Below, piece after piece: positions 1-64,000 of a DNA stretch of 64,000 nucleotides. Made by a program: the position numbers and the translations under genes. The number at the start of each line of letters is the position of its first letter. Within the stretch, counting starts at the first letter, position 1. The DNA is taken from positions 74,788 through 138,787 of the forward strand of contig LEKQ01000016.1 in the NCBI GenBank assembly GCA_001443005.1, given 5' to 3'. Source of the stretch: a bacterium GBS-1 (GTDB lineage Bacteria > Synergistota > GBS-1). The notes beneath the pieces were generated by a model. It saw nothing but the letters and a program-made list of their open reading frames with translations. It made no database searches and had not been told where the DNA came from.

Positions 1-1
1 T

Positions 2-451
2 CAATTTCTCAGTTTTGCTGAAGCTATGACAGCTCTGAAGGATCGCGTGGTAGATTGTGCGATAGTTGGTGCGGGTGTTCCAACCCCGGCCGTCATCGAT
101 GCTGCTATGCTCATAGATATAAATCTTTTAAGCGTTGATGAAAAGGTTATTGGGGATTTTCTCAAGAAGCACCCTTATCTTGCTTTATTTGAGATAGCAC
201 CAGGTACTTATAAAGGCGTGGATCAGAGTGTAATTACGGTTTCGAGTCCTGCATTGCTTTGTGTGGATGAGGGTCTGAGTGAGGAGGTTGTTTATAAGAT
301 CGTTAAGGCGATTTTTGACCACATTGATGAGATAGCGGCGTCTCACGCTCAGGCTAAGAATATTAAGCTTGAAACAGCGCTGAAAGGGATGTCCATACCA
401 TTGCACCCAGGCGCTGAAAGGTTTTTCAGGGAGAAGGGATTAATTAGGTAG
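2..451 (+). CDS. TAXI-family TRAP transporter solute-binding protein, C-terminal part
   Basis: This is the C-terminal part of a periplasmic substrate-binding protein of the TAXI type, which delivers ligand to the fused TRAP permease encoded just downstream. The frame is open to the window edge, so the gene begins upstream; an internal ATG at 26 is not the real start. The visible part carries the family's usual LSFAEA..LKD..VD segment and a C-terminal region ending in HPGAERFFREKGL, typical of TAXI proteins whose mature C-terminus reads HPGA.ryy.e.G. Ligand cannot be told from this fragment. A strong hairpin (481-516) separates it from the permease gene. Family call is confident; substrate is unknown, although the two dehydrogenase genes downstream point to an amino-acid derivative. 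Confidence 0.85.
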   Translation, partial: QFLSFAEAMTALKDRVVDCAIVGAGVPTPAVIDAAMLIDINLLSVDEKVIGDFLKKHPYLALFEIAPGTYKGVDQSVITVSSPALLCVDEGLSEEVVYKIVKAIFDHIDEIAASHAQAKNIKLETALKGMSIPLHPGAERFFREKGLIR

Positions 452-480
452 GAGACATATTAGGCTCTTTCTAGGTTTTT

Positions 481-516
481 AGGGTAGGTGCGCATTTCGA
501 AATGCGTACCTACCCT
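481..516. promoter_or_regulatory. Inverted repeat / mRNA hairpin between binding protein and permease
   Basis: Two 18-base arms meet at the centre (498/499) and pair at every position except 490/507, which is a G-U wobble in RNA. No T-run follows, so it is not a classical terminator. It lies between a TAXI binding-protein gene and its permease, where such hairpins commonly stabilise or process the upstream mRNA so that binding protein is made in excess. Confidence 0.7.
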
Positions 517-539
517 GATTTGATGGGGGGTAATATGTT

Positions 540-2450
540 ATGAACTTTGATAATGGGTTTCCTAAAGATAGATCTGATGAAAGGAGAACTCTTATAGGTA
601 GTGTTAGGAAAATTGCTCTTATACTAGCCGTTGTAATGTCTTTGTTTCATCTTTACTCCTCTGGAGTAGAGATGTTGCCTCAAATGCAGCATCGCGCTAT
701 TCATCTTGCTTTAGCTTTGGCTTTAGCCTTTTTCTGGTATCCTCACTCGAATAAGCACGGTAGTGAAAGACTTCCCTGGTTTGATGTCTTAGGTATAGTC
801 CTTTCTTTGATCATTGGTATCTATTTAGTTTTGGATTATGAGAATATCGTTGTGCGTGCAGGTGATCCATCTTTAGGGGATCTTTTTTTCGGGGTTATTA
901 CCATAGTTATGGTTTTAGAGGTGACGCGCCGCACCATGGGATGGCCTTTGGTTATAGTGGCCTTGGGTTTTTTAGCCTATGCCGCCCTGGGGCATCTTAT
1001 TCCTGGTGCTCTTGGTCATAGAAAATATGACATTGCTAGAATCATAGAGCACATGTTTTTGACGAGTGAGGGGATTTATGGTGTAGCTATATACGTGACA
1101 TCTACCTTTGTCTTTGTTTTCATCCTTTTGGGAGCCTTTTTGACCGAGACTGGTGGAGCTAAAGCTTTCATAGACCTTGCCTTTTCCCTTACGGGGGGAT
1201 ATCGTGGAGGACCAGCTAAAGCTGCTGTTATAGCTAGCGGTTTGATGGGGACCATATCTGGGAGCGCTTTCGCAAACGTTGCTGGTACCGGGACTTTTAC
1301 TATACCGTTAATGAAGAGCCTGGGATATAAGCCGGAGTTTGCAGGTGGCGTTGAAGCTGCAGCCTCAGCGGGAGGACAGATAATGCCGCCGATAATGGGA
1401 GCGGCTGCCTTCATCATGGCGGAAATGACGGGTGTTCCTTACGGAAAGCTGATTATATACGCAGCTATCCCAGCCATTTTATATTATGTAGCTGTATTTG
1501 TAATGGTCGACATAGAGGCGGTTAAATTGGGGTTAAAGGGGGTTGCTAAGGAGAGGCTACCTAGGTTTATTGAGGTTTTGAAAAGGGGAGGATTCTTGCT
1601 CCTGGCTCCCATAGGCATATTTTATATGCTGATAGTTGGATATTCTCCTATAAAGGCTTCTTTCGCTGGAGTTATGTTGGTCATTTTGACCAGCTTTTTA
1701 ACTAAGGAGACTCGTTTGAATATTAGGGGTTTTATGAGGGCCCTTGAACTGGGAGCGATATCCTCTCTTAGCGTCATAGCTGCGTGCGCTTGCGCTGGAT
1801 TGATAGTTGGTTCTATAACTTTAACTGGTATAGGGTTAAAGTTTGCAGATCTGGTCGTGGCCATCTCTCGTGGAAACGTGTATTTAGCTTCGTTTATGGC
1901 CATGTTTGCATCGATAGTTATGGGTATGGGAATGCCTACCACGGCCTTGTATATAATTCTTGGTTCTATAGTGGCTCCCGCCATGGTCAAGCTTGGTGTA
2001 CCTGTGGTTGCTGCTCATCTTTTCATATTTTACTTCGGTTGTATGGCAGCTGTTACTCCTCCAGTAGCTTTAAGCTCTTATCTGGCAGCTGCTATAGCTA
2101 AGGCGGATCCAATTAGTACAGCTCTTAATGGGCTTAAGTTATCTTTGGCAGCTTTCATTTTACCATTCTTGTTCATTGTGAATCCGGAACTTTTATTACT
2201 GAAAGGGACCCTTGTTGATCAGGTGTGGGCCATTTGTACTGCCATGGTCGGCGTCTTTGCTTTGGCAGGCTGTCTTGAAGGATATTTTGGAGGAAGCCTT
2301 AGGTTTTATCAGCGTCTTCTTTTAGGTGGAGGAGCCTTGGGGTTAATGCACGGTGGAAAGTTTACAGATGTTTTAGGTTTGATCTTATTGCTTGGTGTAC
2401 TTATTCAGAAACTTTTAACTCGGAGAAAGAGAGGTGTAAGCCTTGAATAG
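540..2450 (+). CDS. TRAP transporter fused permease (DctQ-DctM type)
   Basis: Integral membrane subunit of a TAXI-TRAP secondary transporter, driving ion-coupled uptake of the ligand held by the periplasmic binding protein encoded upstream. At 636 residues it matches the fused 4TM plus 12TM form. Hydrophobic segments run the whole length; the first about 150 residues form the small-subunit-like part. The DctM-like part has the glycine-rich stretches GLMGTISGSAFANVAGTG and AAASAGGQIMPPIMGAAAF, and later MGMGMPTTALYIILG and TPPVALSSYLAAAIA, which are characteristic of the large-subunit core. The start is the ATG after a GGGGGG ribosome-binding site. The end overlaps the next gene by 8 nt, indicating translational coupling. 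Substrate not determinable from sequence. Confidence 0.93.
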   Translation: MNFDNGFPKDRSDERRTLIGSVRKIALILAVVMSLFHLYSSGVEMLPQMQHRAIHLALALALAFFWYPHSNKHGSERLPWFDVLGIVLSLIIGIYLVLDYENIVVRAGDPSLGDLFFGVITIVMVLEVTRRTMGWPLVIVALGFLAYAALGHLIPGALGHRKYDIARIIEHMFLTSEGIYGVAIYVTSTFVFVFILLGAFLTETGGAKAFIDLAFSLTGGYRGGPAKAAVIASGLMGTISGSAFANVAGTGTFTIPLMKSLGYKPEFAGGVEAAASAGGQIMPPIMGAAAFIMAEMTGVPYGKLIIYAAIPAILYYVAVFVMVDIEAVKLGLKGVAKERLPRFIEVLKRGGFLLLAPIGIFYMLIVGYSPIKASFAGVMLVILTSFLTKETRLNIRGFMRALELGAISSLSVIAACACAGLIVGSITLTGIGLKFADLVVAISRGNVYLASFMAMFASIVMGMGMPTTALYIILGSIVAPAMVKLGVPVVAAHLFIFYFGCMAAVTPPVALSSYLAAAIAKADPISTALNGLKLSLAAFILPFLFIVNPELLLLKGTLVDQVWAICTAMVGVFALAGCLEGYFGGSLRFYQRLLLGGGALGLMHGGKFTDVLGLILLLGVLIQKLLTRRKRGVSLE

Positions 2451-3540
2451 GGTCGCAGTTTTAGGAGCTGGAAGCGGTGGGGTTAGTATAGCTGCTACTA
2501 TCTCTGGTAAAGGTTATGAGGTATCCATTTATGACAAGGATGAAGAGATAATAAGTGGTCTTAGCAAAGTTAAAGGGGTAAAAGTTCATGTAGGTGGTGA
2601 GAGCTCGTTCTTTCCGATACACACAGCTACGACTTCCTTGAGCGAAGCCTTAGAAGGGGCCGATCTAATAATGATAGTTACTCCAGCCTTCTCTCACAAA
2701 GAGCTAGCCTTGAAGTGTTCTCCCTTCTTAATGAGTGGTCAGGTAGTGATCCTAAATCCTGGGAGAACTGGAGGGGCTATCGAGTTTTATAATACAGTTA
2801 TGGAGGCCAATCCTAAGGCGAACTTCGTAGTAGCTGAGGCACAAACTCTTTTGTATGCCTGTAGAAAGGTGGGATTCTCAGAGGTTAAGATATATAAGGT
2901 TAAGCGTAGGGTGCCTTTGGCTGCTTTGCCGGCCACCAAGACTAATGATGTTCTTTTTAAGATAAAAGACCTCTTCCCTCAGTTTGTTGCAGCTAACAAC
3001 GTTTTGGAAACCAGTCTGATGAACATAGGGGCGGTTTTCCATCCTGTCCCTACGTTGCTTAACATAACTCGCATAGAAAATAAGGAGGATTTCGATTACT
3101 ATATAGAGGGGATAACCCCTTGTGTTAATAGGGTTCTTGAGAAGGTGGATGAAGAGAGGGTCCTGGTAGCAAAAGCCTTTGGCGTTCGATCCTTGAAAGC
3201 TGTGGAGTGGTTGAAAGAGAGTTATGGAGTGAATATTGAAAAGGTTAATTTTATCTATGAGGCTATAAGGGAGCATGATGGTTATTATGGCATACCCGCG
3301 CCTAAGGATATATATTCTCGATATATAGTGGAGGATGTTCCTACGGGTTTAGTTCCTATTTCAGAGCTTGGTAAGTTGGCAGGTCTTTCAACGCCTACGA
3401 TAGATAGCATTGTAACGTTAGCTAGTACTATCTATGGGAGAGATTTTAGGAAAGAGGGAAGGAATCTAGATTCGTTGGGTCTTTCTGGGAAGAGTCTTGA
3501 GGATGTGCTTCATTTTGTGGAAAGAGGCGAGTGGAAGTGA
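2443..3540 (+). CDS. NAD(P)-dependent opine-dehydrogenase-family protein
   Basis: Oxidoreductase of the octopine/nopaline dehydrogenase family, which reversibly joins an amino acid and a 2-oxo acid, or oxidatively splits an opine. The N-terminus has a Rossmann motif GAGSGG (about residues 8-13). The C-terminal domain has NIGAVFHPVPTLLN, matching the family segment that carries the catalytic histidine. Length (365 aa) is normal. It starts with TTG after GAGGTG, 8 nt inside the permease gene, and its stop forms a TGATG junction with the next gene. Being locked between a TRAP transporter and an ornithine-cyclodeaminase-like enzyme suggests catabolism of an imported N-substituted amino acid; that is inference. 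Other members of the fold (ketopantoate reductase-like) cannot be fully excluded. Confidence 0.8.
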   Translation: MNRVAVLGAGSGGVSIAATISGKGYEVSIYDKDEEIISGLSKVKGVKVHVGGESSFFPIHTATTSLSEALEGADLIMIVTPAFSHKELALKCSPFLMSGQVVILNPGRTGGAIEFYNTVMEANPKANFVVAEAQTLLYACRKVGFSEVKIYKVKRRVPLAALPATKTNDVLFKIKDLFPQFVAANNVLETSLMNIGAVFHPVPTLLNITRIENKEDFDYYIEGITPCVNRVLEKVDEERVLVAKAFGVRSLKAVEWLKESYGVNIEKVNFIYEAIREHDGYYGIPAPKDIYSRYIVEDVPTGLVPISELGKLAGLSTPTIDSIVTLASTIYGRDFRKEGRNLDSLGLSGKSLEDVLHFVERGEWK

Positions 3541-4565
3541 TGTTTTTATATCTCTCTCAGGAAGATGTCATAAAGTGTGATGGTCTTGACATGAAAATGG
3601 CGATCGATGATATGAGGCGTCTATTTCTTTTACATTATAATGGAGCGACTATAGTTCCTCATAAGCTGTCTTTACGTTGGGGAGACTTAAAATCCGAGTC
3701 TAGAATTGGCAGAATTAATGCTATGCCAGGTTATGTAGGTGGAGATGTTAACGTGGCTGGGATAAAATGGGTGAGTAGTAAGCCCGATAATCCATTGAAG
3801 CGAGGGCTACCCAGAGCATCTGCTCTTATAATATTGAATGATCCTGAAACTCTATTTCCTGTTGCTGTTATGGATGGAACTCTAATAAGTGCAATGAGAA
3901 CTGGCGCTGTTACGGGTTTAGCGGCGATGTATTTATGTCGTGAGGATGCTAGTATCCTCGCCCTAATAGGGGCTGGAGTTCAGGCTCACACTCAACTGAT
4001 GGCAGTTAAAAGCGTCCGTCCATCTGTTAGAGAGGTAAGGGTTTTTGATCTTAATTTGGCTAGGTCTGACGCTTTTATAGAGACGGAAAGGAATAACTAT
4101 CCCGATGTGCTTTTTGTCAAAGCTTTAAGCGCCGAGACGGCAGTTCGGGATGCAGATATCGTCATTACAGTTACCACATCTATGGAGCCGATAGTTAAAG
4201 CGAGCTGGGTTAAAGAGGGGGCTTTCTTGGTTAATGCGGGGAACTATGAGTACGAACCGGATGTGGTTTATGAATGTGATAAAGTTATCCTCGATGATTG
4301 GGATGAGGTTGTGCATCGGGGTATACAAACTGTGGCTGTTATGTTTAAGGAAGGTGCCTTTCACAGGGAGAGATGTTACGCTGAGCTTGGTGAACTGGTA
4401 GTTGGCGAAAAGAAGGGAAGGGTTGCGGAAAATGAGAAAATCTTTTTTGGTGCGGTTGGGATGGGGGTAGAGGATCTTATCATCGCAAAAAGGGTTTTTG
4501 ACAAGGCTCTCGAGAATAAAATTGGAGTTTGGCTTTCTCTTTGGGATAAGCCATATTGGTTTTAA
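3540..4565 (+). CDS. Ornithine cyclodeaminase / mu-crystallin family protein
   Basis: NAD(P)-binding enzyme of the ornithine cyclodeaminase, mu-crystallin, alanine dehydrogenase (archaeal) and SbnB group. These act on amino acids or imines: deaminating cyclisation, ketimine reduction, or opine-like oxidation. Visible marks are the substrate-domain arginine/lysine segment GIKWVSSKPDNP, DGTLISAMRTGAVTGLAA, and the Rossmann motif LIGAGVQAHTQ. The ATG in TGATG is chosen as start because GAGGCG at 3524 is well spaced; an in-frame GTG at 3531 would sit on that site. 341 aa, normal length. Coupled to the opine-dehydrogenase-like gene, so the two probably act successively on one substrate. The exact reaction cannot be assigned. 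Confidence 0.85.
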   Translation: MFLYLSQEDVIKCDGLDMKMAIDDMRRLFLLHYNGATIVPHKLSLRWGDLKSESRIGRINAMPGYVGGDVNVAGIKWVSSKPDNPLKRGLPRASALIILNDPETLFPVAVMDGTLISAMRTGAVTGLAAMYLCREDASILALIGAGVQAHTQLMAVKSVRPSVREVRVFDLNLARSDAFIETERNNYPDVLFVKALSAETAVRDADIVITVTTSMEPIVKASWVKEGAFLVNAGNYEYEPDVVYECDKVILDDWDEVVHRGIQTVAVMFKEGAFHRERCYAELGELVVGEKKGRVAENEKIFFGAVGMGVEDLIIAKRVFDKALENKIGVWLSLWDKPYWF

Positions 4566-4578
4566 TTTAGGCGTTTTG

Positions 4579-4587
4579 TGATATACT
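4579..4587 (+). promoter_or_regulatory. Candidate extended -10 promoter
   Basis: TGATATACT, an extended -10 element (TG-N-TATACT), lies 37 bp ahead of the SDR start. No good -35 is visible, as expected for extended -10 promoters. The same core recurs before hpf and, as TGATATAAT, beside rpmB. Confidence 0.45.
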
Positions 4588-4623
4588 TAAGCTGATTTCT
4601 ATTTGAGGTGCCTTAACCCAAGC

Positions 4624-5394
4624 ATGGGTAGAAAGAAGGTCTGCGTTATAACCGGTGCTACTGGGGGAATAGGTAGAGCTTTAAGTCGAAAATTTGGAGA
4701 GGAGGGTTTCTCCCTTCTTTTGGCTGGAAGGTCAGAGGAGAAGCTCTCCGCGCTTAGGAGTGAGCTTTCGAACTTCGATGTTGAGTTATGTTCTTATGAC
4801 GCCTTAAAGGGTGATGAGGCCAGGATCGTGTATAAGGCGCTTGAGGCCTTCGGTAGAATAGATGTTCTCATAAACGCTGCTGGTGTAGGTATCTATGAGA
4901 GTTTCGTTGATATTAGCGAAGAGGATTTAAGAGCCGTTTTTGAGGTTAATTTCTTCTCCCCATGGAGATTAACCAAGGAAGCTTTAAAGCACATGGAGAG
5001 AGGAAGCTCTATCATAAACATATCCTCGATAACTGCTCGTTTACCCGTTCCCTTTATGGGCGGTTATGGTGCGAGCAAGTCTGCTTTAAGCTCCGTCATG
5101 GAAAGCTTAAGAGCTGAGCTTTTAGAGAGGGGGATAAGGGTTCTTAACGTTGAGGCTGGAAGGATCAAAACCGATTTTCCTGAAAAAACCTTGGGTAAGC
5201 TCGTTCATCCACCCTTGGGGAAGAGAGAAGATCCCTATGCTTTCGCTCAAGCGGTTTATTCGGCCTATGTTAAAGGGAAAAGGACTTTAATATGGCCCCT
5301 TCGCTATCGCTTCTTTGCGCTTCTAAGGAGCGTTTTTCCGAAACTTTATGATGCTAAACTTTATAGGGCTTGGAAGAAGACAAATGAGCTTTAA
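4624..5394 (+). CDS. Short-chain dehydrogenase/reductase (SDR)
   Basis: Cytoplasmic NAD(P)-dependent oxidoreductase of the classical SDR family. It has the cofactor motif TGATGGIG near the N-terminus, NAAGVG in the central sheet, an ISS serine and the catalytic YGASK. The start is taken as the ATG with GAGGTG at 4605-4610 upstream; the longer TTG form (4603) has no ribosome-binding site. 256 aa, including a C-terminal tail (WPLRYRFFALLRSVFPKLYDAKLYRAWK) like that of SDRs acting at membranes on lipid-type substrates. Substrate unknown. It is convergent with, and overlaps by 4 nt, the following minus-strand gene; it has its own likely promoter and is probably not part of the upstream TRAP operon. 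Confidence 0.88.
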   Translation: MGRKKVCVITGATGGIGRALSRKFGEEGFSLLLAGRSEEKLSALRSELSNFDVELCSYDALKGDEARIVYKALEAFGRIDVLINAAGVGIYESFVDISEEDLRAVFEVNFFSPWRLTKEALKHMERGSSIINISSITARLPVPFMGGYGASKSALSSVMESLRAELLERGIRVLNVEAGRIKTDFPEKTLGKLVHPPLGKREDPYAFAQAVYSAYVKGKRTLIWPLRYRFFALLRSVFPKLYDAKLYRAWKKTNEL

Positions 5395-6185
5395 TTTTCC
5401 ATCTTAAGCTCGCTGAAGAATGTATCAAGTGCTCTTTTAACCGCTCCTCTTAAGAGAACGAATCTCCCCTGGAGGTTTGAGAAGAGGGGCTTATAGGTTG
5501 CGAATATCGACTTCCCATATATAAGCCTTCCGTTCCAACCATCGTGAAGATATATAGTCATCTGAACTACGCCCTCTTTGTCTGTCGAAGGTATGTAGCT
5601 TCCTGCTGCGATGGCGATGCCTATCCTTTGAGCTGTCATGAATGGAGCGACTCCCCCTATTATGTTGCTTAGGGGACTCGCGCTTGACACATCTATTACC
5701 CCATAGTCCACTACGCATCCTCGGACGACGATATCTGCGTTGAATAGCTTTGCTATTTTAGAGATCTCCTCCTCGGTGAGAGCAGGAATGTAAGGTTCGC
5801 TTCTGAACTTCACGTCGTTTTCCTCTATATATTCCGCTAACTCTTTGCTAAATCCGTAGCTTTTAAGCTGTTTTTCTAAGCTCACCTTGTATTTACTATC
5901 TTCCTTTATGATTTCCATATCTTTTAGAACTTTCCAGACATCCTCGTCAGGTATGACCAGCTTGCCCATGGATTCAAAGCCCTGGCGAACCGAGAAGAGG
6001 AGTCTTCTATTGTCTATGCTGAAGGGATCGCGCATATAGTCTGCGAATGGAATTATAACTATCCTCTTAGCGTTGGCGAGCTTGATTTTAGCATCTTTTA
6101 AAAATGGATTTTCCTCTCCTTTTGCTATGCCTGGCATACACATTGCTATTATTAATAACAAGATAAAGGCTATGCGTTTCATCAT
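5391..6185 (-). CDS. Secreted protein of unknown function
   Basis: Not recognised with confidence. The first 23 residues are a typical Sec signal peptide (basic MMKR, hydrophobic core, GIAKGEE after it), with no lipobox cysteine at the cleavage point, so it is probably a soluble periplasmic protein. The mature part starts with KRIVIIPFADYMRDPF, then a helical charged middle and a segment ADIVVRGCVVDYGVID followed by a glycine/alanine-rich stretch. The pattern 'conserved beta strand, then ADIVVRG' resembles periplasmic nucleotide-free Rossmann-like proteins of the CsgG/LpoB/FlgT type, but this is only a shape resemblance. It is divergent from ispA with an 80-bp shared upstream region. 264 aa. 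Confidence 0.6.
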   Translation of the reverse strand: MMKRIAFILLLIIAMCMPGIAKGEENPFLKDAKIKLANAKRIVIIPFADYMRDPFSIDNRRLLFSVRQGFESMGKLVIPDEDVWKVLKDMEIIKEDSKYKVSLEKQLKSYGFSKELAEYIEENDVKFRSEPYIPALTEEEISKIAKLFNADIVVRGCVVDYGVIDVSSASPLSNIIGGVAPFMTAQRIGIAIAAGSYIPSTDKEGVVQMTIYLHDGWNGRLIYGKSIFATYKPLFSNLQGRFVLLRGAVKRALDTFFSELKMEN

Positions 6186-6229
6186 CCATCTCCCCCTTCA
6201 TATATCTCTTTTAGAAGTATAGCATAAAC

Positions 6230-6238
6230 TGCTATAAT
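6230..6238 (+). promoter_or_regulatory. Candidate extended -10 promoter of the ispA operon
   Basis: TG-C-TATAAT, 28 bp before the ispA TTG start, with a poor -35. On the opposite strand an overlapping TATACT (6217-6222 on the plus strand) could serve the divergent secreted-protein gene. Confidence 0.45.
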
Positions 6239-6265
6239 CATAAGTGAAGAAAGGGGTGAAGTTTT

Positions 6266-7069
6266 TTGGCTTTAGATGTAAAAGTTGAACTCATAGAGAG
6301 CGCTTTAAGGGAGTATATGAAAATAGAAAAGGTACCATCCCTCCTAAAAGAAGCGATGGATTATGCCCTTTTCCCTGGGGGGAAAAGGTTTAGACCTCTT
6401 TTGGTTTTATCAGCTTGTGAGGCTGTCAGGGGGGATCTTAGGCAAGCTCTTCCCGTGGCTTGCGCCATAGAGTTGATTCATAATTACTCTTTGGTTCATG
6501 ATGATCTACCTTGTATGGATAACGATGATTATCGGCGAGGCAAGCCATCTTCCCACAAGAGGTTTGGTTGCGCTATAGCTCTTCTTGCTGGTGATGCTTT
6601 ACTTACCTATGCCTTTGAGCTTCTTGGAAGGGCTTTTGAAGGGGATGTCCTTAGAAGGCTCCTGTTGGAGATAGCTTGCGCTGCGGGTCCGTCAGGGATG
6701 GTTGGAGGGCAGGTCCTCGATATAACTGAGGGGAGTATAGAGGAGATACACGTTAAGAAAACCATGGCTTTAATAAGGGCCTCCGTTAGATGCGGTGGAA
6801 TAGCGGGAAGAGCTTCGCTAAACGAGCTTCAGGTTTTAACGGAGTACGGCGAGAGGTTGGGTTTAGCCTTCCAGATAGTGGATGATATCTTAGACTTTGG
6901 GAAAGAAGAGAGACTGACCTATCCTTCGGTCTATGGCATGGAGAGGGCTAGGGAAGATGCGAACAGATTGATCGAGGAAGCTCTTTTATTTGCCAGCATG
7001 TTTAAGGAAAGAGGAGAGGACCTCAAGGAGTTAGCTTTAATGGTTTTAAGGAGGATTGAAGAGGCTTGA
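6266..7069 (+). CDS. ispA: Polyprenyl diphosphate synthase (farnesyl/geranylgeranyl type)
   Basis: Trans-prenyltransferase condensing IPP with allylic diphosphates to give FPP or GGPP for quinone and carrier-lipid synthesis. Visible are GGKRFRPLL, the first aspartate-rich motif in HDDLPCMDNDD, GDALL and the second aspartate motif in FQIVDDILD. The protein (267 aa) is shorter than usual: after the second motif it jumps almost directly to LTYPSVYGM, missing the lysine/glycine-rich loop (GK..GKD) that normally precedes TYP. It starts at TTG after AGGGGTGAA, and its stop overlaps the dxs start (TTGA). Paired with dxs it forms an isoprenoid module. Chain length cannot be fixed from sequence alone. 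Confidence 0.92.
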   Translation: MALDVKVELIESALREYMKIEKVPSLLKEAMDYALFPGGKRFRPLLVLSACEAVRGDLRQALPVACAIELIHNYSLVHDDLPCMDNDDYRRGKPSSHKRFGCAIALLAGDALLTYAFELLGRAFEGDVLRRLLLEIACAAGPSGMVGGQVLDITEGSIEEIHVKKTMALIRASVRCGGIAGRASLNELQVLTEYGERLGLAFQIVDDILDFGKEERLTYPSVYGMERAREDANRLIEEALLFASMFKERGEDLKELALMVLRRIEEA

Positions 7070-8856
7070 TCCTCGAGAGGGTAAAGGGCCCCTCAGACCT
7101 TAAGAGGCTTAGCTACGAGGAGCTAAAGATCCTTGCTTCTGAGATCAGAAAGAGAATAATAGAGGTTGTAGGGGAGAACGGTGGGCACTTGGCCTCTAAC
7201 CTTGGTGTTGTGGAGCTAACAATAGCCTTGCTTAGGGTTTGGGATCCCTTTAAGGATTACATAATTTGGGACGTGGGGCATCAATGCTACCCCTTTAAGA
7301 TGCTTACGGGTAGGAATGATCTTTTTCATACCATAAGGAGAAGGGGTGGTTTGAGCGGATTTCCCAACCCTAAGGAGAGTCCTGCGGATAGATTTGTGGT
7401 TGGGCATAGCGGTACCTCTTTGTCTTGGGCCTTGGGGCTAACCTTAGCGAGGAAAGGCGATGTGGTTGCTGTGATAGGAGATGGTTCCTTAATCTCGGGC
7501 ATGGCCCTTGAGGCTTTAAACCATATAGGGAGCTTGGGACGGAAAATAGTTATAGTATTAAACGATAATGAGATGGCCATAGGCCCGAGGGTGGGAGCTT
7601 TTGCTTCTCACCTCTCTCGATTGAGGATGAGGCGAGGGTGGCTAGGCTTTAAGAGAAGGGTTCGCTCGATGCTTGAGCTCCTTCCCTTTGGGGAAGAGGT
7701 CATCGAAACCCTCGATGACATCAAAGGCAGGGTTAGGAAGCTTTTACTTAGAAGCTCTATCTTTGAGGAGCTTGGATTGATCCACTGGGGACCAGTGGAT
7801 GGTCACGATATAGAGCTTTTAGAGAGAATTTTTGAGAGCTCCAAGGAGGTAGACAAGCCTATAGTCATTCACGTTATAACGAAGAAGGGTAAGGGGTATC
7901 CTCCAGCTGAAAGAGACCCAGAGACCTTTCACGGAGCACCGCCCTTTAACAAGGTTGAGTCTAAGGTTCAGGAAACTTGGAGTTCGATATTCGGTAAGGT
8001 AGTTTTAGAGCTCGCGGAGAAGAATGATAAAGTGGTGTGTCTTACTGCTGCTATGAAGAAGGGCACGGGGCTTGATGAGTTTGCCCGGAGATACCCATCT
8101 CGATTCATAGATGTAGGCATAGCGGAGCAACATATGCTGGGCCTTTCAGCTGGTCTCGCTAAGGGGGGATTAAGACCCATAGTTGCCATTTATTCCACAT
8201 TTCTTCAGAGGGCCTACGATCAGGTGATTCATGATGTGGCCTTACAAAACCTCCCGGTGATAATAGCGGTTGATAGGGGTGGGATAGTGGGAGATGATGG
8301 TCCTACCCATCATGGCGTTTTTGATCTTGTGTTTCTAAGGTGCGTTCCTAACCTGATAATAGCCTGTCCGCGGGATGCCAACTCCTTGAGGAACATGCTT
8401 CACACGGCTTTAACGTTAGATCGCCCCTTTATTATCAGGTATCCTCGAGGGGTTGTAGATCGTCCTCCTAGGTGGGATGAGGATCCGGTCATCTTGGAAG
8501 TGGGTAAGGCTGAGGTTTTGAGGGAGGGCGATGAGGGGGTGGCCTTCTGCTTAGGTCCTACCTACCACTTTGCTTTGAGGCTTTCGAGATTTAAGGTTGT
8601 GGATCTCGCTTTTGCTAAGCCCCTCGATGTGGAAACGATAGTTGAAAGCTCCCTGAGGTTCGATAGAGTTTATGTCTTCGAAGAGGGCTCTAAGATAGGT
8701 GGTGTGGGAGAGGAGATAGGAGCTTTGCTCCTGTCTCATGGCATAAAACCGCGGGAGTTTAAGGTCTTTGCCATTCCTGATAGGTTCATAGAGCATGGTG
8801 ATAGGGGTGAGCTTCTTGAGGAGATCTTTGGGATCGAGAAAGGAAAGGATAGATAA
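7066..8856 (+). CDS. dxs: 1-deoxy-D-xylulose-5-phosphate synthase
   Basis: Thiamine-diphosphate enzyme making DXP from pyruvate and glyceraldehyde 3-phosphate, the first step of the MEP isoprenoid pathway. N-terminal domain: SNLGVVELTIAL, DVGHQCYPFKMLTGR, GHSGTSLSWALG, and the ThDP motif GDGS...LND. Central transketolase domain: DVGIAEQHMLGLSAGLA with the conserved glutamate, and YSTFLQRAYDQVIHDVALQ, DRGGIVGDDGPTHHG. A C-terminal transketolase domain follows. At 596 aa it is slightly short, mainly in the linker after the first domain. TTG start overlaps the ispA stop. The tlyA start lies within its 3' end, so the operon is compact. Confidence 0.96.
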   Translation: MILERVKGPSDLKRLSYEELKILASEIRKRIIEVVGENGGHLASNLGVVELTIALLRVWDPFKDYIIWDVGHQCYPFKMLTGRNDLFHTIRRRGGLSGFPNPKESPADRFVVGHSGTSLSWALGLTLARKGDVVAVIGDGSLISGMALEALNHIGSLGRKIVIVLNDNEMAIGPRVGAFASHLSRLRMRRGWLGFKRRVRSMLELLPFGEEVIETLDDIKGRVRKLLLRSSIFEELGLIHWGPVDGHDIELLERIFESSKEVDKPIVIHVITKKGKGYPPAERDPETFHGAPPFNKVESKVQETWSSIFGKVVLELAEKNDKVVCLTAAMKKGTGLDEFARRYPSRFIDVGIAEQHMLGLSAGLAKGGLRPIVAIYSTFLQRAYDQVIHDVALQNLPVIIAVDRGGIVGDDGPTHHGVFDLVFLRCVPNLIIACPRDANSLRNMLHTALTLDRPFIIRYPRGVVDRPPRWDEDPVILEVGKAEVLREGDEGVAFCLGPTYHFALRLSRFKVVDLAFAKPLDVETIVESSLRFDRVYVFEEGSKIGGVGEEIGALLLSHGIKPREFKVFAIPDRFIEHGDRGELLEEIFGIEKGKDR

Positions 8857-9634
8857 GCTTTTAGTTTTAAGGGGATTTTGCGAAAGCAGGGAGAAAGCTC
8901 AAGGTATCCTTTTGGCTGGAAAGGTTTTTGTTAACGGTAGGAGGATCGAGAAGCCTGGTGAGAAGGTGCTTGAGAATGCGGATATAGAGGTTAGGGGAGA
9001 GGCTTGTCCCTATGTAAGTAGAGGGGGGCTTAAGCTTAAGAAAGCTATAGATGAGTTTGGTATATCCCTAAAAGGAAAGGTCTGCTTAGATGTGGGTGCT
9101 TCTACTGGTGGTTTTACCGATTGCATGCTTAAAGAGGGAGCTCTAAGAGTTTATGCTGTTGACGTGGGTTATGGTCAGCTTCACTGGAGCTTGCGGAACG
9201 ATCCTCGCGTGCTTTCCATAGAGCGCTTCAACGCGAGATATCTCAATAGTAGCGTTATCGGAGAGCCTGTGGATTTTTTCGCCATGGACCTATCTTTCAT
9301 ATCCGTTAAGAAGGTCCTAAAAGCAGTGGAAGCTCTTCTTAAGGAAGAGGGTGAGGGGGTTGTTTTGATTAAGCCTCAGTTTGAGGCGGGAAGGGAGCAT
9401 GTGAAAAGGGGAGTGGTTAAGGATAAAAGCATCCATGCGATGGTCATAAATGATATTATTGATTTCGTTGAGAAGAACCTGAGCTTAAAGCCCTTATCCC
9501 TTACCTATTCTCCCATAAAGGGTCCAGAAGGCAATATGGAGTTTCTCCTTCATCTTGCCTTTAGGGAAGGTGCCTTCGAAAGGGGGATGATAGCATCAAT
9601 CGTGGAGCTGGCTCATATCGCTCTTGGGGGATAA
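8828..9634 (+). CDS. tlyA: TlyA-family rRNA 2'-O-methyltransferase
   Basis: Predicted rRNA ribose methyltransferase (named hemolysin A in older annotation). An N-terminal S4 RNA-binding domain (about residues 1-60, RIDKLLVLRGFCESREKAQ) precedes an FtsJ-like SAM domain with LDVGASTGGFTDC and DLSFIS. The start is the TTG at 8828, after GAGGAGA, which gives the family's normal N-terminus; longer in-frame candidates reach back to 8795 inside dxs but lack support. 268 aa. Overlaps the end of dxs by 29 nt and is followed after 2 nt by nadK. An operon of ispA, dxs, tlyA, nadK and recN is a recurring bacterial arrangement. Confidence 0.93.
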   Translation: MGSRKERIDKLLVLRGFCESREKAQGILLAGKVFVNGRRIEKPGEKVLENADIEVRGEACPYVSRGGLKLKKAIDEFGISLKGKVCLDVGASTGGFTDCMLKEGALRVYAVDVGYGQLHWSLRNDPRVLSIERFNARYLNSSVIGEPVDFFAMDLSFISVKKVLKAVEALLKEEGEGVVLIKPQFEAGREHVKRGVVKDKSIHAMVINDIIDFVEKNLSLKPLSLTYSPIKGPEGNMEFLLHLAFREGAFERGMIASIVELAHIALGG

Positions 9635-9636
9635 TA

Positions 9637-10470
9637 GTGAACCCTCAAAAGGGTAGGGTTGCAAAGGAAGTTGTTTACGGGATAATTTCCTGGCTTGAGG
9701 GGAAGGGCATCGATATCCTTCTAACTAAAGAAGGTGGTGACTTCTTAGGTAAGCGGGAGATGGCTGTTGATGACCTGGACTTTGCTAGTAGTGTAGAGAT
9801 AGCTCTTATAGTGGGTGGGGATGGTACCTTTCTTAAGGCAGCGAGACTCCTTGCCCCACAGGGGGTTCCCATGCTTGGAATAAACTTAGGAAGGCTTGGT
9901 TTTCTCGTTTCAGAGAGCGTCGCTACCCTGGAGATAGCCCTGTCTAAGGTTTTGGAAGGCAAGTTTGAGATAGATGAAAGGCTTATGCTGGAAGCACGGT
10001 TTAAGGGAGAGACTCTTTACGCTCTTAATGAGTTCGTGATTATGAAGGGTGCTTTTGCCAGATTGATAAACCTTGAGGTTTTCATAAATGGGGATTATTT
10101 CACATCTTATCCTGCAGATGGCTTGATCATATCTACACCTACAGGTTCAACTGCTTACTCTCTCTCTGCGGGAGGGCCTATCCTCCAACCGGGTATTCAA
10201 GCGATGGTTCTAACCCCAATATGCGCTCATACCTTTTATGCTCGGCCCATAGTTATATCCTCTCTTTCATGCATAAGGGTGGTGGTTAATGCGGACCATA
10301 AAGATATAATGCTAACGCAGGATGGACAGGCGGGATTTAATGTCCTGCCAGGTGATGAGATAGTTATTAAGAGGGCTCCCTTTTTCGCTAAGGTTATAAC
10401 CTTTAGGGGGAGGAGTTTCTTCGAGCTTTTGAGGAAGAAGCTCAAGCTTGGGGTGATTCCGGGTGATTAG
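9637..10470 (+). CDS. nadK: NAD kinase
   Basis: ATP- or polyphosphate-dependent kinase making NADP from NAD. Visible motifs: VGGDGTFL (residues 59-66), the ALNEF segment with the NE pair, and TPTGSTAYSLSAGGP. With the GTG start at 9637 the protein opens at NPQKG and lacks most of the usual first beta strand. Upstream in-frame codons read IIV directly before NPQKG, but no ATG, GTG or TTG is available there before the sequence runs into unrelated tlyA coding. Either the strand is really lost or a non-standard start (ATA at 9631 or 9634) is used. GGGGG at 9626-9630 is the ribosome-binding site. Ends 8 nt inside recN. Confidence 0.93.
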   Translation: MNPQKGRVAKEVVYGIISWLEGKGIDILLTKEGGDFLGKREMAVDDLDFASSVEIALIVGGDGTFLKAARLLAPQGVPMLGINLGRLGFLVSESVATLEIALSKVLEGKFEIDERLMLEARFKGETLYALNEFVIMKGAFARLINLEVFINGDYFTSYPADGLIISTPTGSTAYSLSAGGPILQPGIQAMVLTPICAHTFYARPIVISSLSCIRVVVNADHKDIMLTQDGQAGFNVLPGDEIVIKRAPFFAKVITFRGRSFFELLRKKLKLGVIPGD

Positions 10471-12088
10471 GGAGCTGAGAATAAGGAACTTTGCCATCAT
10501 AGAGGAGATAGATGTGGAGTTTCACCCGGGGCTCAATGTCCTCACTGGTGAAACTGGGGCCGGTAAATCTATCATAGTTGAGGCCTTATCCCTTCTTTTA
10601 GGGAGAAAGGCTGGTGGTGAGGTCGTTAGAACGGGCGCTTCTCGAGCTGAGGTTGAGGCTCTGTTTGAGGAAGGGAATGAGGAGATAGTCTTAAGAAGGG
10701 AGATTTATCCGGAAGGGAAAAGCAGGGCCTTCTATCAAGGGAGAGGCGTTCCTGTTGGTTTCCTTAGGGAGATCGGTCCCTCCCTCTTTGAAATTCATAG
10801 CCAGCTTGAATATGGCTGGATATTGAAAGAGAGCAATCAGCTTGATGCTCTCGATAGATATGGAGGGGAGGTGATAAGAGCTCTGCTTGGAGAGTATAAG
10901 AAGCTCTATGAGGATTACTTAAGTAAGAAGGAGGAGTTAAAGAGATTAGAGGTCGACTCGAGAGAGCTTGAGAGAAGAAGGGAGGAGCTCAGCTTTTACC
11001 TTGATGAGGTTCAAAGAGCGTGTTTAAGGGAGGGAGAGGAAGAAGAGCTCCTTGAAAAGAGAAAGAAGTTGCTTAACCTGGAGGAGTTAAAGCTTCATCT
11101 TAAGGGGGCTCTTTCTATAGTTGAAGGTGAGGGTTGGGGTGGAGGATTGATAGATAAAATTTCGGAGCTTAAAAAGATGGTTGGAAAGGCCGCTGATTAT
11201 GAAAGGGATTTAAGCAAGTTTTTAGGAGATCTTGAAAGCATGCTTGTGTCTTTGAAAGAGCTTGAGTCCGAGCTATCTAAGAGATTGGAGCTTTTAAACC
11301 TTCCGGAGGAAAGCTTAGACGAGATAGAGGGGAGACTCTCTTTGATAAGAAGGCTTAAGAGGAAGCATGGTGTGGAGAGCGTCTCAGAGCTCCTTCGTTT
11401 GGCTTCTTCTTGGAAGAGGGATCTGGGCCTACTTGAAAGGGTAGATGATAAGATTCGTCTCCTTAAGGAAGAGGTGGAAAGGCTTTATGTTGAGCTTCAT
11501 TCACTTGGTGTTAGATTGTCTGAGGAGAGGAAAGCGTGTGCCTTGCGCCTCGAGGAGGAGGTAAGAAGGGTCTTAAAGAAGCTCGCTATGGGTGAGATAG
11601 TCTTTAAGATAGAGATTGGCGAGAGAGAGCTGGGCCCCTTGGGCATGGATTCCGTTAGATTTGTGATGGCTCCTTCCCCAGGTGAGGAGCTAAGAGGGAT
11701 AAGCGATGTGGCTTCGGGTGGAGAGATATCGCGCTTAAGCTTCGCTTTGAAGTGTGCTATATCGAGGAGCTATGGAGTCCCCACGCTTATATTTGATGAG
11801 ATCGATGTAGGGGTTGGAGGGGAGGTTGCGAACATGCTCGGTGAGGAGATAAAAAAGCTTTCGAGGGAGAGACAGGTGATATGTATAACCCATCTGGCTT
11901 CCATAGCTTCTAAGGCTGATTATCACTACTTCGTTGATAAGGTTCTTGAGGAAGGAAGGGTCAAAACAAGGATTAGGCTGCTTGATGAGGAGGGAAGGCT
12001 TAAGGAGATAGCGCGTATGCTTTCAGGGAGGGTTTCCGATATCGCCCTGAAGCACGCTAAAGAAATCCTGGAGGGAGGTCACCGATGA
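10463..12088 (+). CDS. recN: DNA repair protein RecN
   Basis: SMC-like ATPase that gathers and protects DNA ends during double-strand break repair. Walker A GETGAGKS at residues 29-36, a long charged coiled-coil middle (about 150-350), then the signature SGGEISRLSFALK and Walker B LIFDEIDVGVGGE, and ITHLASIA. 541 aa, a little shorter than the usual 550-570, the loss lying in the coiled coil. GTG start overlaps nadK by 8 nt, and the stop overlaps the next gene as ATGA. Confidence 0.97.
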   Translation: MIRELRIRNFAIIEEIDVEFHPGLNVLTGETGAGKSIIVEALSLLLGRKAGGEVVRTGASRAEVEALFEEGNEEIVLRREIYPEGKSRAFYQGRGVPVGFLREIGPSLFEIHSQLEYGWILKESNQLDALDRYGGEVIRALLGEYKKLYEDYLSKKEELKRLEVDSRELERRREELSFYLDEVQRACLREGEEEELLEKRKKLLNLEELKLHLKGALSIVEGEGWGGGLIDKISELKKMVGKAADYERDLSKFLGDLESMLVSLKELESELSKRLELLNLPEESLDEIEGRLSLIRRLKRKHGVESVSELLRLASSWKRDLGLLERVDDKIRLLKEEVERLYVELHSLGVRLSEERKACALRLEEEVRRVLKKLAMGEIVFKIEIGERELGPLGMDSVRFVMAPSPGEELRGISDVASGGEISRLSFALKCAISRSYGVPTLIFDEIDVGVGGEVANMLGEEIKKLSRERQVICITHLASIASKADYHYFVDKVLEEGRVKTRIRLLDEEGRLKEIARMLSGRVSDIALKHAKEILEGGHR

Positions 12089-12516
12089 TAGAACTGTTGA
12101 AAGAGGAGTTAAGCAAGGTTTTCGGGGATATCTCTTGGGAGAAGGTCAAAGAGGTTAAGGGAGACTTTAGCTGCCAGATACCTGAGATAGTGATATGTAT
12201 GGGGGTTAGGGGAAGAAGAGAACTTGTAATTGCCTTCTCAAAAAGCCTTATAGTGAAAAGGGTTTCTCAGAAAATGGGCTGCGATGATGCCTTAGTGAGT
12301 GAGAAAGAGATCATCAATGAGGCTAAAGCTCTCGCTGTGAGCTTGGTGAGGCCCATGGAAAATGAAGTCATCCCCTACCCCGCGGTATTAAAGGGAAGCT
12401 TAATGGAGCTTACGATTCACAAAGCCATACTGGATGCCTGTTGCGGTAAGGCCCGTGATGGCTTAGTCTTTATAGGTATCGTTGAACCTATGGTTGAAAA
12501 TCCTTCTACTCTATGA
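12085..12516 (+). CDS. Small protein of unknown function, possibly CheX-like fold
   Basis: No firm family. 143 aa, soluble, no signal peptide. It begins by ATGA overlap with recN, so it is translated with it. The middle (RELVIAFSKSLIVKRVSQKM, then SEKEIINEAKALAVSLV) vaguely follows the strand-helix-helix layout of CheX/CheC-type proteins, including an E-x-x-N within the helix as in their phosphatase motif. The similarity is weak and the functional glycine is absent, so I would not assign phosphatase activity. Four cysteines, including the pair DACCGK near the C-terminus, stand out. The 3' end overlaps the convergent lyase gene by 11 nt. Confidence 0.55.
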   Translation: MIELLKEELSKVFGDISWEKVKEVKGDFSCQIPEIVICMGVRGRRELVIAFSKSLIVKRVSQKMGCDDALVSEKEIINEAKALAVSLVRPMENEVIPYPAVLKGSLMELTIHKAILDACCGKARDGLVFIGIVEPMVENPSTL

Positions 12517-13399
12517 ATTTTGGCAAGTACTCCTTCTCTAGTTTTCTAAACTCTTCGAACCTTACGAGATCTTTGAACTCGCTGAAGGATATGAGAAGTT
12601 CCCTTCTTTGTTCTATATGAGATTCTTCATCTGTGATACTTTTTAAATATAGCTCCATTCCTTTTATGGCTGCGAAAAGCGGTCCTACAGGTACGCTGAC
12701 CCGAGCAACTCCTAGCTCTCTCAGCTTTTTGAGAGAAACAAAGGGTGTTTTACCGCCGCCAGCGAAGTCGAATAGATTTATGCTTATGGGAGCTTGGATT
12801 TCCTTTGCTGCTTTTTCTATCTCCTCTAAGCTTCTCGGAGCCTCAACGAAGATGATATCTGCTCCTGCTTCAGCATAAGCGTTTCCCCTTCTTATGGCCT
12901 CTTCTATGCCTGCGACGGCTATGGCATCGGTTCTAGCGTTTATTACGAAGTCTGGATCGAGCTCATCTCTTACCTTCGCGCAGGCCTTTATCTTGAGTAC
13001 CATTTCCTCTATAGGGATTATTTGCTTCCCCTCTAGGTGGCCGCATCTCTTTGGGAAAACCTGATCCTCTATGTTCATACCTGCTGCGCCGATCTTTATA
13101 AACTCCTCCGTAACTCTCATGGCGTTTATGGCGTTTCCGTAACCTGTGTCAGCATCGGCCATGACAGGGATGCTCACAGCGTCAACTATGTTTTTAGTGA
13201 AATTTAGAACTTCAGAAAAGCTTATAAATCCCATATCTGGGAGTCCTAGATAGGTCGCTGATAGTCCAAAACCGCTAACCTGAAGAGCTTTAAAGCCGTG
13301 CTTTTCTATCAGTTTCGCAGAGACCACATCGTGTGCTCCTGGAACGACAAGCGCTTTTCTCTCCATCAGTAGCTTTCTTAGAACAGAACTCTTTTTCAT
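12506..13399 (-). CDS. Isocitrate lyase / PEP mutase family enzyme
   Basis: TIM-barrel lyase of the PrpB/PEP mutase superfamily, cleaving or rearranging C-C or C-P bonds of 2-hydroxy diacids with Mg2+. Visible: PGAHDVVSAKL, VMADADTGYGN (metal aspartates), NIEDQVFPKRCGHLEGK with the KRCGH active-site loop that marks the lyase branch (methylisocitrate lyase, 2,3-dimethylmalate lyase), and INARTDA. The cysteine loop argues against PEP mutase and for a lyase. 297 aa, normal. It is transcribed away from the catabolic operon starting at 13528 and could belong to the same regulon; candidate products would be pyruvate plus a second acid. Exact substrate unknown. Confidence 0.88.
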   Translation of the reverse strand: MKKSSVLRKLLMERKALVVPGAHDVVSAKLIEKHGFKALQVSGFGLSATYLGLPDMGFISFSEVLNFTKNIVDAVSIPVMADADTGYGNAINAMRVTEEFIKIGAAGMNIEDQVFPKRCGHLEGKQIIPIEEMVLKIKACAKVRDELDPDFVINARTDAIAVAGIEEAIRRGNAYAEAGADIIFVEAPRSLEEIEKAAKEIQAPISINLFDFAGGGKTPFVSLKKLRELGVARVSVPVGPLFAAIKGMELYLKSITDEESHIEQRRELLISFSEFKDLVRFEEFRKLEKEYLPKFIE

Positions 13400-13460
13400 G
13401 TATAATCCACCCCTCTTTCCATATTGTGGAAGTAACTCTTAAATTCTGATAAGAAACTGA

Positions 13461-13490
13461 TTGACATTATCATGTATAGACGAATACAAT
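13461..13490 (+). promoter_or_regulatory. Promoter TTGACA-N18-TACAAT with internal inverted repeat
   Basis: A perfect -35 and good -10 lie 38 bp before the ubiquitin-like gene. The spacer and -10 contain TGTAT-N6-ATACA (13473-13488), a possible operator. The same -35, spacer length and -10 occur at 25983-26012 before the KdgF-like operon. Confidence 0.65.
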
Positions 13491-13527
13491 TATAAGCAAG
13501 GATATCAGTGGTTGCAAGGATTACGAG

Positions 13528-13746
13528 ATGATTAGAATTATTGGGCATGGTATATTAAGTAGATTTGCTTGCGAATTGGAGATAGATAGGCCGATTCTCT
13601 TGGGGGAGCTGGTTGAGAGAATTGGTATGTCACCTGATTTAGTAAAAGATGTGGTGTTTGTGAAGGGTCATTTTGTGATAGATGGTAGCACGGTTATAAA
13701 GGATGGAGATGAGATTCATCTCTTTTTAGTTATGTGTGGAGGTTAA
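13528..13746 (+). CDS. MoaD/ThiS-like ubiquitin-fold protein
   Basis: 72-residue beta-grasp protein ending in CGG. The terminal diglycine is the mark of sulfur carriers (MoaD, ThiS) and of prokaryotic ubiquitin-like modifiers, which are adenylated there. The region DEIHLFLVMCGG matches the usual DGDEI....PVSGG ending. It is first in an operon that contains an AOR-family tungsten/molybdenum enzyme (15522-17252), and MoaD-like genes commonly accompany such enzymes. No E1-like or MoaE-like partner is encoded nearby, so it must use one elsewhere or act as an enzyme accessory. AAGGAT at 13516 is the only ribosome-binding site. Confidence 0.75.
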   Translation: MIRIIGHGILSRFACELEIDRPILLGELVERIGMSPDLVKDVVFVKGHFVIDGSTVIKDGDEIHLFLVMCGG

Positions 13747-13766
13747 ACCTTTTAAATGAGGGGGTA

Positions 13767-14444
13767 ATGAAGGTGATACACGTAATCAAGAGCGTTGAGA
13801 GGCCGAAGAGAGAAATTGTGGAGGCCTTTAGGAATCTCTCTTCAGCTACGGTATACGAAGCTTCTGGGAAGAGGGGAGCTGTTTCGAATCAAATAAGGCC
13901 TATGCACTGGGGGATAAGGGTATGTGGACCGGCTATAACCGTGCAGTGTGGGCCGGGTGATAACCTCATGCTTCACAAGGCCTTGGAAATCGCTGGGGAA
14001 GGGGATGTGATAGTGGTTGTAACTGGTGGGGCCTATGAGTATGGCTATTGGGGGGAGCTTATGACGGTTTCCGCTATGGCTAGAAAAGTAGCGGGTTTGG
14101 TGATAGATGGTTGCATAAGGGATTCAGAGGAGATATTTAGAATGGGATTCCCTATTTTCTGCAGGGGGTTTTCCATAAGGGGGACGAGTAAGGAAACCTT
14201 AGGCTTTATAAACTATCCTGTCGTTTTGGGTGGTGTGGTTGTAAGGCCTGGGGACCTAATTTTAGGGGATAACGATGGAGTAGTGGTGGTTAAGAGAGAG
14301 GAGTGTGAAACCGTCTTAGAGAAGGCCTTAAAGAGGGTCGCTGATGAGGAGAAAAAGAGAAAGGCCTTAAATGAAGGGGTTTCAAGCGTGGAGTATAACA
14401 ACCTGAAAGAGGTTTTGGAGAGGTTAGGACTTAGGGAAGATTAG
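13767..14444 (+). CDS. RraA-family aldolase/decarboxylase-like protein
   Basis: Member of the RraA/DlpA family, whose enzymatic branch (HMG/CHA aldolase) splits 4-hydroxy-4-methyl-2-oxoglutarate-type acids to pyruvate or decarboxylates oxaloacetate; another branch binds RNase E. Seen here: VYEASGKRGAVSNQIRP, GPAITVQCGPGDNLMLHKAL, and GLVIDGCIRDSEEIFRMGFPIFCRG, with the substrate-loop G..D and the R-D pair of the catalytic branch. In a sugar-acid operon the aldolase role fits. The ATG at 13767 is preferred although GAGGGGG is very close; the GTG at 13773 is an alternative, and the longer form from 13734 has no ribosome-binding site. 225 aa. Confidence 0.88.
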   Translation: MKVIHVIKSVERPKREIVEAFRNLSSATVYEASGKRGAVSNQIRPMHWGIRVCGPAITVQCGPGDNLMLHKALEIAGEGDVIVVVTGGAYEYGYWGELMTVSAMARKVAGLVIDGCIRDSEEIFRMGFPIFCRGFSIRGTSKETLGFINYPVVLGGVVVRPGDLILGDNDGVVVVKREECETVLEKALKRVADEEKKRKALNEGVSSVEYNNLKEVLERLGLRED

Positions 14445-14466
14445 CGTGTCGAAAGGAGAGTTCAAC

Positions 14467-15501
14467 TTGATAGTTGAAGCGAACAAGTTAAGGAGCGTTG
14501 CTGAGGAAGTTTTAAAGGGTTTAGGGGAGAGAGAGGAAAACGCCAAGAAGGTCGCTGAAATGTTGGTTAGGGCGGATGCGAGGGGCATTTCAACTCACGG
14601 TGTTTACCTCTTGAACGTCATGGCCATGCGCGTTGAAGGAGGGCAGTTGCGCCTACCTACCGATGTTAGGGTGATTAGCGATAGAGATGCAACTGTTCTA
14701 TTAGATGGTGGAGATGGTATAGGTATGGTAGCTGCCTATGAGGCACTGAATATGGCGATCGATAAGGCTCGGAGGTATGGGATAGGCATGGCTTTGATTC
14801 GCAACACCAACAACGTGGGGTGCCTCGGCTGTTATACTGAGAAGGCGGCTGAGAATGGCATGATAGCTATGATGTCTTCTAACGCTGCACCTTCGATGGC
14901 ACCTTGGGGGGCAGCGGAGAAGTTCTTGGGGACAAACCCCATCGCTATATCTATTCCGGGAGAGGATATGAACTTTACCATGGATATGGCAACGAGTGTC
15001 GTAGCGAGGGGAAAGATAAGGGAGGCTCAAAGGAAGGGGGCGAGCATTCCCGAAGGGTGGGCCTTAGATGCCGAAGGAAGACCAACCACTGACCCAAAAG
15101 AGGCGCTTGAGGGAACCCTTATGCCCATAGGAGGGCCTAAGGGGTCGGCCTTAGCGATGGCTGTGGATATAATTTGCGGGCTTTTAGCCGGTTCCGGTTA
15201 CGGTAATCAGCTTAAATCCTTTCACATCCTTGAAGGGCCGACTAGAGTTGGAGCCTCTCTAATAGTTGTAGATGTATCTTACTTTACGGACCTCTTTGAA
15301 TTTAAGAAGAGGATGAGAGATTATTTTGAGACTGTTAAGAGTTTGAAAAAGGCGGTTGGGGTTGAGGAGATCTTCATACCTGGTGAGATAGAGTTTAGGA
15401 GGGAGAAGGAGAGCCAAGAGAGGGGCATAAGGATAGATGATGCATTGGCCTCTTCGATTAATGATCTTTTAGCTAAACTTGGCTCGAGTCTGAGAATATA
15501 A
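14467..15501 (+). CDS. Ldh2-type malate/L-lactate dehydrogenase family oxidoreductase
   Basis: NAD(P)-dependent 2-hydroxy-acid or diketo-acid dehydrogenase of the non-Rossmann Ldh family (YiaK, AllD, ComC, Mdh2). Seen: VRADARGISTHGVYLL with the catalytic histidine, NNVGCLGCYTEKAAENGMIAM, GTNPIAISIPG, DMATSVVARGKI and PMGGPKG-like MPIGGPKGSALAMAVDIICGLL. The TTG at 14467 gives a standard N-terminus and has AAAGGAG upstream; an in-frame GTG at 14446 would add seven residues. 344 aa. YiaK in other bacteria reduces 2,3-diketo-L-gulonate beside a TRAP transporter, which parallels this locus, but the substrate here is open. Confidence 0.9.
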   Translation: MIVEANKLRSVAEEVLKGLGEREENAKKVAEMLVRADARGISTHGVYLLNVMAMRVEGGQLRLPTDVRVISDRDATVLLDGGDGIGMVAAYEALNMAIDKARRYGIGMALIRNTNNVGCLGCYTEKAAENGMIAMMSSNAAPSMAPWGAAEKFLGTNPIAISIPGEDMNFTMDMATSVVARGKIREAQRKGASIPEGWALDAEGRPTTDPKEALEGTLMPIGGPKGSALAMAVDIICGLLAGSGYGNQLKSFHILEGPTRVGASLIVVDVSYFTDLFEFKKRMRDYFETVKSLKKAVGVEEIFIPGEIEFRREKESQERGIRIDDALASSINDLLAKLGSSLRI

Positions 15502-15521
15502 CGAGGGAGGTATGCAACGGA

Positions 15522-17252
15522 ATGAGGAGGATAATAAGGGTCAATACGAGGACTGGAGAGATAAGGGAATTTGAGGCGACTCCCGAGGAGAGGCGATATG
15601 CGGGTAGGTACTATATAGCCAAGGTTTTAGTGGATGAGGTTCCGCCTACTTGTGAGCCCCTGGGTAGGTATAACAAGCTGATAATATCTTCAGGTTACTT
15701 CGCTGATACTAACTTAAGCACGAGCGGTAGGATCTCCATCGGAGGGAAAAGCCCATTAACTGGAGGAGTTAAGGAGAGCAATTCGGGAGGTAACGCCGGA
15801 AAGAAACTTGCGCGTATAGGGGTCAAAGCTATCATTCTTGAGGATATACCCGAGAGAGAGCAAACGAGGGTTTTATACGTAAACGCCGATGGAGCTAAGC
15901 TAATAGATGCGCCTCATCTTAAGGGTAGGCTGGTTAGCGAAACCTTCGAGATTTTAAGAAAGGAGTTCGGTGAAAGAAAGGGGTTCATATGTATAGGCCC
16001 TGCCGGTGAGATGCGGCTTTATGGGGCTGGGGTAGCTCTTACAGATGACAGGTTAGAACAGGTTAGGTATGCGGCGCGGGGTGGCTTAGGTGCTGTCATG
16101 GGATCGAAGGGGATAAAGGCGATAGTTGTGGATGACTCTAAGGTGGTTGAGCCTGATTATCATGACCCGAAGCTTCTGCGCGAGGTCGTTAAGGAGGTGG
16201 CAAGGATCCTCCTTGAGGACCCGAAGAGTCAGAATAGGAGAAGATATGGAACTCTGGACATACTCGAGATGGTTAATAGGCTTGGCTTTTTGCCCACGAG
16301 AAACTTCAGCAGCGGTCAGTTTGAGTTCGCGGATAACTTTACCGGTCCTAGAGTGGCGAAGCTTATAGAGGAGAGGGGAGGTTGTGGTAAAAACGGCACA
16401 CCATGTATTCCTAGCTGTACGATAATGTGTAGCAAGGTTTTCCCTGATAAAGATGGGAGAAAGCTTGTGGCAACCCTTCAATATGAGAGCGTGGTCCTAT
16501 TGGGTCCGAACTGCGGTATAGGGGATGTGGATGAAGTGGCGGAGTTAAACAACCTATGCAATGAGGTGGGGGTAGATACCATTGAGATCGGTGCGGCGAT
16601 AGGGGTAGCCATGGAGGCTGGTGTTATAAGGTTTGGAGATGCTCAAGGGGCTAAGGATCTGTTGAGGCAGATAGCCCAGGGGACATACCTGGGTAGGATA
16701 ATAGGCAATGGTGCTGCCTTCACGGGTCAGGCCTTCGGTTCAAGAAGGGTGCCGGTTTTGAAGGGGCAAGCGATGCCCGCTTATGATCCTCGAGGTTTGA
16801 AAGGGAATGGGGTGTTGTATGCAACTTCGACCATGGGAGCGGATCATACAGCAGGTAACGCCTTTGAGACCGTTAGAACGCATGACCCCCTATCTAGGGA
16901 GGGTCAGGTTCGCATATCGAGACAGCTTCAGATTAGAGCAGCTCTGATAGATTCCATGGGTGTTTGCCTGTTTATAAGACCTGCCTTTATCAAGAACCCC
17001 GATCTCTTGGGTGCGCTGTTTAAGGGAAGATACGGGTGGGACCTGAGCTTTAAGGAGGCTAAGCATATAGGTGTGGAGGTGCTGGACCTCGAGAGGAAGT
17101 TTAACGAAATGGCGGGGGTTTCTGAGAGGTTTAAGAGGATGCCAGAGTTTATGAGGGAGGAGCCGCTTCCACCGCATAATGCCGTTTTCGATATCCCTCA
17201 GGAGGAGCTTGAGGGTATTTGGGATATTGAGATGGACCCCAACGTTTTTTAA
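15522..17252 (+). CDS. Aldehyde ferredoxin oxidoreductase (AOR) family tungstoenzyme
   Basis: Tungsten- or molybdenum-pterin enzyme oxidising aldehydes to acids (or reducing acids) with ferredoxin-type electron transfer. N-terminal pterin-binding region: STSGRISIGGKSPLTGGVKESNSGG, then YAARGGLGAVMGSKGIKAIVV. The conserved MGADHTAGN and DSMGVCLF (Cys482) are present. The iron-sulfur region is unusual: cysteines at about 288, 295, 299 and 303 give C-x6-C-x3-C-x3-C, whereas the classical AOR motif is C-x2-C-x3-C. 576 aa, slightly short. Fifth in an operon with a ubiquitin-like protein that may serve cofactor synthesis. ATG start after GGAGG at 15506. Physiological aldehyde unknown. Confidence 0.92.
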   Translation: MRRIIRVNTRTGEIREFEATPEERRYAGRYYIAKVLVDEVPPTCEPLGRYNKLIISSGYFADTNLSTSGRISIGGKSPLTGGVKESNSGGNAGKKLARIGVKAIILEDIPEREQTRVLYVNADGAKLIDAPHLKGRLVSETFEILRKEFGERKGFICIGPAGEMRLYGAGVALTDDRLEQVRYAARGGLGAVMGSKGIKAIVVDDSKVVEPDYHDPKLLREVVKEVARILLEDPKSQNRRRYGTLDILEMVNRLGFLPTRNFSSGQFEFADNFTGPRVAKLIEERGGCGKNGTPCIPSCTIMCSKVFPDKDGRKLVATLQYESVVLLGPNCGIGDVDEVAELNNLCNEVGVDTIEIGAAIGVAMEAGVIRFGDAQGAKDLLRQIAQGTYLGRIIGNGAAFTGQAFGSRRVPVLKGQAMPAYDPRGLKGNGVLYATSTMGADHTAGNAFETVRTHDPLSREGQVRISRQLQIRAALIDSMGVCLFIRPAFIKNPDLLGALFKGRYGWDLSFKEAKHIGVEVLDLERKFNEMAGVSERFKRMPEFMREEPLPPHNAVFDIPQEELEGIWDIEMDPNVF

Positions 17253-17270
17253 AGGTTAGGAGGTGTGACC

Positions 17271-17645
17271 ATGTCAAGGGTCAAGGTCATCCGTATAAGT
17301 GAGGTAGAGGGTGAGTATAGGGAGCCTCCAAGGAAGTCATGGGTTTTAGTCTCCGAGAAAACTGTTGGCGCCAAAAACCTGGCTGTAGGTATGAACGAAA
17401 CCTATGTGGGCAGCATGGTTCCTGAGCACAAGCATGATACTGAAGAGGAGGTTATGATATTCCTTCAAGGTAAGGGGAAGTTCGTAACTAAGGATGAGGA
17501 AATACCTATCGAGCCCGGTGTTTGTATCTATAACCCTCCGGGGGAATATCACTCCATAGTTAATACTGGTGATGAGCCTCTTAAGTTTATATGGATTTAC
17601 TCTCCTCAGCTTAAGAGTCATAGGAAGGAGGAGAGTAGGGGGTAA
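17271..17645 (+). CDS. Single-domain cupin protein
   Basis: Small cupin-fold protein (124 aa) with a metal site: PEHKHDTEEEVMIFLQGKGKF carries the H-x-H...E ligands, and PPGEYHSIVNTGDEPLKFIWIYSP the second motif with its histidine. Such proteins are sugar isomerases, lyases or sensors. It follows the AOR gene by 18 nt and is followed by a terminator-like hairpin, so it closes the first part of the operon. ATG at 17271 sits well behind TTAGGAGGTG. No specific reaction can be assigned. Confidence 0.82.
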   Translation: MSRVKVIRISEVEGEYREPPRKSWVLVSEKTVGAKNLAVGMNETYVGSMVPEHKHDTEEEVMIFLQGKGKFVTKDEEIPIEPGVCIYNPPGEYHSIVNTGDEPLKFIWIYSPQLKSHRKEESRG

Positions 17646-17655
17646 GGGGAGAAAA

Positions 17656-17699
17656 GATGCGGTAATAGACCTTTAAGGTCTATTACCGCATCATCTTTT
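17656..17699 (+). terminator. Perfect hairpin with short T-run, between cupin and TRAP genes
   Basis: Sixteen-base arms (17656-17671 and 17677-17692) pair perfectly around TTTAA; ATCTTTTA follows. It can act as a partial terminator separating the AOR operon from the TRAP/inositol-type operon, though no obvious new promoter follows, so some readthrough is likely. Confidence 0.65.
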
Positions 17700-17714
17700 A
17701 AGGGAGGGGTGAAG

Positions 17715-18215
17715 GTGCGTATAGTAAGATGGATAGACCAGCACATAGAGGAGCTCATCTTAAGCTTCTTGCTTATGTTGATTGCCTGTGTGATGATGCT
17801 TCAGGTTTTCATGAGGTATGTGGTTGGTTCGTCCCTTTCTTGGGCTGAGGAATTTTGTAGATATCTTTTTATATGGTCCTCTCTCCTAAGCATAGGCTAT
17901 AGCATACGCAAGAAAACCATCTTGAGGGTTGATTCTCTCATTGAAGCGTTGCCCTTTAAAGTGAAGAAGTTCTTCAGGGTAGCTATAGAGTTGGTTGTGC
18001 TCACTTTCTTTACCTATCTTTTCTTGAACGCCATTCCAGTGGTGGGCATGATAAAGGAAAGCGGTCAGGTAAGTCCTGCCATGGAGATACCTATGTATCT
18101 GGTTTATCTTTCAGCTGTGGTAGGCTTCCTTCTTGCGGTTATTCGTTCAGCTCAGAGTCTGTGGGATACCGTTAGAAGAAACTTAGTCTGTGAAGTAGAG
18201 ATGAATAATAGGTAG
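17715..18215 (+). CDS. TRAP transporter small permease subunit (DctQ)
   Basis: Four-TM small membrane subunit of a DctP-type TRAP transporter, 166 aa. Typical features: IDQHIEELIL at the N-terminus, FMRYVVGSSLSWAEEFCRYLFIWSSLLS spanning TM1-TM2 with the WAEE signature, and RKKTILRVDSL after it. The GTG at 17715 is preferred to the GTG at 17709, which lies inside the AGGGAGGGG ribosome-binding site. Order here is Q, M, P. Confidence 0.92.
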   Translation: MRIVRWIDQHIEELILSFLLMLIACVMMLQVFMRYVVGSSLSWAEEFCRYLFIWSSLLSIGYSIRKKTILRVDSLIEALPFKVKKFFRVAIELVVLTFFTYLFLNAIPVVGMIKESGQVSPAMEIPMYLVYLSAVVGFLLAVIRSAQSLWDTVRRNLVCEVEMNNR

Positions 18216-18229
18216 AGGAGGAAAGAATT

Positions 18230-19531
18230 ATGGGGGGTTTAGCCTTTATCGTGATGCTTCTCTGTTTGATCTTAGGGATACCCTTGCTTGTCTCCTTAGG
18301 CTTGGCTACCATGCTTCCTGGTCTACTTAACCCTCGATTTGTCGCAGGAAATATAAATTTCGTCATAAGAAATATGGTGAACGCCCTTGATAATACGCCT
18401 ATACTTGCTATACCTCTCTTCATTCTGGCTGGTGACATAATGACAAGGGGAAAGATATCAGAGAGGCTTTTCGATTTCTTCGTGTACTTTCTGGGTAAGG
18501 TAAGGGCTGGAATGTTGATGGCTACGATAGCTACCGCCATGTTCTATGGGGCCATATCTGGTTCAGGAGTTGCGACGACTGCAGCTGTTGGAAGCATGGC
18601 CATACCCTTTCTGTCCTCACTGGGTTATGATAAGACCTTCGTTGCAGGTATGATAGTGACGGCTGGTGGCTTAGGGGTGATAATACCACCGAGCATCCCC
18701 TTCGTTACCTATGGTGTGGTTACGGGAACGTCTATCGGAGACCTGTTTATAGGTGGGATTTTGCCAGGCATAGTGATCGGTCTCTCTTTAATGGCCTATG
18801 CTTATATTCATGCGAGGGTTAAAGGTGAAGATAGGGGGAGGATCCTTTCCAAATATAACGAGCTGAGGGCTCGCGGCTTCTTCAAGGTTTTAAAAGATAG
18901 CTTTTGGGCTCTCTTAAGTCCAATCATAGTCTTGGGTGGTATATACACCGGAGTGGTCACTCCCACAGAAGCAGCAGTTGTTTCCGTGTTCTACTCTTTT
19001 TTAGCTTGCTTGGTAGTGTATAGGACGCTGAAGCTTAGCGATGTCCCAAAGGTCTTGGTTAACTCTGTGAGAGCTTATACTCCGATCGTTATGTTGCTAT
19101 CCTTAGCTATAGTCTTTGGGCGTGTCTTGGCTTTGCTTCAGGTACCTCAGGATGTCAGGGACTTCATAGTTAACAACTTTGGAGGAAGTCCCGCCTTGTT
19201 TCTCTTCGGTTTAAACGTGCTCTTTCTGATAATAGGGATGTTCATGGATATTGGCCCAGTTATAGCTATTCTTGCTCCCATGCTTTTACCTGCTGCCGTG
19301 GCTTTGGGTATAGATCCGGTTCATCTGGGAATAATCATGTCTGTGAATTTAGCTGTGGGTATGGCAACCCCACCCTTTGGTGTGAACCTTTTCGTGGCAA
19401 GCCCATTGATAGAGAAACCCGTGATGGATGTGGGCAAAAGAGCCATTCCATTTATCGTTGCTTTCATCGTTGCCCTCTTCCTGATAACTTACGTACCTGA
19501 GCTGAGTCTATATCTGGTTAGAAGGGGGTGA
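18230..19531 (+). CDS. TRAP transporter large permease subunit (DctM)
   Basis: Twelve-TM ion-coupled permease subunit, 433 aa, normal length. Seen: AIPLFILAGDIMTRG, AMFYGAISGSGVATTAAVGSMAIP, GLGVIIPPSIPFVTYG, TPTEAAVVSVFYS, and GIIMSVNLAVGMATPPFGVNLFVA, the conserved DctM core blocks. ATG after GAGGAGG. Lies 14 nt after dctQ and works with the binding protein at 19598. Confidence 0.96.
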   Translation: MGGLAFIVMLLCLILGIPLLVSLGLATMLPGLLNPRFVAGNINFVIRNMVNALDNTPILAIPLFILAGDIMTRGKISERLFDFFVYFLGKVRAGMLMATIATAMFYGAISGSGVATTAAVGSMAIPFLSSLGYDKTFVAGMIVTAGGLGVIIPPSIPFVTYGVVTGTSIGDLFIGGILPGIVIGLSLMAYAYIHARVKGEDRGRILSKYNELRARGFFKVLKDSFWALLSPIIVLGGIYTGVVTPTEAAVVSVFYSFLACLVVYRTLKLSDVPKVLVNSVRAYTPIVMLLSLAIVFGRVLALLQVPQDVRDFIVNNFGGSPALFLFGLNVLFLIIGMFMDIGPVIAILAPMLLPAAVALGIDPVHLGIIMSVNLAVGMATPPFGVNLFVASPLIEKPVMDVGKRAIPFIVAFIVALFLITYVPELSLYLVRRG

Positions 19532-19597
19532 TAGGCGGAGGGGTAGGGTTATGGTTTGAAAGTCAAAATATTAGCCATTAGAAGGAGGGGAGCTGTC

Positions 19598-20620
19598 ATG
19601 AGAAGAGCGTGTGTGTGGTTGGTGATGGTCGGTTTAGTGATGGGAATTCTGACCATCGCGGGGGTCAGCGAGAGAGCTAACGCTTCGATGCCTGAATATA
19701 CCTTGCAGCTAGCGGGAGCCTATTCTAGCGCTCAACCTACGCCAAGAGTCTTAGCGGCGAAGTTCTTTCAAGAGCTCGTGGATAAGAGGTTTGGAGGTAA
19801 GGTTAAGGTTGAGCTTTACCTTGATACCAAGCTTGGCGGGGATAGAGAGACGCTTGAGGGTTGCCAGGCTGGAAATATAGCTATGGTTTCCTTGACCACG
19901 GCACCTATGGTCGGTTTCGTTCCTAAGCTTGCTGTCTTTGACATAGCTATGCTATTTGATAATCTCGATGTAGCTAAGAAGGCCCTTGATACCTTCAAAA
20001 CCAAGCTGATTCCAGATTACGAGAAGGCTGGATTTAAGCTTTTGATGTTTACTCCTATATCTTTCCGTGAGCTAACGACGAAGAAGCCCGTCACTAAGCT
20101 TGAGGACCTTAAGGGGCTAAAGATAAGAACCATGGAGAACAAGTATCATGTGGCCTTCTGGAAGGCTTTGGGAGCTAACCCCACTCCTTTAAACTTCGCT
20201 GAGCTTTACATAGCTTTACAGCAGGGGATAGTAGATGCTCAAGAGAACCCCTACGATGTCATATGGGGGTCGAAATTCTACGAGGTTCAGAAGTATTTGG
20301 TTCACACTCATCATATATGCTTCATATTCACTTATGTCATGAATAAGAAGCTCTTTGAGAGCATGCCAGCCGATTACCAAAAGATGTTGACTGATACGGT
20401 TAACGAGGTGAGCGATTATCTCTTTGAGGAGTCTAAGAAGCAAGCCGGGGCGATGTTAGCCGAGCTAAAGAGCAAAGGTATGGAAGTAGTCGAAATAACT
20501 CCTGAAATGAAGACAGGTATGAGGGAGGCGGCTAAGACCGTCGTTAAGATGGTCAAAGATGCTGTGGGTGGAGAGATAGTTGACGATCTTCTTTTGGCCG
20601 TTCAAGCGGCAAGTAAGTAA
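19598..20620 (+). CDS. TRAP transporter solute-binding protein (DctP)
   Basis: Periplasmic binding protein, 340 aa, with a Sec signal peptide (RRACVWLVMVGLVMGIL... cut after ERANA). Family blocks: LEDLKGLKIRTMENKYH with the ligand-carboxylate arginine (IR), NPTPLNFAELYIALQQGIVDAQENP. The presence of the conserved arginine indicates an acidic or polyol-acid ligand. ATG 19598 follows AAGGAGGGG at 19582; an upstream in-frame codon at 19556 would put residues before the signal peptide. The gene is followed by a 40-bp perfect palindrome. Downstream enzymes suggest a cyclitol or sugar acid as ligand. Confidence 0.94.
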   Translation: MRRACVWLVMVGLVMGILTIAGVSERANASMPEYTLQLAGAYSSAQPTPRVLAAKFFQELVDKRFGGKVKVELYLDTKLGGDRETLEGCQAGNIAMVSLTTAPMVGFVPKLAVFDIAMLFDNLDVAKKALDTFKTKLIPDYEKAGFKLLMFTPISFRELTTKKPVTKLEDLKGLKIRTMENKYHVAFWKALGANPTPLNFAELYIALQQGIVDAQENPYDVIWGSKFYEVQKYLVHTHHICFIFTYVMNKKLFESMPADYQKMLTDTVNEVSDYLFEESKKQAGAMLAELKSKGMEVVEITPEMKTGMREAAKTVVKMVKDAVGGEIVDDLLLAVQAASK

Positions 20621-20630
20621 CATGGTTTGA

Positions 20631-20670
20631 AGGTATAGACTTCGCCCTTCGAAGGGCGAAGTCTATACCT
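20631..20670. promoter_or_regulatory. 40-bp perfect palindrome after dctP
   Basis: Two 20-base arms (20631-20650 and 20651-20670) are exact reverse complements with no spacer. There is no T-run. In RNA it makes a very stable hairpin 10 nt after the dctP stop, well placed to protect the dctP mRNA 3' end or to reduce readthrough into the dehydrogenase gene. Confidence 0.75.
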
Positions 20671-20694
20671 AAGCTTGATGAGGAGGGTGATGAT

Positions 20695-21726
20695 ATGAAG
20701 GCGTTAGTGTTTTACGGTGCGGGTGATATAAGGTATGTTGATGTGGAGACGCCTGAGCCTAAGCCCGGGGAAGTTTTGATCAGGGTTAAAGCAGTTTCTA
20801 TATGTGGATCTGACTTGAATGGCTATAGGGGTAAATCTCCGTTTAGAGTTCCGCCTCTTATAATGGGACATGAGTTTTCCGGTGAGGTAGCTAAACTAGG
20901 TGAGGGCGTTACGAACGTGAAAGTTGGTGATAGGGTTATCGTGGAAACAAACCTCTATTGTGGAACCTGCGCTAACTGCAAGGCTGGGTTCATCAATATA
21001 TGTGAGAATCGTAAGATAATCGGAACCACGATGAAAGCTGGTTCTTACAACGGGGCTATGGCGGAGTATGTGGTCGCCCCAGCGAATAAGATTATCCCTT
21101 TACCTGATAACGTTTCGTTCAATGCGGGGGCTTTGATAGAGCCCTTGGCTAACGTCTTGCACGCCATAAAGCACGTGGGTAGCCTTGAAGGTAAGGATGT
21201 GGCGGTTTACGGCGCTGGGCCAATCGGACTTTTGACGATAATGTCAGCTAAGTATTTCGGGGCTAAGAGAGTATTTGCCATGGAGATCTTGGATAACAGA
21301 CTTGAGATGGCGAAGAAGTGTGGTGCGGATGTGGTTATCAATCCAACTAAGGAGAAAGCCTCTCATGTGATTCGGAAGATGACGGACGATGTGGGAGTGG
21401 ATGTGGTCTTCGATGCGGTTGGCTTCGCAGAGACGGTTAAGGATAGCGCGGAGATGGTCAGAAACGGAGGTACCGTGATCTGGATCGGCCTTGGCGCTGC
21501 CACTGTGGAGATTGATTACAAGTCCGCGGTCGCTCGAGAGCTAGGCTTCAAGGGAACTTACATGTATATAACTGAGATGCTTGAGGGGATCGAGATACTT
21601 AAGAGCGGAAAGATGAATGTGGAGCAGATTATAACCGGCGTTTACCCCTTAAGTGAGGGACCGCGGGTCTTTGAGGAGTTAGTTTCTGGTAAGTCCAAAG
21701 ATATAAAGGTTGTCTTGCATCCTTGA
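20695..21726 (+). CDS. Zinc-dependent alcohol/polyol dehydrogenase (MDR family), copy 1
   Basis: NAD(P)-dependent medium-chain dehydrogenase, 343 aa. Catalytic zinc ligands SICGSD and GHEFSGEV; structural zinc cysteines in YCGTCANCKAGFINIC; cofactor motif GAGPIGLL. It is closest in pattern to sorbitol/galactitol-phosphate-type enzymes. In Thermotoga an enzyme of this family (IolM) oxidises scyllo-inosose next to a creatininase-family hydrolase, exactly the order found here, so the same role is a reasonable inference. ATG after GAGGAGGG. A second paralogue lies at 22793. Confidence 0.92.
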   Translation: MKALVFYGAGDIRYVDVETPEPKPGEVLIRVKAVSICGSDLNGYRGKSPFRVPPLIMGHEFSGEVAKLGEGVTNVKVGDRVIVETNLYCGTCANCKAGFINICENRKIIGTTMKAGSYNGAMAEYVVAPANKIIPLPDNVSFNAGALIEPLANVLHAIKHVGSLEGKDVAVYGAGPIGLLTIMSAKYFGAKRVFAMEILDNRLEMAKKCGADVVINPTKEKASHVIRKMTDDVGVDVVFDAVGFAETVKDSAEMVRNGGTVIWIGLGAATVEIDYKSAVARELGFKGTYMYITEMLEGIEILKSGKMNVEQIITGVYPLSEGPRVFEELVSGKSKDIKVVLHP

Positions 21727-21741
21727 TAAGGAGGGGTGATG

Positions 21742-22704
21742 ATGGGAGAATGGAAGTTTCCCAACGAAGGTTGCATTGAGAAGCCTAATAAGATGTATTA
21801 TCATACGATGACCAAGCGGGATGTGGAGGAGAGGCTTAAGGTTAACGATATTCTCCTTGTTCCTGTGGGTTCGACCGAGAATCACGGTAACGCTGGACCC
21901 ATGGGGGAGGATACCTTCATAGTTACTAGGATAGCCGAGATGGTGGCGGCTAAAGCGGGATGCACGATAGCTTCTCCAATATGGTATGGTTCCCACCCCT
22001 TTCATCACATCGGTCAACCTGGGACGGTTCCGCTACCTGACGATGTTTTCGCTGCGATGATCAGGGCTATAATAACGGGGTATTGGAACACAGGATTTAG
22101 AAAGCAGATCTTCATAAGCATGCATGGTCAGGAGTATATAATACCCTCAGCGATTCAGGAGTGGGCTAAGAAGTATCAGGTTCCGGCTTTGATTCTCTTC
22201 GTGGACCTGCCTCGCGTTATGGGTCAGACCCTCATGGATAAGGAGCACGGAGGGCCCTTTGACACTCCATTCCAACACGCTGATGAGGCTGAGACCTCAA
22301 TATCTCTGGCTCTATTTCCTGAGTTCTGTGACATGGAACATGCTGAGGATACGACGATAAAGGGGTACCTGCCACCTGGCCACGTCGATAGGGGAGGAGA
22401 TATCTACGGCTATCCTATACCGGGGCACTGTCAGGTTGGTAACGTGGGAATAGAGTGCATAACCGCTCCTGAAGGGGTTCTAGGTAAGGCTACCAAGGCT
22501 AGTGCTGAGAAGGCCAGAGCTTGCATAGAGAGGGCTTGTGATTATCTTCTTAAGCTCCACAATGATATTCTTTCTATATTCCCTCCGGGCAAGTTGCCTG
22601 ATGCTAAGTTGATGACGCAGAGAGATCCTGATCTTATAGAGGCCGTGCTTAAGGGTCCTACTAGGGGGGGAAAGCATATCTACGTGATCGCTTGGCCACC
22701 GTAG
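21742..22704 (+). CDS. Creatininase-family amidohydrolase-fold protein (IolN-like candidate)
   Basis: Metal-dependent hydrolase of the creatininase family, 320 aa. Metal-binding motifs: PVGSTENHGNAGPMGEDT, HPFHHIGQPGTV, and SMHGQEYI, with ETSISLALFP later. Known members include creatininase, FAPy deformylase-type enzymes and IolN, which hydrolyses the ring of 3-dehydro-scyllo-inosose. Flanking zinc dehydrogenases, a TIM-barrel epimerase and a Gfo/Idh dehydrogenase support the IolN role over creatinine metabolism. Three possible starts (GTG 21736, ATG 21739, ATG 21742); the last has proper distance from AAGGAGGGG. Confidence 0.85.
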   Translation: MGEWKFPNEGCIEKPNKMYYHTMTKRDVEERLKVNDILLVPVGSTENHGNAGPMGEDTFIVTRIAEMVAAKAGCTIASPIWYGSHPFHHIGQPGTVPLPDDVFAAMIRAIITGYWNTGFRKQIFISMHGQEYIIPSAIQEWAKKYQVPALILFVDLPRVMGQTLMDKEHGGPFDTPFQHADEAETSISLALFPEFCDMEHAEDTTIKGYLPPGHVDRGGDIYGYPIPGHCQVGNVGIECITAPEGVLGKATKASAEKARACIERACDYLLKLHNDILSIFPPGKLPDAKLMTQRDPDLIEAVLKGPTRGGKHIYVIAWPP

Positions 22705-22728
22705 GGGATGGGCCTAAGGTTAATAAGT

Positions 22729-22762
22729 GGGCGCGGCGTTTCTTTTATTTTAAGCCGCGCCC
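22729..22762. promoter_or_regulatory. GC-rich hairpin between hydrolase and second dehydrogenase
   Basis: Nine-base perfect arms (22729-22737 and 22754-22762, GGGCGCGGC and its complement) around a T-rich 16-nt loop. No T-run follows, so it is more likely an mRNA processing or stability element than a full terminator. Confidence 0.6.
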
Positions 22763-22792
22763 TAAGATGTTCCTTTTGAGGAGGGGAAGCTT

Positions 22793-23836
22793 ATGGACCT
22801 TATGAGAGCGGTGGTATTTTATGGCCCTTGGGATATGCGTTATGAGATGATCCCCAAGCCATTTCCTAAAGAGGGAGAGGTATCTATTAAGGTGAGGTTC
22901 GCTGGAATATGCGGTTCCGATATAGAGGAGTATAAGATAGGGTCTGATAGAGCTAAACCGCCTATAGTTTTCGGTCACGAGCTTTCAGGAGAGATAGTTG
23001 AAGTAGGTCCGGGCGTTTCTAAGGATAGGATAGGGCAGAGGGTTTCCGTGAATCCGATGCTTTATTGCGGCAAGTGTTATTACTGTCAGAGAGGATGGAT
23101 AAATCTCTGCCCTTATAGGAGGAGCGTTGGTAGGACGCTGGGGGTCGAAAAGAAGCGTTGTGATGGGGCCTTTGCGGAATACCTTTGTGTTCCGGAGTTT
23201 TCTTTGGTTCCATTGATTGATGGAGTTAGCTTTGATGAGGGGGCGCTTTTAGAGCCCCTATCTGTATGTTTAGCTGCTGCGAAGGAGGGTAACTTTGAGA
23301 AAGGGGAAAGGGTTTTGGTCATCGGTGCCGGCCCCATAGGGCTTATGATAATACAGCTTCTTAGGGTTTTGGGTTCGGGGGAGATAGCCGTTACTGATGT
23401 ATTAGATTTCAAGCTCGAGATGGCTAAAAGGTGTGGGGCAGATTACACCTTAAACGTTAAGAACGCACCTATAACTGAGCTTCTTGAGGTCACCGATGGG
23501 ATTGGCTTCGACAGGGTTATTGTGGCTACAGGGGCATCATCTGCTATCAGTGATTCCTTTAAGCTCGTCAGAAATGGTGGAGGCATTGTTCTGGTTGGCA
23601 TGATAAGGAAGAGCATAGAGGTTAATCCCGTTGAGATAGTGGGGAGGAAGCTTTCCATTTACGGTAGCTATATGTTCACCACGGAGATGTATGATGTGAT
23701 GAGATATATAGCGGATAAGAAAATAGATGTTAAAAGCATCATAACATCCCTGTGCTCTCTAGAGGATGTTCCTGAGGTCTTTAGAAGGTTGGCCTTCGAT
23801 GGAGATGAGATAAAGGTTCTGGTTAAGATAGATTAG
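22793..23836 (+). CDS. Zinc-dependent alcohol/polyol dehydrogenase (MDR family), copy 2
   Basis: Paralogue of the gene at 20695: same N-terminal layout (VVFYGPWDMRYE), catalytic zinc GICGSDIEEYK and GHELSGEI, structural cysteines YCGKCYYCQRGWINLC, GAGPIGLM. 347 aa. Two such dehydrogenases in one pathway would allow two successive oxidations of a cyclitol, or two substrates. GAGGAGGGG precedes the ATG. Exact substrate unknown. Confidence 0.92.
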   Translation: MDLMRAVVFYGPWDMRYEMIPKPFPKEGEVSIKVRFAGICGSDIEEYKIGSDRAKPPIVFGHELSGEIVEVGPGVSKDRIGQRVSVNPMLYCGKCYYCQRGWINLCPYRRSVGRTLGVEKKRCDGAFAEYLCVPEFSLVPLIDGVSFDEGALLEPLSVCLAAAKEGNFEKGERVLVIGAGPIGLMIIQLLRVLGSGEIAVTDVLDFKLEMAKRCGADYTLNVKNAPITELLEVTDGIGFDRVIVATGASSAISDSFKLVRNGGGIVLVGMIRKSIEVNPVEIVGRKLSIYGSYMFTTEMYDVMRYIADKKIDVKSIITSLCSLEDVPEVFRRLAFDGDEIKVLVKID

Positions 23837-23851
23837 GAGGAGGGATCGGTT

Positions 23852-24655
23852 GTGAGAATGAGGCTTTCTTGTTTTGGAACCACGAAGGATCTGGAGGCGA
23901 TCGCCAGGGCGGGTTATGATTGCGCTGAGCTTCAGGTTAGGGAGATAGTCGAGTTAAGTGAGGAGGATTTTAAAGCGGTTTTGAGGAAACTTAAGGGCCT
24001 TGATATAACCTGTGAGGTTTTTGATAACCCAATACCTCTTGATGTTCGTATACCCGTCCCGGAGTTTGACCTAAAGCATTGGACGGAGTATCTCAAAATC
24101 GGGGCCTATAGGACGGCGGAGCTTGGCGCGCGCTATTATGTTTTTGGAAACGGTAGGTCAAGGAGCCTTCCTAAGGAGGGGGATGTCAAGGGGGCTTATG
24201 AGAAGCTGATGACTTTCTTAAACATACTTTGTGATATAACCGCTGAATATAATATCACCGTTTTGCTTGAGCCCTTGGCCCCCACTTTGTCAAACTTCAT
24301 CAACTCTATACCTGAGGCCGTGGATTTTATAGAGAAATTCGGTAGGTATAACCTAAAGACGATGTGCGATTACAGATGGCTCGTTGCAGCGGGAAGGAGC
24401 GTAGACGATATATTAAATTATGAGAAGTATATAAAGCATATTCATATAGATAATCCCACGACGGAGTTTCCGAAGAGACCTATGCCAAGCTTAGAGGATG
24501 GGCACGATTATGCACCCTTAATAAACGCTTTGAAGAAGATATGCTATAAGGAGATAGTATCCATTGAAGCTAATACCTTCACGAATTATGAGGAGGATAT
24601 TAAAAAGGGACTGGAGTTCTTTAAGCACTTTGGTATAGTGCCCTATAGAAGCTAA
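23852..24655 (+). CDS. Xylose-isomerase-like TIM-barrel sugar isomerase/epimerase (IolO-like candidate)
   Basis: Cytoplasmic metal-dependent sugar epimerase or isomerase fold, 267 aa. Likely metal ligands: E in LLEPLAP, D in TMCDYRW, H in KHIHIDNP, E in VSIEANTF, in the usual order along the barrel. In Thermotoga a protein of this fold (IolO) epimerises 5-dehydro-L-gluconate to D-tagaturonate after the creatininase-type hydrolase. Position within the same gene set supports that but does not prove it. GTG start after AGGAGGAGG; ATG two codons later is possible. Followed by a good terminator. Confidence 0.85.
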   Translation: MRMRLSCFGTTKDLEAIARAGYDCAELQVREIVELSEEDFKAVLRKLKGLDITCEVFDNPIPLDVRIPVPEFDLKHWTEYLKIGAYRTAELGARYYVFGNGRSRSLPKEGDVKGAYEKLMTFLNILCDITAEYNITVLLEPLAPTLSNFINSIPEAVDFIEKFGRYNLKTMCDYRWLVAAGRSVDDILNYEKYIKHIHIDNPTTEFPKRPMPSLEDGHDYAPLINALKKICYKEIVSIEANTFTNYEEDIKKGLEFFKHFGIVPYRS

Positions 24656-24671
24656 TTAACTCTTTGCGAGA

Positions 24672-24713
24672 GGGGAGCTCCTCGAATTAGAGGGGTTCCC
24701 CTTTTAATTTTTT
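24672..24713 (+). terminator. Rho-independent terminator
   Basis: Twelve-bp stem (24672-24683 with 24690-24701, two G-U pairs) around GAATTA, followed by TTTTAATTTTTT. Ends the unit coming from the TRAP genes, although the next gene starts only 16 nt later and must rely on readthrough or a cryptic promoter. Confidence 0.75.
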
Positions 24714-24728
24714 AAGGAGGGGTTGCCC

Positions 24729-25919
24729 ATGAAAAGCAAGATTGATGGGAAGCCTGTTACCGTTGGTATCGTGGGAAGCGGTTACGCTGCCTACCTGCAT
24801 TTAAACGCCTATAGGAAAGTTAGCGGTGTTCCAGTTAAGATTAAAGCCATAGCCGATGTGATCGAGGAGAAGGCTAGGAAAATGGCTCAAGATTATGGGA
24901 TTGAGTACGCTTTAAGCGATTATAGAAAAATTCTTGACGATGAAGGAATAGACGTCATAGATATATGCACTCCCCCTTTCTTACATGCGAGGATGATCAA
25001 TGAGGCTATCCGAGCTGGTAAACACGTCATCTGCGAGAAGCCTCTAACTGGCTACTTCGGGGTTGAGGGAGATCCTGAGCCTATAGGTAGGATGGTTTCT
25101 AAAAGGAAGATGTATGAGCATGTGCTTAAGGAAGTTGAGGAGTTAAGGAGAGTAGTGGAAAGTAGCGATAGGCTCTTTATGTATGCTGAAAATTACGTTT
25201 ACGCACCTACTATTCAAAAGGTGGCTGAGATAGTAGAGAAGAAGCGGGGAAAGATACTTTTCATGAAAGGGGAGGAGAGCTTAGCCGGTTCAAGCTCACC
25301 TGTAGCTGGATATTGGGATAAGACGGGCGGCGGGAGCTTGATAAGGATAGGTTGTCACCCCCTTACGGGAATCCTTTGGCTTAAGAGGCGTGAGGCCGTA
25401 GCGAGGGGAGAAGAGGTGTGGGTTAAGAGGGTGACCTGTGACGTGGGTTTAGCTACTTCCGCTCTAAAAGAAGGTGAGAAAAGCTTCATACGGGCGAGAC
25501 CCTTCGATGTTGAGGATGTAGCCACATTAACGATGACTTTTTCTGATGGAACCAAGGCTCTTGTTATAGCTTCCGATGTAGTTTTAGGTGGAACTAAAAA
25601 CTACGTTGAGGTTTACACCAATGATTCAGCGATGATATGCAGGCTTACACCACCAGGCTGCATGGATGCTTACTTTCTCGATGATAAGGGACTTGAGGGA
25701 GTAACGATAGCTGAGATGCTTCCTACTTATATAGGTTGGCAGCACGTCTTTATATGCGATGACGTTTTAAGAGGATATGTAGGAGAGATTCAGGATTTCA
25801 TGGAGTGCATATTTTATAGGAGAAAACCTCTATCTGACCTCGATTTAGCTTGCGAGACCATAAAAGTTATCTATGCCGCCTATTGCTCCGCTGAGGAAGG
25901 AAAAAGCATAGAGCTCTAA
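24729..25919 (+). CDS. Gfo/Idh/MocA-family oxidoreductase (IolG-like candidate)
   Basis: NAD(P)-dependent sugar or cyclitol dehydrogenase, 396 aa. N-terminal Rossmann motif VGIVGSGYAAYLHL, DVIDICTPPFLHARM, and the family's catalytic-lysine motif GKHVICEKPLTG. C-terminal domain has GGGSLIRIGCHPL, with the conserved D/H pair region reading IGCH. The region after EKP holds an insertion (about residues 110-135), making it longer than typical inositol 2-dehydrogenase. With the neighbouring gene set it could supply the first oxidation (myo-inositol to scyllo-inosose). ATG 24729 follows AAGGAGGGG; the TTG at 24723 is too close. Confidence 0.88.
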   Translation: MKSKIDGKPVTVGIVGSGYAAYLHLNAYRKVSGVPVKIKAIADVIEEKARKMAQDYGIEYALSDYRKILDDEGIDVIDICTPPFLHARMINEAIRAGKHVICEKPLTGYFGVEGDPEPIGRMVSKRKMYEHVLKEVEELRRVVESSDRLFMYAENYVYAPTIQKVAEIVEKKRGKILFMKGEESLAGSSSPVAGYWDKTGGGSLIRIGCHPLTGILWLKRREAVARGEEVWVKRVTCDVGLATSALKEGEKSFIRARPFDVEDVATLTMTFSDGTKALVIASDVVLGGTKNYVEVYTNDSAMICRLTPPGCMDAYFLDDKGLEGVTIAEMLPTYIGWQHVFICDDVLRGYVGEIQDFMECIFYRRKPLSDLDLACETIKVIYAAYCSAEEGKSIEL

Positions 25920-25931
25920 GCACAGCCTCAG

Positions 25932-25965
25932 GAGTGTTAATATTTTGAAAAACACTTTCTTTTTC
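25932..25965 (+). terminator. Weak terminator-like hairpin
   Basis: A short stem (AGTGTT 25933-25938 with AACACT 25951-25956) followed by TTCTTTTTC. The stem is only about 6-7 bp, so strength is doubtful. Confidence 0.35.
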
Positions 25966-25982
25966 TTAATCCCTGTATACCC

Positions 25983-26012
25983 TTGACAGGTTAGGCTAAG
26001 ATGGTATACAAT
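25983..26012 (+). promoter_or_regulatory. Promoter TTGACA-N18-TACAAT of the uronate-type operon
   Basis: Consensus -35 at 25983 and TACAAT at 26007 (TATACA at 26005 with N16 is an alternative register). GTATAC motifs occur at 25975 and within the -10 region, resembling GntR-type half sites. Architecture matches the promoter at 13461. Confidence 0.65.
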
Positions 26013-26028
26013 TTATAATGTAATACAT

Positions 26029-26047
26029 TGTTCCATTTAATGAAACA
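26029..26047. promoter_or_regulatory. Candidate operator with KdgR-like half-sites
   Basis: A 19-bp inverted repeat, left half TGTTCCATT and right half AATGAAACA around a central T, one mismatch. These are the half-sites of KdgR (IclR family) boxes, but in everted order. It lies about 15-30 bp downstream of the expected transcription start, a typical repressor position, before KdgF-like and KduI genes. Confidence 0.5.
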
Positions 26048-26101
26048 AATAGTTTTCTTTTAGGTGGTGTTTTAATTTTCTAGTCTAGGGAGGTGTACTT
26101 T

Positions 26102-26494
26102 ATGGGAAAGCCTAGGATGAAGGATAAGCGGTATGTATATCGTATTTCGGAGTTGCCTATCACTTGGCTTACAGAGTCTTCGAGAACGCGTTTCATTCTT
26201 GGGGAGAATATATTGATAAGCTTTATTGAGAACCCTCCGGGAACGGAGTTCCCTCTTCATAAACATGAGGCGGAGCAGATATTGATAATTCTTGAAGGCT
26301 CGGAGGAGCACATTATCGATGGGCAAACCTATCATGTGGAAGCTGGAGATGTGGTGGTGCACCCGCCCAATGTGGAGCATGGAGGATATACCAAGACGGG
26401 GTTTAAGGGAATAGATATCTTTTGTCCGCCGAGGGATAGTCATGTGGAGTTGATGCGTAAGCAGGGTTTGATAGTTGAGGAGGAGGAAAAATAA
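26102..26494 (+). CDS. Cupin protein, KdgF-like
   Basis: 130-aa single cupin. Metal motif 1 FPLHKHEAEQILIILEGSEE; motif 2 AGDVVVHPPNVEHGGY; then DIFCPPRDSHVELM near the end, similar to the D-F-PPR ending of KdgF. KdgF opens unsaturated uronates (from pectin or alginate breakdown) to linear 5-keto-4-deoxyuronate. The next gene, kduI, uses that product, which makes the KdgF assignment attractive. The start is the ATG at 26102 after TAGGGAGGTG; the GTG at 26093 lies in that site. One nucleotide separates it from kduI. Confidence 0.8.
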   Translation: MGKPRMKDKRYVYRISELPITWLTESSRTRFILGENILISFIENPPGTEFPLHKHEAEQILIILEGSEEHIIDGQTYHVEAGDVVVHPPNVEHGGYTKTGFKGIDIFCPPRDSHVELMRKQGLIVEEEEK

Positions 26495-26495
26495 C

Positions 26496-27344
26496 ATGGG
26501 TGAGACGTTGAGTTTGGAGATTCGTCATAACATTCATCCCGAACATGCGAAGACCTTAGACACCGAGGGGTTGCGTAGAGAGTTTCTCGTTCAAGGGTTA
26601 TTCGTGCCCGGTAGGGTTAAGCTCGTTTATTCTCATATAGATAGGATAATCGTGGGAGGAGCTGTTCCATCGCCTGAGCTTAAGCTGGACATAGATAAAA
26701 AGTTAATAGGGGCGGAGTATTTGCTTGAGCGCAGGGAGTTAGGCTTGATAAACTTGGGAGGACCGGGAGAGGTTATAGTAGATGGTTTAAGCTATCCTTT
26801 GGGTAGGTTAGACAGTCTTTACGTCGGAAAGGGTAGTAGAAGCATAGTTTTAAGAAGTAGGGATAATGGCAACCCTGCGAAGTTTTACTTTTTAAGCGGT
26901 ATGGCTCATGCAACCTTTCCCACGCGGAGGGTTACCTTGGAAGAAGCTCGTAAGATTCCGCTGGGTTCTTTGGAGACGAGCAACAAGCGAACAATTTATC
27001 AGATGATTCATCCAGCGGTGCTTCCCACCTGCAACTTAGTGATGGGGGTAACGTGCTTAGACGTGGGTTCTGTGTGGAATACTATGCCTCCTCATACTCA
27101 CGAGCGAAGAATGGAGGTCTATCTTTACTTTGATCTTCCCCAGAACGCTGTTGTGTTTCATTTAATTGGGGAGCCTAGGGAAACTAGGCACATAGTAGTT
27201 AGGAATGAGGAGGCGGTTATCGCTCCTAGTTGGTCTATTCATTCGGGAGTTGGGACATCTAACTACTCCTTCGTTTGGGGCATGGTGGGGGAGAATCAGA
27301 ACTTCGACGACATGGATCCGGTTCCCGTAGAGCTTCTTCGATAG
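26496..27344 (+). CDS. kduI: 5-dehydro-4-deoxy-D-glucuronate isomerase (KduI)
   Basis: Cupin-type isomerase turning 5-keto-4-deoxyuronate into 3-deoxy-D-glycero-2,5-hexodiulosonate on the way to KDG. The zinc-site segment WNTMPPHTHERRMEVYLYFDLP and the later IAPSWSIHSGVGTSNYSFVWGMVGEN are diagnostic for KduI. 282 aa from the ATG at 26496, which has AGGAGGAGG upstream. Together with the KdgF-like cupin and the following TRAP transporter it forms a uronate uptake and conversion unit. A strong terminator follows. Confidence 0.94.
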   Translation: MGETLSLEIRHNIHPEHAKTLDTEGLRREFLVQGLFVPGRVKLVYSHIDRIIVGGAVPSPELKLDIDKKLIGAEYLLERRELGLINLGGPGEVIVDGLSYPLGRLDSLYVGKGSRSIVLRSRDNGNPAKFYFLSGMAHATFPTRRVTLEEARKIPLGSLETSNKRTIYQMIHPAVLPTCNLVMGVTCLDVGSVWNTMPPHTHERRMEVYLYFDLPQNAVVFHLIGEPRETRHIVVRNEEAVIAPSWSIHSGVGTSNYSFVWGMVGENQNFDDMDPVPVELLR

Positions 27345-27352
27345 AAAGGATG

Positions 27353-27392
27353 AGCGGTCTACCCGCACACATAAGGGTAGACCGCTTTTTTT
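27353..27392 (+). terminator. Strong rho-independent terminator after kduI
   Basis: Perfect 12-bp stem AGCGGTCTACCC (27353-27364) with 27375-27386, 10-nt loop, then a run of T to 27392. Expected to limit transcription into the TRAP genes that follow, so partial readthrough or an unseen promoter is needed for them. Confidence 0.85.
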
Positions 27393-27439
27393 AAGCCCCT
27401 TTAGGGGTGGAGAACGCCTTAAGAAGGAGGGGATTGGTC

Positions 27440-28441
27440 ATGAAAAGGGTGGGGTTGTGTTTAGTGGCGTTGCTCCTTGTGGTTGGACTAATGGCCTGGG
27501 TAGCTTTAAGTGTAGATGCTCAGCCTAAGAGGATCACCATGAAGTTCGGACATTATGCTGCTCCAGGGCATCCTGGTGACCGCGCCGCTAACATGTTCGC
27601 TGAGAATGTGCAGAAGCGCACGAATGGGGAGATAATCATCGCCGTTTACCCCAATAACCAGCTTGGAGATCCACCCCAACTGCTTGAACAGAACATACTT
27701 GGCGTCATAGATATGAGCTTGCCTACTCAGGGGGCGCTGGACAAATACTCGAAGAAGTTCGCTGTAGTTATGTTGCCCTTCGTTTATAGGGATTATGATC
27801 ACGCTCATAGGGTTCTCGATGGAGAGTTCAAGGAGTGGACCTCCGGTGAGCTTGAGAAGCAGGGTTTGATTTTCTTATCTAATTGGGAATGGGGCTTTAG
27901 AAACCTCACGAATAATGTTCGTCCGATAAATAGCCCTGATGATGTTAAGGGTCTTAAGATCCGTACGCCTCCTGAGATTCAGCTTCAGGCTGCTATGGAA
28001 GCGTTAGGGGCGGTTGTCACTAAGATATCCTTCGCTGAGCTTTATATGGCCTTAAAACAGGGGGTAGTTGATGGTCAGGAGAACCCGATAGCTGTCATCT
28101 ATGCTAATAAGATCTACGAGGTTCAGAAGTACCTCGCCTTAACTCGTCACGTTTACAACTCTATGGTTCACGTTATGAGCAAGAAGACTTGGGACAAGCT
28201 CACTCCCGAGCAAAAGAAGATAGTGGCAGAGGAAAGTAAGAACGCTGGGGAGTACATGAGGAATACGTTGGTCAGTGAGGAGGCCGGTTTGATCGAGAAG
28301 CTGAAGCAGTTAGGCATGGTAGTTACAACTCCCGATCTTGCTCCCTTTAAGGCTAAGATGGGTCCCGCCTACGAGAGAATAGCTCAGTATGCGGGTAAAG
28401 AGAACGTGGAGGCATTCCTTAAGATGGTTGAGAAGTATTAG
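27440..28441 (+). CDS. TRAP transporter solute-binding protein (DctP)
   Basis: Periplasmic binding protein, 333 aa. Sec signal peptide with cleavage near VDA-QP. Family blocks: KGLKIRTPPEIQLQAAMEALGA with the ligand arginine, KISFAELYMALKQGVVDGQENP. ATG 27440 follows AAGGAGGGG. Gene order P, M, Q here differs from Q, M, P of the first DctP-type system. Its position after kdgF-kduI suggests a uronate or unsaturated oligouronide ligand. Confidence 0.94.
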   Translation: MKRVGLCLVALLLVVGLMAWVALSVDAQPKRITMKFGHYAAPGHPGDRAANMFAENVQKRTNGEIIIAVYPNNQLGDPPQLLEQNILGVIDMSLPTQGALDKYSKKFAVVMLPFVYRDYDHAHRVLDGEFKEWTSGELEKQGLIFLSNWEWGFRNLTNNVRPINSPDDVKGLKIRTPPEIQLQAAMEALGAVVTKISFAELYMALKQGVVDGQENPIAVIYANKIYEVQKYLALTRHVYNSMVHVMSKKTWDKLTPEQKKIVAEESKNAGEYMRNTLVSEEAGLIEKLKQLGMVVTTPDLAPFKAKMGPAYERIAQYAGKENVEAFLKMVEKY

Positions 28442-28494
28442 GTTATGTTTGTGGGCTTTTAACGGGTCTTGACTCCCGGAAGCGGGGTGCTGGG

Positions 28495-29775
28495 ATGATA
28501 GCCTTTGAGATCTTCGCTGCCCTGGTCGGCTTGATGTTGCTGGGGGTTCCCGTCGCCGTGGCTATGGGCATAACTGCAGTGGTTACTTTCATACTTTTAG
28601 GTGAGATTCATGTTCTTCCTATGTTGGCGCAACGAATGTATGCCTCAACTACGGGTTTTACTTTGCTTGCCATACCTTTCTTTATCCTCGCTGGCAATCT
28701 TATGAATACGGGTGGAATGACGACGAGGATATTCAGATTCGCTAACTCCTTGGTGGGTCACGTGAAGGGGGGATTGGGTCATGTTAACGTTTTAGCGAGC
28801 CTTATTTTCTCTGGTATGTCAGGTGCTGCTGTGGCCGATGCGGCAGGTTTGGGCTTGATCGAGATTAAGGCTATGGATGAAGCTGGCTATGATCGGCCCT
28901 TTTCTGCTGCGATAACCGCTGCCTCTTCAACGATAGGTCCCGTTGTTCCACCCAGCATCCCCTTCGTAATCTATGGGAGCCTTACTAATACCTCCGTTGG
29001 TAAGCTCTTTTTAGCTGGTTTCATTCCTGGCGTTATGATGGCTATAGCGATGATGATTGCAGTTGCGATAATATCGGAGATGCGCAATTATCCTCGAAAG
29101 GAGAGGGCCTCCCTTCGAGAGATTTGGGATAGCTTCCGTGGAGCCGTTCTTCCTCTTGGGATGCCTGTGATAATAATCGGTGGAATTTTAAGCGGTTGGT
29201 TTACCCCCACTGAGGCTGCTGTCATAGCTTGTGCCTATGCCCTTTTTCTCGGGATAGTAGTTTATCGGGAGATCTCCTGGAGGGATCTCCCGAGGATCCT
29301 TTGGGAGACGACGCTACATACGGTGCGAGTTATGTTTATCATATCCGCAGCGGGCTTCTTTGGATGGCTCTTGATCCATCAACGCATCCCCGATGTGGTC
29401 ATCCGCAGTTTGGCTTCGATCGCATCTACCTCTACAGGGCTTTTATTGATTGTAATAGTTATTCTACTTGTTTTAGGTTGCTTCCTTGAGGGTATCGCCA
29501 TAATGGTTATAACCATTCCCATCTTTATGCCACTTATCCAGGCCTATAACATAGATCCAGTGCACTTTGGGGTGGTTATGACCCTATGTCTGATGATAGG
29601 CCTTATTACCCCACCTGTGGGGATGAGCCTCTATGCAGTTGCAAGCATAAGCTGTGTGGATATTTGGACGTTAAGCAGGGAGTTAATTCCCTATATCATC
29701 GGTATCTTCGCCGTAACTTTGATCGTGGCTCTTTGGCCTAGTTTAGTTCTATTTTTACCGAGGTTGCTTAGCTAG
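28495..29775 (+). CDS. TRAP transporter large permease subunit (DctM)
   Basis: 426-aa, 12-TM permease subunit. Seen: IPFFILAGNLMNTGGMT, LIFSGMSGAAVADAAGLG, STIGPVVPPSIPFVIYG, FTPTEAAVIACAYALFLG, CLMIGLITPPVGMSLYAV. ATG directly after CTGGG with CGGGGTG upstream. Belongs with the binding protein at 27440 and the small subunit at 29787. Confidence 0.96.
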   Translation: MIAFEIFAALVGLMLLGVPVAVAMGITAVVTFILLGEIHVLPMLAQRMYASTTGFTLLAIPFFILAGNLMNTGGMTTRIFRFANSLVGHVKGGLGHVNVLASLIFSGMSGAAVADAAGLGLIEIKAMDEAGYDRPFSAAITAASSTIGPVVPPSIPFVIYGSLTNTSVGKLFLAGFIPGVMMAIAMMIAVAIISEMRNYPRKERASLREIWDSFRGAVLPLGMPVIIIGGILSGWFTPTEAAVIACAYALFLGIVVYREISWRDLPRILWETTLHTVRVMFIISAAGFFGWLLIHQRIPDVVIRSLASIASTSTGLLLIVIVILLVLGCFLEGIAIMVITIPIFMPLIQAYNIDPVHFGVVMTLCLMIGLITPPVGMSLYAVASISCVDIWTLSRELIPYIIGIFAVTLIVALWPSLVLFLPRLLS

Positions 29776-29786
29776 GGGGATTTGTC

Positions 29787-30257
29787 ATGAATATTAGAAG
29801 CTTTGACCAGAAGTTGGGGAAGCTTCTTCGAGCCTTAAGCGTTTTATCCCTTTCGGCTTTATTTGTTCTCTTAATAGGTAACGTGTTTTTTAGGTTTGTT
29901 CCGATTTTTTCCTTTGGTTGGTTTGATGAGATCGTGGAGTTGATGTTTGCTTACTTTGTCTTTTATGGTGCTGCTGCTTTGTGGCGTGAAAAGGAACACT
30001 TTCAGGTTTATTTTATACCTTCTAAGTTAAAGGGCAAGTGGAGGAAAGCGATCGATACGATGATTGATGTTATAAATATAGCCTTTCTTTCCATGTTGTT
30101 CTACTACGGGTTAGACCTAACTATTCGCGCTGCGGACTGGACACCTATATTTAAGCTTCCTAAGAGAATCTGGTACTCCTGTATTCCTATCTCGAGTCTT
30201 CTTATGTTAATTTATTCGACGTTTTCTCTCTACTCCCGCTTTAAAAAAGAGGCGTAA
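29787..30257 (+). CDS. TRAP transporter small permease subunit (DctQ)
   Basis: 156-aa four-TM small subunit. WFDEIVELMFAYFVFYGAAALWREKEHFQVYFIP matches the DctQ signature (E near the end of TM2, then a basic loop and a short amphipathic stretch). ATG 29787 follows GGGGGA. Last gene of the operon; no strong terminator is visible between it and the aroE promoter region. Confidence 0.93.
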   Translation: MNIRSFDQKLGKLLRALSVLSLSALFVLLIGNVFFRFVPIFSFGWFDEIVELMFAYFVFYGAAALWREKEHFQVYFIPSKLKGKWRKAIDTMIDVINIAFLSMLFYYGLDLTIRAADWTPIFKLPKRIWYSCIPISSLLMLIYSTFSLYSRFKKEA

Positions 30258-30295
30258 GCTAAAGTTTGGAGGCTTAACATGCTATCTTTTATCTC

Positions 30296-30325
30296 TTGAC
30301 AGCTTTATGCCCTATGTGATATATA
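30296..30325 (+). promoter_or_regulatory. Promoter of the aroE attenuator
   Basis: TTGACA (30296-30301), 18-bp spacer, TATATA (30320-30325) preceded by TG-A, i.e. an extended -10. Transcription would begin about 20 nt before the leader peptide's AGGAGGT. Confidence 0.7.
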
Positions 30326-30354
30326 TCTATAAAAGGACTGAGGAGGTAAGCTTT

Positions 30355-30468
30355 ATGAGAAAGGGCACAGCTAGCCTTAACGTGTGGTTTAGCTTTAATT
30401 ATTATTACTTTTACTTTACCTGGCCCGCCAAGCTGCGGGAAAGGCTGGCTGTGCTTTCCCTGAGGTAG
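30355..30468 (+). CDS. Aromatic-residue leader peptide of the aroE attenuator
   Basis: A 37-codon reading frame with an excellent AGGAGGT ribosome-binding site. Residues 11-23 read WFSFNYYYFYFTW: ten aromatic residues in thirteen (two Trp, four Phe, four Tyr). Codons run from 30385 to 30423. The frame ends at TAG 30466-30468, 26 nt before a rho-independent terminator. This is the classic design of an amino-acid-sensing leader peptide: the ribosome stalls when charged aromatic tRNAs are scarce. Downstream is aroE of the aromatic pathway, so sensor and regulated function match. It is too short for usual gene calling and has no expected function as a protein. Confidence 0.92.
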   Translation: MRKGTASLNVWFSFNYYYFYFTWPAKLRERLAVLSLR

Positions 30469-30529
30469 GAGCCTACCTCTAAGGGGTTGACCGAAAAGCC
30501 GCCACCTTTCCCGGTGGCGGCTTTTTTTT
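30424..30529 (+). promoter_or_regulatory. Transcription attenuator (competing RNA structures) before aroE
   Basis: Segments that can pair in competing ways: CCCGC 30424 with GCGGG 30435; GGGAAAG 30437-30443 with CTTTCCC 30454-30460; GAGGTAGG 30462 with CCTACCTC 30472; and CGGGAAAGG 30436-30444 with CCTTTCCCG 30505-30513, extendable by four more pairs past a bulged C45. The last pairing takes the 5' arm and loop of the terminator, so it would act as antiterminator. Which set forms with a stalled ribosome needs folding; the exclusivity itself is visible. Confidence 0.75.
30494..30529 (+). terminator. Rho-independent terminator of the aroE attenuator
   Basis: Thirteen-bp stem when A-T closings are counted (core GCCGCCACC 30498-30506 with GGTGGCGGC 30513-30521, loop TTTCCC), followed by eight T. 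It lies inside the leader, 38 nt before the aroE start. Confidence 0.93.
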
Positions 30530-30567
30530 ATCCATCTCACGGAACGGCCTTTGAGGGGGTGAGCGTT

Positions 30568-31521
30568 TTGAAGTATTCCGTGAGTTTGATAAAGGGTTTT
30601 CAAGGAAGCTTTATTCCTACGGTGAACACGAAATATATAGGGCTTTTGGGTTATCCCCTATCTAAGAGTCTCTCTCCTAAGCTTCATAATGCTTGCTTTA
30701 GGAAGATGGGATTAGACTATCTTTACTTACCCCTTGAGGTTAGGGATGAAAGTAGCATTAAGAGGGTTCTTGAAAGTATGGTTTACTTTAACTTCGTTGG
30801 CTTCAATGTGACCATTCCTTGGAAGGAAACCGTTATTCAATATCTTGATGAATTAGACGACTCCGCTACTTTCTGCGGTGCGGTTAACACGATATCCCTT
30901 AAGGATGGTAGGCTCATCGGGTATAACACCGATGGGGTTGGCTTCATGATGTCATTTTTAGAGGCTTTTGGTGAGACCCCTTTGGGTAAAAGCGTGCTAA
31001 TTCTTGGTGCTGGAGGGTCTGCCCGCTCCATATCCTTTCAGATGCTTGCTGAGGGAGCCTCTTCCATAACCATAGTCAACAGGAGCGTTGAGAGGGGAGA
31101 AAGGCTCGTTAAAGCCCTGGACGAGAAGTTCCCTGGGAGGGTGAGCTTTGTTCCCTTAAGAGGTGGTTTCAAGCACGGCATGGCTCGAGATTTCGATATC
31201 GTTATAAATACAACGAGCGTTGGTATGTATACCTCCGTGGATGAATCTCTTCTCGATGAGAGGGATTTTAAGCCCGGTCAACTTGTCTGCGATATAGTTT
31301 ATGATCCACCGATTACCAAGATGCTCGCATGCGCGCGAGCTAAAGGTGCGAGAATCCTTTCGGGGAAAGGGATGCTTATTCATCAGGCGGCTTACGCTTT
31401 TAAGATATGGGTAGGTCTTGAACCTGATATAAAATTGATGTTTGAAGTATTTGACAGTCATTTCCTTCGGTTTGCTAGATTATATGAGAAGGATATTAAA
31501 AGAAAAAAGACTTTAATATAG
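30568..31521 (+). CDS. aroE: Shikimate dehydrogenase
   Basis: NADPH-dependent reduction of 3-dehydroshikimate to shikimate in aromatic amino acid synthesis. Substrate motif LSKSLSP (about residues 31-37), the catalytic lysine in NVTIPWKE, NTDGVGF with the catalytic aspartate, and cofactor motif GAGGSARS. The start is the TTG at 30568, eight nt after GAGGGGG; a longer in-frame reading from 30487 overlaps the terminator and has no ribosome-binding site. 317 aa, with about 22 extra N-terminal residues before the usual YIGLLGYP. The aromatic attenuator upstream argues for the biosynthetic role rather than quinate/shikimate catabolism. Confidence 0.95.
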   Translation: MKYSVSLIKGFQGSFIPTVNTKYIGLLGYPLSKSLSPKLHNACFRKMGLDYLYLPLEVRDESSIKRVLESMVYFNFVGFNVTIPWKETVIQYLDELDDSATFCGAVNTISLKDGRLIGYNTDGVGFMMSFLEAFGETPLGKSVLILGAGGSARSISFQMLAEGASSITIVNRSVERGERLVKALDEKFPGRVSFVPLRGGFKHGMARDFDIVINTTSVGMYTSVDESLLDERDFKPGQLVCDIVYDPPITKMLACARAKGARILSGKGMLIHQAAYAFKIWVGLEPDIKLMFEVFDSHFLRFARLYEKDIKRKKTLI

Positions 31522-31533
31522 AATTAAAATCGA

Positions 31534-31562
31534 TTGACACATTCGTCAATAAAGGTTATAAT
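31534..31562 (+). promoter_or_regulatory. Consensus sigma70-type promoter of aroD
   Basis: TTGACA, exactly 17 bp, TATAAT: a perfect housekeeping promoter. It gives aroD transcription independent of the aroE attenuator, though readthrough from aroE is also possible as no terminator lies between. Confidence 0.85.
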
Positions 31563-31618
31563 GAATCTAGTTAACTTTATAAAATATACTTTTACGTTGT
31601 GGAAGAGAGGTGAGGGCC

Positions 31619-32404
31619 TTGCGCTTAGCCTGTGGTAGGCCCATATCCGTTAAGGGGAAGCTTTTGGGAGGGCCTAAGCCTATCCTTTGCATCCCTCTTG
31701 TGGCTCGGTCTGTGGAGGATGTTCTTAGGCTTTCTGAGTATATAGCTTCTGCCAATCCTGATTTCGTTGAGCTTCGCGTAGACTATTGGGATTTCTTAGA
31801 TGACCTATCTAAAGTTAAGGATGTCATCTCTCTATTGAGGGTTAAGCTTTCTGATACACCTTTCATCTTGACCTGTAGGGATCATAGAGAAGGAGGCTTT
31901 AGGGAGATAAATTTGGATTTAAAGACCAAGGTATACGAAGAGGCCCTTTCTAAAAGATTGGTTGACTTCGTGGATGTGGAGCTCGCCTTGGGAGATAGGT
32001 ATATAAGCTTAATTAAGGACATGGTTAAGTCAGCTTCGGCCTTCTTAATCATATCCTATCATGAGTTTTCTCGAACCTTGTCCGAGGATGAGATATTCGC
32101 CAAACTCTCTCAGGAGATCTTTTGTGGGGCTGATGTTGCTAAAGTTGCCATCATGCCTAAATCTCATGATGATTTGATGAGTCTCTTAAGCGCTACCTTG
32201 CGTGCGAGAAAGGCCTTTCCTGATATCCCAATGATTACCATGGCCATGGGTAAAATCGGAGCTTTAAGCCGAATAGTCGGTTTCGCCTGGGGTTCGGACT
32301 TGAGTTTTGCTATGCTTTCTGAAGCTTCGGCACCAGGGCAAATCTCTGCCTCTATTCTCTCCGATATATTTAAGACCTTCGAAAGTTTAGGTATGTGGGG
32401 TTAA
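31619..32404 (+). CDS. aroD: 3-dehydroquinate dehydratase, type I
   Basis: Schiff-base dehydratase making 3-dehydroshikimate, the substrate of AroE. Active-site residues: E in FVELRVDYWD, H in ISYHEFSRT, and the Schiff-base K in ADVAKVAIMP; the substrate arginine in TCRDHREGG; a closing loop with SEASAPGQIS. 261 aa from the TTG at 31619, which is spaced 5 nt from GAGAGGTGA; a GTG at 31610 is an alternative. Adjacent to aroE but with its own promoter. Confidence 0.94.
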   Translation: MRLACGRPISVKGKLLGGPKPILCIPLVARSVEDVLRLSEYIASANPDFVELRVDYWDFLDDLSKVKDVISLLRVKLSDTPFILTCRDHREGGFREINLDLKTKVYEEALSKRLVDFVDVELALGDRYISLIKDMVKSASAFLIISYHEFSRTLSEDEIFAKLSQEIFCGADVAKVAIMPKSHDDLMSLLSATLRARKAFPDIPMITMAMGKIGALSRIVGFAWGSDLSFAMLSEASAPGQISASILSDIFKTFESLGMWG

Positions 32405-32477
32405 AGGGGGGTGATAAGTAGGTTGAAAGGCGGTATTTCTTCTTTAGTTTAAAAGATTGAAGAAGGAGGGAAGCTTG

Positions 32478-33488
32478 ATGTTCTGTAAGAGGTTATTAGC
32501 CTTGATGAGCTTAGCTTTGGGTTTGGCTTTTATGGTTTTGGGTGGGGTAGCATTGGCTGAGTATCCTGAGAAGGACATTAATGGCATAATTCAATGGGGT
32601 GCGGGTGGGGCGACCGATGTCATATCGAGGGCTATTACCCCCTTAGCTGAGCCTTATCTAGGTAAGAAGATAATATTGGTTAATAAGCCTGGGGCTACAG
32701 GAGCTATTGCTACGACCTACGTCTACAATCAGCCTGCCGATGGATATACGCTTCTCTTTGGGGCTGAGAACCCTTCTATGTATAAGGTTCTTGGGCTTTC
32801 TGAGATAGACTATGGAGATTTCGAGCCCATCATAATAATCGGGGCTGTCCCCAACGTGACCGTCGTCAAGGCTGATTCAAAGTATAAGTCCTTTAAGGAG
32901 TTCATAGAGGATGCTAAAGCGAACCCTGGTAAGGTTAAGATCGCTTTCACAGGTGTAGGCGGTGCCCCTCACGTGGTTAGTTCCATCATGAAGGTAGTAA
33001 GCGGTGTCGAGTTTAACGCGGTGGAGTTCCCGGGCGAAGGACCGGGCTTGACTGCTCTTCTTGGAGGGCACGTGGATGCGATGCCCTCTGGTATAGCGCC
33101 TGCAGCTGAGTTTTTGAGAGCCAAGATGCTTAGAGGCCTTATGGTTTTTGACAAAAAGAGACTTATGGCTTTTCCTGATATACCAGCCATAACCGAGATC
33201 TACCCCGAATATGAGAAGTACGTTCCCTACTACCCATGGTATGGTGTTTTCGTTAAGAAGGGAACTCCTAAGGAGATAGTAGATAAGCTTACTCAGGCCT
33301 TTAAGAAGGCCTTCGATGATCCTAAATATCAGGAGTTCTTGGCTAAGAGGGATACCATACCTTTGGGTTTGACCGGGAAGGAAGCGAGGGAGTTTGTGGA
33401 CAGACAGCGATCTTTGGCTTCTTGGCTTATGTGGGAAGCTGGAGCTGCTAAAAGGTCACCGGAGGAGTTCAAGATACCTAAGCCTTAA
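32478..33488 (+). CDS. Tripartite tricarboxylate transporter binding protein (TctC/Bug family)
   Basis: Periplasmic binding protein of a TTT system, 336 aa. Sec signal peptide (MFCKRLLALMSLALGLAF...GVALA). Mature part: YPEKDINGIIQWGAGGATDVISR, the Bug-family opening where the ligand carboxylates are held, and later NPGKVKIAFTGVGGAPHV and LLGGHVDAMPSG. ATG 32478 after AAGGAGGG. A hairpin follows before tctB. Ligand is probably a di- or tricarboxylate, not determinable further. Confidence 0.92.
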   Translation: MFCKRLLALMSLALGLAFMVLGGVALAEYPEKDINGIIQWGAGGATDVISRAITPLAEPYLGKKIILVNKPGATGAIATTYVYNQPADGYTLLFGAENPSMYKVLGLSEIDYGDFEPIIIIGAVPNVTVVKADSKYKSFKEFIEDAKANPGKVKIAFTGVGGAPHVVSSIMKVVSGVEFNAVEFPGEGPGLTALLGGHVDAMPSGIAPAAEFLRAKMLRGLMVFDKKRLMAFPDIPAITEIYPEYEKYVPYYPWYGVFVKKGTPKEIVDKLTQAFKKAFDDPKYQEFLAKRDTIPLGLTGKEAREFVDRQRSLASWLMWEAGAAKRSPEEFKIPKP

Positions 33489-33508
33489 TTCATAAAGCTT
33501 TCGATTTT

Positions 33509-33547
33509 TATGGGGCTTGCTCAATCCTTAAATGGGCAAGCCCCATA
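33509..33547. promoter_or_regulatory. Hairpin between tctC and tctB
   Basis: Perfect 12-bp arms (33509-33520 and 33536-33547; TATGGGGCTTGC and its complement) around a 15-nt loop; only a broken T-run follows. Likely attenuates transcription or protects the binding-protein mRNA. Confidence 0.65.
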
Positions 33548-33572
33548 CCTTTAATTTAAGGAGGCCGGTTGG

Positions 33573-34091
33573 ATGGAAAAGCGAGTTCTTGATGAGGTTA
33601 AAGGTGAGAACTTACCTACTCTTTACGGCGAGATTATATTCGCTTTATTCTTCATAGGTGTAGCCTTGTTAGCTTATCATGGAGCCATGAGCATGACCTC
33701 TGGAACTTGGTATTCTCCATCCGTTTTCCCTAAGTTGACCTCGGTCTTGATCATATCTCTATGTATATATGAGCTTGTGTCTGCGTTGAGGAAAGTTAGA
33801 GGGCTAAGCCTTCTAAGTTCAGGTAGGGCTAAGTGTATGCTTACAGATGTGATAAAGCACGCTGTAGATAAGAATGTGCTTTTCATGATATTGATGATAT
33901 TTTTATTCGCTTTTATCCTTCCTATACTGCGCTTTCCTCTTGCAACTATGGTATTTCTTTTCGTTTGCATGGTTTACTATAGTGAGGAGAGGAGCTTGTT
34001 CTCGGTCATCAAGTATGTCCTCTCTTCTGCTGGTTTCGTGCTCTTCTCCATAGTCGTCTTTAAGACCATATTTAAGGTTCTGCTTCCTTAA
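33573..34091 (+). CDS. Tripartite tricarboxylate transporter small membrane subunit (TctB)
   Basis: 172-aa protein with four predicted membrane helices, the usual TctB size and layout (GEIIFALFFIGVALLAYHG first helix; SVFPKLTSVLIISLCIYEL second; two near the C-terminus). Weakly conserved family; identity rests on topology and position between tctC and tctA. Confidence 0.85.
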   Translation: MEKRVLDEVKGENLPTLYGEIIFALFFIGVALLAYHGAMSMTSGTWYSPSVFPKLTSVLIISLCIYELVSALRKVRGLSLLSSGRAKCMLTDVIKHAVDKNVLFMILMIFLFAFILPILRFPLATMVFLFVCMVYYSEERSLFSVIKYVLSSAGFVLFSIVVFKTIFKVLLP

Positions 34092-34108
34092 AGGGGGTAT
34101 AGGCTTTT

Positions 34109-35629
34109 ATGGAAAACCTTCAATATTTTCTCTTGCCGTTTTTGGACCTTAAGCTGCTTTCTCTTACAATCGTTGGGACCTTCGCTGGTATGTGGGTTGG
34201 GGCTATACCGGGATTGAGTGTGACGATGGCTGCTTCGCTGTTGATCTCCTTTACCTTCGCTTGGGATCTTAATAGCGCTCTTGCGTTGATCTGTGGGGTT
34301 TACATGGGTGGGGTCTACGGGGGTTCGATAACTGCGATACTCATAAACGTTCCTGGTGCTCCTGCTGCTATAGCTACTGTGTTTGACGGTTATCCTTTAG
34401 CTCAAAGGGGTGAGGCGGGTAGGGCGATAGGTTTGGCAACTACGGTTTCTCTTCTCGGTGGGCTTATAGGTATAGCCTTTCTTGCCTTTGGAGCTCCGAT
34501 ACTTTCTAAGTTCGCTCTAAAGTTTTCTCCGAGGGATTACTTCCTCCTTGGGGTTATGGGTATACTTCTTATAACGAGCATGGGGCATGGTTCCACCATA
34601 AAGGGTATAATAGCCGGTACGGTGGGTGTGCTCTTGAGCATGGTGGGGCTAGACCCTAGCACGGGCGAGCTTCGCTACACCTTTGGTACCGTTTATCTCA
34701 TGCAGGGGATAAGCTTTATACCCGCGATGATCGGGTTGTTCGGGGTTTCTGAGGCTCTGTTCCAGGTGCGTGGCGGTACCCTCCCTCCCATAAAGCAGAT
34801 GGTAGACAAAGTCATACCTGACTTTAAAAGCATTGTAAAGCATATTCCCTTGGTTATAAGATCCTCCCTTATTGGAGTTTGGATAGGCGCTCTACCTGGT
34901 ACTGGCGGTGATGTTGCTGCTTTAATAGCTTACGATAACGCGAAGCGGACGGTTAAAAATCCGAGTAGGCCTTTCGGTCAGGGGGCCTATGAGGGTGTCA
35001 TAGCTCCGGAGTCCGCGAATAATGCGGCCATAGGTGGTGCCTTTATACCGATGCTTACCCTTGGCATTCCCGGTGATGCGGTTACCGCAATAATAATAGG
35101 GGCTTTGTTCATCCATGGGCTTAAGCCTGGCCCACTTTTGATGATAGAGACTCCACAGGTATTTTGGATAATAGTTAGCTGCCTTATAATATCTGCGATC
35201 ACTATGGTGATATTAGTCCTTTCAACTCTCAAAGTATTCCTTAAGGTAGTGGAGATACCCAAGAATATGCTTATGCCCATGATAGTCATGCTCTCTGTTG
35301 TTGGAACCTACGCCATTCAAAACAGCCTTACGGACGTTTACTGTATGCTCGCTTTTGGGATATTGGGGTACTTCATGAGGCTTTACGGTTACGCTGTAGG
35401 GCCAATGGTTTTAGGGTTAATATTGGGGCCGGTAATCGAAACTAACTTTCGTCGTTCTATGCAGATGGCAGAAAATAACCCCTTGGCCTTCATAGGGGAT
35501 ATCTTTTCTCACCCTATAAGCTTTGTCCTTTCCCTTGCTATAATATATATGATAGTTTCACAGGTTGGTATATTTAAATCCTTAAGCAAGAAAGGTGGGG
35601 GTTCCTTCAATGGAAAGGGAAACGGCTAA
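34109..35629 (+). CDS. Tripartite tricarboxylate transporter large membrane subunit (TctA)
   Basis: 506-aa permease with about 12 TM helices. Signature blocks: GAIPGLSVTMAASLLISFTF, GGVYGGSITAILINVPGAPAAIATVFDGYPLAQRGEA, IGALPGTGGDVAALIAYDNAKR and APESANNAAIGGAFIPMLTLGIPGD, all hallmarks of TctA. ATG 34109 after GGGGG. Its end overlaps the IclR gene by 20 nt, so regulator and transporter are co-translated. Confidence 0.97.
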   Translation: MENLQYFLLPFLDLKLLSLTIVGTFAGMWVGAIPGLSVTMAASLLISFTFAWDLNSALALICGVYMGGVYGGSITAILINVPGAPAAIATVFDGYPLAQRGEAGRAIGLATTVSLLGGLIGIAFLAFGAPILSKFALKFSPRDYFLLGVMGILLITSMGHGSTIKGIIAGTVGVLLSMVGLDPSTGELRYTFGTVYLMQGISFIPAMIGLFGVSEALFQVRGGTLPPIKQMVDKVIPDFKSIVKHIPLVIRSSLIGVWIGALPGTGGDVAALIAYDNAKRTVKNPSRPFGQGAYEGVIAPESANNAAIGGAFIPMLTLGIPGDAVTAIIIGALFIHGLKPGPLLMIETPQVFWIIVSCLIISAITMVILVLSTLKVFLKVVEIPKNMLMPMIVMLSVVGTYAIQNSLTDVYCMLAFGILGYFMRLYGYAVGPMVLGLILGPVIETNFRRSMQMAENNPLAFIGDIFSHPISFVLSLAIIYMIVSQVGIFKSLSKKGGGSFNGKGNG

Positions 35630-36371
35630 GTCCGTTAAACGTGCTTTTTCCATACTTTTAACATTTTCCTCAGATTGCAGAAAGCAGAGCCTGACGGAGA
35701 TAGCGCAGAAGGTTAATCTTCCTCTATCTACTACATCGCGCATGGTTTCCGTCTTATGCGAGCTTGGTTTCCTTCAGAGAGATGATGATAGGAAGATCTA
35801 TAGATTGGGGCCTGCCTTATACTACTTAAGTTCTATAGCTAGAGAGGACCTTGAGGTTAGAAATGTTGCCCTGCCATTTATGAGGAGGCTTAGGGATAAG
35901 TTTAAGGAGACGGTTAATCTGTATATACTCGATGGGGATTATCGAGTTTGCATAGAGCAGATTGAAAGTCCCCTTGGTTTGAGGCGAGCAGCGCGTATCG
36001 GTGATAGGCTCCCCCTTTGGGCTGGTTCATCGGGGCGTTGCTTTTTGGCTTACATGGATAAGGAAGATGTGGAAAGGATCTTGAGCATGATAAAGCCCTT
36101 TACGCCAAATACGATAACGGATAAGGAAGAGATCTATAGGAGGCTCGAGAAGATACGCAAAGAGGGTTATGATATAAGTAACTCTGAAAGGGAAGAGGGA
36201 GTGGCTACCGTGGCCTCTCCCATCTTCGATATGACAGGCAAGGTTGTGGCCTGTTTGGCTATGGCTGGTCCATCCTTTAGGATTCTCCCCATAGGTGAGG
36301 AGCTTGCCAAAGCTGTAGTGGAAAGCGCAAGAGAGATCTCTCGGCGTATGGGATATATGTCTTCAACTTAA
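35610..36371 (+). CDS. IclR-family transcriptional regulator
   Basis: 253 aa. N-terminal winged helix (SVKRAFSILLTFSSDCRKQSLTEIAQKVNLPLSTTSRMV) followed by the IclR effector-binding domain (RRAARIGDRLPLWAGSSGRCFLAYM; GVATVASPIFDMTGKVVACLAMAGP). ATG 35610 follows GGTGGGGG. Most likely controls the TctCBA transporter with which it is coupled. As an IclR protein it is also a conceivable reader of the KdgR-like site at 26029-26047; that is speculation. Confidence 0.92.
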   Translation: MERETAKSVKRAFSILLTFSSDCRKQSLTEIAQKVNLPLSTTSRMVSVLCELGFLQRDDDRKIYRLGPALYYLSSIAREDLEVRNVALPFMRRLRDKFKETVNLYILDGDYRVCIEQIESPLGLRRAARIGDRLPLWAGSSGRCFLAYMDKEDVERILSMIKPFTPNTITDKEEIYRRLEKIRKEGYDISNSEREEGVATVASPIFDMTGKVVACLAMAGPSFRILPIGEELAKAVVESAREISRRMGYMSST

Positions 36372-36372
36372 A

Positions 36373-36672
36373 CTAAATCTCCTCTACATCTTGAATATAT
36401 ATCCTTATGGGTAAGCTACCCGAAATGCCCTTTTTCTCTATTTGGCTTTTAAGTTCCTTGAGAGCGCTTTTAGAGATCTCGTTAATTTCATTTACAAATG
36501 CTAAGAATATAACCTCTTTCCCCGGCCAGACGGATGTTGAAAGCCTCTTGAAACTTGGTGATGAAAATTTAGCTCCATCTATTATCTCATAGATATTCAT
36601 GCCGTTTTGATCGAGAAAAGCTGCAACGTCTGGCTCATAGGCCTTATCGCATAATATCAAGAGAAGCTTCAC
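36373..36672 (-). CDS. Small PII-like/ACT-sized protein at the end of the RND operon
   Basis: 99-aa soluble protein, GTG start after GGGAGGAG. Pattern beta-alpha-beta-beta-alpha-beta: KLLLILCDKAYEPDVAAFLDQNGM, then IYEIIDGAKFSSPSF, KEVIFLAFVNE, SALKELKSQIEK, PIRIYIQDVEEI. This matches PII-like small proteins that sit beside RND exporters (ferredoxin-like fold, trimer-forming). Overlaps the pump gene by 29 nt, so it is translationally coupled and may report on or tune the pump. No nucleotide-binding motif is evident. Confidence 0.65.
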   Translation of the reverse strand: MKLLLILCDKAYEPDVAAFLDQNGMNIYEIIDGAKFSSPSFKRLSTSVWPGKEVIFLAFVNEINEISKSALKELKSQIEKKGISGSLPIRIYIQDVEEI

Positions 36673-39600
36673 CTTTAAACTCCTCCCTTCTCTTAAAGGA
36701 TAAGAGAGGAACTATGCGTTCCTCATATATGGTATAAACTACAGGTATTAAGATTAAAGTGACTAGGGTGCTTACTGTCATCCCACCTATCATGGATATA
36801 GATAAGGATTTCCATATTTCCGCTCCTTCTCCCTTTCTTATAGCTAACGGGATCATGCCAAATATAGTGGTTAGCGTTGTCATCAACACCGGTCTTAACC
36901 TCCTCCTTCCCGCATCCTCAACCGCATCGTAAAGCTTCATCCCTCGGGCTCTTAGAAGGTTTATGTAGTCTACAAGGACTATGGCGTTGTTAACGACTAT
37001 TCCCACAAGCATAACTATGCCCAGGAGGCCCTGTATAGATATAGGTATTCCGGTGAGGAGGAAGGCAAAGACCACTCCCGTGAGCGCGAAGGGAACGCTT
37101 GCCATTATGACTAGGGGGTGACCAAAGGCCTCGTATTGTCCAGCCATAACCATGTAGACAAGGATAATTCCTATTAGGAAGAGCCAGCTAAGCTGTTGGA
37201 ATGACTCTTGCTGCTCTTTAACCTGGCCTCCGAACTTTATCTTCACTCCCTGAGGTATATCCATCTGAGATATAAGCTGCTCGATATCCTTTACAACCGC
37301 TCCCAAAGCTCTTCCCGAGGTATTGCACTCAACCGTTACATAGCGTTCCCTATCCTTCCTACCTATCTCACTTGTTCCGTACTCCTCTTTAATATCTGCA
37401 ACCATTCCTAGCTTGACGAACTTGCCCGAAAGATTTTGGATTGGTAGCTCTGCTAATCTTGATATCTCATAGCTTCTTGCCCCTGTAAGCTTAAGCGTTA
37501 TATCGTAGCTTTCTCCCCTTTCGGTAAATTGAGTGGGTGAGCTTCCATAAAGGTAGCTCCTTAAGGTATCAGATATGGTTGCTATGTTTAGGTCAAGGAA
37601 GGATGCCTTCTCTCTATCAATCAATATGTGAATTTCAGGGCGCTCTTCTCTTCTACCTAAAGCTACATCCGCAGTGCCTGGTATCTCTCTGACTTTCCTT
37701 TCTATCTCCTTTGCCACCTTCGTTATTTCATTTAGATCGCTTCCGTAAACCTCTATGGCTATGCTTTTGCCTCCCATGAACATCGATCTTATTCCGCTTG
37801 ATGCCTGAACGCTGACCTTTTCCACTCCCGGTATAGAGGATAAGAATCTTCTTAGGTCATCCGCTATTTCATGTGCCCTTCTTTTTCTTTCCTTAAGATC
37901 CTTAAGCTTTATGTAGAGCGTGGCCATGTTGGGTCCCTCGTTCTGCCCTAAGGCTTTACCTATGCCCTCCTCTGTCTCTCCGCAAAATCCTCCAGTGTGA
38001 ATCGCCTCTGGAATACGCTCATTTATATAGGCTATCAGATCCTTTAGAACCTTGTTGGTGTATTCTACGCTTGTCCCCTCGGGTAGGGTTATGTTTACCT
38101 GAAGATCCCCTGTATCGGGCTCTGGCACGAATTCGGTATCTATGAATTTGAAGCCGTATAGGGTCATTATGAAAAGGATAGATGCTACGGCGACTATTAC
38201 TTTTTTGTGCCTTAGAGACCAGGAAATCAGCATTTTATAGTTTTCCTCTATGAGCGAAAGGATCCTGTCTCCTAACTTTGCGATTAATCCCTTTCTCTCA
38301 AGTGATTCTTCTGGAAGGAGTTTGACTGTTGCCACAGGTACAAGGGTTAAGGCTACCAAGAGAGATGCTGTGATGGCTCCGGTTATGACTACACCGAGAG
38401 ATTTAAATAGGATGCTCGTTAAGCCAGATATAAACATTAAAGGAATAAAGACCACAATGGTCGTTAAGCTAGAGGCCATTATGGCGCTTCCAATCTCTTC
38501 TGCTCCCAAAACCGCTGCTATTTCTGGACGCGATCCCCTCATTCTATACTCCACTATACTATCTGTGACCACTATAGCGTTATCTACAACCATTCCTGAT
38601 GCTATGGCTAAGGCGCTTAAGGTCATGACGTTTATCGTGAAGTTTGCGATCTTCATTATCAGGAAGTTTATTATCAGGGAGAAGGGTATAGCGAGAGAGA
38701 TTATAAGCGAGGGTCTTATGCTCCCTAAGAAGGCATAAGTTACTATGATTACGAAGACTATGCCGTAGAGCAGGGAGGTTGTAAGGTTCTTGATTGATAA
38801 AAAGATATATCTTGACATGTCAAGAACCATATTTACTTTAACGTATGAGGGGAGGGTCTCTGATATCTCTTCAAGCTTTTTCTTTATTCCCCTTGTGACT
38901 TCAACAGTGTTGGCATCTACGTTCTTTAGGACAACTAATATAATGCTTGGTTTACCTTCTGAGTAGCTAAACATATCCTGCTCTTTGTAAGAATCCTCCA
39001 CTTGAGCTATATCCTTTAGCCTGACTATCTTCCCCCCAAAATTCCCGAGTACGGTATTAGCTATTTCGTTCGCGTTCGAGTATTTACCAGGGACGCGGAT
39101 GAAGAACTCGGTTCTCCCTATTCTTAGCGACCCTGCGGGAATGTTTATGTTTTCTGCCTTAAGTATGCTTCTCAGTGCTTGAACGCTTATACCATAGGCC
39201 TCTAACTTTTGGGGATCAAGGTTTATCTTTATCTCCCTCTCGAGGCCTCCGTAGACCATTATCCTTCCCACACCGGGAACCTGCTTTAGCTTTTCCGCTA
39301 TCTCCTTATCCGCTAGGTGTCTTAGGTTTTCGTAGTGCTTGTCTGAATAAACTGAGATAACAGCTACGGGTGTAATTGTGCTTGAAAGCTTTAGTATTAT
39401 CGGTTCTTCTGTACCATCAGGTAAGTCCCTCTTTATAAAGCTTATGAGGTTCCTTATATCGTTCATCCTCATGTCTAGATCTGTTCCCCACTTGAAGGCT
39501 AGGGTGACAACCGATAGGTTGTCAAAGGACTTAGAGTATATGTTATCTATCCCCTCAATTAGGGAGAGGTGATCTTCCATTTTCTTGGTTACCTCAGTTT

Positions 39601-39778
39601 CCACATCCTCGGCTGAAGCTCCTGGCCATGCTGTTATCACGCTTATAGATGGAATGTCGAACTTAGGCAAAAGGTCTATAGATAGGAAGTATAGCGATAC
39701 CATCCCCAAAAGTATCGATGCTAATAGGAACATCAACGTAGCTACAGGCTTTCTAACGGCTAGTGATGGAAGGTTCAT
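36644..39778 (-). CDS. RND efflux pump, inner-membrane subunit (HAE1/SwrC type)
   Basis: 1044-aa proton-driven exporter. N-terminal helix then large periplasmic loop, repeated in the second half (12 TM). TM4 reads ASGMVVDNAIVVTD and TM10 VGIVVNNAIVLVDYINLLR, the pattern of SwrC/MdtBC-type rather than AcrB (which has Asp-Asp and Lys). Also RPVLMTTLTTIFGMIPLA near the C-terminus. GGAGGTG precedes the ATG. Works with the adaptor (39775-40941) and TolC-like channel (40931-42262). Substrates are likely lipophilic or amphiphilic compounds; not assignable. Confidence 0.95.
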   Translation of the reverse strand: MNLPSLAVRKPVATLMFLLASILLGMVSLYFLSIDLLPKFDIPSISVITAWPGASAEDVETEVTKKMEDHLSLIEGIDNIYSKSFDNLSVVTLAFKWGTDLDMRMNDIRNLISFIKRDLPDGTEEPIILKLSSTITPVAVISVYSDKHYENLRHLADKEIAEKLKQVPGVGRIMVYGGLEREIKINLDPQKLEAYGISVQALRSILKAENINIPAGSLRIGRTEFFIRVPGKYSNANEIANTVLGNFGGKIVRLKDIAQVEDSYKEQDMFSYSEGKPSIILVVLKNVDANTVEVTRGIKKKLEEISETLPSYVKVNMVLDMSRYIFLSIKNLTTSLLYGIVFVIIVTYAFLGSIRPSLIISLAIPFSLIINFLIMKIANFTINVMTLSALAIASGMVVDNAIVVTDSIVEYRMRGSRPEIAAVLGAEEIGSAIMASSLTTIVVFIPLMFISGLTSILFKSLGVVITGAITASLLVALTLVPVATVKLLPEESLERKGLIAKLGDRILSLIEENYKMLISWSLRHKKVIVAVASILFIMTLYGFKFIDTEFVPEPDTGDLQVNITLPEGTSVEYTNKVLKDLIAYINERIPEAIHTGGFCGETEEGIGKALGQNEGPNMATLYIKLKDLKERKRRAHEIADDLRRFLSSIPGVEKVSVQASSGIRSMFMGGKSIAIEVYGSDLNEITKVAKEIERKVREIPGTADVALGRREERPEIHILIDREKASFLDLNIATISDTLRSYLYGSSPTQFTERGESYDITLKLTGARSYEISRLAELPIQNLSGKFVKLGMVADIKEEYGTSEIGRKDRERYVTVECNTSGRALGAVVKDIEQLISQMDIPQGVKIKFGGQVKEQQESFQQLSWLFLIGIILVYMVMAGQYEAFGHPLVIMASVPFALTGVVFAFLLTGIPISIQGLLGIVMLVGIVVNNAIVLVDYINLLRARGMKLYDAVEDAGRRRLRPVLMTTLTTIFGMIPLAIRKGEGAEIWKSLSISMIGGMTVSTLVTLILIPVVYTIYEERIVPLLSFKRREEFKGEASLDIMR

Positions 39779-40941
39779 TGGATATTCACCTCCTTGACGT
39801 TAAGCAGACTTCCATCTCTAATAGCGCTTGTCACGGTTAGGACGACAAGCTCGCCTTCTAATAACCCTTCTTTAACCTCTACTCTTTCTCCCTTTCGTTC
39901 TCCTATCTTTATCTCTCTTATTCTCGCTCTTTTATTCTCATCCACTACATATACGTAGTGAGTTCCGGTTCCTTCAAATCTCCTTAAAGCTTGCTGAAGT
40001 ACAAATGGGGCCTTTCTCTCCCCCACGTCTATTACTGCTCTCGCGAACATTCCCGGCTTAAGAAGCATCTCCGGGTTTTCTATCCTTATCTCCACCTCGG
40101 TGGTTCTCGTTTTAGGGTCTACTGCGGGAGAGATTATTTTCAGGCTTCCTGAGAACTCCCTTCCGGGATAGGCATCAACCAAAATCGTGGCTTTCATGCC
40201 TGGTTTAACCAGGGGGATGTAGGTCTCAGGTATCGACCCTCTAACCTTAACTTCAGAGATGTTATTTATCTTGAATATCGGGTTCGAGGGGCTAACTATT
40301 TCTCCTACCTCTATTCTCCTTTGTGAAACTATGCCAGATACGGGTGAGGATATTCGATGATAACTTTTTGAGATCTCAAGCTGTCTTATCTTAGCCTCTA
40401 CTTCCTCAAGCCTTTTCCTTGCCATTTCTAATCCCGCCTTAGCTGCAAGATATTGTCCTTCTATCTGGTCAAGCTGCTGCTTTGGAACGACATTGTCCTC
40501 ATAAAGCTTCTTTATCCTCTCATAATCCTTTCTGAGCGTTGAGACCTGAATCTCTGCTTGCTTTATGGCTGCTAAGGTGGATGCCCTTGCCGCCTTCGCC
40601 TGATCTAGCTGAGCATCTATCATTTCGGTATCAAGCTCTGCAAGAAGCTCACCTGACTTTACCATATCTCCCTCATCCTTATATATCCTCAAGACCTTAA
40701 TTCCACTAACCCTTGAGAAGACGTCTACATCCTCGAGGGGCATAACCGTTCCAGTCACTCCTATGACGGTCTTAAAGCTAAAAGTGGAGACTCTAAATGC
40801 CTCAACGGGTATAGCCTTTTCTTCCTGGGCTACTACCCTTTTGCTTAGGCTCTTTTCATAAGCCCTAAAGGCTATAAGCCCTGCGAAGGAAGCCACAAAT
40901 ATTAAAACTACCAGGATTACCGCAACTTTCTTACCTCTCAT
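39775..40941 (-). CDS. RND periplasmic adaptor (membrane fusion protein)
   Basis: 388 aa. N-terminal membrane anchor (KVAVILVVLIFVASFAGLIAF), then lipoyl half-motif VMPLEDVDVFSRVSGIKVLRIYKDEGDMVKSGELLAELD, a coiled-coil hairpin (about 110-190), the second lipoyl half HRISSPVSGIVSQRRIEVGEIV, a beta barrel and a membrane-proximal domain. ATG after GAGGTGATG; ATGA overlap with the pump gene and 11-nt overlap with the tolC-like gene. Links pump and outer-membrane channel. Confidence 0.94.
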   Translation of the reverse strand: MRGKKVAVILVVLIFVASFAGLIAFRAYEKSLSKRVVAQEEKAIPVEAFRVSTFSFKTVIGVTGTVMPLEDVDVFSRVSGIKVLRIYKDEGDMVKSGELLAELDTEMIDAQLDQAKAARASTLAAIKQAEIQVSTLRKDYERIKKLYEDNVVPKQQLDQIEGQYLAAKAGLEMARKRLEEVEAKIRQLEISKSYHRISSPVSGIVSQRRIEVGEIVSPSNPIFKINNISEVKVRGSIPETYIPLVKPGMKATILVDAYPGREFSGSLKIISPAVDPKTRTTEVEIRIENPEMLLKPGMFARAVIDVGERKAPFVLQQALRRFEGTGTHYVYVVDENKRARIREIKIGERKGERVEVKEGLLEGELVVLTVTSAIRDGSLLNVKEVNIQ

Positions 40942-42262
40942 TTTTCATCACCTCGTAACCACAGTGATATCTTAAATCTGACCAAGATATCCATATGTCG
41001 TATATGGCATCTATGAGATGCGTGCGAGCCTCCTTTAAGGCCGTTTGGGCGTCTAAGACGTCGGTTATTGAAGCGACCTGAGCGTTGTATCTTTTAACCG
41101 TCATCTCATAGTCTAATTGGGCGCTTTCAAGCTCTCTTTCTGCCACCCCAAGGCGCTCAAGAGCCGACCTTAAATTAAGGTAGGCGTTCTCAACCCCTAG
41201 GGATATCCCATCCTCAACCTTTCTTAACTTAGCTAAGAGCTCATCCCTTATACCCTTGGCCTTGTCTATGTTTCCCTTCGCTTCACCGCCATCGTATAAG
41301 TTCCACTGTATAGCCAAGGCTATGTTCCATTCCTCCTTTTCAGGGATGAAACTTGAGTCCGTCTTTCCATACTTCGCTGAAAGGATGTAATTGGGCTTTA
41401 AGCTAGCCGTTGAGGCCTTTATATAGCTTTCCGCCTGGTCTAAAGCCCTTCTAATGGCAAGAAGCTCAGGCCTGTTGGATTTTGCTACTTCAAGATATTG
41501 TGATAGCTCTGATATATTTATCTCCGGCTTAGCCTTTACGTCCTCAGGTTCTATTTCCACGTCTCTTAAACCGAGAGTGGTCTTAAAAGAAGCCTTGGCT
41601 AATTTAAAAGCGTTTTGGGCCTTAAGATAGGCTAGCTTGGTGTTAGAGAGCTCAACCCCAATCCTGAGCAGGTCTGACTTTGGAACAACGCCCCTTTCGT
41701 ATAGCTTTTTGACCCTGTCTTGATGAGCCTCAAGGAGCTTAACCATGTCTTCCATGAGCTCCATGTAAGCTTTCGCCTTAAGTGTGGCGTAAAATGCTCT
41801 TTTAGTTTCATGGATAACATCGTTCTTAGTTGCCATTAGGCTTGCCTCCTTGGCTTTAACTGCGTGCTCTAAGGCCTTAACCATCGCTTGAACCTTTCCC
41901 CCGCCCCATATAAGCCATTCGAGCTTTACCGAGAGGGAGAAGGTGTCTTCCAAAGCTATTGGAATGGATAAGACCTTCTGAAGATGCTGTGGATCTGGCC
42001 CTGCGAATACTGGTATAGCCTTTTCCTCATTTATTCGAATATAAGAAGATTCAAACTTCAGCTTCGGAAGAAGCCCAGATCTCGCCGCTTCTAGGTCTCC
42101 GACTGTCTGTTTAAGTTGAGCCTCAGCTTCCTTTATAGCAGGGTTATTCTCAAGAGCTATTTTTATAGCTTCATCAAGGCTTATTGTCTTTCCATAAGCG
42201 GTAGACACTGGAAGTATTAGCGCTAAGCCTATAAAGATAAGCTTAGTTAAACTTAATCGCAC
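40931..42262 (-). CDS. TolC-family outer-membrane efflux channel
   Basis: 443 aa with Sec signal peptide (LTKLIFIGLALILPVSTAYG). Two repeated coiled-coil halves, each opening with the typical SLDEAIKIALENNPAIKEAEAQLKQ-type helix, and a conserved WNLYDGGEAKGNIDKAK in the second half. GTG at 42262 is preferred: the GTG at 42271 lies inside the AGGGGTGA ribosome-binding site. Its presence shows the cell has an outer membrane. Overlaps the end of tetR by 20 nt. Confidence 0.92.
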   Translation of the reverse strand: MRLSLTKLIFIGLALILPVSTAYGKTISLDEAIKIALENNPAIKEAEAQLKQTVGDLEAARSGLLPKLKFESSYIRINEEKAIPVFAGPDPQHLQKVLSIPIALEDTFSLSVKLEWLIWGGGKVQAMVKALEHAVKAKEASLMATKNDVIHETKRAFYATLKAKAYMELMEDMVKLLEAHQDRVKKLYERGVVPKSDLLRIGVELSNTKLAYLKAQNAFKLAKASFKTTLGLRDVEIEPEDVKAKPEINISELSQYLEVAKSNRPELLAIRRALDQAESYIKASTASLKPNYILSAKYGKTDSSFIPEKEEWNIALAIQWNLYDGGEAKGNIDKAKGIRDELLAKLRKVEDGISLGVENAYLNLRSALERLGVAERELESAQLDYEMTVKRYNAQVASITDVLDAQTALKEARTHLIDAIYDIWISWSDLRYHCGYEVMKNER

Positions 42263-42884
42263 TTTCCTCACCCCTTTTATAGATGTAGAATGATAGGATA
42301 TCGATGAAGGAATATATCATATCCTTAAGATCATTCCATAACTCTTTATCTTCCAGAAGCAGCAATATCCTGAATATTACTGCTTGGTGAAACATGTTTA
42401 ATAGCCTGGATATATTTTCCAGATCCGTAGGTGAAAGCCTGATATTCCTAACCTGAAGCTCCTTTTCTAAGAGCCTTTTGTGCCTTTCTAAGTTTTCCCT
42501 TTCTATCTCAAAGAAAAGCTTTTTAGCGTTTTCCTCTTTCCATGAGCTGAAGACCACCTCGTAGAATATCTTAAGCTGCTTTTCAAGCTTTCTTATAAGG
42601 AGAAAGGCTTTTTCCGCTTTAAGCTTCCATAGCTCGTTTAAGGGCAAAGAGAAGTTCTCTTCCTCGCTTATGAGGTCGTGAACCTTCTTGACCTCCTCCC
42701 TTATTATCTCCATGAAGATATCGAACTTGCTTTTAAAGTGCCAGTATATGTTGCCTTTGCTTACCCCTGCCTTTTGAGCTATCTCATCCACACTTGTTTC
42801 CTTGAACCCCTTCTCCGCAAAACATTCTAAAGCAGCCTTTAGTATCTTCTCCCTTGTCAATGCCTTTTTATCAACTTGTTCCAT
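42243..42884 (-). CDS. TetR-family transcriptional regulator of the efflux operon
   Basis: 213 aa. N-terminal TetR DNA-binding domain: TREKILKAALECFAEKGFKETSVDEIAQKAGVSKGNIYWHFKSK, an almost textbook helix-turn-helix; the C-terminal helical ligand domain is unconserved. First gene of a five-gene minus-strand operon. A TetR-type palindrome overlaps its promoter (42918-42946), so autorepression with derepression by pump substrates is likely. Confidence 0.94.
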   Translation of the reverse strand: MEQVDKKALTREKILKAALECFAEKGFKETSVDEIAQKAGVSKGNIYWHFKSKFDIFMEIIREEVKKVHDLISEEENFSLPLNELWKLKAEKAFLLIRKLEKQLKIFYEVVFSSWKEENAKKLFFEIERENLERHKRLLEKELQVRNIRLSPTDLENISRLLNMFHQAVIFRILLLLEDKELWNDLKDMIYSFIDILSFYIYKRGEESAIKFN

Positions 42885-42917
42885 CTTTTATATCATCCCC
42901 CTTAGGTTCGTGCTTAG

Positions 42918-42946
42918 ATATTAGCATAGACTGACCGTTCAGTCAA
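42918..42946 (-). promoter_or_regulatory. Promoter and TetR operator of the efflux operon
   Basis: Reading the minus strand: TTGACT (42946-42941), 17-bp spacer, TAATAT (42923-42918). The inverted repeat GACTGA-N4-TCAGTC (42929-42944) covers the end of the -35 and the spacer, a standard layout for TetR autorepression. Confidence 0.8.
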
Positions 42947-43002
42947 TAGATTTTGGAAAAATATGTTGAGGGAGGGTGTACTATTCGCTTAAATGTTTTT
43001 GG

Positions 43003-43620
43003 TTATGGTAAAAGTGTAGATAAGATCTTATATAGCGTTGGGACGAGGAATGGGACCAAGAGGGTTAGGATCACTCCGGAGGCGAAAGAGAGTATCCCTA
43101 CCTCTTTACCAACGCTTTTTACTATGAAGGGTAAAGCAGTGTCCATGGCTGTTGCTCCTGCAGCCGCTACAGCCCCCGCTTTCCCCCATATCTTAGCGAT
43201 GAAAGGCATACCCACTATAACCATGAGCTCTCTTAGTAGGTTGGAGATGAAGCCTATTAGGGCCTGTTCTGGTCCACCCACTTCTTTTAGCATCAGTGTG
43301 GTTATGCTATAGTAACCGCTTCCCGCGGCGGAGGCCACGCTCGTTGATAGGGGGATGTTAACTAATAGCGAGGCTAATGCTCCTCCCATTAGGCTTCCCA
43401 TAAGCCCTGTTAGCGCTATATATATTACGCTTCCCTTAAGCTCTTTTAAGCTTTCCCAGAGCTTATCATCCTTTCCCATATCCATCCCTATGGCTATGAA
43501 AAGGGCGAATAAAGCAGCTTTTATCGCTTTTGAGTTAAGTTGGATTAAGCTTTCTGGGATTAAATTAAGGTAGCCTACTATGACCCCCGTTGTCAAGATC
43601 AGAAGCGGCTTTAAGTTCAA
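43003..43620 (-). CDS. Lysine exporter LysO family, C-terminal part as a separate gene
   Basis: 205-aa membrane protein corresponding to the C-terminal two thirds of LysO (DUF340). Typical: LFALFIAIGMDMGKD, LMGSLMGGALASLL, SVASAAGSGYYSITTLMLKEVGG with the GxGYYS block, FISNLLRELMVIVGMPF, and AGATAMDTALPFIVKSVG. TTG start overlaps the stop of the upstream half (TTGA). In most bacteria LysO is one ~300-aa chain; here both halves must assemble. Exports lysine or toxic analogues. No terminator seen between it and the tetR promoter. Confidence 0.88.
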   Translation of the reverse strand: MNLKPLLILTTGVIVGYLNLIPESLIQLNSKAIKAALFALFIAIGMDMGKDDKLWESLKELKGSVIYIALTGLMGSLMGGALASLLVNIPLSTSVASAAGSGYYSITTLMLKEVGGPEQALIGFISNLLRELMVIVGMPFIAKIWGKAGAVAAAGATAMDTALPFIVKSVGKEVGILSFASGVILTLLVPFLVPTLYKILSTLLP

Positions 43621-43901
43621 TTTCTTTTCCTCCTTTCATATAGCATCTTCGTGAAATGAGCGCTTAGTATAGTTGATAGAAGAGCTATGGTGACCGATTT
43701 TATACCTATGTTCCCCAAGCTTGTTAAAACCTCTCTGTAGTTTCCGATTTCGATTCCTATAAGTAAGATTAAGGTGTAAATAACGATGTTAAGAAGTTTG
43801 TCTGATTTATCTATTATTCTCTCTGGAAGCAACTTTCTCTTTCCTATTATTATTCCAGAAAGGAGCGTTATGGCAAATAGGGCTAAATCCAAATCCTTCA
43901 C
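43617..43901 (-). CDS. Lysine exporter LysO family, N-terminal part as a separate gene
   Basis: 94-aa membrane protein with about three hydrophobic helices, matching the N-terminal third of LysO: SGIIIGKRKLLPERIIDKSDKLLN, then LLIGIEIGNYREVLTSLGNIG. Stop overlaps the TTG of the C-terminal part. Together the two give the usual total of about 300 residues, so this is a split gene with two intact frames rather than a frameshift remnant. Confidence 0.85.
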   Translation of the reverse strand: MKDLDLALFAITLLSGIIIGKRKLLPERIIDKSDKLLNIVIYTLILLIGIEIGNYREVLTSLGNIGIKSVTIALLSTILSAHFTKMLYERRKRN

Positions 43902-43982
43902 CTCCAGCCTTTCAAGGAGGTTTTCATTATGGTATCATGGATGGGGGTTTAAATCAAAGACTTTAAATTAGCTACCTTTTTA

Positions 43983-43991
43983 TGATATACT
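43983..43991 (+). promoter_or_regulatory. Candidate extended -10 promoter of hpf
   Basis: TGATATACT, 49 bp before hpf, with only a poor -35 (TTAAAT at 43963). Same core as at 4579. Confidence 0.5.
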
Positions 43992-44040
43992 ACTATATAA
44001 CCTTTTGGAGGTTTTTCAGGAATAGGAGGGAGGGATTTCG

Positions 44041-44568
44041 ATGCAAGTTCGGATTACAGCGAGGGGAACGGAGATCAACGAGTTTCTTAAAGATTATGCG
44101 GAGAGGAAGATAGCGAAGTTGACGCGCTATTTTGATAGGATACTTGATGCAAGCGTGGTTTTTAAGATCGATGCCGGGACCCCTCAGGTGGAGATAACCC
44201 TTGATGCGAATGGTGTGATACTTAGGGGTGTGGAGCGGGGAGATAACCTCCAGATGGCTTTAGATTTCGCCGTTGAGAAGATCGAAAAGCAGCTGAGAAG
44301 GTTCAAGGAGAAGCTCTCTAAGAAGTATAAGATAAACGTTCTGCCTGAGGAGGTAGTTCCCGCCATAGAGGAGCATCCTGAAGAAGAGCCGAAAATAGTT
44401 AAAGTTAAAAGATTTCAGTTAAAGCCAATGTTTCCGGAGGAGGCTATACTTCAGATGGATCTCTTGGGGCATGACTTCTATGTTTTTCTGAACGCTAACA
44501 CCAATCAGGTCAGCGTCGTTTATAGAAGGAAAGACGGAAATTATGGGCTTATAGAGCCTGAAATATAA
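44041..44568 (+). CDS. hpf: Ribosome hibernation promoting factor, long form
   Basis: 175-aa long HPF, which dimerises 70S ribosomes into 100S particles in resting cells. N-terminal beta-alpha-beta-beta-beta-alpha domain (VRITARGTEINEFLKDYAERKIAKL), an acidic linker (about 105-120), then the C-terminal dimerisation domain (KVKRFQLKPMFPEEAILQMDLLGHDFYVFLNANTNQVSVVYRRKDGNYGLIEP). It starts the serine/secA gene run: 17 nt separate it from the aminotransferase gene. hpf near secA is a common arrangement. Confidence 0.95.
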   Translation: MQVRITARGTEINEFLKDYAERKIAKLTRYFDRILDASVVFKIDAGTPQVEITLDANGVILRGVERGDNLQMALDFAVEKIEKQLRRFKEKLSKKYKINVLPEEVVPAIEEHPEEEPKIVKVKRFQLKPMFPEEAILQMDLLGHDFYVFLNANTNQVSVVYRRKDGNYGLIEPEI

Positions 44569-44585
44569 AGGAGGGATGAACCTTC

Positions 44586-45671
44586 GTGAAAGATATCCTC
44601 CTTATACCTGGTCCCACTCCTGTCCCAGAGGATGTAAGGGGTGCTATGTTTGAGGATATGATTGATCACCGAGGTGAGAGGTTCGGGAAGCTACTTGATA
44701 GGCTTCAATTTAAGCTTAAGAAGGTTTTTATGACTTCGAGGCCTGTTTACATCTTTCCTGGAACTGGGACAGGTGCCTTGGAGTGCGCTGTTTCTAATCT
44801 CTTCGATCGCGGGGAAAGGATCCTATCTCTATCAAATGGTGCTTTTGCTGAAAGGTGGATAGAGATCGCTAGGAGAAGAGGTCTTGAGGTCGATGCTCTT
44901 GAGTTTTCACATGGATCGGCTTGGGAGTTGAGCGAGGTTGAAAAGGCCCTTAAAAATAAGGTTTACGCAGGGGTGTTAATGACCCATAACGAGACCTCAA
45001 CCGGTGTATTGAACCCACTTAGGGAAGCGGTCTACCTAATTAGGGAGATTTCTCCCGATACCCTCATCTGCGTCGATGCGGTTAGCTCGCTTGGAGGAGC
45101 TCCTCTGATGATGGATGAATGGGGTATAGATGCGGTCTTAACTGCTTCTCAGAAGGCGTTGATGACTCCTCCAGGGTTGGCCTTGGTTGCCATAAGTGAG
45201 AGAGCTTTCAAAAAGGTTTTGAATCTTACACCCTCAAGTTACTACTGGGATATTAAGCTTGCTGACGAGTATCTGAATAAAAAGCCGAGCCAAACTCCCT
45301 ATACACCATCTTTAAGCCTTCTTTATGCCCTTGATCGGGCTTTAACCATGATCCTTGAGGAGGGAGTTGAGAACTCTTGGAGGAGACACGAAGAGCTTGC
45401 TCGCTTCCTCAGGTCTGAGGTTCGGAAGTTAGGGCTTGAGGTCTTTCCAAAGGAGGAGTGCGCTTCTCCCACGGTTACTGCGATCAGGGTTCCAGAACCA
45501 CTCGGCTTTGCTAAGATAAAGAAGGGGCTTGAGGAGCGAGGAGTTATAGTAGCGGGCGGTCAAGATAGTTTAAAGGGAAAGATATTCAGAGTCGCTCATA
45601 TGGGAAGCGTTGGCAAGAATGAGCTCTTGATATTCATAAATGCTTTGAAGGAGGTTATGGGGCTTGTATAG
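44586..45671 (+). CDS. Class V aminotransferase, probable phosphoserine aminotransferase
   Basis: PLP enzyme of the alanine/serine-glyoxylate aminotransferase type, 361 aa. Seen: LLIPGPTPVPEDV, FPGTGTGALECAVSN, MTHNETSTGVLNPL, CVDAVSSLGGAPL (PLP aspartate), LTASQKALMTPPGLA with the Schiff-base lysine. Family members use glyoxylate or 3-phosphohydroxypyruvate. As it is coupled to serA (8-nt overlap) and followed by a phosphatase, the serine route is the best guess, replacing classical SerC. GTG start after AGGAGGG. Confidence 0.88.
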   Translation: MKDILLIPGPTPVPEDVRGAMFEDMIDHRGERFGKLLDRLQFKLKKVFMTSRPVYIFPGTGTGALECAVSNLFDRGERILSLSNGAFAERWIEIARRRGLEVDALEFSHGSAWELSEVEKALKNKVYAGVLMTHNETSTGVLNPLREAVYLIREISPDTLICVDAVSSLGGAPLMMDEWGIDAVLTASQKALMTPPGLALVAISERAFKKVLNLTPSSYYWDIKLADEYLNKKPSQTPYTPSLSLLYALDRALTMILEEGVENSWRRHEELARFLRSEVRKLGLEVFPKEECASPTVTAIRVPEPLGFAKIKKGLEERGVIVAGGQDSLKGKIFRVAHMGSVGKNELLIFINALKEVMGLV

Positions 45672-47247
45672 GATATGGATAACTGAGGACCTTGACGAGA
45701 TAGGTATTGAGTGGCTTAGAGAGAAGGGAGTGGAGGTAGAGTATAGCCGTCCGACCTATGAGGAGCTTCTTGAGCGGGTGAAGGAGTTTGACGCGCTTAT
45801 AGTCAGGACGAATACCAGGGTTACGGAGGAGGTAATAGCTAGGGGGGTTCCACGGCTCAAGGTCGTTGGAAGAGCTGGCGTTGGCTTCGATAACATCGAT
45901 ACTGATGCAGCTACAAGATATGGGGTTTTAGTTCTAAATGCTCCCTATGGTTATATGATTTCTACCGCAGAGCTCACCATTGGTCTTATGCTCGCTCTAT
46001 TGAGAAAGATACCGAAGGCTGACCTTTATATGAAGAATGAGCAATGGAAGAAGAGGGAGCTTTTAGGAGCCGAGCTATACGGCAAAGTTTTAGGTATAAT
46101 TGGTGTTGGAAGAATAGGAAGACAGGTGGCGATAAGGGCAAATGCCTTCGGTATGAGGGTCTTGGGCTACGACCCATATATAAGGCAGGAAGATGTGGAT
46201 AAATATGGGGTTAAGCTGCTTTCCTCTTTGGAGGAGCTCCTTCCTCAGGTTGATATCTTAACGCTTCACGTTCCATTGACCGAAGAAACCAAGTACATGA
46301 TATCTGAAAGAGAGCTCAGGTTAATGAAGAAAGGGGCCTTCATAATTAACTGCTCCAGAGGTAAGGTGATAAAAAGCAGTGCCCTTTATAAGGCTATAGT
46401 GGAGGGGCAGATAGCTGGAGCTGCCTTGGACGTTCATGAGTCGGAACCCCCAAGCGATTGGTCGCTCATTAAGTTGCCTCAGGTCATAGCTACTCCTCAT
46501 ATAGGTTCTGCAACCTATGAGGCTCAGCAAAAGGTGGCGCTTGAGGTTGTAGAGGAGATATGGATGGCCTTGCAGGGAGGTCCCGTTAGGTCTTCGATAA
46601 ACATGCCATCCCTTCCTCCCGAAGTTTACGCCTATCTTAAGCCCTATCTTTATCTCTCTGAGAAGATGGGGCAGTTTGCTGGCCAATGGATAAGAAAACC
46701 TGTGGACGAAGTTCGCCTGACCTATATAGGTGATGTGGTTGACCTTCCTTATTCACTTATAACCGCTGCTTTCATTAAGGGGATACTAGATCCAGTTTTG
46801 GGGGAACCGGTTAACTACATAAATGCGGTTTGTATGGCTAAGGAGAGAGGAATAAGCGTTACGGAGAACGTGGGAGGTCAGGGAGGGGAGTTCACTAACT
46901 TAGTTAGGGTTGAGATAAGGGTTGGGAAGGAGTATTATGAAATAGCTGGGACGCTGATTGGTAGGAACATACCTAAGATAGTTGAGATAGATGGTTTTAG
47001 GGTAGACGTAGAGCCAAAGGGGAATATAATACTGACCAGGCATATTGATAGGCCGGGAATGATAGGTAAGATAGGAACCATACTGGGTGAGAGAAACATA
47101 AACATAGCTAACATGTATGTGGGTAGGAAAGAAGTAAGAGGAGAAGCAGTTATGACCCTTTGTGTTGATGAACCTGTTCCTCAAGAGGTGCTGGACGGGA
47201 TTAGGTCAATAGAAGGCTTTGAGAGGGTGGACTTTATATCATTATGA
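45664..47247 (+). CDS. serA: D-3-phosphoglycerate dehydrogenase
   Basis: First enzyme of serine synthesis, oxidising 3-phosphoglycerate with NAD. 527 aa long form: catalytic and Rossmann domains (VGRAGVGFDNIDTDAA, LGIIGVGRIGRQVA, GAALDVHESEPP, TPHIGSATYEAQ), an ASB-type intervening domain (about 325-450), and a C-terminal ACT domain (ILTRHIDRPGMIGKIGTILGERNINIANMYVGRK) for serine feedback. TTG start 8 nt inside the aminotransferase gene; the end overlaps the phosphatase gene by 4 nt. Confidence 0.96.
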   Translation: MYRIWITEDLDEIGIEWLREKGVEVEYSRPTYEELLERVKEFDALIVRTNTRVTEEVIARGVPRLKVVGRAGVGFDNIDTDAATRYGVLVLNAPYGYMISTAELTIGLMLALLRKIPKADLYMKNEQWKKRELLGAELYGKVLGIIGVGRIGRQVAIRANAFGMRVLGYDPYIRQEDVDKYGVKLLSSLEELLPQVDILTLHVPLTEETKYMISERELRLMKKGAFIINCSRGKVIKSSALYKAIVEGQIAGAALDVHESEPPSDWSLIKLPQVIATPHIGSATYEAQQKVALEVVEEIWMALQGGPVRSSINMPSLPPEVYAYLKPYLYLSEKMGQFAGQWIRKPVDEVRLTYIGDVVDLPYSLITAAFIKGILDPVLGEPVNYINAVCMAKERGISVTENVGGQGGEFTNLVRVEIRVGKEYYEIAGTLIGRNIPKIVEIDGFRVDVEPKGNIILTRHIDRPGMIGKIGTILGERNINIANMYVGRKEVRGEAVMTLCVDEPVPQEVLDGIRSIEGFERVDFISL

Positions 47248-47879
47248 GAATCATAGTGGTAAGGCACGGTGAGACCGATTGGAATAGGGAGGGAAGATTC
47301 CAGGGAGATCTTGACGTTCCTTTAAACGAGCACGGGTTAAAGCAAGCCGAGATACTATCTATAGCCCTGGCTAAGGAGAAGATAGATATCATATTTTCAA
47401 GCCCCTTAAGAAGGGCTCTTGATACCGCTAAGGCTATAGCTATGAGGCAGAGCGCCCCGATATTCGTGAAAGACGAGCTTAAAGAGATATCCTTTGGGGA
47501 GTGGGAGGGATTGCTTGCGAGCGAGGTCAAAAGGAGATATAGTGAGGTTTATGAGATATGGAAGAGGGAGCCTGAGAAAGCTCTCGTACCTTCAGGTGAG
47601 AGCTTGGAAATGGTGCTTCATAGGGTTAACTCTCTCTTGTATCCCATGTTAGACAGATATGATAAGGAAACGGTCTTAATTGTTGGCCATGGTGGGGTTA
47701 ATAAGGTCCTTTTCTGCTCACTTCTTGGCCTTCCCCTTTCATATTTTTGGGTTTTTAGACAGGATAATGCTAGCCTTTCTATTTTGGAGAGGAGAGATGA
47801 TGGAAAGTTCAGCCTGAGGGTGTTTAACGACACCTGTCATCTCTGTATGGCCGATAACTATGTTGAGGGAGCGCCTTAA
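47244..47879 (+). CDS. Histidine phosphatase family protein, probable phosphoserine phosphatase
   Basis: 211 aa of the cofactor-independent histidine phosphatase superfamily: catalytic RHGETDWN at the N-terminus, [15 protein letters not shown] in ISFGEWEG, and the second histidine in VGHGGVN. Annotated names in this family (phosphoglycerate mutase, CobC) are unreliable. Its ATGA coupling to serA suggests it is the metal-independent phosphoserine phosphatase known from Hydrogenobacter and Cyanobacteria, completing the serine pathway. The next gene, secA, starts 2 nt later. Confidence 0.85.
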
Positions 47880-47881
47880 AG

Positions 47882-50437
47882 ATGGTATTAAGTACTCTTA
47901 AGAAGATATTAGGTTTAGATCCTAATGAGAGGGAGCTTAAAAGGTTAAGCAAGATAGTTGAAAGGATAAATGGGCTTGAGCCTCAAGTGTCAGTTCTTTC
48001 CGATGAGGATTTGGCCCGTAAAACCATAGAGTTTAAGGAGAGGCTGGCTCGTGGAGAAAAGCTCGATGATATTATGGTGGAGGCCTTCGCTGTGGTAAGG
48101 GAGGCAGCCAAAAGGACCATAGGGTTAAGACACTTTGATGTTCAGCTTATGGGTGGCATAGTTCTTCACGAGGGGAAGATAGCGGAAATGAAGACGGGGG
48201 AGGGTAAAACGCTTGTAGCAACCCTCCCAGTTTACCTTAATGCTCTCTTGGGAAGAGGGGTTCACGTGGTTACGGTTAACGACTACCTCGCTAAGAGGGA
48301 TACGGAGTGGATGGGACCTATATATAGGTTCCTTGGTCTTTCGGTTGCCTATCTTTATAACGGTATGCCTTTCGCTGAGAGGAAGCGTGCCTATCAAGCG
48401 GATATAACCTATGGGACGAATAGTGAGTTCGGCTTCGACTACCTTAGGGATAACATGGCATATTCCTTGGATGATGTGGTTCAAAGAGGGCACTATTACG
48501 CGATAGTTGATGAGGTTGATTGCATACTTATAGATGAAGCGAGAACTCCATTGATCATATCCGGTCCCTCTGAAGATGACCCAAGCATATACTATAAGGT
48601 TAATAATATAGTTAAGTTTTTGAAGGTTGGTGAGGATTTTGAGATAAACGAGAAGGAAAGAAATATAGTTTTGACCGAGAAAGGGATAGAGAAAGCAGAA
48701 CGCCTTCTTGGAGTTAAAAGCCTGTACGATGATTTAAACAGTGAGCTTGCTCACAGGTTAATCCAAGCTTTAAAAGCGCATTATCTCTTTAAGAGGGACG
48801 TTGACTATGTGGTTAAGGATGGGGAGATTATTATAGTTGATGAGTTTACGGGAAGGCTTATGTTTGGAAGGAGGTATAGCGACGGGCTTCATCAAGCGAT
48901 AGAGGCTAAGGAGGGCTTAAGGGTAAGAAGTGAGACACAAACTCTTGCTACGATAACGATTCAGAATTACTTTAGGATGTATGAGAAACTTGCCGGTATG
49001 ACTGGGACCGCTGCTACTGAGGCTGAGGAGTTTAAGGAAATATATGGACTTGAGGTCGTGGTGATTCCTACGCATAGACCTATGATAAGGATAGATTATC
49101 CCGATGTGATATATAGAACCGAAAGGGAAAAGTTTAATGCGGTGGCTGATGAAATAGAGGAACTCTATAAGATAGGGAGACCTGTGCTTGTTGGAACCAC
49201 ATCTATCGAGAAGTCTGAGCGACTTTCTAAGCTTCTTAAGGTTCGGGGGATACCCCATCAGGTTCTCAACGCCAAGTATCATGAAAGGGAAGCTCAGATA
49301 GTCGCTCAGGCTGGGAGGCTTGGAGCGGTCACCATAGCTACGAACATGGCTGGTAGGGGAACTGATATCCTTCTCGGTGGTAACCCAGAGTTTCTCGCTA
49401 AGGAAGAGCTAAGAAAGATGGGTAAGGAGCCAAGCGAGGTTTCACCGGAGGAATGGAAGAGAATCTATGAGAAGTGGAAAAGGATAACCGATGAGGAGCA
49501 TAAGAAAGTGGTGGAGCTGGGTGGCCTTCACATCATAGGGACTGAGAGGCATGAAGCTCGAAGAATAGATAATCAGCTCAGGGGGAGAGCTGGTAGGCAG
49601 GGAGATCCTGGTTCATCCCGATTTTATCTCTCCTTAGAGGATGATCTTCTTAGGCTCTTTGGCTCAGATAAGATCTCATACCTTATGGAGAAGTTAGGAA
49701 TGAAGGAGGGTGAGGCCATAGAGCATCCATGGCTTACCAAGGCTATAGAGTCTGCTCAGAAAAAGGTTGAGGGGATGCATTTTGAGGCTAGGAAATACCT
49801 TTTGGCTTACGATGATGTTATGAACAAGCAGAGGGAGGTTATATATAGGGAGAGGAGGTACGTTCTTGAGGGTAAGAACCTCAAGGAGCATCTCCTTAAG
49901 ATGGTCGAGGATATAGTTGATCTTTTGGTTGACGCTTATGTGAGCGAGGAGATACTTCCTGAGGATAGGGATATTAAAGGTTTCCTTCATAAGTTGAAGG
50001 GAATCTTCCCTTTCGATTCTGGTTTAAGCCAAGAATATCTTAGGGAGATGAGTAAGGAAGACGTGAAGAAGCGGATTATGGATAGAGCTAAGATGTTCTA
50101 TGAAGAAAAGGAAAAAAGAATTGGAAGTGAAGCTATGAGGCATATAGAAAGACTTGTTATGCTCCATGTTATAGATACGAGATGGAAAGAGCATCTGTTA
50201 GCGCTTGATCACCTTCGTCAAGGGATTAACCTTAGGGCATATGGACAAAAGGACCCTCTTTTAGAGTATCAGTTTGAGGCTTTCGAGTTATTTAAGGAGT
50301 TAATTGCTCGAATTAAGGAGGAGATTATAACCTATCTCTTCAGGATTGAGATAGCTCCTAAAGAGAAACCTATGAGAGTTTTTAGAGACCATCTTCCTAC
50401 CTCTTTACCCAAAAAGAAGAAAAAGAAAAAGGGTTAA
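47882..50437 (+). CDS. secA: Preprotein translocase ATPase SecA
   Basis: Motor that drives unfolded proteins through SecYEG. Walker [10 protein letters not shown] (about residue 105), [11 protein letters not shown], Walker [29 protein letters not shown] region ([16 protein letters not shown]), [15 protein letters not shown] and [13 protein letters not shown]. 851 aa. The C-terminus ends in a run of lysines and lacks the cysteine/histidine zinc tail (SecB/lipid-binding) found in E. coli SecA, which is common in bacteria without SecB. Two nt after the phosphatase gene. Confidence 0.98.
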
Positions 50438-50441
50438 GGTA

Positions 50442-52100
50442 ATGAGATCATTTAAGTTAGCATTTCTCCTGGTTTGTTTAATCCTTATGTTAAGCGGCCT
50501 TCAAGATGCCTTTGGGGCTAATGCCTATATCCTTCTCTGGAACAGCGTTAAGGTTGACGTTAAGGGAAGCATTCTCTGGACCAATAGGAGTTTGATTAGG
50601 GTTGAAGAACCTTTAACCTTTCCCAAATATCTTTCTTGGAAGTACGATTCTGCTAAATCCGAGCTAACGATTGAGAAGCTTAGGATAAGAAGGACCGATG
50701 GCAGGGTGGAGCTCTTGGCTCTGGATGTTAAGGAGTATGGGGAGTTTGTGGAGAAGAGGGCTAACCTTGAGAACCTCAAGCCTGGGGACATAATCGATAT
50801 ATCCTTTAGCTTTAGGCGCGAATCTCCTCTTCCTCCTTATTTTTGGTGGTATTTCCCCAATTGCGGGGAGATGGATATAAAAAAACTTCATTTGGAGGTC
50901 ACCTCGCCGGGGGGTTTTGTCTCGAACGAGTCCCTTTCATCTGGTTTGTTAGAGAGAGAAGACATTTACGCTATAGATCCCTTCTCTCCACCTAAGGAGC
51001 CGATACTTTTAACCTCTCTACCTTCCTGGGATCGGGCTTATCCTCTATTTTCTATTCCTGAAGGTAATTTCCCTATAGCTGAACTTGAAAGGAGGCTTTC
51101 GAAGGTCCCCGGGAGCAGAGGGAAGGTTGAGCTCATCTGGAAGATATTATCAGAAAGGAAAAAGGTTCTTGAAGGATGGGCTTTCTCTGATCAGGGTTAT
51201 AGGTTTTCCCCTCTTAAGGAGATCTGGGAGAGGGATAAGGTGACTCCATCTGACTTTTCCTTTCTTGCCTATCATATGCTTAAGGGCATAGGTCTTTCTC
51301 CTGAGATGGTATGGGTATCTGAATGGCCCTTAAGTGAGAAGTATCCCGTCCCATCTCTTTTGAAATATCCTATCCTTAAAGTTGTTGTCGAGGATAAGAC
51401 CTACTGGTTGGATCCCTACGCGCTGGGGCTTCCCGCAGGCTATATCCATCCTAAGTTTCAGGGAGGTAAGGGGGTGATCTTTTACTCCAACGGAGCCAAA
51501 TTCGTGGATCTACCCGTGATGGGGGAGAACTTATCTTCGGAAAATATAGATCTCGTCATAGATCTCTATCCTAACGGTAGCTACGATTTCAGTGTGAATG
51601 CTATAGCGCGAGGTTGGTTGGTACCTCAGTTGGATAGGTTGCGCCAGTTTGAGGGGGTTAGCGATGTTAGCTTCGAGAACAAAGGGTATGCCTTAATCGG
51701 AAAGCTCAAGGGTAAGGGTAAAATAGTTATGGATGGCTTCGAAAGGAAATTGGTCATAACCCTTCCTCAAATAGGGTTTCCTTTAGATTTCCTATCTCTT
51801 TCTTTAAGGAGGAGTTATCCAATAAATCTCGGCTTCTTACGAAGCTTCGATCACCAGATAATTTTGAGGTATCCTAAGGAGTGGAAGGTTAAAGCTCTTC
51901 CGCTACCTCTATCGAGGGATGAGGGAGCGTTTTCCATTTCTGCAAGGTTCTCCTCAGGGATAAGAAATAGGTTAACCCTGAGCTATTCCTTTAAGCTAAA
52001 AAAGAGGGTTCTTTCCCCTGAGGAGTGGGCTTCCTTGATCAAAGTCTTAAGCACTCTTGAGGATTATATAAAGGGGCATATACTTTTTGAGGGAAAGTAG
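50442..52100 (+). CDS. Secreted DUF3857-like protein
   Basis: 552 aa with a Sec signal peptide (MRSFKLAFLLVCLILMLSGLQDAFG). The mature N-terminal half is a beta-rich domain like DUF3857 (VEEPLTFPKYLSWKYDSAKSELTIEKLRIRRTDGR; LKPGDIIDISFSFRRESPLPPYFWWYFP), and the middle (DRAYPLFSIPEGN...) lies where related proteins have a transglutaminase-like fold; I see no clear Cys-His-Asp triad. Probably periplasmic or outer-membrane-facing. Starts 4 nt after secA and so is co-transcribed; ends before a terminator. Function unknown. Confidence 0.65.
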   Translation: MRSFKLAFLLVCLILMLSGLQDAFGANAYILLWNSVKVDVKGSILWTNRSLIRVEEPLTFPKYLSWKYDSAKSELTIEKLRIRRTDGRVELLALDVKEYGEFVEKRANLENLKPGDIIDISFSFRRESPLPPYFWWYFPNCGEMDIKKLHLEVTSPGGFVSNESLSSGLLEREDIYAIDPFSPPKEPILLTSLPSWDRAYPLFSIPEGNFPIAELERRLSKVPGSRGKVELIWKILSERKKVLEGWAFSDQGYRFSPLKEIWERDKVTPSDFSFLAYHMLKGIGLSPEMVWVSEWPLSEKYPVPSLLKYPILKVVVEDKTYWLDPYALGLPAGYIHPKFQGGKGVIFYSNGAKFVDLPVMGENLSSENIDLVIDLYPNGSYDFSVNAIARGWLVPQLDRLRQFEGVSDVSFENKGYALIGKLKGKGKIVMDGFERKLVITLPQIGFPLDFLSLSLRRSYPINLGFLRSFDHQIILRYPKEWKVKALPLPLSRDEGAFSISARFSSGIRNRLTLSYSFKLKKRVLSPEEWASLIKVLSTLEDYIKGHILFEGK

Positions 52101-52129
52101 GGTTTATAGGTTACCTTCGCTTGAGATGA

Positions 52130-52169
52130 GGGTGTCTAAATACCGCCTGCTGGGATTAGACACCCTTTT
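52130..52169 (+). terminator. Rho-independent terminator after the secA unit
   Basis: Perfect 10-bp stem GGGTGTCTAA (52130-52139) with 52156-52165, followed by TTTT. The loop is 16 nt. Ends the hpf-serine-secA transcription unit. Confidence 0.75.
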
Positions 52170-52200
52170 AGTGGAAGGCGGAATATAAATATCCCAGCCG

Positions 52201-52231
52201 TCTAAACTGCATATATTGAGAGCAGTTTAGA
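52201..52231 (+). promoter_or_regulatory. Hairpin in the argS upstream region
   Basis: Perfect 10-bp arms TCTAAACTGC (52201-52210) and 52222-52231 with an 11-nt AT-rich loop, ending 15 nt before the argS ATG, directly before GAGGAAGCGAG. No T-run. It could shield the ribosome-binding site or stabilise the 5' end; no tRNA-like or T-box consensus is visible. Confidence 0.55.
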
Positions 52232-52246
52232 TGAGGAAGCGAGATT

Positions 52247-53929
52247 ATGGAAGAGCGGATAAAGGGGTTAATCCTTAATGCTTTAAAAGAGGCTATGCGC
52301 TCTTTGGCTGAGGAAGAGGGATGGAATCTATCTCTTTTACCTGAGCCAGAGCTTGAGAAGCCGAGGAATCCTGAGTTTGGAGACTGGGCTACCAATGTGG
52401 CTATGAGGTTAGCATCCATCTTTAGTGGAAACCCTCGCGCTATAGCTCAAAGGATAGTCGAGAAATTAGCCCTTCCAAAGGATGCCGTTAGAAGCTTTGA
52501 GATAGCTGGTCCAGGCTTCATAAACTTTCACTTTAACTTTGACCTATTTAAGGAGGTTGTGAGGGAAGCCTTAAGGAAGGATAAAGATTTCGGTAGGTTA
52601 AATATAGGTGAAGGGAAGAAAGTTCAGGTTGAGTTCGTTAGTGCTAATCCCACTGGTCCTTTGCATGTAGGGCATGGTAGGGGTGCTGCAGTTGGAGACT
52701 CTCTGGCTTCCATCTTGGAGTTCGGGGGTTATGAGGTTGAAAGGGAGTATTACATAAACGATGCGGGACTTCAGATGGATATTCTTGGGAGGTCTGTAAG
52801 GGCGAGGTACTTTGAGCTTTTCGGTAGGGGAGAGGAAGCTCCCTTCCCGGAGGATGGTTACAGAGGGGATTACATATACGACCTTGCGAGGGAGATAAAG
52901 GAAAGAGATGGGGATAAGTGGCTGGGAGTCCCTCTTGAGGAAAGCTTGCCTTACTTTAGGAGCTACGCTTGTGAGAGGATCTTAGAGGGTATAAAGAAGG
53001 ATCTTGAGGATTTTGGGGTTAGGTTTGATGTTTGGTTTAGTGAGCGCTCCCTTTATGAGAAGGGCGAGGTTCAAAGGACCATAGATTTTCTTAAAGCGAG
53101 GGGTTACGTTTATGAAAAGGACGGGGCTTTGTGGTTTAAGTCTTCCGCCTTTGGAGATGAAAAGGATAGGGTCGTGGTTAGGTCAAACGGCCTTCCCACC
53201 TATCTAGCTTCGGATATAGCTTATCACAAAAACAAGTATGAGCGTGGCTTCGACATAGTTATAGACATATGGGGAGCAGACCATCACGGATATATACCGA
53301 GAATGAAGGCAGCGGTTCAGGCTCTTGGGAAAAGTCCTGATTCCCTTCAAATCCTTCTCATACAGTTTGTTACGCTTTTGAGAGCTGGAAAGCCCATCTC
53401 CATGTCTACTAGAGCGGGAGAGTTCATAACCCTGGCTGAGGTAGTTAAAGAGGTTGGGAAGGATGCTGCAAGATATATGTTCTTGACCAGGAAGTGCGAC
53501 AGCCATTTGGAGTTTGACCTTGAGCTCGCTAAGAAGCAAACGGAGGAGAATCCGGTTTACTATGTTCAATATGCTCACGCGAGAATTTGCTCTCTATTTG
53601 AACAAGCTAAGGAGAGAGGGATTTCAATTCCTGATCTTAGGGAGGTTTCCCTTGATCCGTTGAAAGAGGTTGAGGAGATTGAGCTTCTTAAAGTCCTTTC
53701 AGAAGCTGAAGGTGAGCTCGCCATAGCGGTTAGAGAGTTCGCTCCCCACAGGATACCCTACTATTTGCACAGATTGGCAGGGGCTTTCCACTCCTTTTAC
53801 AATCGGCATCCTATCCTTACGGCTCCTGCTAATGTTAGGAACGCGAGGCTAGCCTTATCTAAAGCTGTAGGTATAGTTATAAGAAACTTCTTATCCCTTA
53901 TAGGTGTTTCTGCTCCTGAGAGGATGTGA
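52247..53929 (+). CDS. argS: Arginyl-tRNA synthetase
   Basis: Class I synthetase charging tRNA-Arg, 560 aa. N-terminal Add-1 domain, the HIGH-type motif in SANPTGPLHVGHGRGAAVGD, IWGADHHGYIPRM, KPISMSTRAGEFITL (the KMSKS equivalent is degenerate, MSTR, as in many ArgRS), and a C-terminal anticodon-binding domain (YYVQYAHARICSLF; PHRIPYYLHRLAGAFHSFYNR). Heavy use of AGG/AGA arginine codons in this genome makes it an important gene. The next gene starts 4 nt after its stop. Confidence 0.97.
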   Translation: MEERIKGLILNALKEAMRSLAEEEGWNLSLLPEPELEKPRNPEFGDWATNVAMRLASIFSGNPRAIAQRIVEKLALPKDAVRSFEIAGPGFINFHFNFDLFKEVVREALRKDKDFGRLNIGEGKKVQVEFVSANPTGPLHVGHGRGAAVGDSLASILEFGGYEVEREYYINDAGLQMDILGRSVRARYFELFGRGEEAPFPEDGYRGDYIYDLAREIKERDGDKWLGVPLEESLPYFRSYACERILEGIKKDLEDFGVRFDVWFSERSLYEKGEVQRTIDFLKARGYVYEKDGALWFKSSAFGDEKDRVVVRSNGLPTYLASDIAYHKNKYERGFDIVIDIWGADHHGYIPRMKAAVQALGKSPDSLQILLIQFVTLLRAGKPISMSTRAGEFITLAEVVKEVGKDAARYMFLTRKCDSHLEFDLELAKKQTEENPVYYVQYAHARICSLFEQAKERGISIPDLREVSLDPLKEVEEIELLKVLSEAEGELAIAVREFAPHRIPYYLHRLAGAFHSFYNRHPILTAPANVRNARLALSKAVGIVIRNFLSLIGVSAPERM

Positions 53930-53933
53930 GGCT

Positions 53934-54245
53934 TTGAGGTTAAAAAGATGGCTTTTGTCTGCCATCGTAATATTCATATTTTCCGTTACATCCATATCCG
54001 TGATAAGGGAGATCAGGAAGATAGTCTTGTTTAATGAGAGGGCTTCGCTTTTAAAACAGAAGATCGCTGAGATTGAAGCTGAAAACGAGGTTTTAAGGGA
54101 GAAGATTCGTCTTGCCAAGAGCGGCTTTCTTTTGGAGAAGATATTGAGGGAGGAGTTTAAGATGTCCAGGCCGGGAGAGGTAGTTATATACTTTAAAGAG
54201 GGAGGTAAAGAAAATGGAACTGAAGTTAGGGAAAAGAAGCGTTAA
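53934..54245 (+). CDS. FtsB/DivIC-like septum formation initiator
   Basis: 103-aa single-pass membrane protein: short basic N-terminus, one TM helix (LLSAIVIFIFSVTSISVI), then a leucine/glutamate-rich coiled coil (LFNERASLLKQKIAEIEAENEVLREKI) and a C-terminal REEFKMSRPGEVVIYF, the family's typical end. Part of the division complex with FtsL/FtsQ. Start is the TTG at 53934 after GTGAGG; the longer reading from 53904 overlaps argS by 26 nt. Overlaps larA-like gene by 32 nt. Confidence 0.85.
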   Translation: MRLKRWLLSAIVIFIFSVTSISVIREIRKIVLFNERASLLKQKIAEIEAENEVLREKIRLAKSGFLLEKILREEFKMSRPGEVVIYFKEGGKENGTEVREKKR

Positions 54246-55401
54246 CCTTCCATTAGATGGATATGAGACCCTTCTGCCTAACGAGCTTCCTCCCTTAGAT
54301 AATCTTGATGACAGGATAGAAGAGGCTTTAAGCTCGCTAGATGACCGCATTAAGGGGGTAAAGAGGGTTTCCATATTGGTTAGCGATATAACTAGGCCTG
54401 TTCCTACCAATCGCTTCTTTAGTAGGATCTGGAAGAGGTTGAAAGGGCTTGAGGCCTTTGCGGTTTTCGGTTTGGGAACCCACAGGGAGCAGAGTCCAGC
54501 GGAGGCAAGAGATCTTTTGGGCGGAGATTACCCCTATATCAACCATGATGTAAATAGGTGCCGTTTTATCGGCAGAACTAGCTATGGAACAGATGTTGAG
54601 GTTTTAGAGGATATTTTAGCTTCAGACCTCGTAATAGCTACTGGTAATGTAGAGTTTCATTATTTCGCTGGTTATACCGGTGGGGCTAAAGCTATCTTAC
54701 CTGGTGTTTGCTCTATTAAAACTATAGCCCAGAATCACGGTCTGATGTTGGACTCCTCTTCCGTACCAGGCTCCTTGAGTGGCGCTGTGCGAAGAGATAT
54801 AGACGAGGCTGGAGGATTTCTTAAGGATAAAACTTATCTCTTTAACGTGGTTTTGAATGCAAGAAAGGAAATAGTGGGGGTTTTCTCAGGCGATCTCTTC
54901 GAGGCTCATAGAGAGGCTGTTCGTCTCGTTGATAAGATGTATAAGGTTAAGGCTCACCCCGTTGACCTCGTTGTGGCTTCCTGTGGCGGTTTCCCCAAAG
55001 ATATAAATCTCTATCAGGCTCATAAGGCTCTGGAAAATGCAGCATTAGCGGTTAAAGAGGGCGGTGTAATCGTTCTTCTCGCTGAGTGTCTCGAGGGAGT
55101 GGGGCATGAGAAGATGGAAAAATGGCTTCTTTCAGCTCGAACCGTCGATGAACCGATAGAGAGGCTTAAGGAAGAAGGTTTTCAGCTTGGTCCCCATAAG
55201 GTGATGAGAATAGCTTCGATCAGGAAGAGGGCTCGTATCTTCCTGGTCTCTGGGTCTCTTCCCGAAGGTTTTGCCTCTACCTTCTTTGAGATATTTAGGG
55301 ATCCCAAGGAGGCCTTTGAAAGGGCCTTGTCAATCGTCGGTTCGAACGCTTCCGTATTAGTGATGCCTTATGCGGGGTCAACGCTTCCTGATACTCGTTG
55401 A
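54214..55401 (+). CDS. LarA-family (nickel-pincer) racemase-like protein
   Basis: 395 aa, family of lactate racemase LarA and other 2-hydroxy-acid racemases/epimerases. N-terminal domain: VSDITRPVP, GLGTHREQSPAEARDLLG (His, first catalytic area). Then NVEFHYFAGYTGGAKAILPGV with the histidine and the lysine that holds the nickel-pincer nucleotide, and QNHGLMLD with the second catalytic histidine. All key residues appear present. No larB, larC or larE maturation genes lie nearby. The gene is embedded between a divisome gene and topA by 32-nt overlaps at both ends. Confidence 0.88.
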   Translation: MELKLGKRSVNLPLDGYETLLPNELPPLDNLDDRIEEALSSLDDRIKGVKRVSILVSDITRPVPTNRFFSRIWKRLKGLEAFAVFGLGTHREQSPAEARDLLGGDYPYINHDVNRCRFIGRTSYGTDVEVLEDILASDLVIATGNVEFHYFAGYTGGAKAILPGVCSIKTIAQNHGLMLDSSSVPGSLSGAVRRDIDEAGGFLKDKTYLFNVVLNARKEIVGVFSGDLFEAHREAVRLVDKMYKVKAHPVDLVVASCGGFPKDINLYQAHKALENAALAVKEGGVIVLLAECLEGVGHEKMEKWLLSARTVDEPIERLKEEGFQLGPHKVMRIASIRKRARIFLVSGSLPEGFASTFFEIFRDPKEAFERALSIVGSNASVLVMPYAGSTLPDTR

Positions 55402-56956
55402 GTCTCCGACTAAAGCTAAGACCTTGAGGAAGTTTCTTGGGAAAGAATATGAGGTTAAGGCGACCTTGGGACACGTCAAGGACCTTCCGCTTAGAGGCTT
55501 AGGCGTTGATCTCGAAAGTTTTTCTCCTTCTTTAGTTTTCTTAAGAGGCAAGAGAAAGCTTCTTGAGAGGCTGGCTTCCTATAAGGGGAGCTTTTTCATA
55601 GCGACTGATCCTGATAGAGAAGGAGAGAGAATAGCTTTTGATATATGGGAATTTCTTAAGAGCAAAGGGGTATTGGCGAAAAGGGTAGAGTTCCATGAGA
55701 TTACACCAGCTGCTGTAAGGGAGGCTTTATCCTCTCCTGGTGAGATAAATTTAAAGCGGGTTAAAGCTGCTCTTACCCGCAGGGTTCTTGACAGGCTCTA
55801 TGGATATATCATTTCCCCCTTTTTATGGAAAGGTTTGAAGATTAAGGGGCTTTCTGCGGGGAGGGTTCAATCCTGTGCCTTAAAGATCATCGTCGATAGG
55901 GAGAGGGAAAGAGAGAAATTCGTTTCGGAAACGTGGTATGAGCTTAAGGTTGTGCTTAGCTTTAATGGTGCTAATCTTGAAGTTAAGCTTTGGAATCTTA
56001 AGGAGGACGTTCCTTTAAGGCTTTCTAAGGAGGAAGCTGACCGTTTAAAGAGAGAGCTTAAGGGGGCACTTAAGCTAGAATCTCTGGAATGTAAGGAAGT
56101 CTTGATACCTCCTCCACCACCCTTTAAGACCGCTACTCTTCTTGAGAAAGCTTCCTCCCTTTTGAGGCTTTCCTCGGAGAGGACTATGCGGGAGGCTCAG
56201 GAGCTCTTTGAAAGGGGTTATATCACTTATCATAGGACGGATTCTTGCTTCTTGAGCGAGAAGGCTATAAATATGGCTTTGTCTTTCATAAGAGGGAACT
56301 TCGGTGAGAGCTACGCAAGCCCGAGGAGGTATGAGAGGGAAGGGGCTCACGAGGCGATAAGGCCTACCGATGTAAACGTGAAAGGCATATCACCGCTTTA
56401 TGACCTAATATGGAGATATTTTGTTGCCTCTCAGATGGCGCCTGCTAAGGTTCTGAGGGAAAGGGCGATTTTCCTTTGGAAAGATAAGGTTTTCGTCTCT
56501 TGGGGTGAGAGAGTGGTCTTTGATGGCTGGACCTCTATTCTAAAGAGGGAGTTTAAAGGGGATCTTGGACCTCTTAAGGAAGGTGAGTTTTATAAGTTAA
56601 TTAAGGTTTCAGCTTTGATGAGGAAGAGCCATCCTCCTCCGAGGTATACTGAGGCTACGCTGATTAGGGAGCTTGAGAGAAAGGGTGTGGGAAGACCATC
56701 TACTTATGCTATGATAATCTCCAATCTGCTTAAGAGGAGATACGTAGTCAGAGAGAAGAGGTTCTTAGTGCCGACGGAGCTTGGCCTCAAGGTCTGTTCC
56801 TTTCTTGAGGATAAGTTGGGAGACGATCTCCTTTCTCCTGTTTTTACATCAGATATGGAGGCTTTCTTGGACAAGATAGAGTCCGATGGCGAAGAGAACT
56901 TTAGCTTTTTGAGGGAGTTTTACAACTTCTTGTTATCCAAGATCAGTTCCGCTTAG
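55370..56956 (+). CDS. topA: DNA topoisomerase I, short form without zinc-ribbon tail
   Basis: Type IA topoisomerase relaxing negative supercoils. TOPRIM: ILVESPTKAKTLRKFLG with the first glutamate and ATDPDREGERIAF with the acidic triad. Core: ARLxGY-like TRRVLDRLYGYIISPFLW, KGLSAGRVQSCALKII, the active-site tyrosine in GYITYHRTDS, LIRELERKGVGRPSTYA, and FTSDMEAFLDKIESDGEE. It stops there at 528 aa; the usual C-terminal four-cysteine zinc domains (total 700-800 aa) are missing. Starts inside the larA-like gene with no strong ribosome-binding site, so it probably depends on translational coupling. Confidence 0.94.
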   Translation: MRGQRFLILVESPTKAKTLRKFLGKEYEVKATLGHVKDLPLRGLGVDLESFSPSLVFLRGKRKLLERLASYKGSFFIATDPDREGERIAFDIWEFLKSKGVLAKRVEFHEITPAAVREALSSPGEINLKRVKAALTRRVLDRLYGYIISPFLWKGLKIKGLSAGRVQSCALKIIVDREREREKFVSETWYELKVVLSFNGANLEVKLWNLKEDVPLRLSKEEADRLKRELKGALKLESLECKEVLIPPPPPFKTATLLEKASSLLRLSSERTMREAQELFERGYITYHRTDSCFLSEKAINMALSFIRGNFGESYASPRRYEREGAHEAIRPTDVNVKGISPLYDLIWRYFVASQMAPAKVLRERAIFLWKDKVFVSWGERVVFDGWTSILKREFKGDLGPLKEGEFYKLIKVSALMRKSHPPPRYTEATLIRELERKGVGRPSTYAMIISNLLKRRYVVREKRFLVPTELGLKVCSFLEDKLGDDLLSPVFTSDMEAFLDKIESDGEENFSFLREFYNFLLSKISSA

Positions 56957-56968
56957 GAGGTGTCTAAC

Positions 56969-58171
56969 ATGATAGAGGGGTTGAAGCTTTTCACAGTTTT
57001 GATTACCCTTATTTTCTTGCTCTTTAAAAGGGTTAACATGGCATTAACCATGCTTATAGGCTTTTTGCTTTTGGGACTCTTGTTTAACGTGGGGGCATCT
57101 GGTTTTTGGAAGGCTTTTGTGATGACCGTGAGTGACCGAGGGGTATGGGAGGTTCTAACGGTTATAATCCTCGTTCTCTTCTTGAACGGTCTCCTCAAGG
57201 ATACGGGAACCTTACAGAGCATGGTTCATAAGCTTTCCGATATACTTGGTGATATGAGGTTGGTGATATTCTTTCCTCCTATGATCGTTGGTTTTCTCCC
57301 TATGCCTGCTGGTGCCCTATTTACTGCTTCTTTAACAGATGAGATTGGAGATAAGTTAAAGGCTAAGCCTTCCTTAAAACACTTTATAAACTACTGGTTC
57401 AGACATATCTGGGAGTATTCTCTACCGCTTTATCCTGCCGTAATGATCGAGGCATCCGCCCTTGGGGTTTCCTTGCTAACGGTAGTTTCGCATCAGTGGT
57501 ACTTTATCTTCTTAGCCCTTGCTTTAGGAGTTATCTTGAGCTGGTTCAAATTTGAAAAGCCTAAGGATATAAATGGATTTTCCTTTAGTCCTAAGAAGCT
57601 TTTAGAGTTGGTCTTGACGATGTGGACGATAGTTTTCGTTCTCGTAGGTTTTCTAGTGTTTAAGATAAATATCGTTATCCTTCTACTTGTAGCTATAGTT
57701 GGAGAGATATTGATAAAGAGGCTTTCCCTAAGTCAAGTAGCTAGCATCTTTAAGTCTTCAGTTGAATTAAATCTTCCGACAATGGTGTTTGTGATATTCT
57801 GCTTTCAGAGCATGCTCAAGGTGAGCAACGCTGTTTACGTGGTTCCCAATTTACTTAAAGCTGCTAACGTTCCCACTCTCTTTTCTCTCTTTTTCTTCCC
57901 TTTCTTGGTTTCCTTTATGACAGGGGTAAGCACGGCAGGGGTGGCCATAACCTTTCCTCTCTTAGTCCCTTTAATGGGAGACCCGGTGAACTTAAGCCTT
58001 GCTGCTTGGAGCTTCGTTAGCGGTTATAGTGGCCACCTCATCTCTCCCTTTCATCTCTGCTTCATAACTACTAAAGAGTATTATAAGGTCAGCTGGATCG
58101 AAGCTTATAAGGAAACCGCTCCATTGGTCTTTGCCGTGCTTATGACAGCCCTTCTTATAGCTCTTATATAG
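56969..58171 (+). CDS. DUF401-family membrane transporter
   Basis: 400-aa integral membrane protein, about 10-11 hydrophobic helices, of the DUF401 group (related to the ion transporter/citrate-carrier-like superfamily). Distinct blocks: FPPMIVGFLPMPAGALFTASLTDEIG, FINYWFRHIWEYSLPLYPAVM, FVSFMTGVSTAGVAITFPLL and GYSGHLISPFHLCFITTKEYYKV. ATG 56969 follows GGAGGTG; the GTG at 56960 is inside that site. Twelve nt after topA, so co-transcribed. Converges on rpmB, overlapping it by 8 nt. Substrate unknown. Confidence 0.82.
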   Translation: MIEGLKLFTVLITLIFLLFKRVNMALTMLIGFLLLGLLFNVGASGFWKAFVMTVSDRGVWEVLTVIILVLFLNGLLKDTGTLQSMVHKLSDILGDMRLVIFFPPMIVGFLPMPAGALFTASLTDEIGDKLKAKPSLKHFINYWFRHIWEYSLPLYPAVMIEASALGVSLLTVVSHQWYFIFLALALGVILSWFKFEKPKDINGFSFSPKKLLELVLTMWTIVFVLVGFLVFKINIVILLLVAIVGEILIKRLSLSQVASIFKSSVELNLPTMVFVIFCFQSMLKVSNAVYVVPNLLKAANVPTLFSLFFFPFLVSFMTGVSTAGVAITFPLLVPLMGDPVNLSLAAWSFVSGYSGHLISPFHLCFITTKEYYKVSWIEAYKETAPLVFAVLMTALLIALI

Positions 58172-58355
58172 CTCTTACCACCTTACCACTTTTAAGGCAA
58201 CGGGCGCATACCTTGATTTTTCGTGTTTCACCGTTGATGATAGCCTTGACCTCCTGTAGGTTTGGGAGCCATTTCCTCTTGGAGTGTTTGTTGGAGTGGC
58301 TCACCTTAAAGCCTGTGGTTGGACCTTTGCCGCATATCTCGCAGAACTTGGCCAT
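58164..58355 (-). CDS. rpmB: 50S ribosomal protein L28 (zinc-binding form)
   Basis: 63-aa ribosomal protein. MAKFCEICGKGPTTGFKVSHSNKHSKRKWLPNLQ is diagnostic. Cysteines C5-x2-C8 and C50-x2-C53 (VCARCLKSG) make a zinc ribbon, the C+ paralogue type. GGGAGGTGGG before the ATG. It is alone, divergent from the isocitrate-dehydrogenase-type gene, with a strong extended -10 promoter. Confidence 0.97.
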   Translation of the reverse strand: MAKFCEICGKGPTTGFKVSHSNKHSKRKWLPNLQEVKAIINGETRKIKVCARCLKSGKVVRAI

Positions 58356-58377
58356 GATCCCACCTCCCGAGGAGAAA

Positions 58378-58427
58378 ATTATATCATAAGGCTATTCAAA
58401 TAGAAAGGCTGAAAGTTATGATATAAT
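58378..58427. promoter_or_regulatory. Mirror-image divergent promoters (rpmB and 58467 gene)
   Basis: ATTATATCATAA (58378-58389) and its exact complement 58416-58427 form a 12-bp inverted repeat separated by 26 bp. Each arm is an extended -10 (TATGATATAAT) on opposite strands: one reads toward rpmB, the other toward the isocitrate-dehydrogenase gene. No -35 fits well. Confidence 0.7.
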
Positions 58428-58466
58428 CCTTGGAGGGGAAAAATTTAATTTCTGGGGGGTAAATAT

Positions 58467-59564
58467 ATGAGAGTTAAGGAGAGGAAGGAGAGATACAAGG
58501 TAGTTTACATTCCAGGGGATGATTCTGGGCATGACGTGATGGAAGCTTGCATGTTGGTAATGGAGAGGCTTAACCCGCCGATAGATTGGATTAGAGCTGA
58601 TGCTGGTTGGTGTATGTGGGAGAAGTGTGGAGATACCGTTCCTCCCGAGACATGGAAGGCCCTCTTCGAAAGCGATGCTGCTTTACTTGGGGCCATAACG
58701 AGCAAACCAGGGGTTAAGGGGTTTAAATCTGCGATAATTCAGATTCGTCAGAGATTTGATCTCTACATAAACCTGAGGCCCTTTAAGTCCCTTCCGGGGG
58801 TTCCTTCCCATAAGGATAATATAGACATAGTCCTCTTCAGGGAGAACACCGAGGACCTATATGCTGGTGTTGAGTGGCGTCCTCTTCCTCAAGAAATATA
58901 CGATCTTCACCCTGCGATGGAGAGGTTTAAGGGAAAGAGAGAGGTTGCTGCTAGCTTAAGGATCTTCTCCTGGGAAGGTTGTGAGAGGATAATAAGAGCT
59001 GCTTTCAATTATGCTAGGGAGAATAGAAGGAAGAAGATTACTGTTGTTGAGAAGGCCAACGTCATAAGGGCTACGGGTGGGCTTTTCCTTGAAGTGGCAG
59101 AGGAGGTTGCCAAGGATTATCCGGAGATAGAGTGGAATATCGAAAACGTCGATGCAACTGCCATGTGGCTTATAAAGAACCCTCAAAGCTATGATGTGAT
59201 AGTTACCACTAATGTGTTCGGGGACATAATCTCCGATGAATGTGCTCAACTTGTTGGGGGAATGGGCGTTGTAGCATCTGGTAACATAGGGGATAGCTAT
59301 GCTTTGTTTGAACCTACCCATGGTTCAGCTCCTAAATATGCTAGACAGTATAAGGTGAACCCTACAGCGATGCTTATGGCTGGAAAGATGCTCCTGGATT
59401 ATCTTGACCTTAAGGAGTATGCTGAGAGGCTCGAAAGGGCTGTGCTTTCCGTACTTGAGGAGGGTAGATATGTCACTTACGATATACTGAGGGATAAGGG
59501 AGAGGATGAAAGCAAAGCGGTCTCCACCTTGAGGATGGCGGAGGAGATCGCTAAAAGAGTTTAA
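58467..59564 (+). CDS. Isocitrate/isopropylmalate dehydrogenase family protein
   Basis: NAD(P)-dependent oxidative decarboxylase of a 2-hydroxy acid with a 3-carboxylate, 365 aa. Visible: IPGDDSGHDVMEA, NLRPFKSLPGV, FRENTEDLYAGVEW, the catalytic lysine in VVEKANVIRATGGLF, NVFGDIISDECAQLVGG with the metal aspartates, and GSAPKYA. ENTEDLYAG and RPFKSLPG favour isocitrate over isopropylmalate, and the short GSAPKYA cofactor loop with the lack of a clear NADP arginine set leans to NAD. Homoisocitrate cannot be excluded. ATG follows GGGGGGT. Confidence 0.88.
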   Translation: MRVKERKERYKVVYIPGDDSGHDVMEACMLVMERLNPPIDWIRADAGWCMWEKCGDTVPPETWKALFESDAALLGAITSKPGVKGFKSAIIQIRQRFDLYINLRPFKSLPGVPSHKDNIDIVLFRENTEDLYAGVEWRPLPQEIYDLHPAMERFKGKREVAASLRIFSWEGCERIIRAAFNYARENRRKKITVVEKANVIRATGGLFLEVAEEVAKDYPEIEWNIENVDATAMWLIKNPQSYDVIVTTNVFGDIISDECAQLVGGMGVVASGNIGDSYALFEPTHGSAPKYARQYKVNPTAMLMAGKMLLDYLDLKEYAERLERAVLSVLEEGRYVTYDILRDKGEDESKAVSTLRMAEEIAKRV

Positions 59565-59583
59565 AACTATGGGGGTGATTTGA

Positions 59584-60075
59584 TTGATCAACTTTGAGGT
59601 AGTTAAGATGGAGATTCCGGAGGGGTGCAATATAATAGTCGGACATAGTCACTTCATAAAGACCGTTGAGGATCTCTATGAGATACTGATAACGAGTTCT
59701 CCTTACCTTAAGTTCGGTGTGGCTTTCTGTGAGGCGTCTGGTCCCTGCCTCATAAGGTACGAGGGAAACGACGAGGATTTAATCAAGGTGGCTATAGATA
59801 ATGCGAAGAAGCTCAGTGCCGGTCACGCCTTTGTCATCCTAATAAAGGAAGGTTATCCCATAAACGTGCTTAACGCTATTAAGAACTGTCAAGAGGTTTG
59901 CAGGATATTCACCGCTACCGCTAACCCTCTGGAAGTTATAATCGCTCAGACGGAGCAAGGAAGAGGTATAATTGGCGTCGTTGATGGTTTCGCGAGTAAG
60001 GGTGTTGAAGGTGAGGAGGATATAAAGAGGAGGAGGAAGTTCTTGCGAGAGGTGACGAAGTATAAGAGGGGGTGA
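59584..60075 (+). CDS. Adenosine-specific kinase family protein
   Basis: 163 aa, matches the small DUF355 family named adenosine-specific kinase from a structural study: [18 protein letters not shown] at the start, [68 protein letters not shown]. Found mostly in thermophilic archaea and some bacteria. TTG start after GGGGGTGA. GTGA overlap region with the ABC gene. Biochemical role is poorly known. Confidence 0.9.
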
Positions 60076-60083
60076 AAGACGCC

Positions 60084-61019
60084 TTGGTAGAGGTCCAAGA
60101 GGTTGGTAAGGAGTTCCACGGAAGATGGGTTTTGCGTGATGTATCCTTTACGGTAAAAGAGGGGGAGATATTAGGATTTCTCGGCCCTAACGGTGCGGGG
60201 AAGACGACCACGATGAGGATAATAACCGGCTACCTTCCACCATCGGTTGGTAGGGTAAAGGTCGCTGGTTATGATGTTACAGAAAATCCTCTTGAGGTTA
60301 AAAAGAGGATAGGTTATCTTCCCGAAAGCCCACCCATCTATAGAGAGCTTACCGTTAAGGAATACCTTAAGTTCGTTATGGAGATAAAGGATGTTCCAAG
60401 AAGAGAGAGAAAGGAGCGCCTTTCAGAGGTTATAGAGTATTGTGGGCTTAAGGATGTTTACGGAAGGCTCGTTGGTAATCTCTCTCGAGGGTATAGGCAG
60501 AGGGTAGCTCTCGCTCAAGCTTTGATATCTAATCCTGATTTATTGATATTGGATGAGCCAACAAGCGGGCTCGATGCCGTTCAGATAGCCGAGGTTAGGT
60601 CTTTGATAAGGTCGTTAAAGGGTAAGCATACGGTTATTTTATCTACTCACATTCTCCCCGAGGTTACCGCGACCTGCGATAGAGTGATAATAATAAGCAA
60701 TGGTAAGATAGTTGCGGAAGATACCCTCGAGGGACTTGAAGCCCGCTTGAGGCCTTCTAAGAAGGTTGAGATAAAGGTCGCTCGCTATAGGGATAAGGTT
60801 TGTGAGGAGATATCCAAGCTTCCAAGCGTCATAAGCGTCGTCCCATCGAGAAACGATGCTATTTTGGTGGAGTATCCTCAGAGCTTAGATTTAAGGGAAG
60901 ATATAGCGAGGGTTATCGTTAACCTCGGTGCGGGTTTGCTTGAGCTTAAGCCTGTTAGCATGACCTTGGAGGAAGTATTCCTTCAGCTTGTTACTGAGGA
61001 GGAGGCGGGGAAAGCATGA
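60084..61019 (+). CDS. ABC transporter ATP-binding subunit (GldA/NosF type)
   Basis: 311-aa ATPase. Walker A GPNGAGKTT, Q-loop GYLPESPPIY, signature LSRGYRQRVALAQAL, Walker B LLILDEPTSGLD, and STHILPE with the switch histidine. C-terminal extension (about 210-311) as in ABC-2 exporter ATPases. Start TTG at 60084 is preferred since GGGGGTGA (60068-60075) would be its ribosome-binding site; the GTG at 60072 is inside that. ATGA overlap with the permease gene. Confidence 0.95.
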   Translation: MVEVQEVGKEFHGRWVLRDVSFTVKEGEILGFLGPNGAGKTTTMRIITGYLPPSVGRVKVAGYDVTENPLEVKKRIGYLPESPPIYRELTVKEYLKFVMEIKDVPRRERKERLSEVIEYCGLKDVYGRLVGNLSRGYRQRVALAQALISNPDLLILDEPTSGLDAVQIAEVRSLIRSLKGKHTVILSTHILPEVTATCDRVIIISNGKIVAEDTLEGLEARLRPSKKVEIKVARYRDKVCEEISKLPSVISVVPSRNDAILVEYPQSLDLREDIARVIVNLGAGLLELKPVSMTLEEVFLQLVTEEEAGKA

Positions 61020-61777
61020 GGATGATCCTTTCCATGTTCAGAAAGGACTTGAAAATATATCTACTTTCACCCTTAGCTTATACGATCGTGGGGGCTTTTC
61101 TGCTCATAGTGGGTTACCTTTACATAAATTCTTTAGCTTACTATATACTTCAGGTGAGTAGATGGGGAGGATATGGCTTCAACGCTACTAAGTTCCTGTT
61201 TTACCCCTTATTTCAAAACGTTTTGTTCCTGCTAATATTCCTAGTGCCGGTCTTAACGATGAGAACCTTCCCAGAAGAGGAGGCTTCTGGGACCTTTGAG
61301 CTTCTTTTGACTTCTCCAATAACGGAGTTTCAGATAGTTATGGGCAAGTTTCTTGCCTCATACTTCATTTACCTCATCACCTTAGCCATACTTCTTTATA
61401 TACCGATTACCTTAAGAAAAGCTGGGGAGTTGGATATAGGGCTTTTGATCTCTGGCTATGTAGGTATGCTTCTTGCTGGGGCGGCTTTCTTCGCCGCAGG
61501 GGTATTTGCTGCCTCTTTGACTAGGAGACAGGCCACTGCTTCCATGGTTTCCTTCGCCCTTTTGCTCCTTTTATGGTTTATTAACTGGGCTGCTTCTAAC
61601 CTTGGAACTGACTATCCCGTTTTAGGAGGGATACTTTGGAGGCTCGCCATATTTAACAGGGTTAGAGCCTTTTCCGAAGGGGTTATCGACCTTAGAAATG
61701 TGATTTTCTTCGTTAGCTTGACCGTTATCTTTCTTTATCTTTCCGTTATGTCGCTTGCCTCAAGGAGGTGGAAGTGA
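61016..61777 (+). CDS. ABC-2 type permease (GldF-like)
   Basis: 253 aa with six hydrophobic helices. Opens MFRKDLKIYLLSPLAYTIVGAFLLIVGYLY and contains LVPVLTMRTFPEEEASGTFELLLTSPITEFQIVMGKFLAS, the common ABC-2 permease motif seen in GldF and NosY-like subunits. Ends next to the GldG-like gene with no spacing. Forms the channel part with the ATPase. Confidence 0.92.
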   Translation: MRMILSMFRKDLKIYLLSPLAYTIVGAFLLIVGYLYINSLAYYILQVSRWGGYGFNATKFLFYPLFQNVLFLLIFLVPVLTMRTFPEEEASGTFELLLTSPITEFQIVMGKFLASYFIYLITLAILLYIPITLRKAGELDIGLLISGYVGMLLAGAAFFAAGVFAASLTRRQATASMVSFALLLLLWFINWAASNLGTDYPVLGGILWRLAIFNRVRAFSEGVIDLRNVIFFVSLTVIFLYLSVMSLASRRWK

Positions 61778-61779
61778 AC

Positions 61780-63090
61780 ATGACAGAGAAAAGGACGCTC
61801 ATAATCAACTTTATATTGCTCTTCTGTATATTGGTTGCCCTTAACTATATAGTCGATAAGCATTATCAAAGGTGGGATTTAACGATATGGAGGGAGAATA
61901 CCCTTGACCCAAAGACCATGGACGTCCTCCGCAAGGTGAAAGATAAGATAGAGATATACGCCTTTCCTGCACGAGATGATGTGGAGAGGGCTAGATCGCT
62001 CCTTGAGACTTATAAGTATCACTGCCCTAAAATAGAGTATTCGGTGCTTGATGCGAGTAAACACCCCCTTGAGGCGAAGAAGTATGGGGTTGACTTCTTT
62101 GGGCAGGCCGTGGTTGTTCAAGGAGAGAGTAAGGTTAAAATAGACTATCTTGACGAAGAAAACCTGACTAACGCGATAATAAAGGTTCAGATGCGTGGAG
62201 AGAGGGTTATCTACTTTGTAAGCGGTCATGGTGAGCCTACTTTAGATGACTCCAGTGATCAGGGAATAACGGCCCTAAGAGATGCCCTTAGGGCTAAGGG
62301 TTTTGAGCCCAAGTCGTTGAACCTCCTCGCTACCGAGAGGGTTCCTGCCGATGCCCTATGTGTAGTATTAATAGCACCTAAGAAGGATCCCTTACCAGTA
62401 GAGCTAAGTGTGCTGAGCGATTACTTTAAAGGGGGAGGGAGGCTGCTTGTCTCTTTAGAGTATGACTCTCCCAAGACGTGGAAGAAATGGTGCTTGGACA
62501 CCTTTGAAGTGTTCGTCTACGATGGGATCATCATAGACCCCTTGGCGAAGGCTTTTGGGACGAATGCGTTAACCCCAGTTATAGTCAGCTATCCTGATAG
62601 TCGCGTTCTTTCTGACTTTAGCTTAGCTACTTTCTTTCCTTTAGCCACAGCCTTGAGAAAGGATAAGGGGAAGCTGGAGGAGGAGAAGGTCTTGGAGAGC
62701 GGAGCGGCGAGCTGGCTTGAGATGAATTTGACGCCTGAGACGAAAACGGTCGAATTTAATGAAGGGGTTGACGTTAAAGGTCCCTTGGCCTTAGCTTATT
62801 TGGTTAGGAGCAAAGAGAGGGAAGGGGAAGCGATAGTTATAGGTGATAGCGATTTCTTGAGGAACGCGAGCTTCAGAGTTTCCGGTAACGGTGATTTAGC
62901 TCAAAGGATGATCTTCTATCTCGCCAAGGAAACAAAGCTGGTTGAGATACCCATAGTTAAAGGTAAGCATACCGCCTTTATGATTCCCTCTTGGCTTGGC
63001 AACCTTAGCCTTTGGTTGTCTTTAGTAGTAGTTCCTGGAGTGCTCTTTCTTCTCGGTGGAATCGCTTGGGTAAGAAGGAGGAGATTATGA
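61780..63090 (+). CDS. GldG-like ABC-associated membrane protein
   Basis: 436 aa with one TM helix near each end (LIINFILLFCILVALNYI; SLWLSLVVVPGVLFLLGGIAWVRRRR) and a large extracytoplasmic domain. The IFT52/GldG-type core shows LDEENLTNAIIKVQMRGERVIYFVSGHGEP and VIGDSDFLRNASFRVSGNGDLAQRMI. It belongs to transport systems first described for gliding motility, but in most bacteria its cargo is unknown. ATG 61780 after AAGGAGGTG. Stop overlaps the ATG of the next gene (TGATG). Confidence 0.9.
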   Translation: MTEKRTLIINFILLFCILVALNYIVDKHYQRWDLTIWRENTLDPKTMDVLRKVKDKIEIYAFPARDDVERARSLLETYKYHCPKIEYSVLDASKHPLEAKKYGVDFFGQAVVVQGESKVKIDYLDEENLTNAIIKVQMRGERVIYFVSGHGEPTLDDSSDQGITALRDALRAKGFEPKSLNLLATERVPADALCVVLIAPKKDPLPVELSVLSDYFKGGGRLLVSLEYDSPKTWKKWCLDTFEVFVYDGIIIDPLAKAFGTNALTPVIVSYPDSRVLSDFSLATFFPLATALRKDKGKLEEEKVLESGAASWLEMNLTPETKTVEFNEGVDVKGPLALAYLVRSKEREGEAIVIGDSDFLRNASFRVSGNGDLAQRMIFYLAKETKLVEIPIVKGKHTAFMIPSWLGNLSLWLSLVVVPGVLFLLGGIAWVRRRRL

Positions 63091-64000
63091 TGAGAGTGAG
63101 GAAAAGCACGTTTGTCCTTGCCATAATACTTGCTTCCTTATTGTTTTACATATTTGTTATAGATCTCCCATCGGAGAAGAAAAAAAGAGAGGAATCGAAG
63201 CTCATTCCGTGGGATATAGATAGCGCGGTTTCTATGGAGCTTAAGGTAGAGTCGAAGAATTTGGATGTAAGCCTCGCTAAGGTGGGTAAGGATAAGTGGC
63301 AGATAAACTCTCCTGTCTTAACGGAAGCGGATGACCTAACGATGAGTTTGATATTTTCCGCTCTTAAAGATGCTAAGAAGGAGAAGGTTGTTGATTCAGG
63401 TGATCCGAAAGACTACGGGCTTGACAGACCCGAGATGGTCCTGGGGCTTGAGAATCAAAAGGGGGAAAAGATAAAGCTCCTTTTCGGTAAGGAGCACCCC
63501 ATAACGGGTGAGAGGTATCTCATGGTTGAGGGGAGCAAGGCGATATACCTTGTGGGTTCTTACGTATATAGGCAGCTTAGTTCCGATCTCTACTCCCTTC
63601 GTAAGAAGGATATGATACCCGAAGGGACTATTGTCATACAGAGCTTCACTCTATCTTATACTAAACCTGCGCGTGAGTTCTCCTTCAAAAGGAATGAGCA
63701 GAGCTTGTGGGATATGACTTTACCTGTGAGCATACCCATAGGTCAGGATAAGGTAGCTGACATATTGTGGGACATAGTTGAAGGTAAGGCTGATGAGATC
63801 ATAGATAACCCGAAGGATCTCAAGGATTATAGCTTAGACTCTCCTCAGCTTGTCGTTAAGCTCGTTACGGAGAAGGGCAAAGAGTATGAGGTTTTGTATT
63901 CTTGGACTAAGGATGAGAAGAGCGTCTGGGGTATGGTTAAAGGGGAAAAGAGCGTGTATCGTTTTGGGAGGTTCATCCCTAAGAACTTAAAGGTAACATC
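63090..64000 (+). CDS. DUF4340-domain protein, 3' end beyond window
   Basis: Frame is open from the ATG at 63090 to the window end (303 full codons). One N-terminal TM helix (TFVLAIILASLLFYIFVI), then a repeated beta-rich domain: KVGKDKWQINSPVLTEADDLTMSLIFSAL and, in a second unit, FSFKRNEQSLWDMTLPVSIPIGQDKVADIL, with YGLDRPEMVLGLE and YSLDSPQLVVKLV closing each. This is the DUF4340 pattern, found next to GldF/GldG-type transporters. Start overlaps the preceding stop as ATGA-like TGATG. Probably the last subunit of the exporter. Confidence 0.88.
   Translation, partial: MRVRKSTFVLAIILASLLFYIFVIDLPSEKKKREESKLIPWDIDSAVSMELKVESKNLDVSLAKVGKDKWQINSPVLTEADDLTMSLIFSALKDAKKEKVVDSGDPKDYGLDRPEMVLGLENQKGEKIKLLFGKEHPITGERYLMVEGSKAIYLVGSYVYRQLSSDLYSLRKKDMIPEGTIVIQSFTLSYTKPAREFSFKRNEQSLWDMTLPVSIPIGQDKVADILWDIVEGKADEIIDNPKDLKDYSLDSPQLVVKLVTEKGKEYEVLYSWTKDEKSVWGMVKGEKSVYRFGRFIPKNLKVT

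Follow-up and report, generated by a model that had tools for sequence, protein, structure and literature searches.

A predicted ribosome-mediated transcription attenuator with a mixed Trp, Phe and Tyr leader peptide upstream of aroE in the Synergistota bacterium GBS-1

Our analysis of a 64,000-nucleotide stretch of DNA from the Synergistota bacterium GBS-1 (hereafter, the window) indicates, on the basis of sequence, that aroE is very probably controlled by a ribosome-mediated transcription attenuator that senses charged aromatic tRNAs. The aroE gene (30568-31521, forward strand, start codon TTG) encodes shikimate dehydrogenase (TIGR00507, 6e-79, above cut-off; Pfam PF08501, PF18317, and PF01488) and is followed on the same strand by aroD (31610-32404), which encodes a type I 3-dehydroquinase (PF01487, 1.6e-56). 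The sequence between the two genes contains a perfect consensus promoter, TTGACA-17-TATAAT (31534-31562, forward strand), from which aroD could be transcribed independently of the attenuator. The window's genome, G000, is 1.81 Mb in size and 98.5% complete, and it was compared with those of three relatives from the same family, G001, G002, and G003, the last of which corresponds to the MAG bacterium 42_11 according to a DNA pattern match.

Upstream of aroE, the forward strand contains a putative promoter, TTGACA-18-TATATA (30296-30325, with the -35 element at 30296-30301 and the -10 element at 30320-30325), a predicted ribosome-binding site, GAGGAGG (30340-30346), and a 37-codon leader peptide reading frame, MRKGTASLNVWFSFNYYYFYFTWPAKLRERLAVLSLR, that extends from an ATG at 30355 to a TAG stop codon at 30466-30468. 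Codons 11-23 of this frame (30385-30423), which we call the sensor, specify two Trp, four Phe, and four Tyr residues, such that ten of thirteen positions are aromatic. This density is matched by none of 3000 dinucleotide shuffles of positions 30258-30567, for which the maximum is eight. The leader is followed by an intrinsic terminator (30498-30529, forward strand) with a 9-bp core stem and a 6-nt loop, GCCGCCACC-TTTCCC-GGTGGCGGC (30498-30521), and a U8 tract (30522-30529). If the AAAA that extends the stem is included, the terminator begins 26 nt past the leader stop codon. The 178-nt leader folds with a z-score of -5.8. A reading frame of the translated type with its own ribosome-binding site, a run of end-product codons, and a terminator between leader and gene are therefore all present, and the promoter, the 37-codon frame, the aroE start, the ten aromatic residues in thirteen, and the terminator with its eight T residues are each found where a preliminary description of this DNA had placed them. 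A scan for consensus promoters and terminators lists neither the promoter nor the terminator of the aroE leader; the scanner missed the promoter because it demands a T at the last -10 position, and it probably missed the terminator because pairing of the stem extends into the U-tract.

The leader is also found upstream of aroE in G002 (VVKSVANLNVWFSFYYYFYFTWPAKLRERLAMLCKR) and G003 (LRNCVTSLNVWFVYYYYFYFTWPAKVRERLVALSRR). The preliminary description had proposed a comparison of aroE upstream regions among relatives, and in these two the small frame, its stop codon, the terminator, and the promoter are indeed kept. Changes to aromatic codons among the three aroE leaders are either synonymous or exchange F for Y, and the sole length difference within the run is one whole codon, while the peptide beyond the run drifts. 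An aroE-type leader is absent from G001, which has a different aroE, and the aroE copy is seen in three genomes only. Likewise, no aromatic leader is found upstream of the aroE genes that lie separately in other families or in the surroundings of tyrA in G002 and G003, and a single-sequence AroE search of genomic and viral contig collections produced no relatives.

The segment-2 pattern of the aroE leader (the 5' arm of the antiterminator described below) recurs once more in G000, upstream of a TRAP transporter operon, dctP-dctQ-dctM, and a leader of like architecture precedes this operon in all four family genomes (L032:1432-1608, forward strand; L066; L064, reverse strand; L063; L065, reverse strand). 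These leaders are Tyr-rich, reading ..SYYAYYYYYYLYPARLRERLVALPLR in G000, ..SYCVYYYYYYYLKPAKLRERLAALLLR in G002, ..VYYYAYYYFYYYSPPEGGKGWLRKG in G003, and ..SFGYRYYYYYLKPARMRERLAVLTMG in G001, and the substrate of the transporter may be tyrosine or a precursor of the aromatic amino acids. All seven leaders have a promoter sequence of the form TTGAC(A/T) with TATA(T/A)A, or with TATAAG in the TRAP leaders of G000 and G003. Outside the family, a pattern search that allowed two mismatches produced hits at approximately the level of a reversed control. At the G000 TRAP locus, a divergent phenylacetate-CoA-ligase-like AMP-binding gene lies upstream. The TRAP copy is more widespread in the family, and the aroE attenuator was probably copied from it.

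An alignment of the seven leaders (A3, comprising three aroE leaders from G000, G002, and G003 and four TRAP leaders from G000-G003) supports three mutually exclusive helices, and this places the attenuator reading of the preliminary description on firmer ground, since a covarying protector helix and an antiterminator, neither of which was named there, are both present. In the protector helix, segment 1 (30365-30376) forms 12 pairs with 30443-30454. This helix is paired in 97.6% of cells in A3, and 5 of its 12 pairs are changed on both sides. A single compensatory pair is found in the terminator, namely that of the TRAP leader of G002. The covariation of protector and terminator combined is reached by 0 of 500 shuffles, and slid registers are only 27-51% paired. 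The antiterminator is formed by segment 2 (30437-30449, which shares 30443-30449 with the 3' arm of the protector) and a 3' arm, GCCACCTTTCCC (30501-30512), that overlaps the terminator's 5' arm and its loop. Its 12 pairs (GGGAAAGG, a bulged C, and UGGC with GCCACCUUUCCC) are paired in 100% of cells in seven of seven leaders; one pair is G-U in two leaders, and the helix is near-invariant and hence has no covariation of its own. Complementarity between the leader segment that follows the sensor and the terminator arm beats shuffles in all seven cases (0-5 of 300 as good). A candidate pause hairpin, CCCGC..GCGGG, with one compensatory GC to AU change lies just 3' of the sensor (30424-30439), and a middle stem-loop (30458-30485) contains the leader stop codon; all of these elements are on the forward strand. 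The leader, the sensor codons, the three exclusive helices, their conservation, and their covariation are thus established at the level of sequence and its comparison among relatives.

Transcripts of the seven leaders were also folded with different parts hidden, mimicking ribosome positions. The protector forms when nothing is hidden (0.85-1.00), the antiterminator forms when a ribosome is stalled on the run and the terminator arm and loop have been made (0.95-1.00 in six of seven), and the terminator is the sole possibility when the ribosome is at the stop codon. Folding therefore switches from state to state as ribosome-mediated attenuation needs in six of seven leaders. In the remaining one, the G003 aroE leader, the antiterminator reaches only 0.03 in the stalled state of the folding model, and a local hairpin probably competes with it. 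Equilibrium folding of the full-length leader prefers the terminator in every state; the choice would therefore have to be kinetic, made during transcription.

Use of the promoter, termination at the U-tract, and a response to starvation would follow from these features. With ample Trp, Phe, and Tyr, a ribosome would traverse the aromatic codons to the stop codon at 30466-30468, where it would cover segment 2 or stand just past it, and the terminator would form and halt RNA polymerase near 30529. If the charged tRNA for one of these amino acids were scarce, the ribosome would stall within codons 11-23, and the stalled (or a queued) ribosome would mask segment 1 and free segment 2 for pairing with the terminator's 5' arm and loop, allowing transcription to proceed into aroE. 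If the leader were not translated, segments 1 and 2 would pair, leading to termination. Presumably, all three amino acids would be sensed in this manner, and a shortage of any one alone would suffice to trigger read-through.

Two further aromatic leaders are present in G000, where the leader search required six consecutive F/Y codons and may miss leaders that lack such a run. The first, MNIVVSKVGACWYYYFFFE, ends in WYYYFFFE and lies directly upstream of the main aro operon, aroF-aroA-aroC-aroKB, in which only aroD and aroE are lacking from the common-pathway genes (L134, reverse strand; L137, oriented, 1337-1396). Its 18-bp antiterminator starts at the leader end and pairs GAAUAGGGGUAUUUACCU with AGGUAAAUACCCCUAUUC (z-score of -5.5), and the leader has a counterpart in G002, MNIWADRIRDFGYYYFFFE. 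The second, MNWWWQAYKPAAA, contains WWW and lies upstream of trpE (L169:666-707, forward strand). It is followed by two tandem terminator-like hairpins, at approximately 735-772 and 780-825, the second of which was used in the antiterminator complementarity test.

Leaders of this type extend beyond the family. A conserved motif leader (e.g., SYYFTDGQWRYYASGPKSRGNPRSA), with the pattern YYFTDGQWRYYASGxxxRGNPSSA, precedes aroF in seven other families (L140-L150, L152, L154, L156-L161, and L164). Its RGNP codons are complementary to a terminator arm, pairing GUGGAAAUCCG with CGGAUUUUCAC in L154 and L156, GUAGAGAUCCG with CGGGUUUCUAC in L160, and GAGACCG with CGGUCUC in L142, and the antiterminator complementarity beats shuffles (at most 5 of 300 as good) at 10 of the 15 loci tested. 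Other aromatic-rich aroF leaders occur at L151, L153, and L155 (FYYFYCFTRNKSD, then CC) and at L162, L163, and L165 (YYFYFFGASRKVILCC), both types having Cys-Cys near the end. In many genomes of the phylum, including G006, G011, G019, G020, G022, G025, G042, and G055, aroE lies within a few kilobases of aroF on the same strand, whereas in the window's family it is apart from the aroF operon. The model of the aroE and TRAP leaders, R1, also produced weak hits outside the family, and these are not members of that RNA family. Four of them led to other aromatic leaders, upstream of sodium:solute symporter genes; Tyr/Phe-rich leaders with terminators precede such genes in two other families (L071:1501-1617 and L072, reverse strand; L100:948-1079 and L079, reverse strand). 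We regard these as attenuators only tentatively, the antiterminator test being not significant in the three that were scored.

The likely reason for an attenuator at aroE is that the main aro operon, itself equipped with a W/Y/F leader, contains neither aroE nor aroD, and in the simplest reading the aroE leader brings this separately located gene back under end-product control. On balance, we somewhat favor a broader view in which the aromatic metabolism of the phylum is run by a set of leader-peptide attenuators, with a W/F/Y leader at aroF in most families, and in which aroE, once split off, regained control through a copied Tyr-rich transporter attenuator whose run was rewritten to W/F/Y while the RNA switch was kept. 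The purpose of Phe and Tyr sensing in G000 is less certain, since neither prephenate dehydratase nor prephenate dehydrogenase has a Pfam match in this 98.5% complete assembly (through an assembly gap or a true loss); prephenate dehydrogenase is present in G001-G003.

Of the alternatives, the one that fares best is that a single aromatic amino acid, such as Tyr or Phe, is sensed in practice and that the other codons are relics or serve fine tuning. We consider this possible but less than probable. The TRAP paralogue is Tyr-rich, which suggests that the sensor may originally have been specific to Tyr, and the Phe-Tyr-Phe leader aroR of Corynebacterium glutamicum acts on Phe limitation only (PMC11802643). 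Against this, the three aroE leaders all retain both Trp codons together with the F/Y mix, and the independent aroF leader in the same genome mixes W, Y, and F as well. It is very unlikely that the small frame instead yields an arrest peptide or one with a function of its own, with the terminator serving only to end the TRAP operon upstream. Most copies do share the peptide tail PAKLRERL, but a conserved promoter divides the leader from the upstream gene at seven of seven loci, and in the G003 TRAP leader the frame is shifted past the Tyr run, giving the tail PPEGGKGWLRKG, while the RNA stretch CCCACCAGAAGGTGGGAAAGGCTGGCTGCG is unchanged, which argues that conservation acts on the RNA and not on the tail of the peptide. 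Finally, a leader RNA that binds a ligand or tRNA (a riboswitch or T-box) or a protein-controlled terminator would fit the strong conserved structure and yet is highly improbable, since that structure is centered on a translated aromatic run in the manner of attenuation, and an Rfam scan, whose listed matches include no Trp or Phe leader, found no family at threshold (best score 27.4 bits for rnk_pseudo, threshold 55) and no match to the T-box model up to E = 1.

Proteobacteria and Actinobacteria are the best-known sources of leader-peptide attenuators, and some occur in Firmicutes (PMC2965389, PMC1262725, PMC9413887). A search of the literature on Synergistetes and attenuators, with partial full-text coverage, found only a paper on HisR (PMC9413887). 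If our reading is correct, a whole set of aromatic attenuators, covering the common pathway, a scattered aroE, the trp operon, and candidate transporters, would exist in a phylum for which the literature searched contained none, and the aroE leader would be a case of attenuator duplication followed by codon re-tuning. Since the aroE and TRAP sister leaders have the same RNA switch and different codon runs, they offer a natural test of whether an attenuator can be re-targeted through its codons only. The pair also tests whether a mixed leader sums several amino acids, which aroR, the one studied case, did not.

The preliminary description considered it unusual for a common-pathway step to be preceded by a mixed aromatic leader. 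This view needs to be narrowed, as such a leader is the rule for aroF in this phylum and precedents exist elsewhere. Attenuation of a common-pathway step through mixed aromatic codons is already known from the aroR leader of the C. glutamicum aroF operon, in which Phe limitation matters and Tyr limitation does not (Neshat et al. 2014, as described in PMC11802643). The likeness of aroR to the aroE leader is functional only: both are ribosome-mediated attenuators with mixed aromatic codons at a common-pathway gene, whereas aroR controls aroF, belongs to another phylum, and has no reported Trp codons. The uORFC-13-1 motif of Acholeplasma, a computational prediction (PMC8632094), similarly places a Phe-containing small reading frame and a terminator before a shikimate-pathway gene; it differs in having a Phe run only, in its target, aroF, and in its phylum. 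What appear to be new are the aroE target, the mixture of W, F, and Y, the existence of a Tyr-rich paralogue, and an aroF leader that spans the phylum. Like the E. coli trpL, pheL, and pheST leaders, the aroE leader combines a promoter, a peptide rich in end-product codons, a protector, an antiterminator, and a terminator. Those leaders each respond to a single amino acid and control late-branch or synthetase genes, and in the aroE leader, unlike in them, the protector's 5' arm precedes the sensor and segment 2 is part of the reading frame, before the stop codon. The ilvL leader of ilvGMEDA has Ile, Val, and Leu codons, which represent more than one end product of a branched pathway. The aroE leader shares with ilvL this use of codons for multiple end products, ilvL serving the branched-chain family and the aroE leader the aromatic one.
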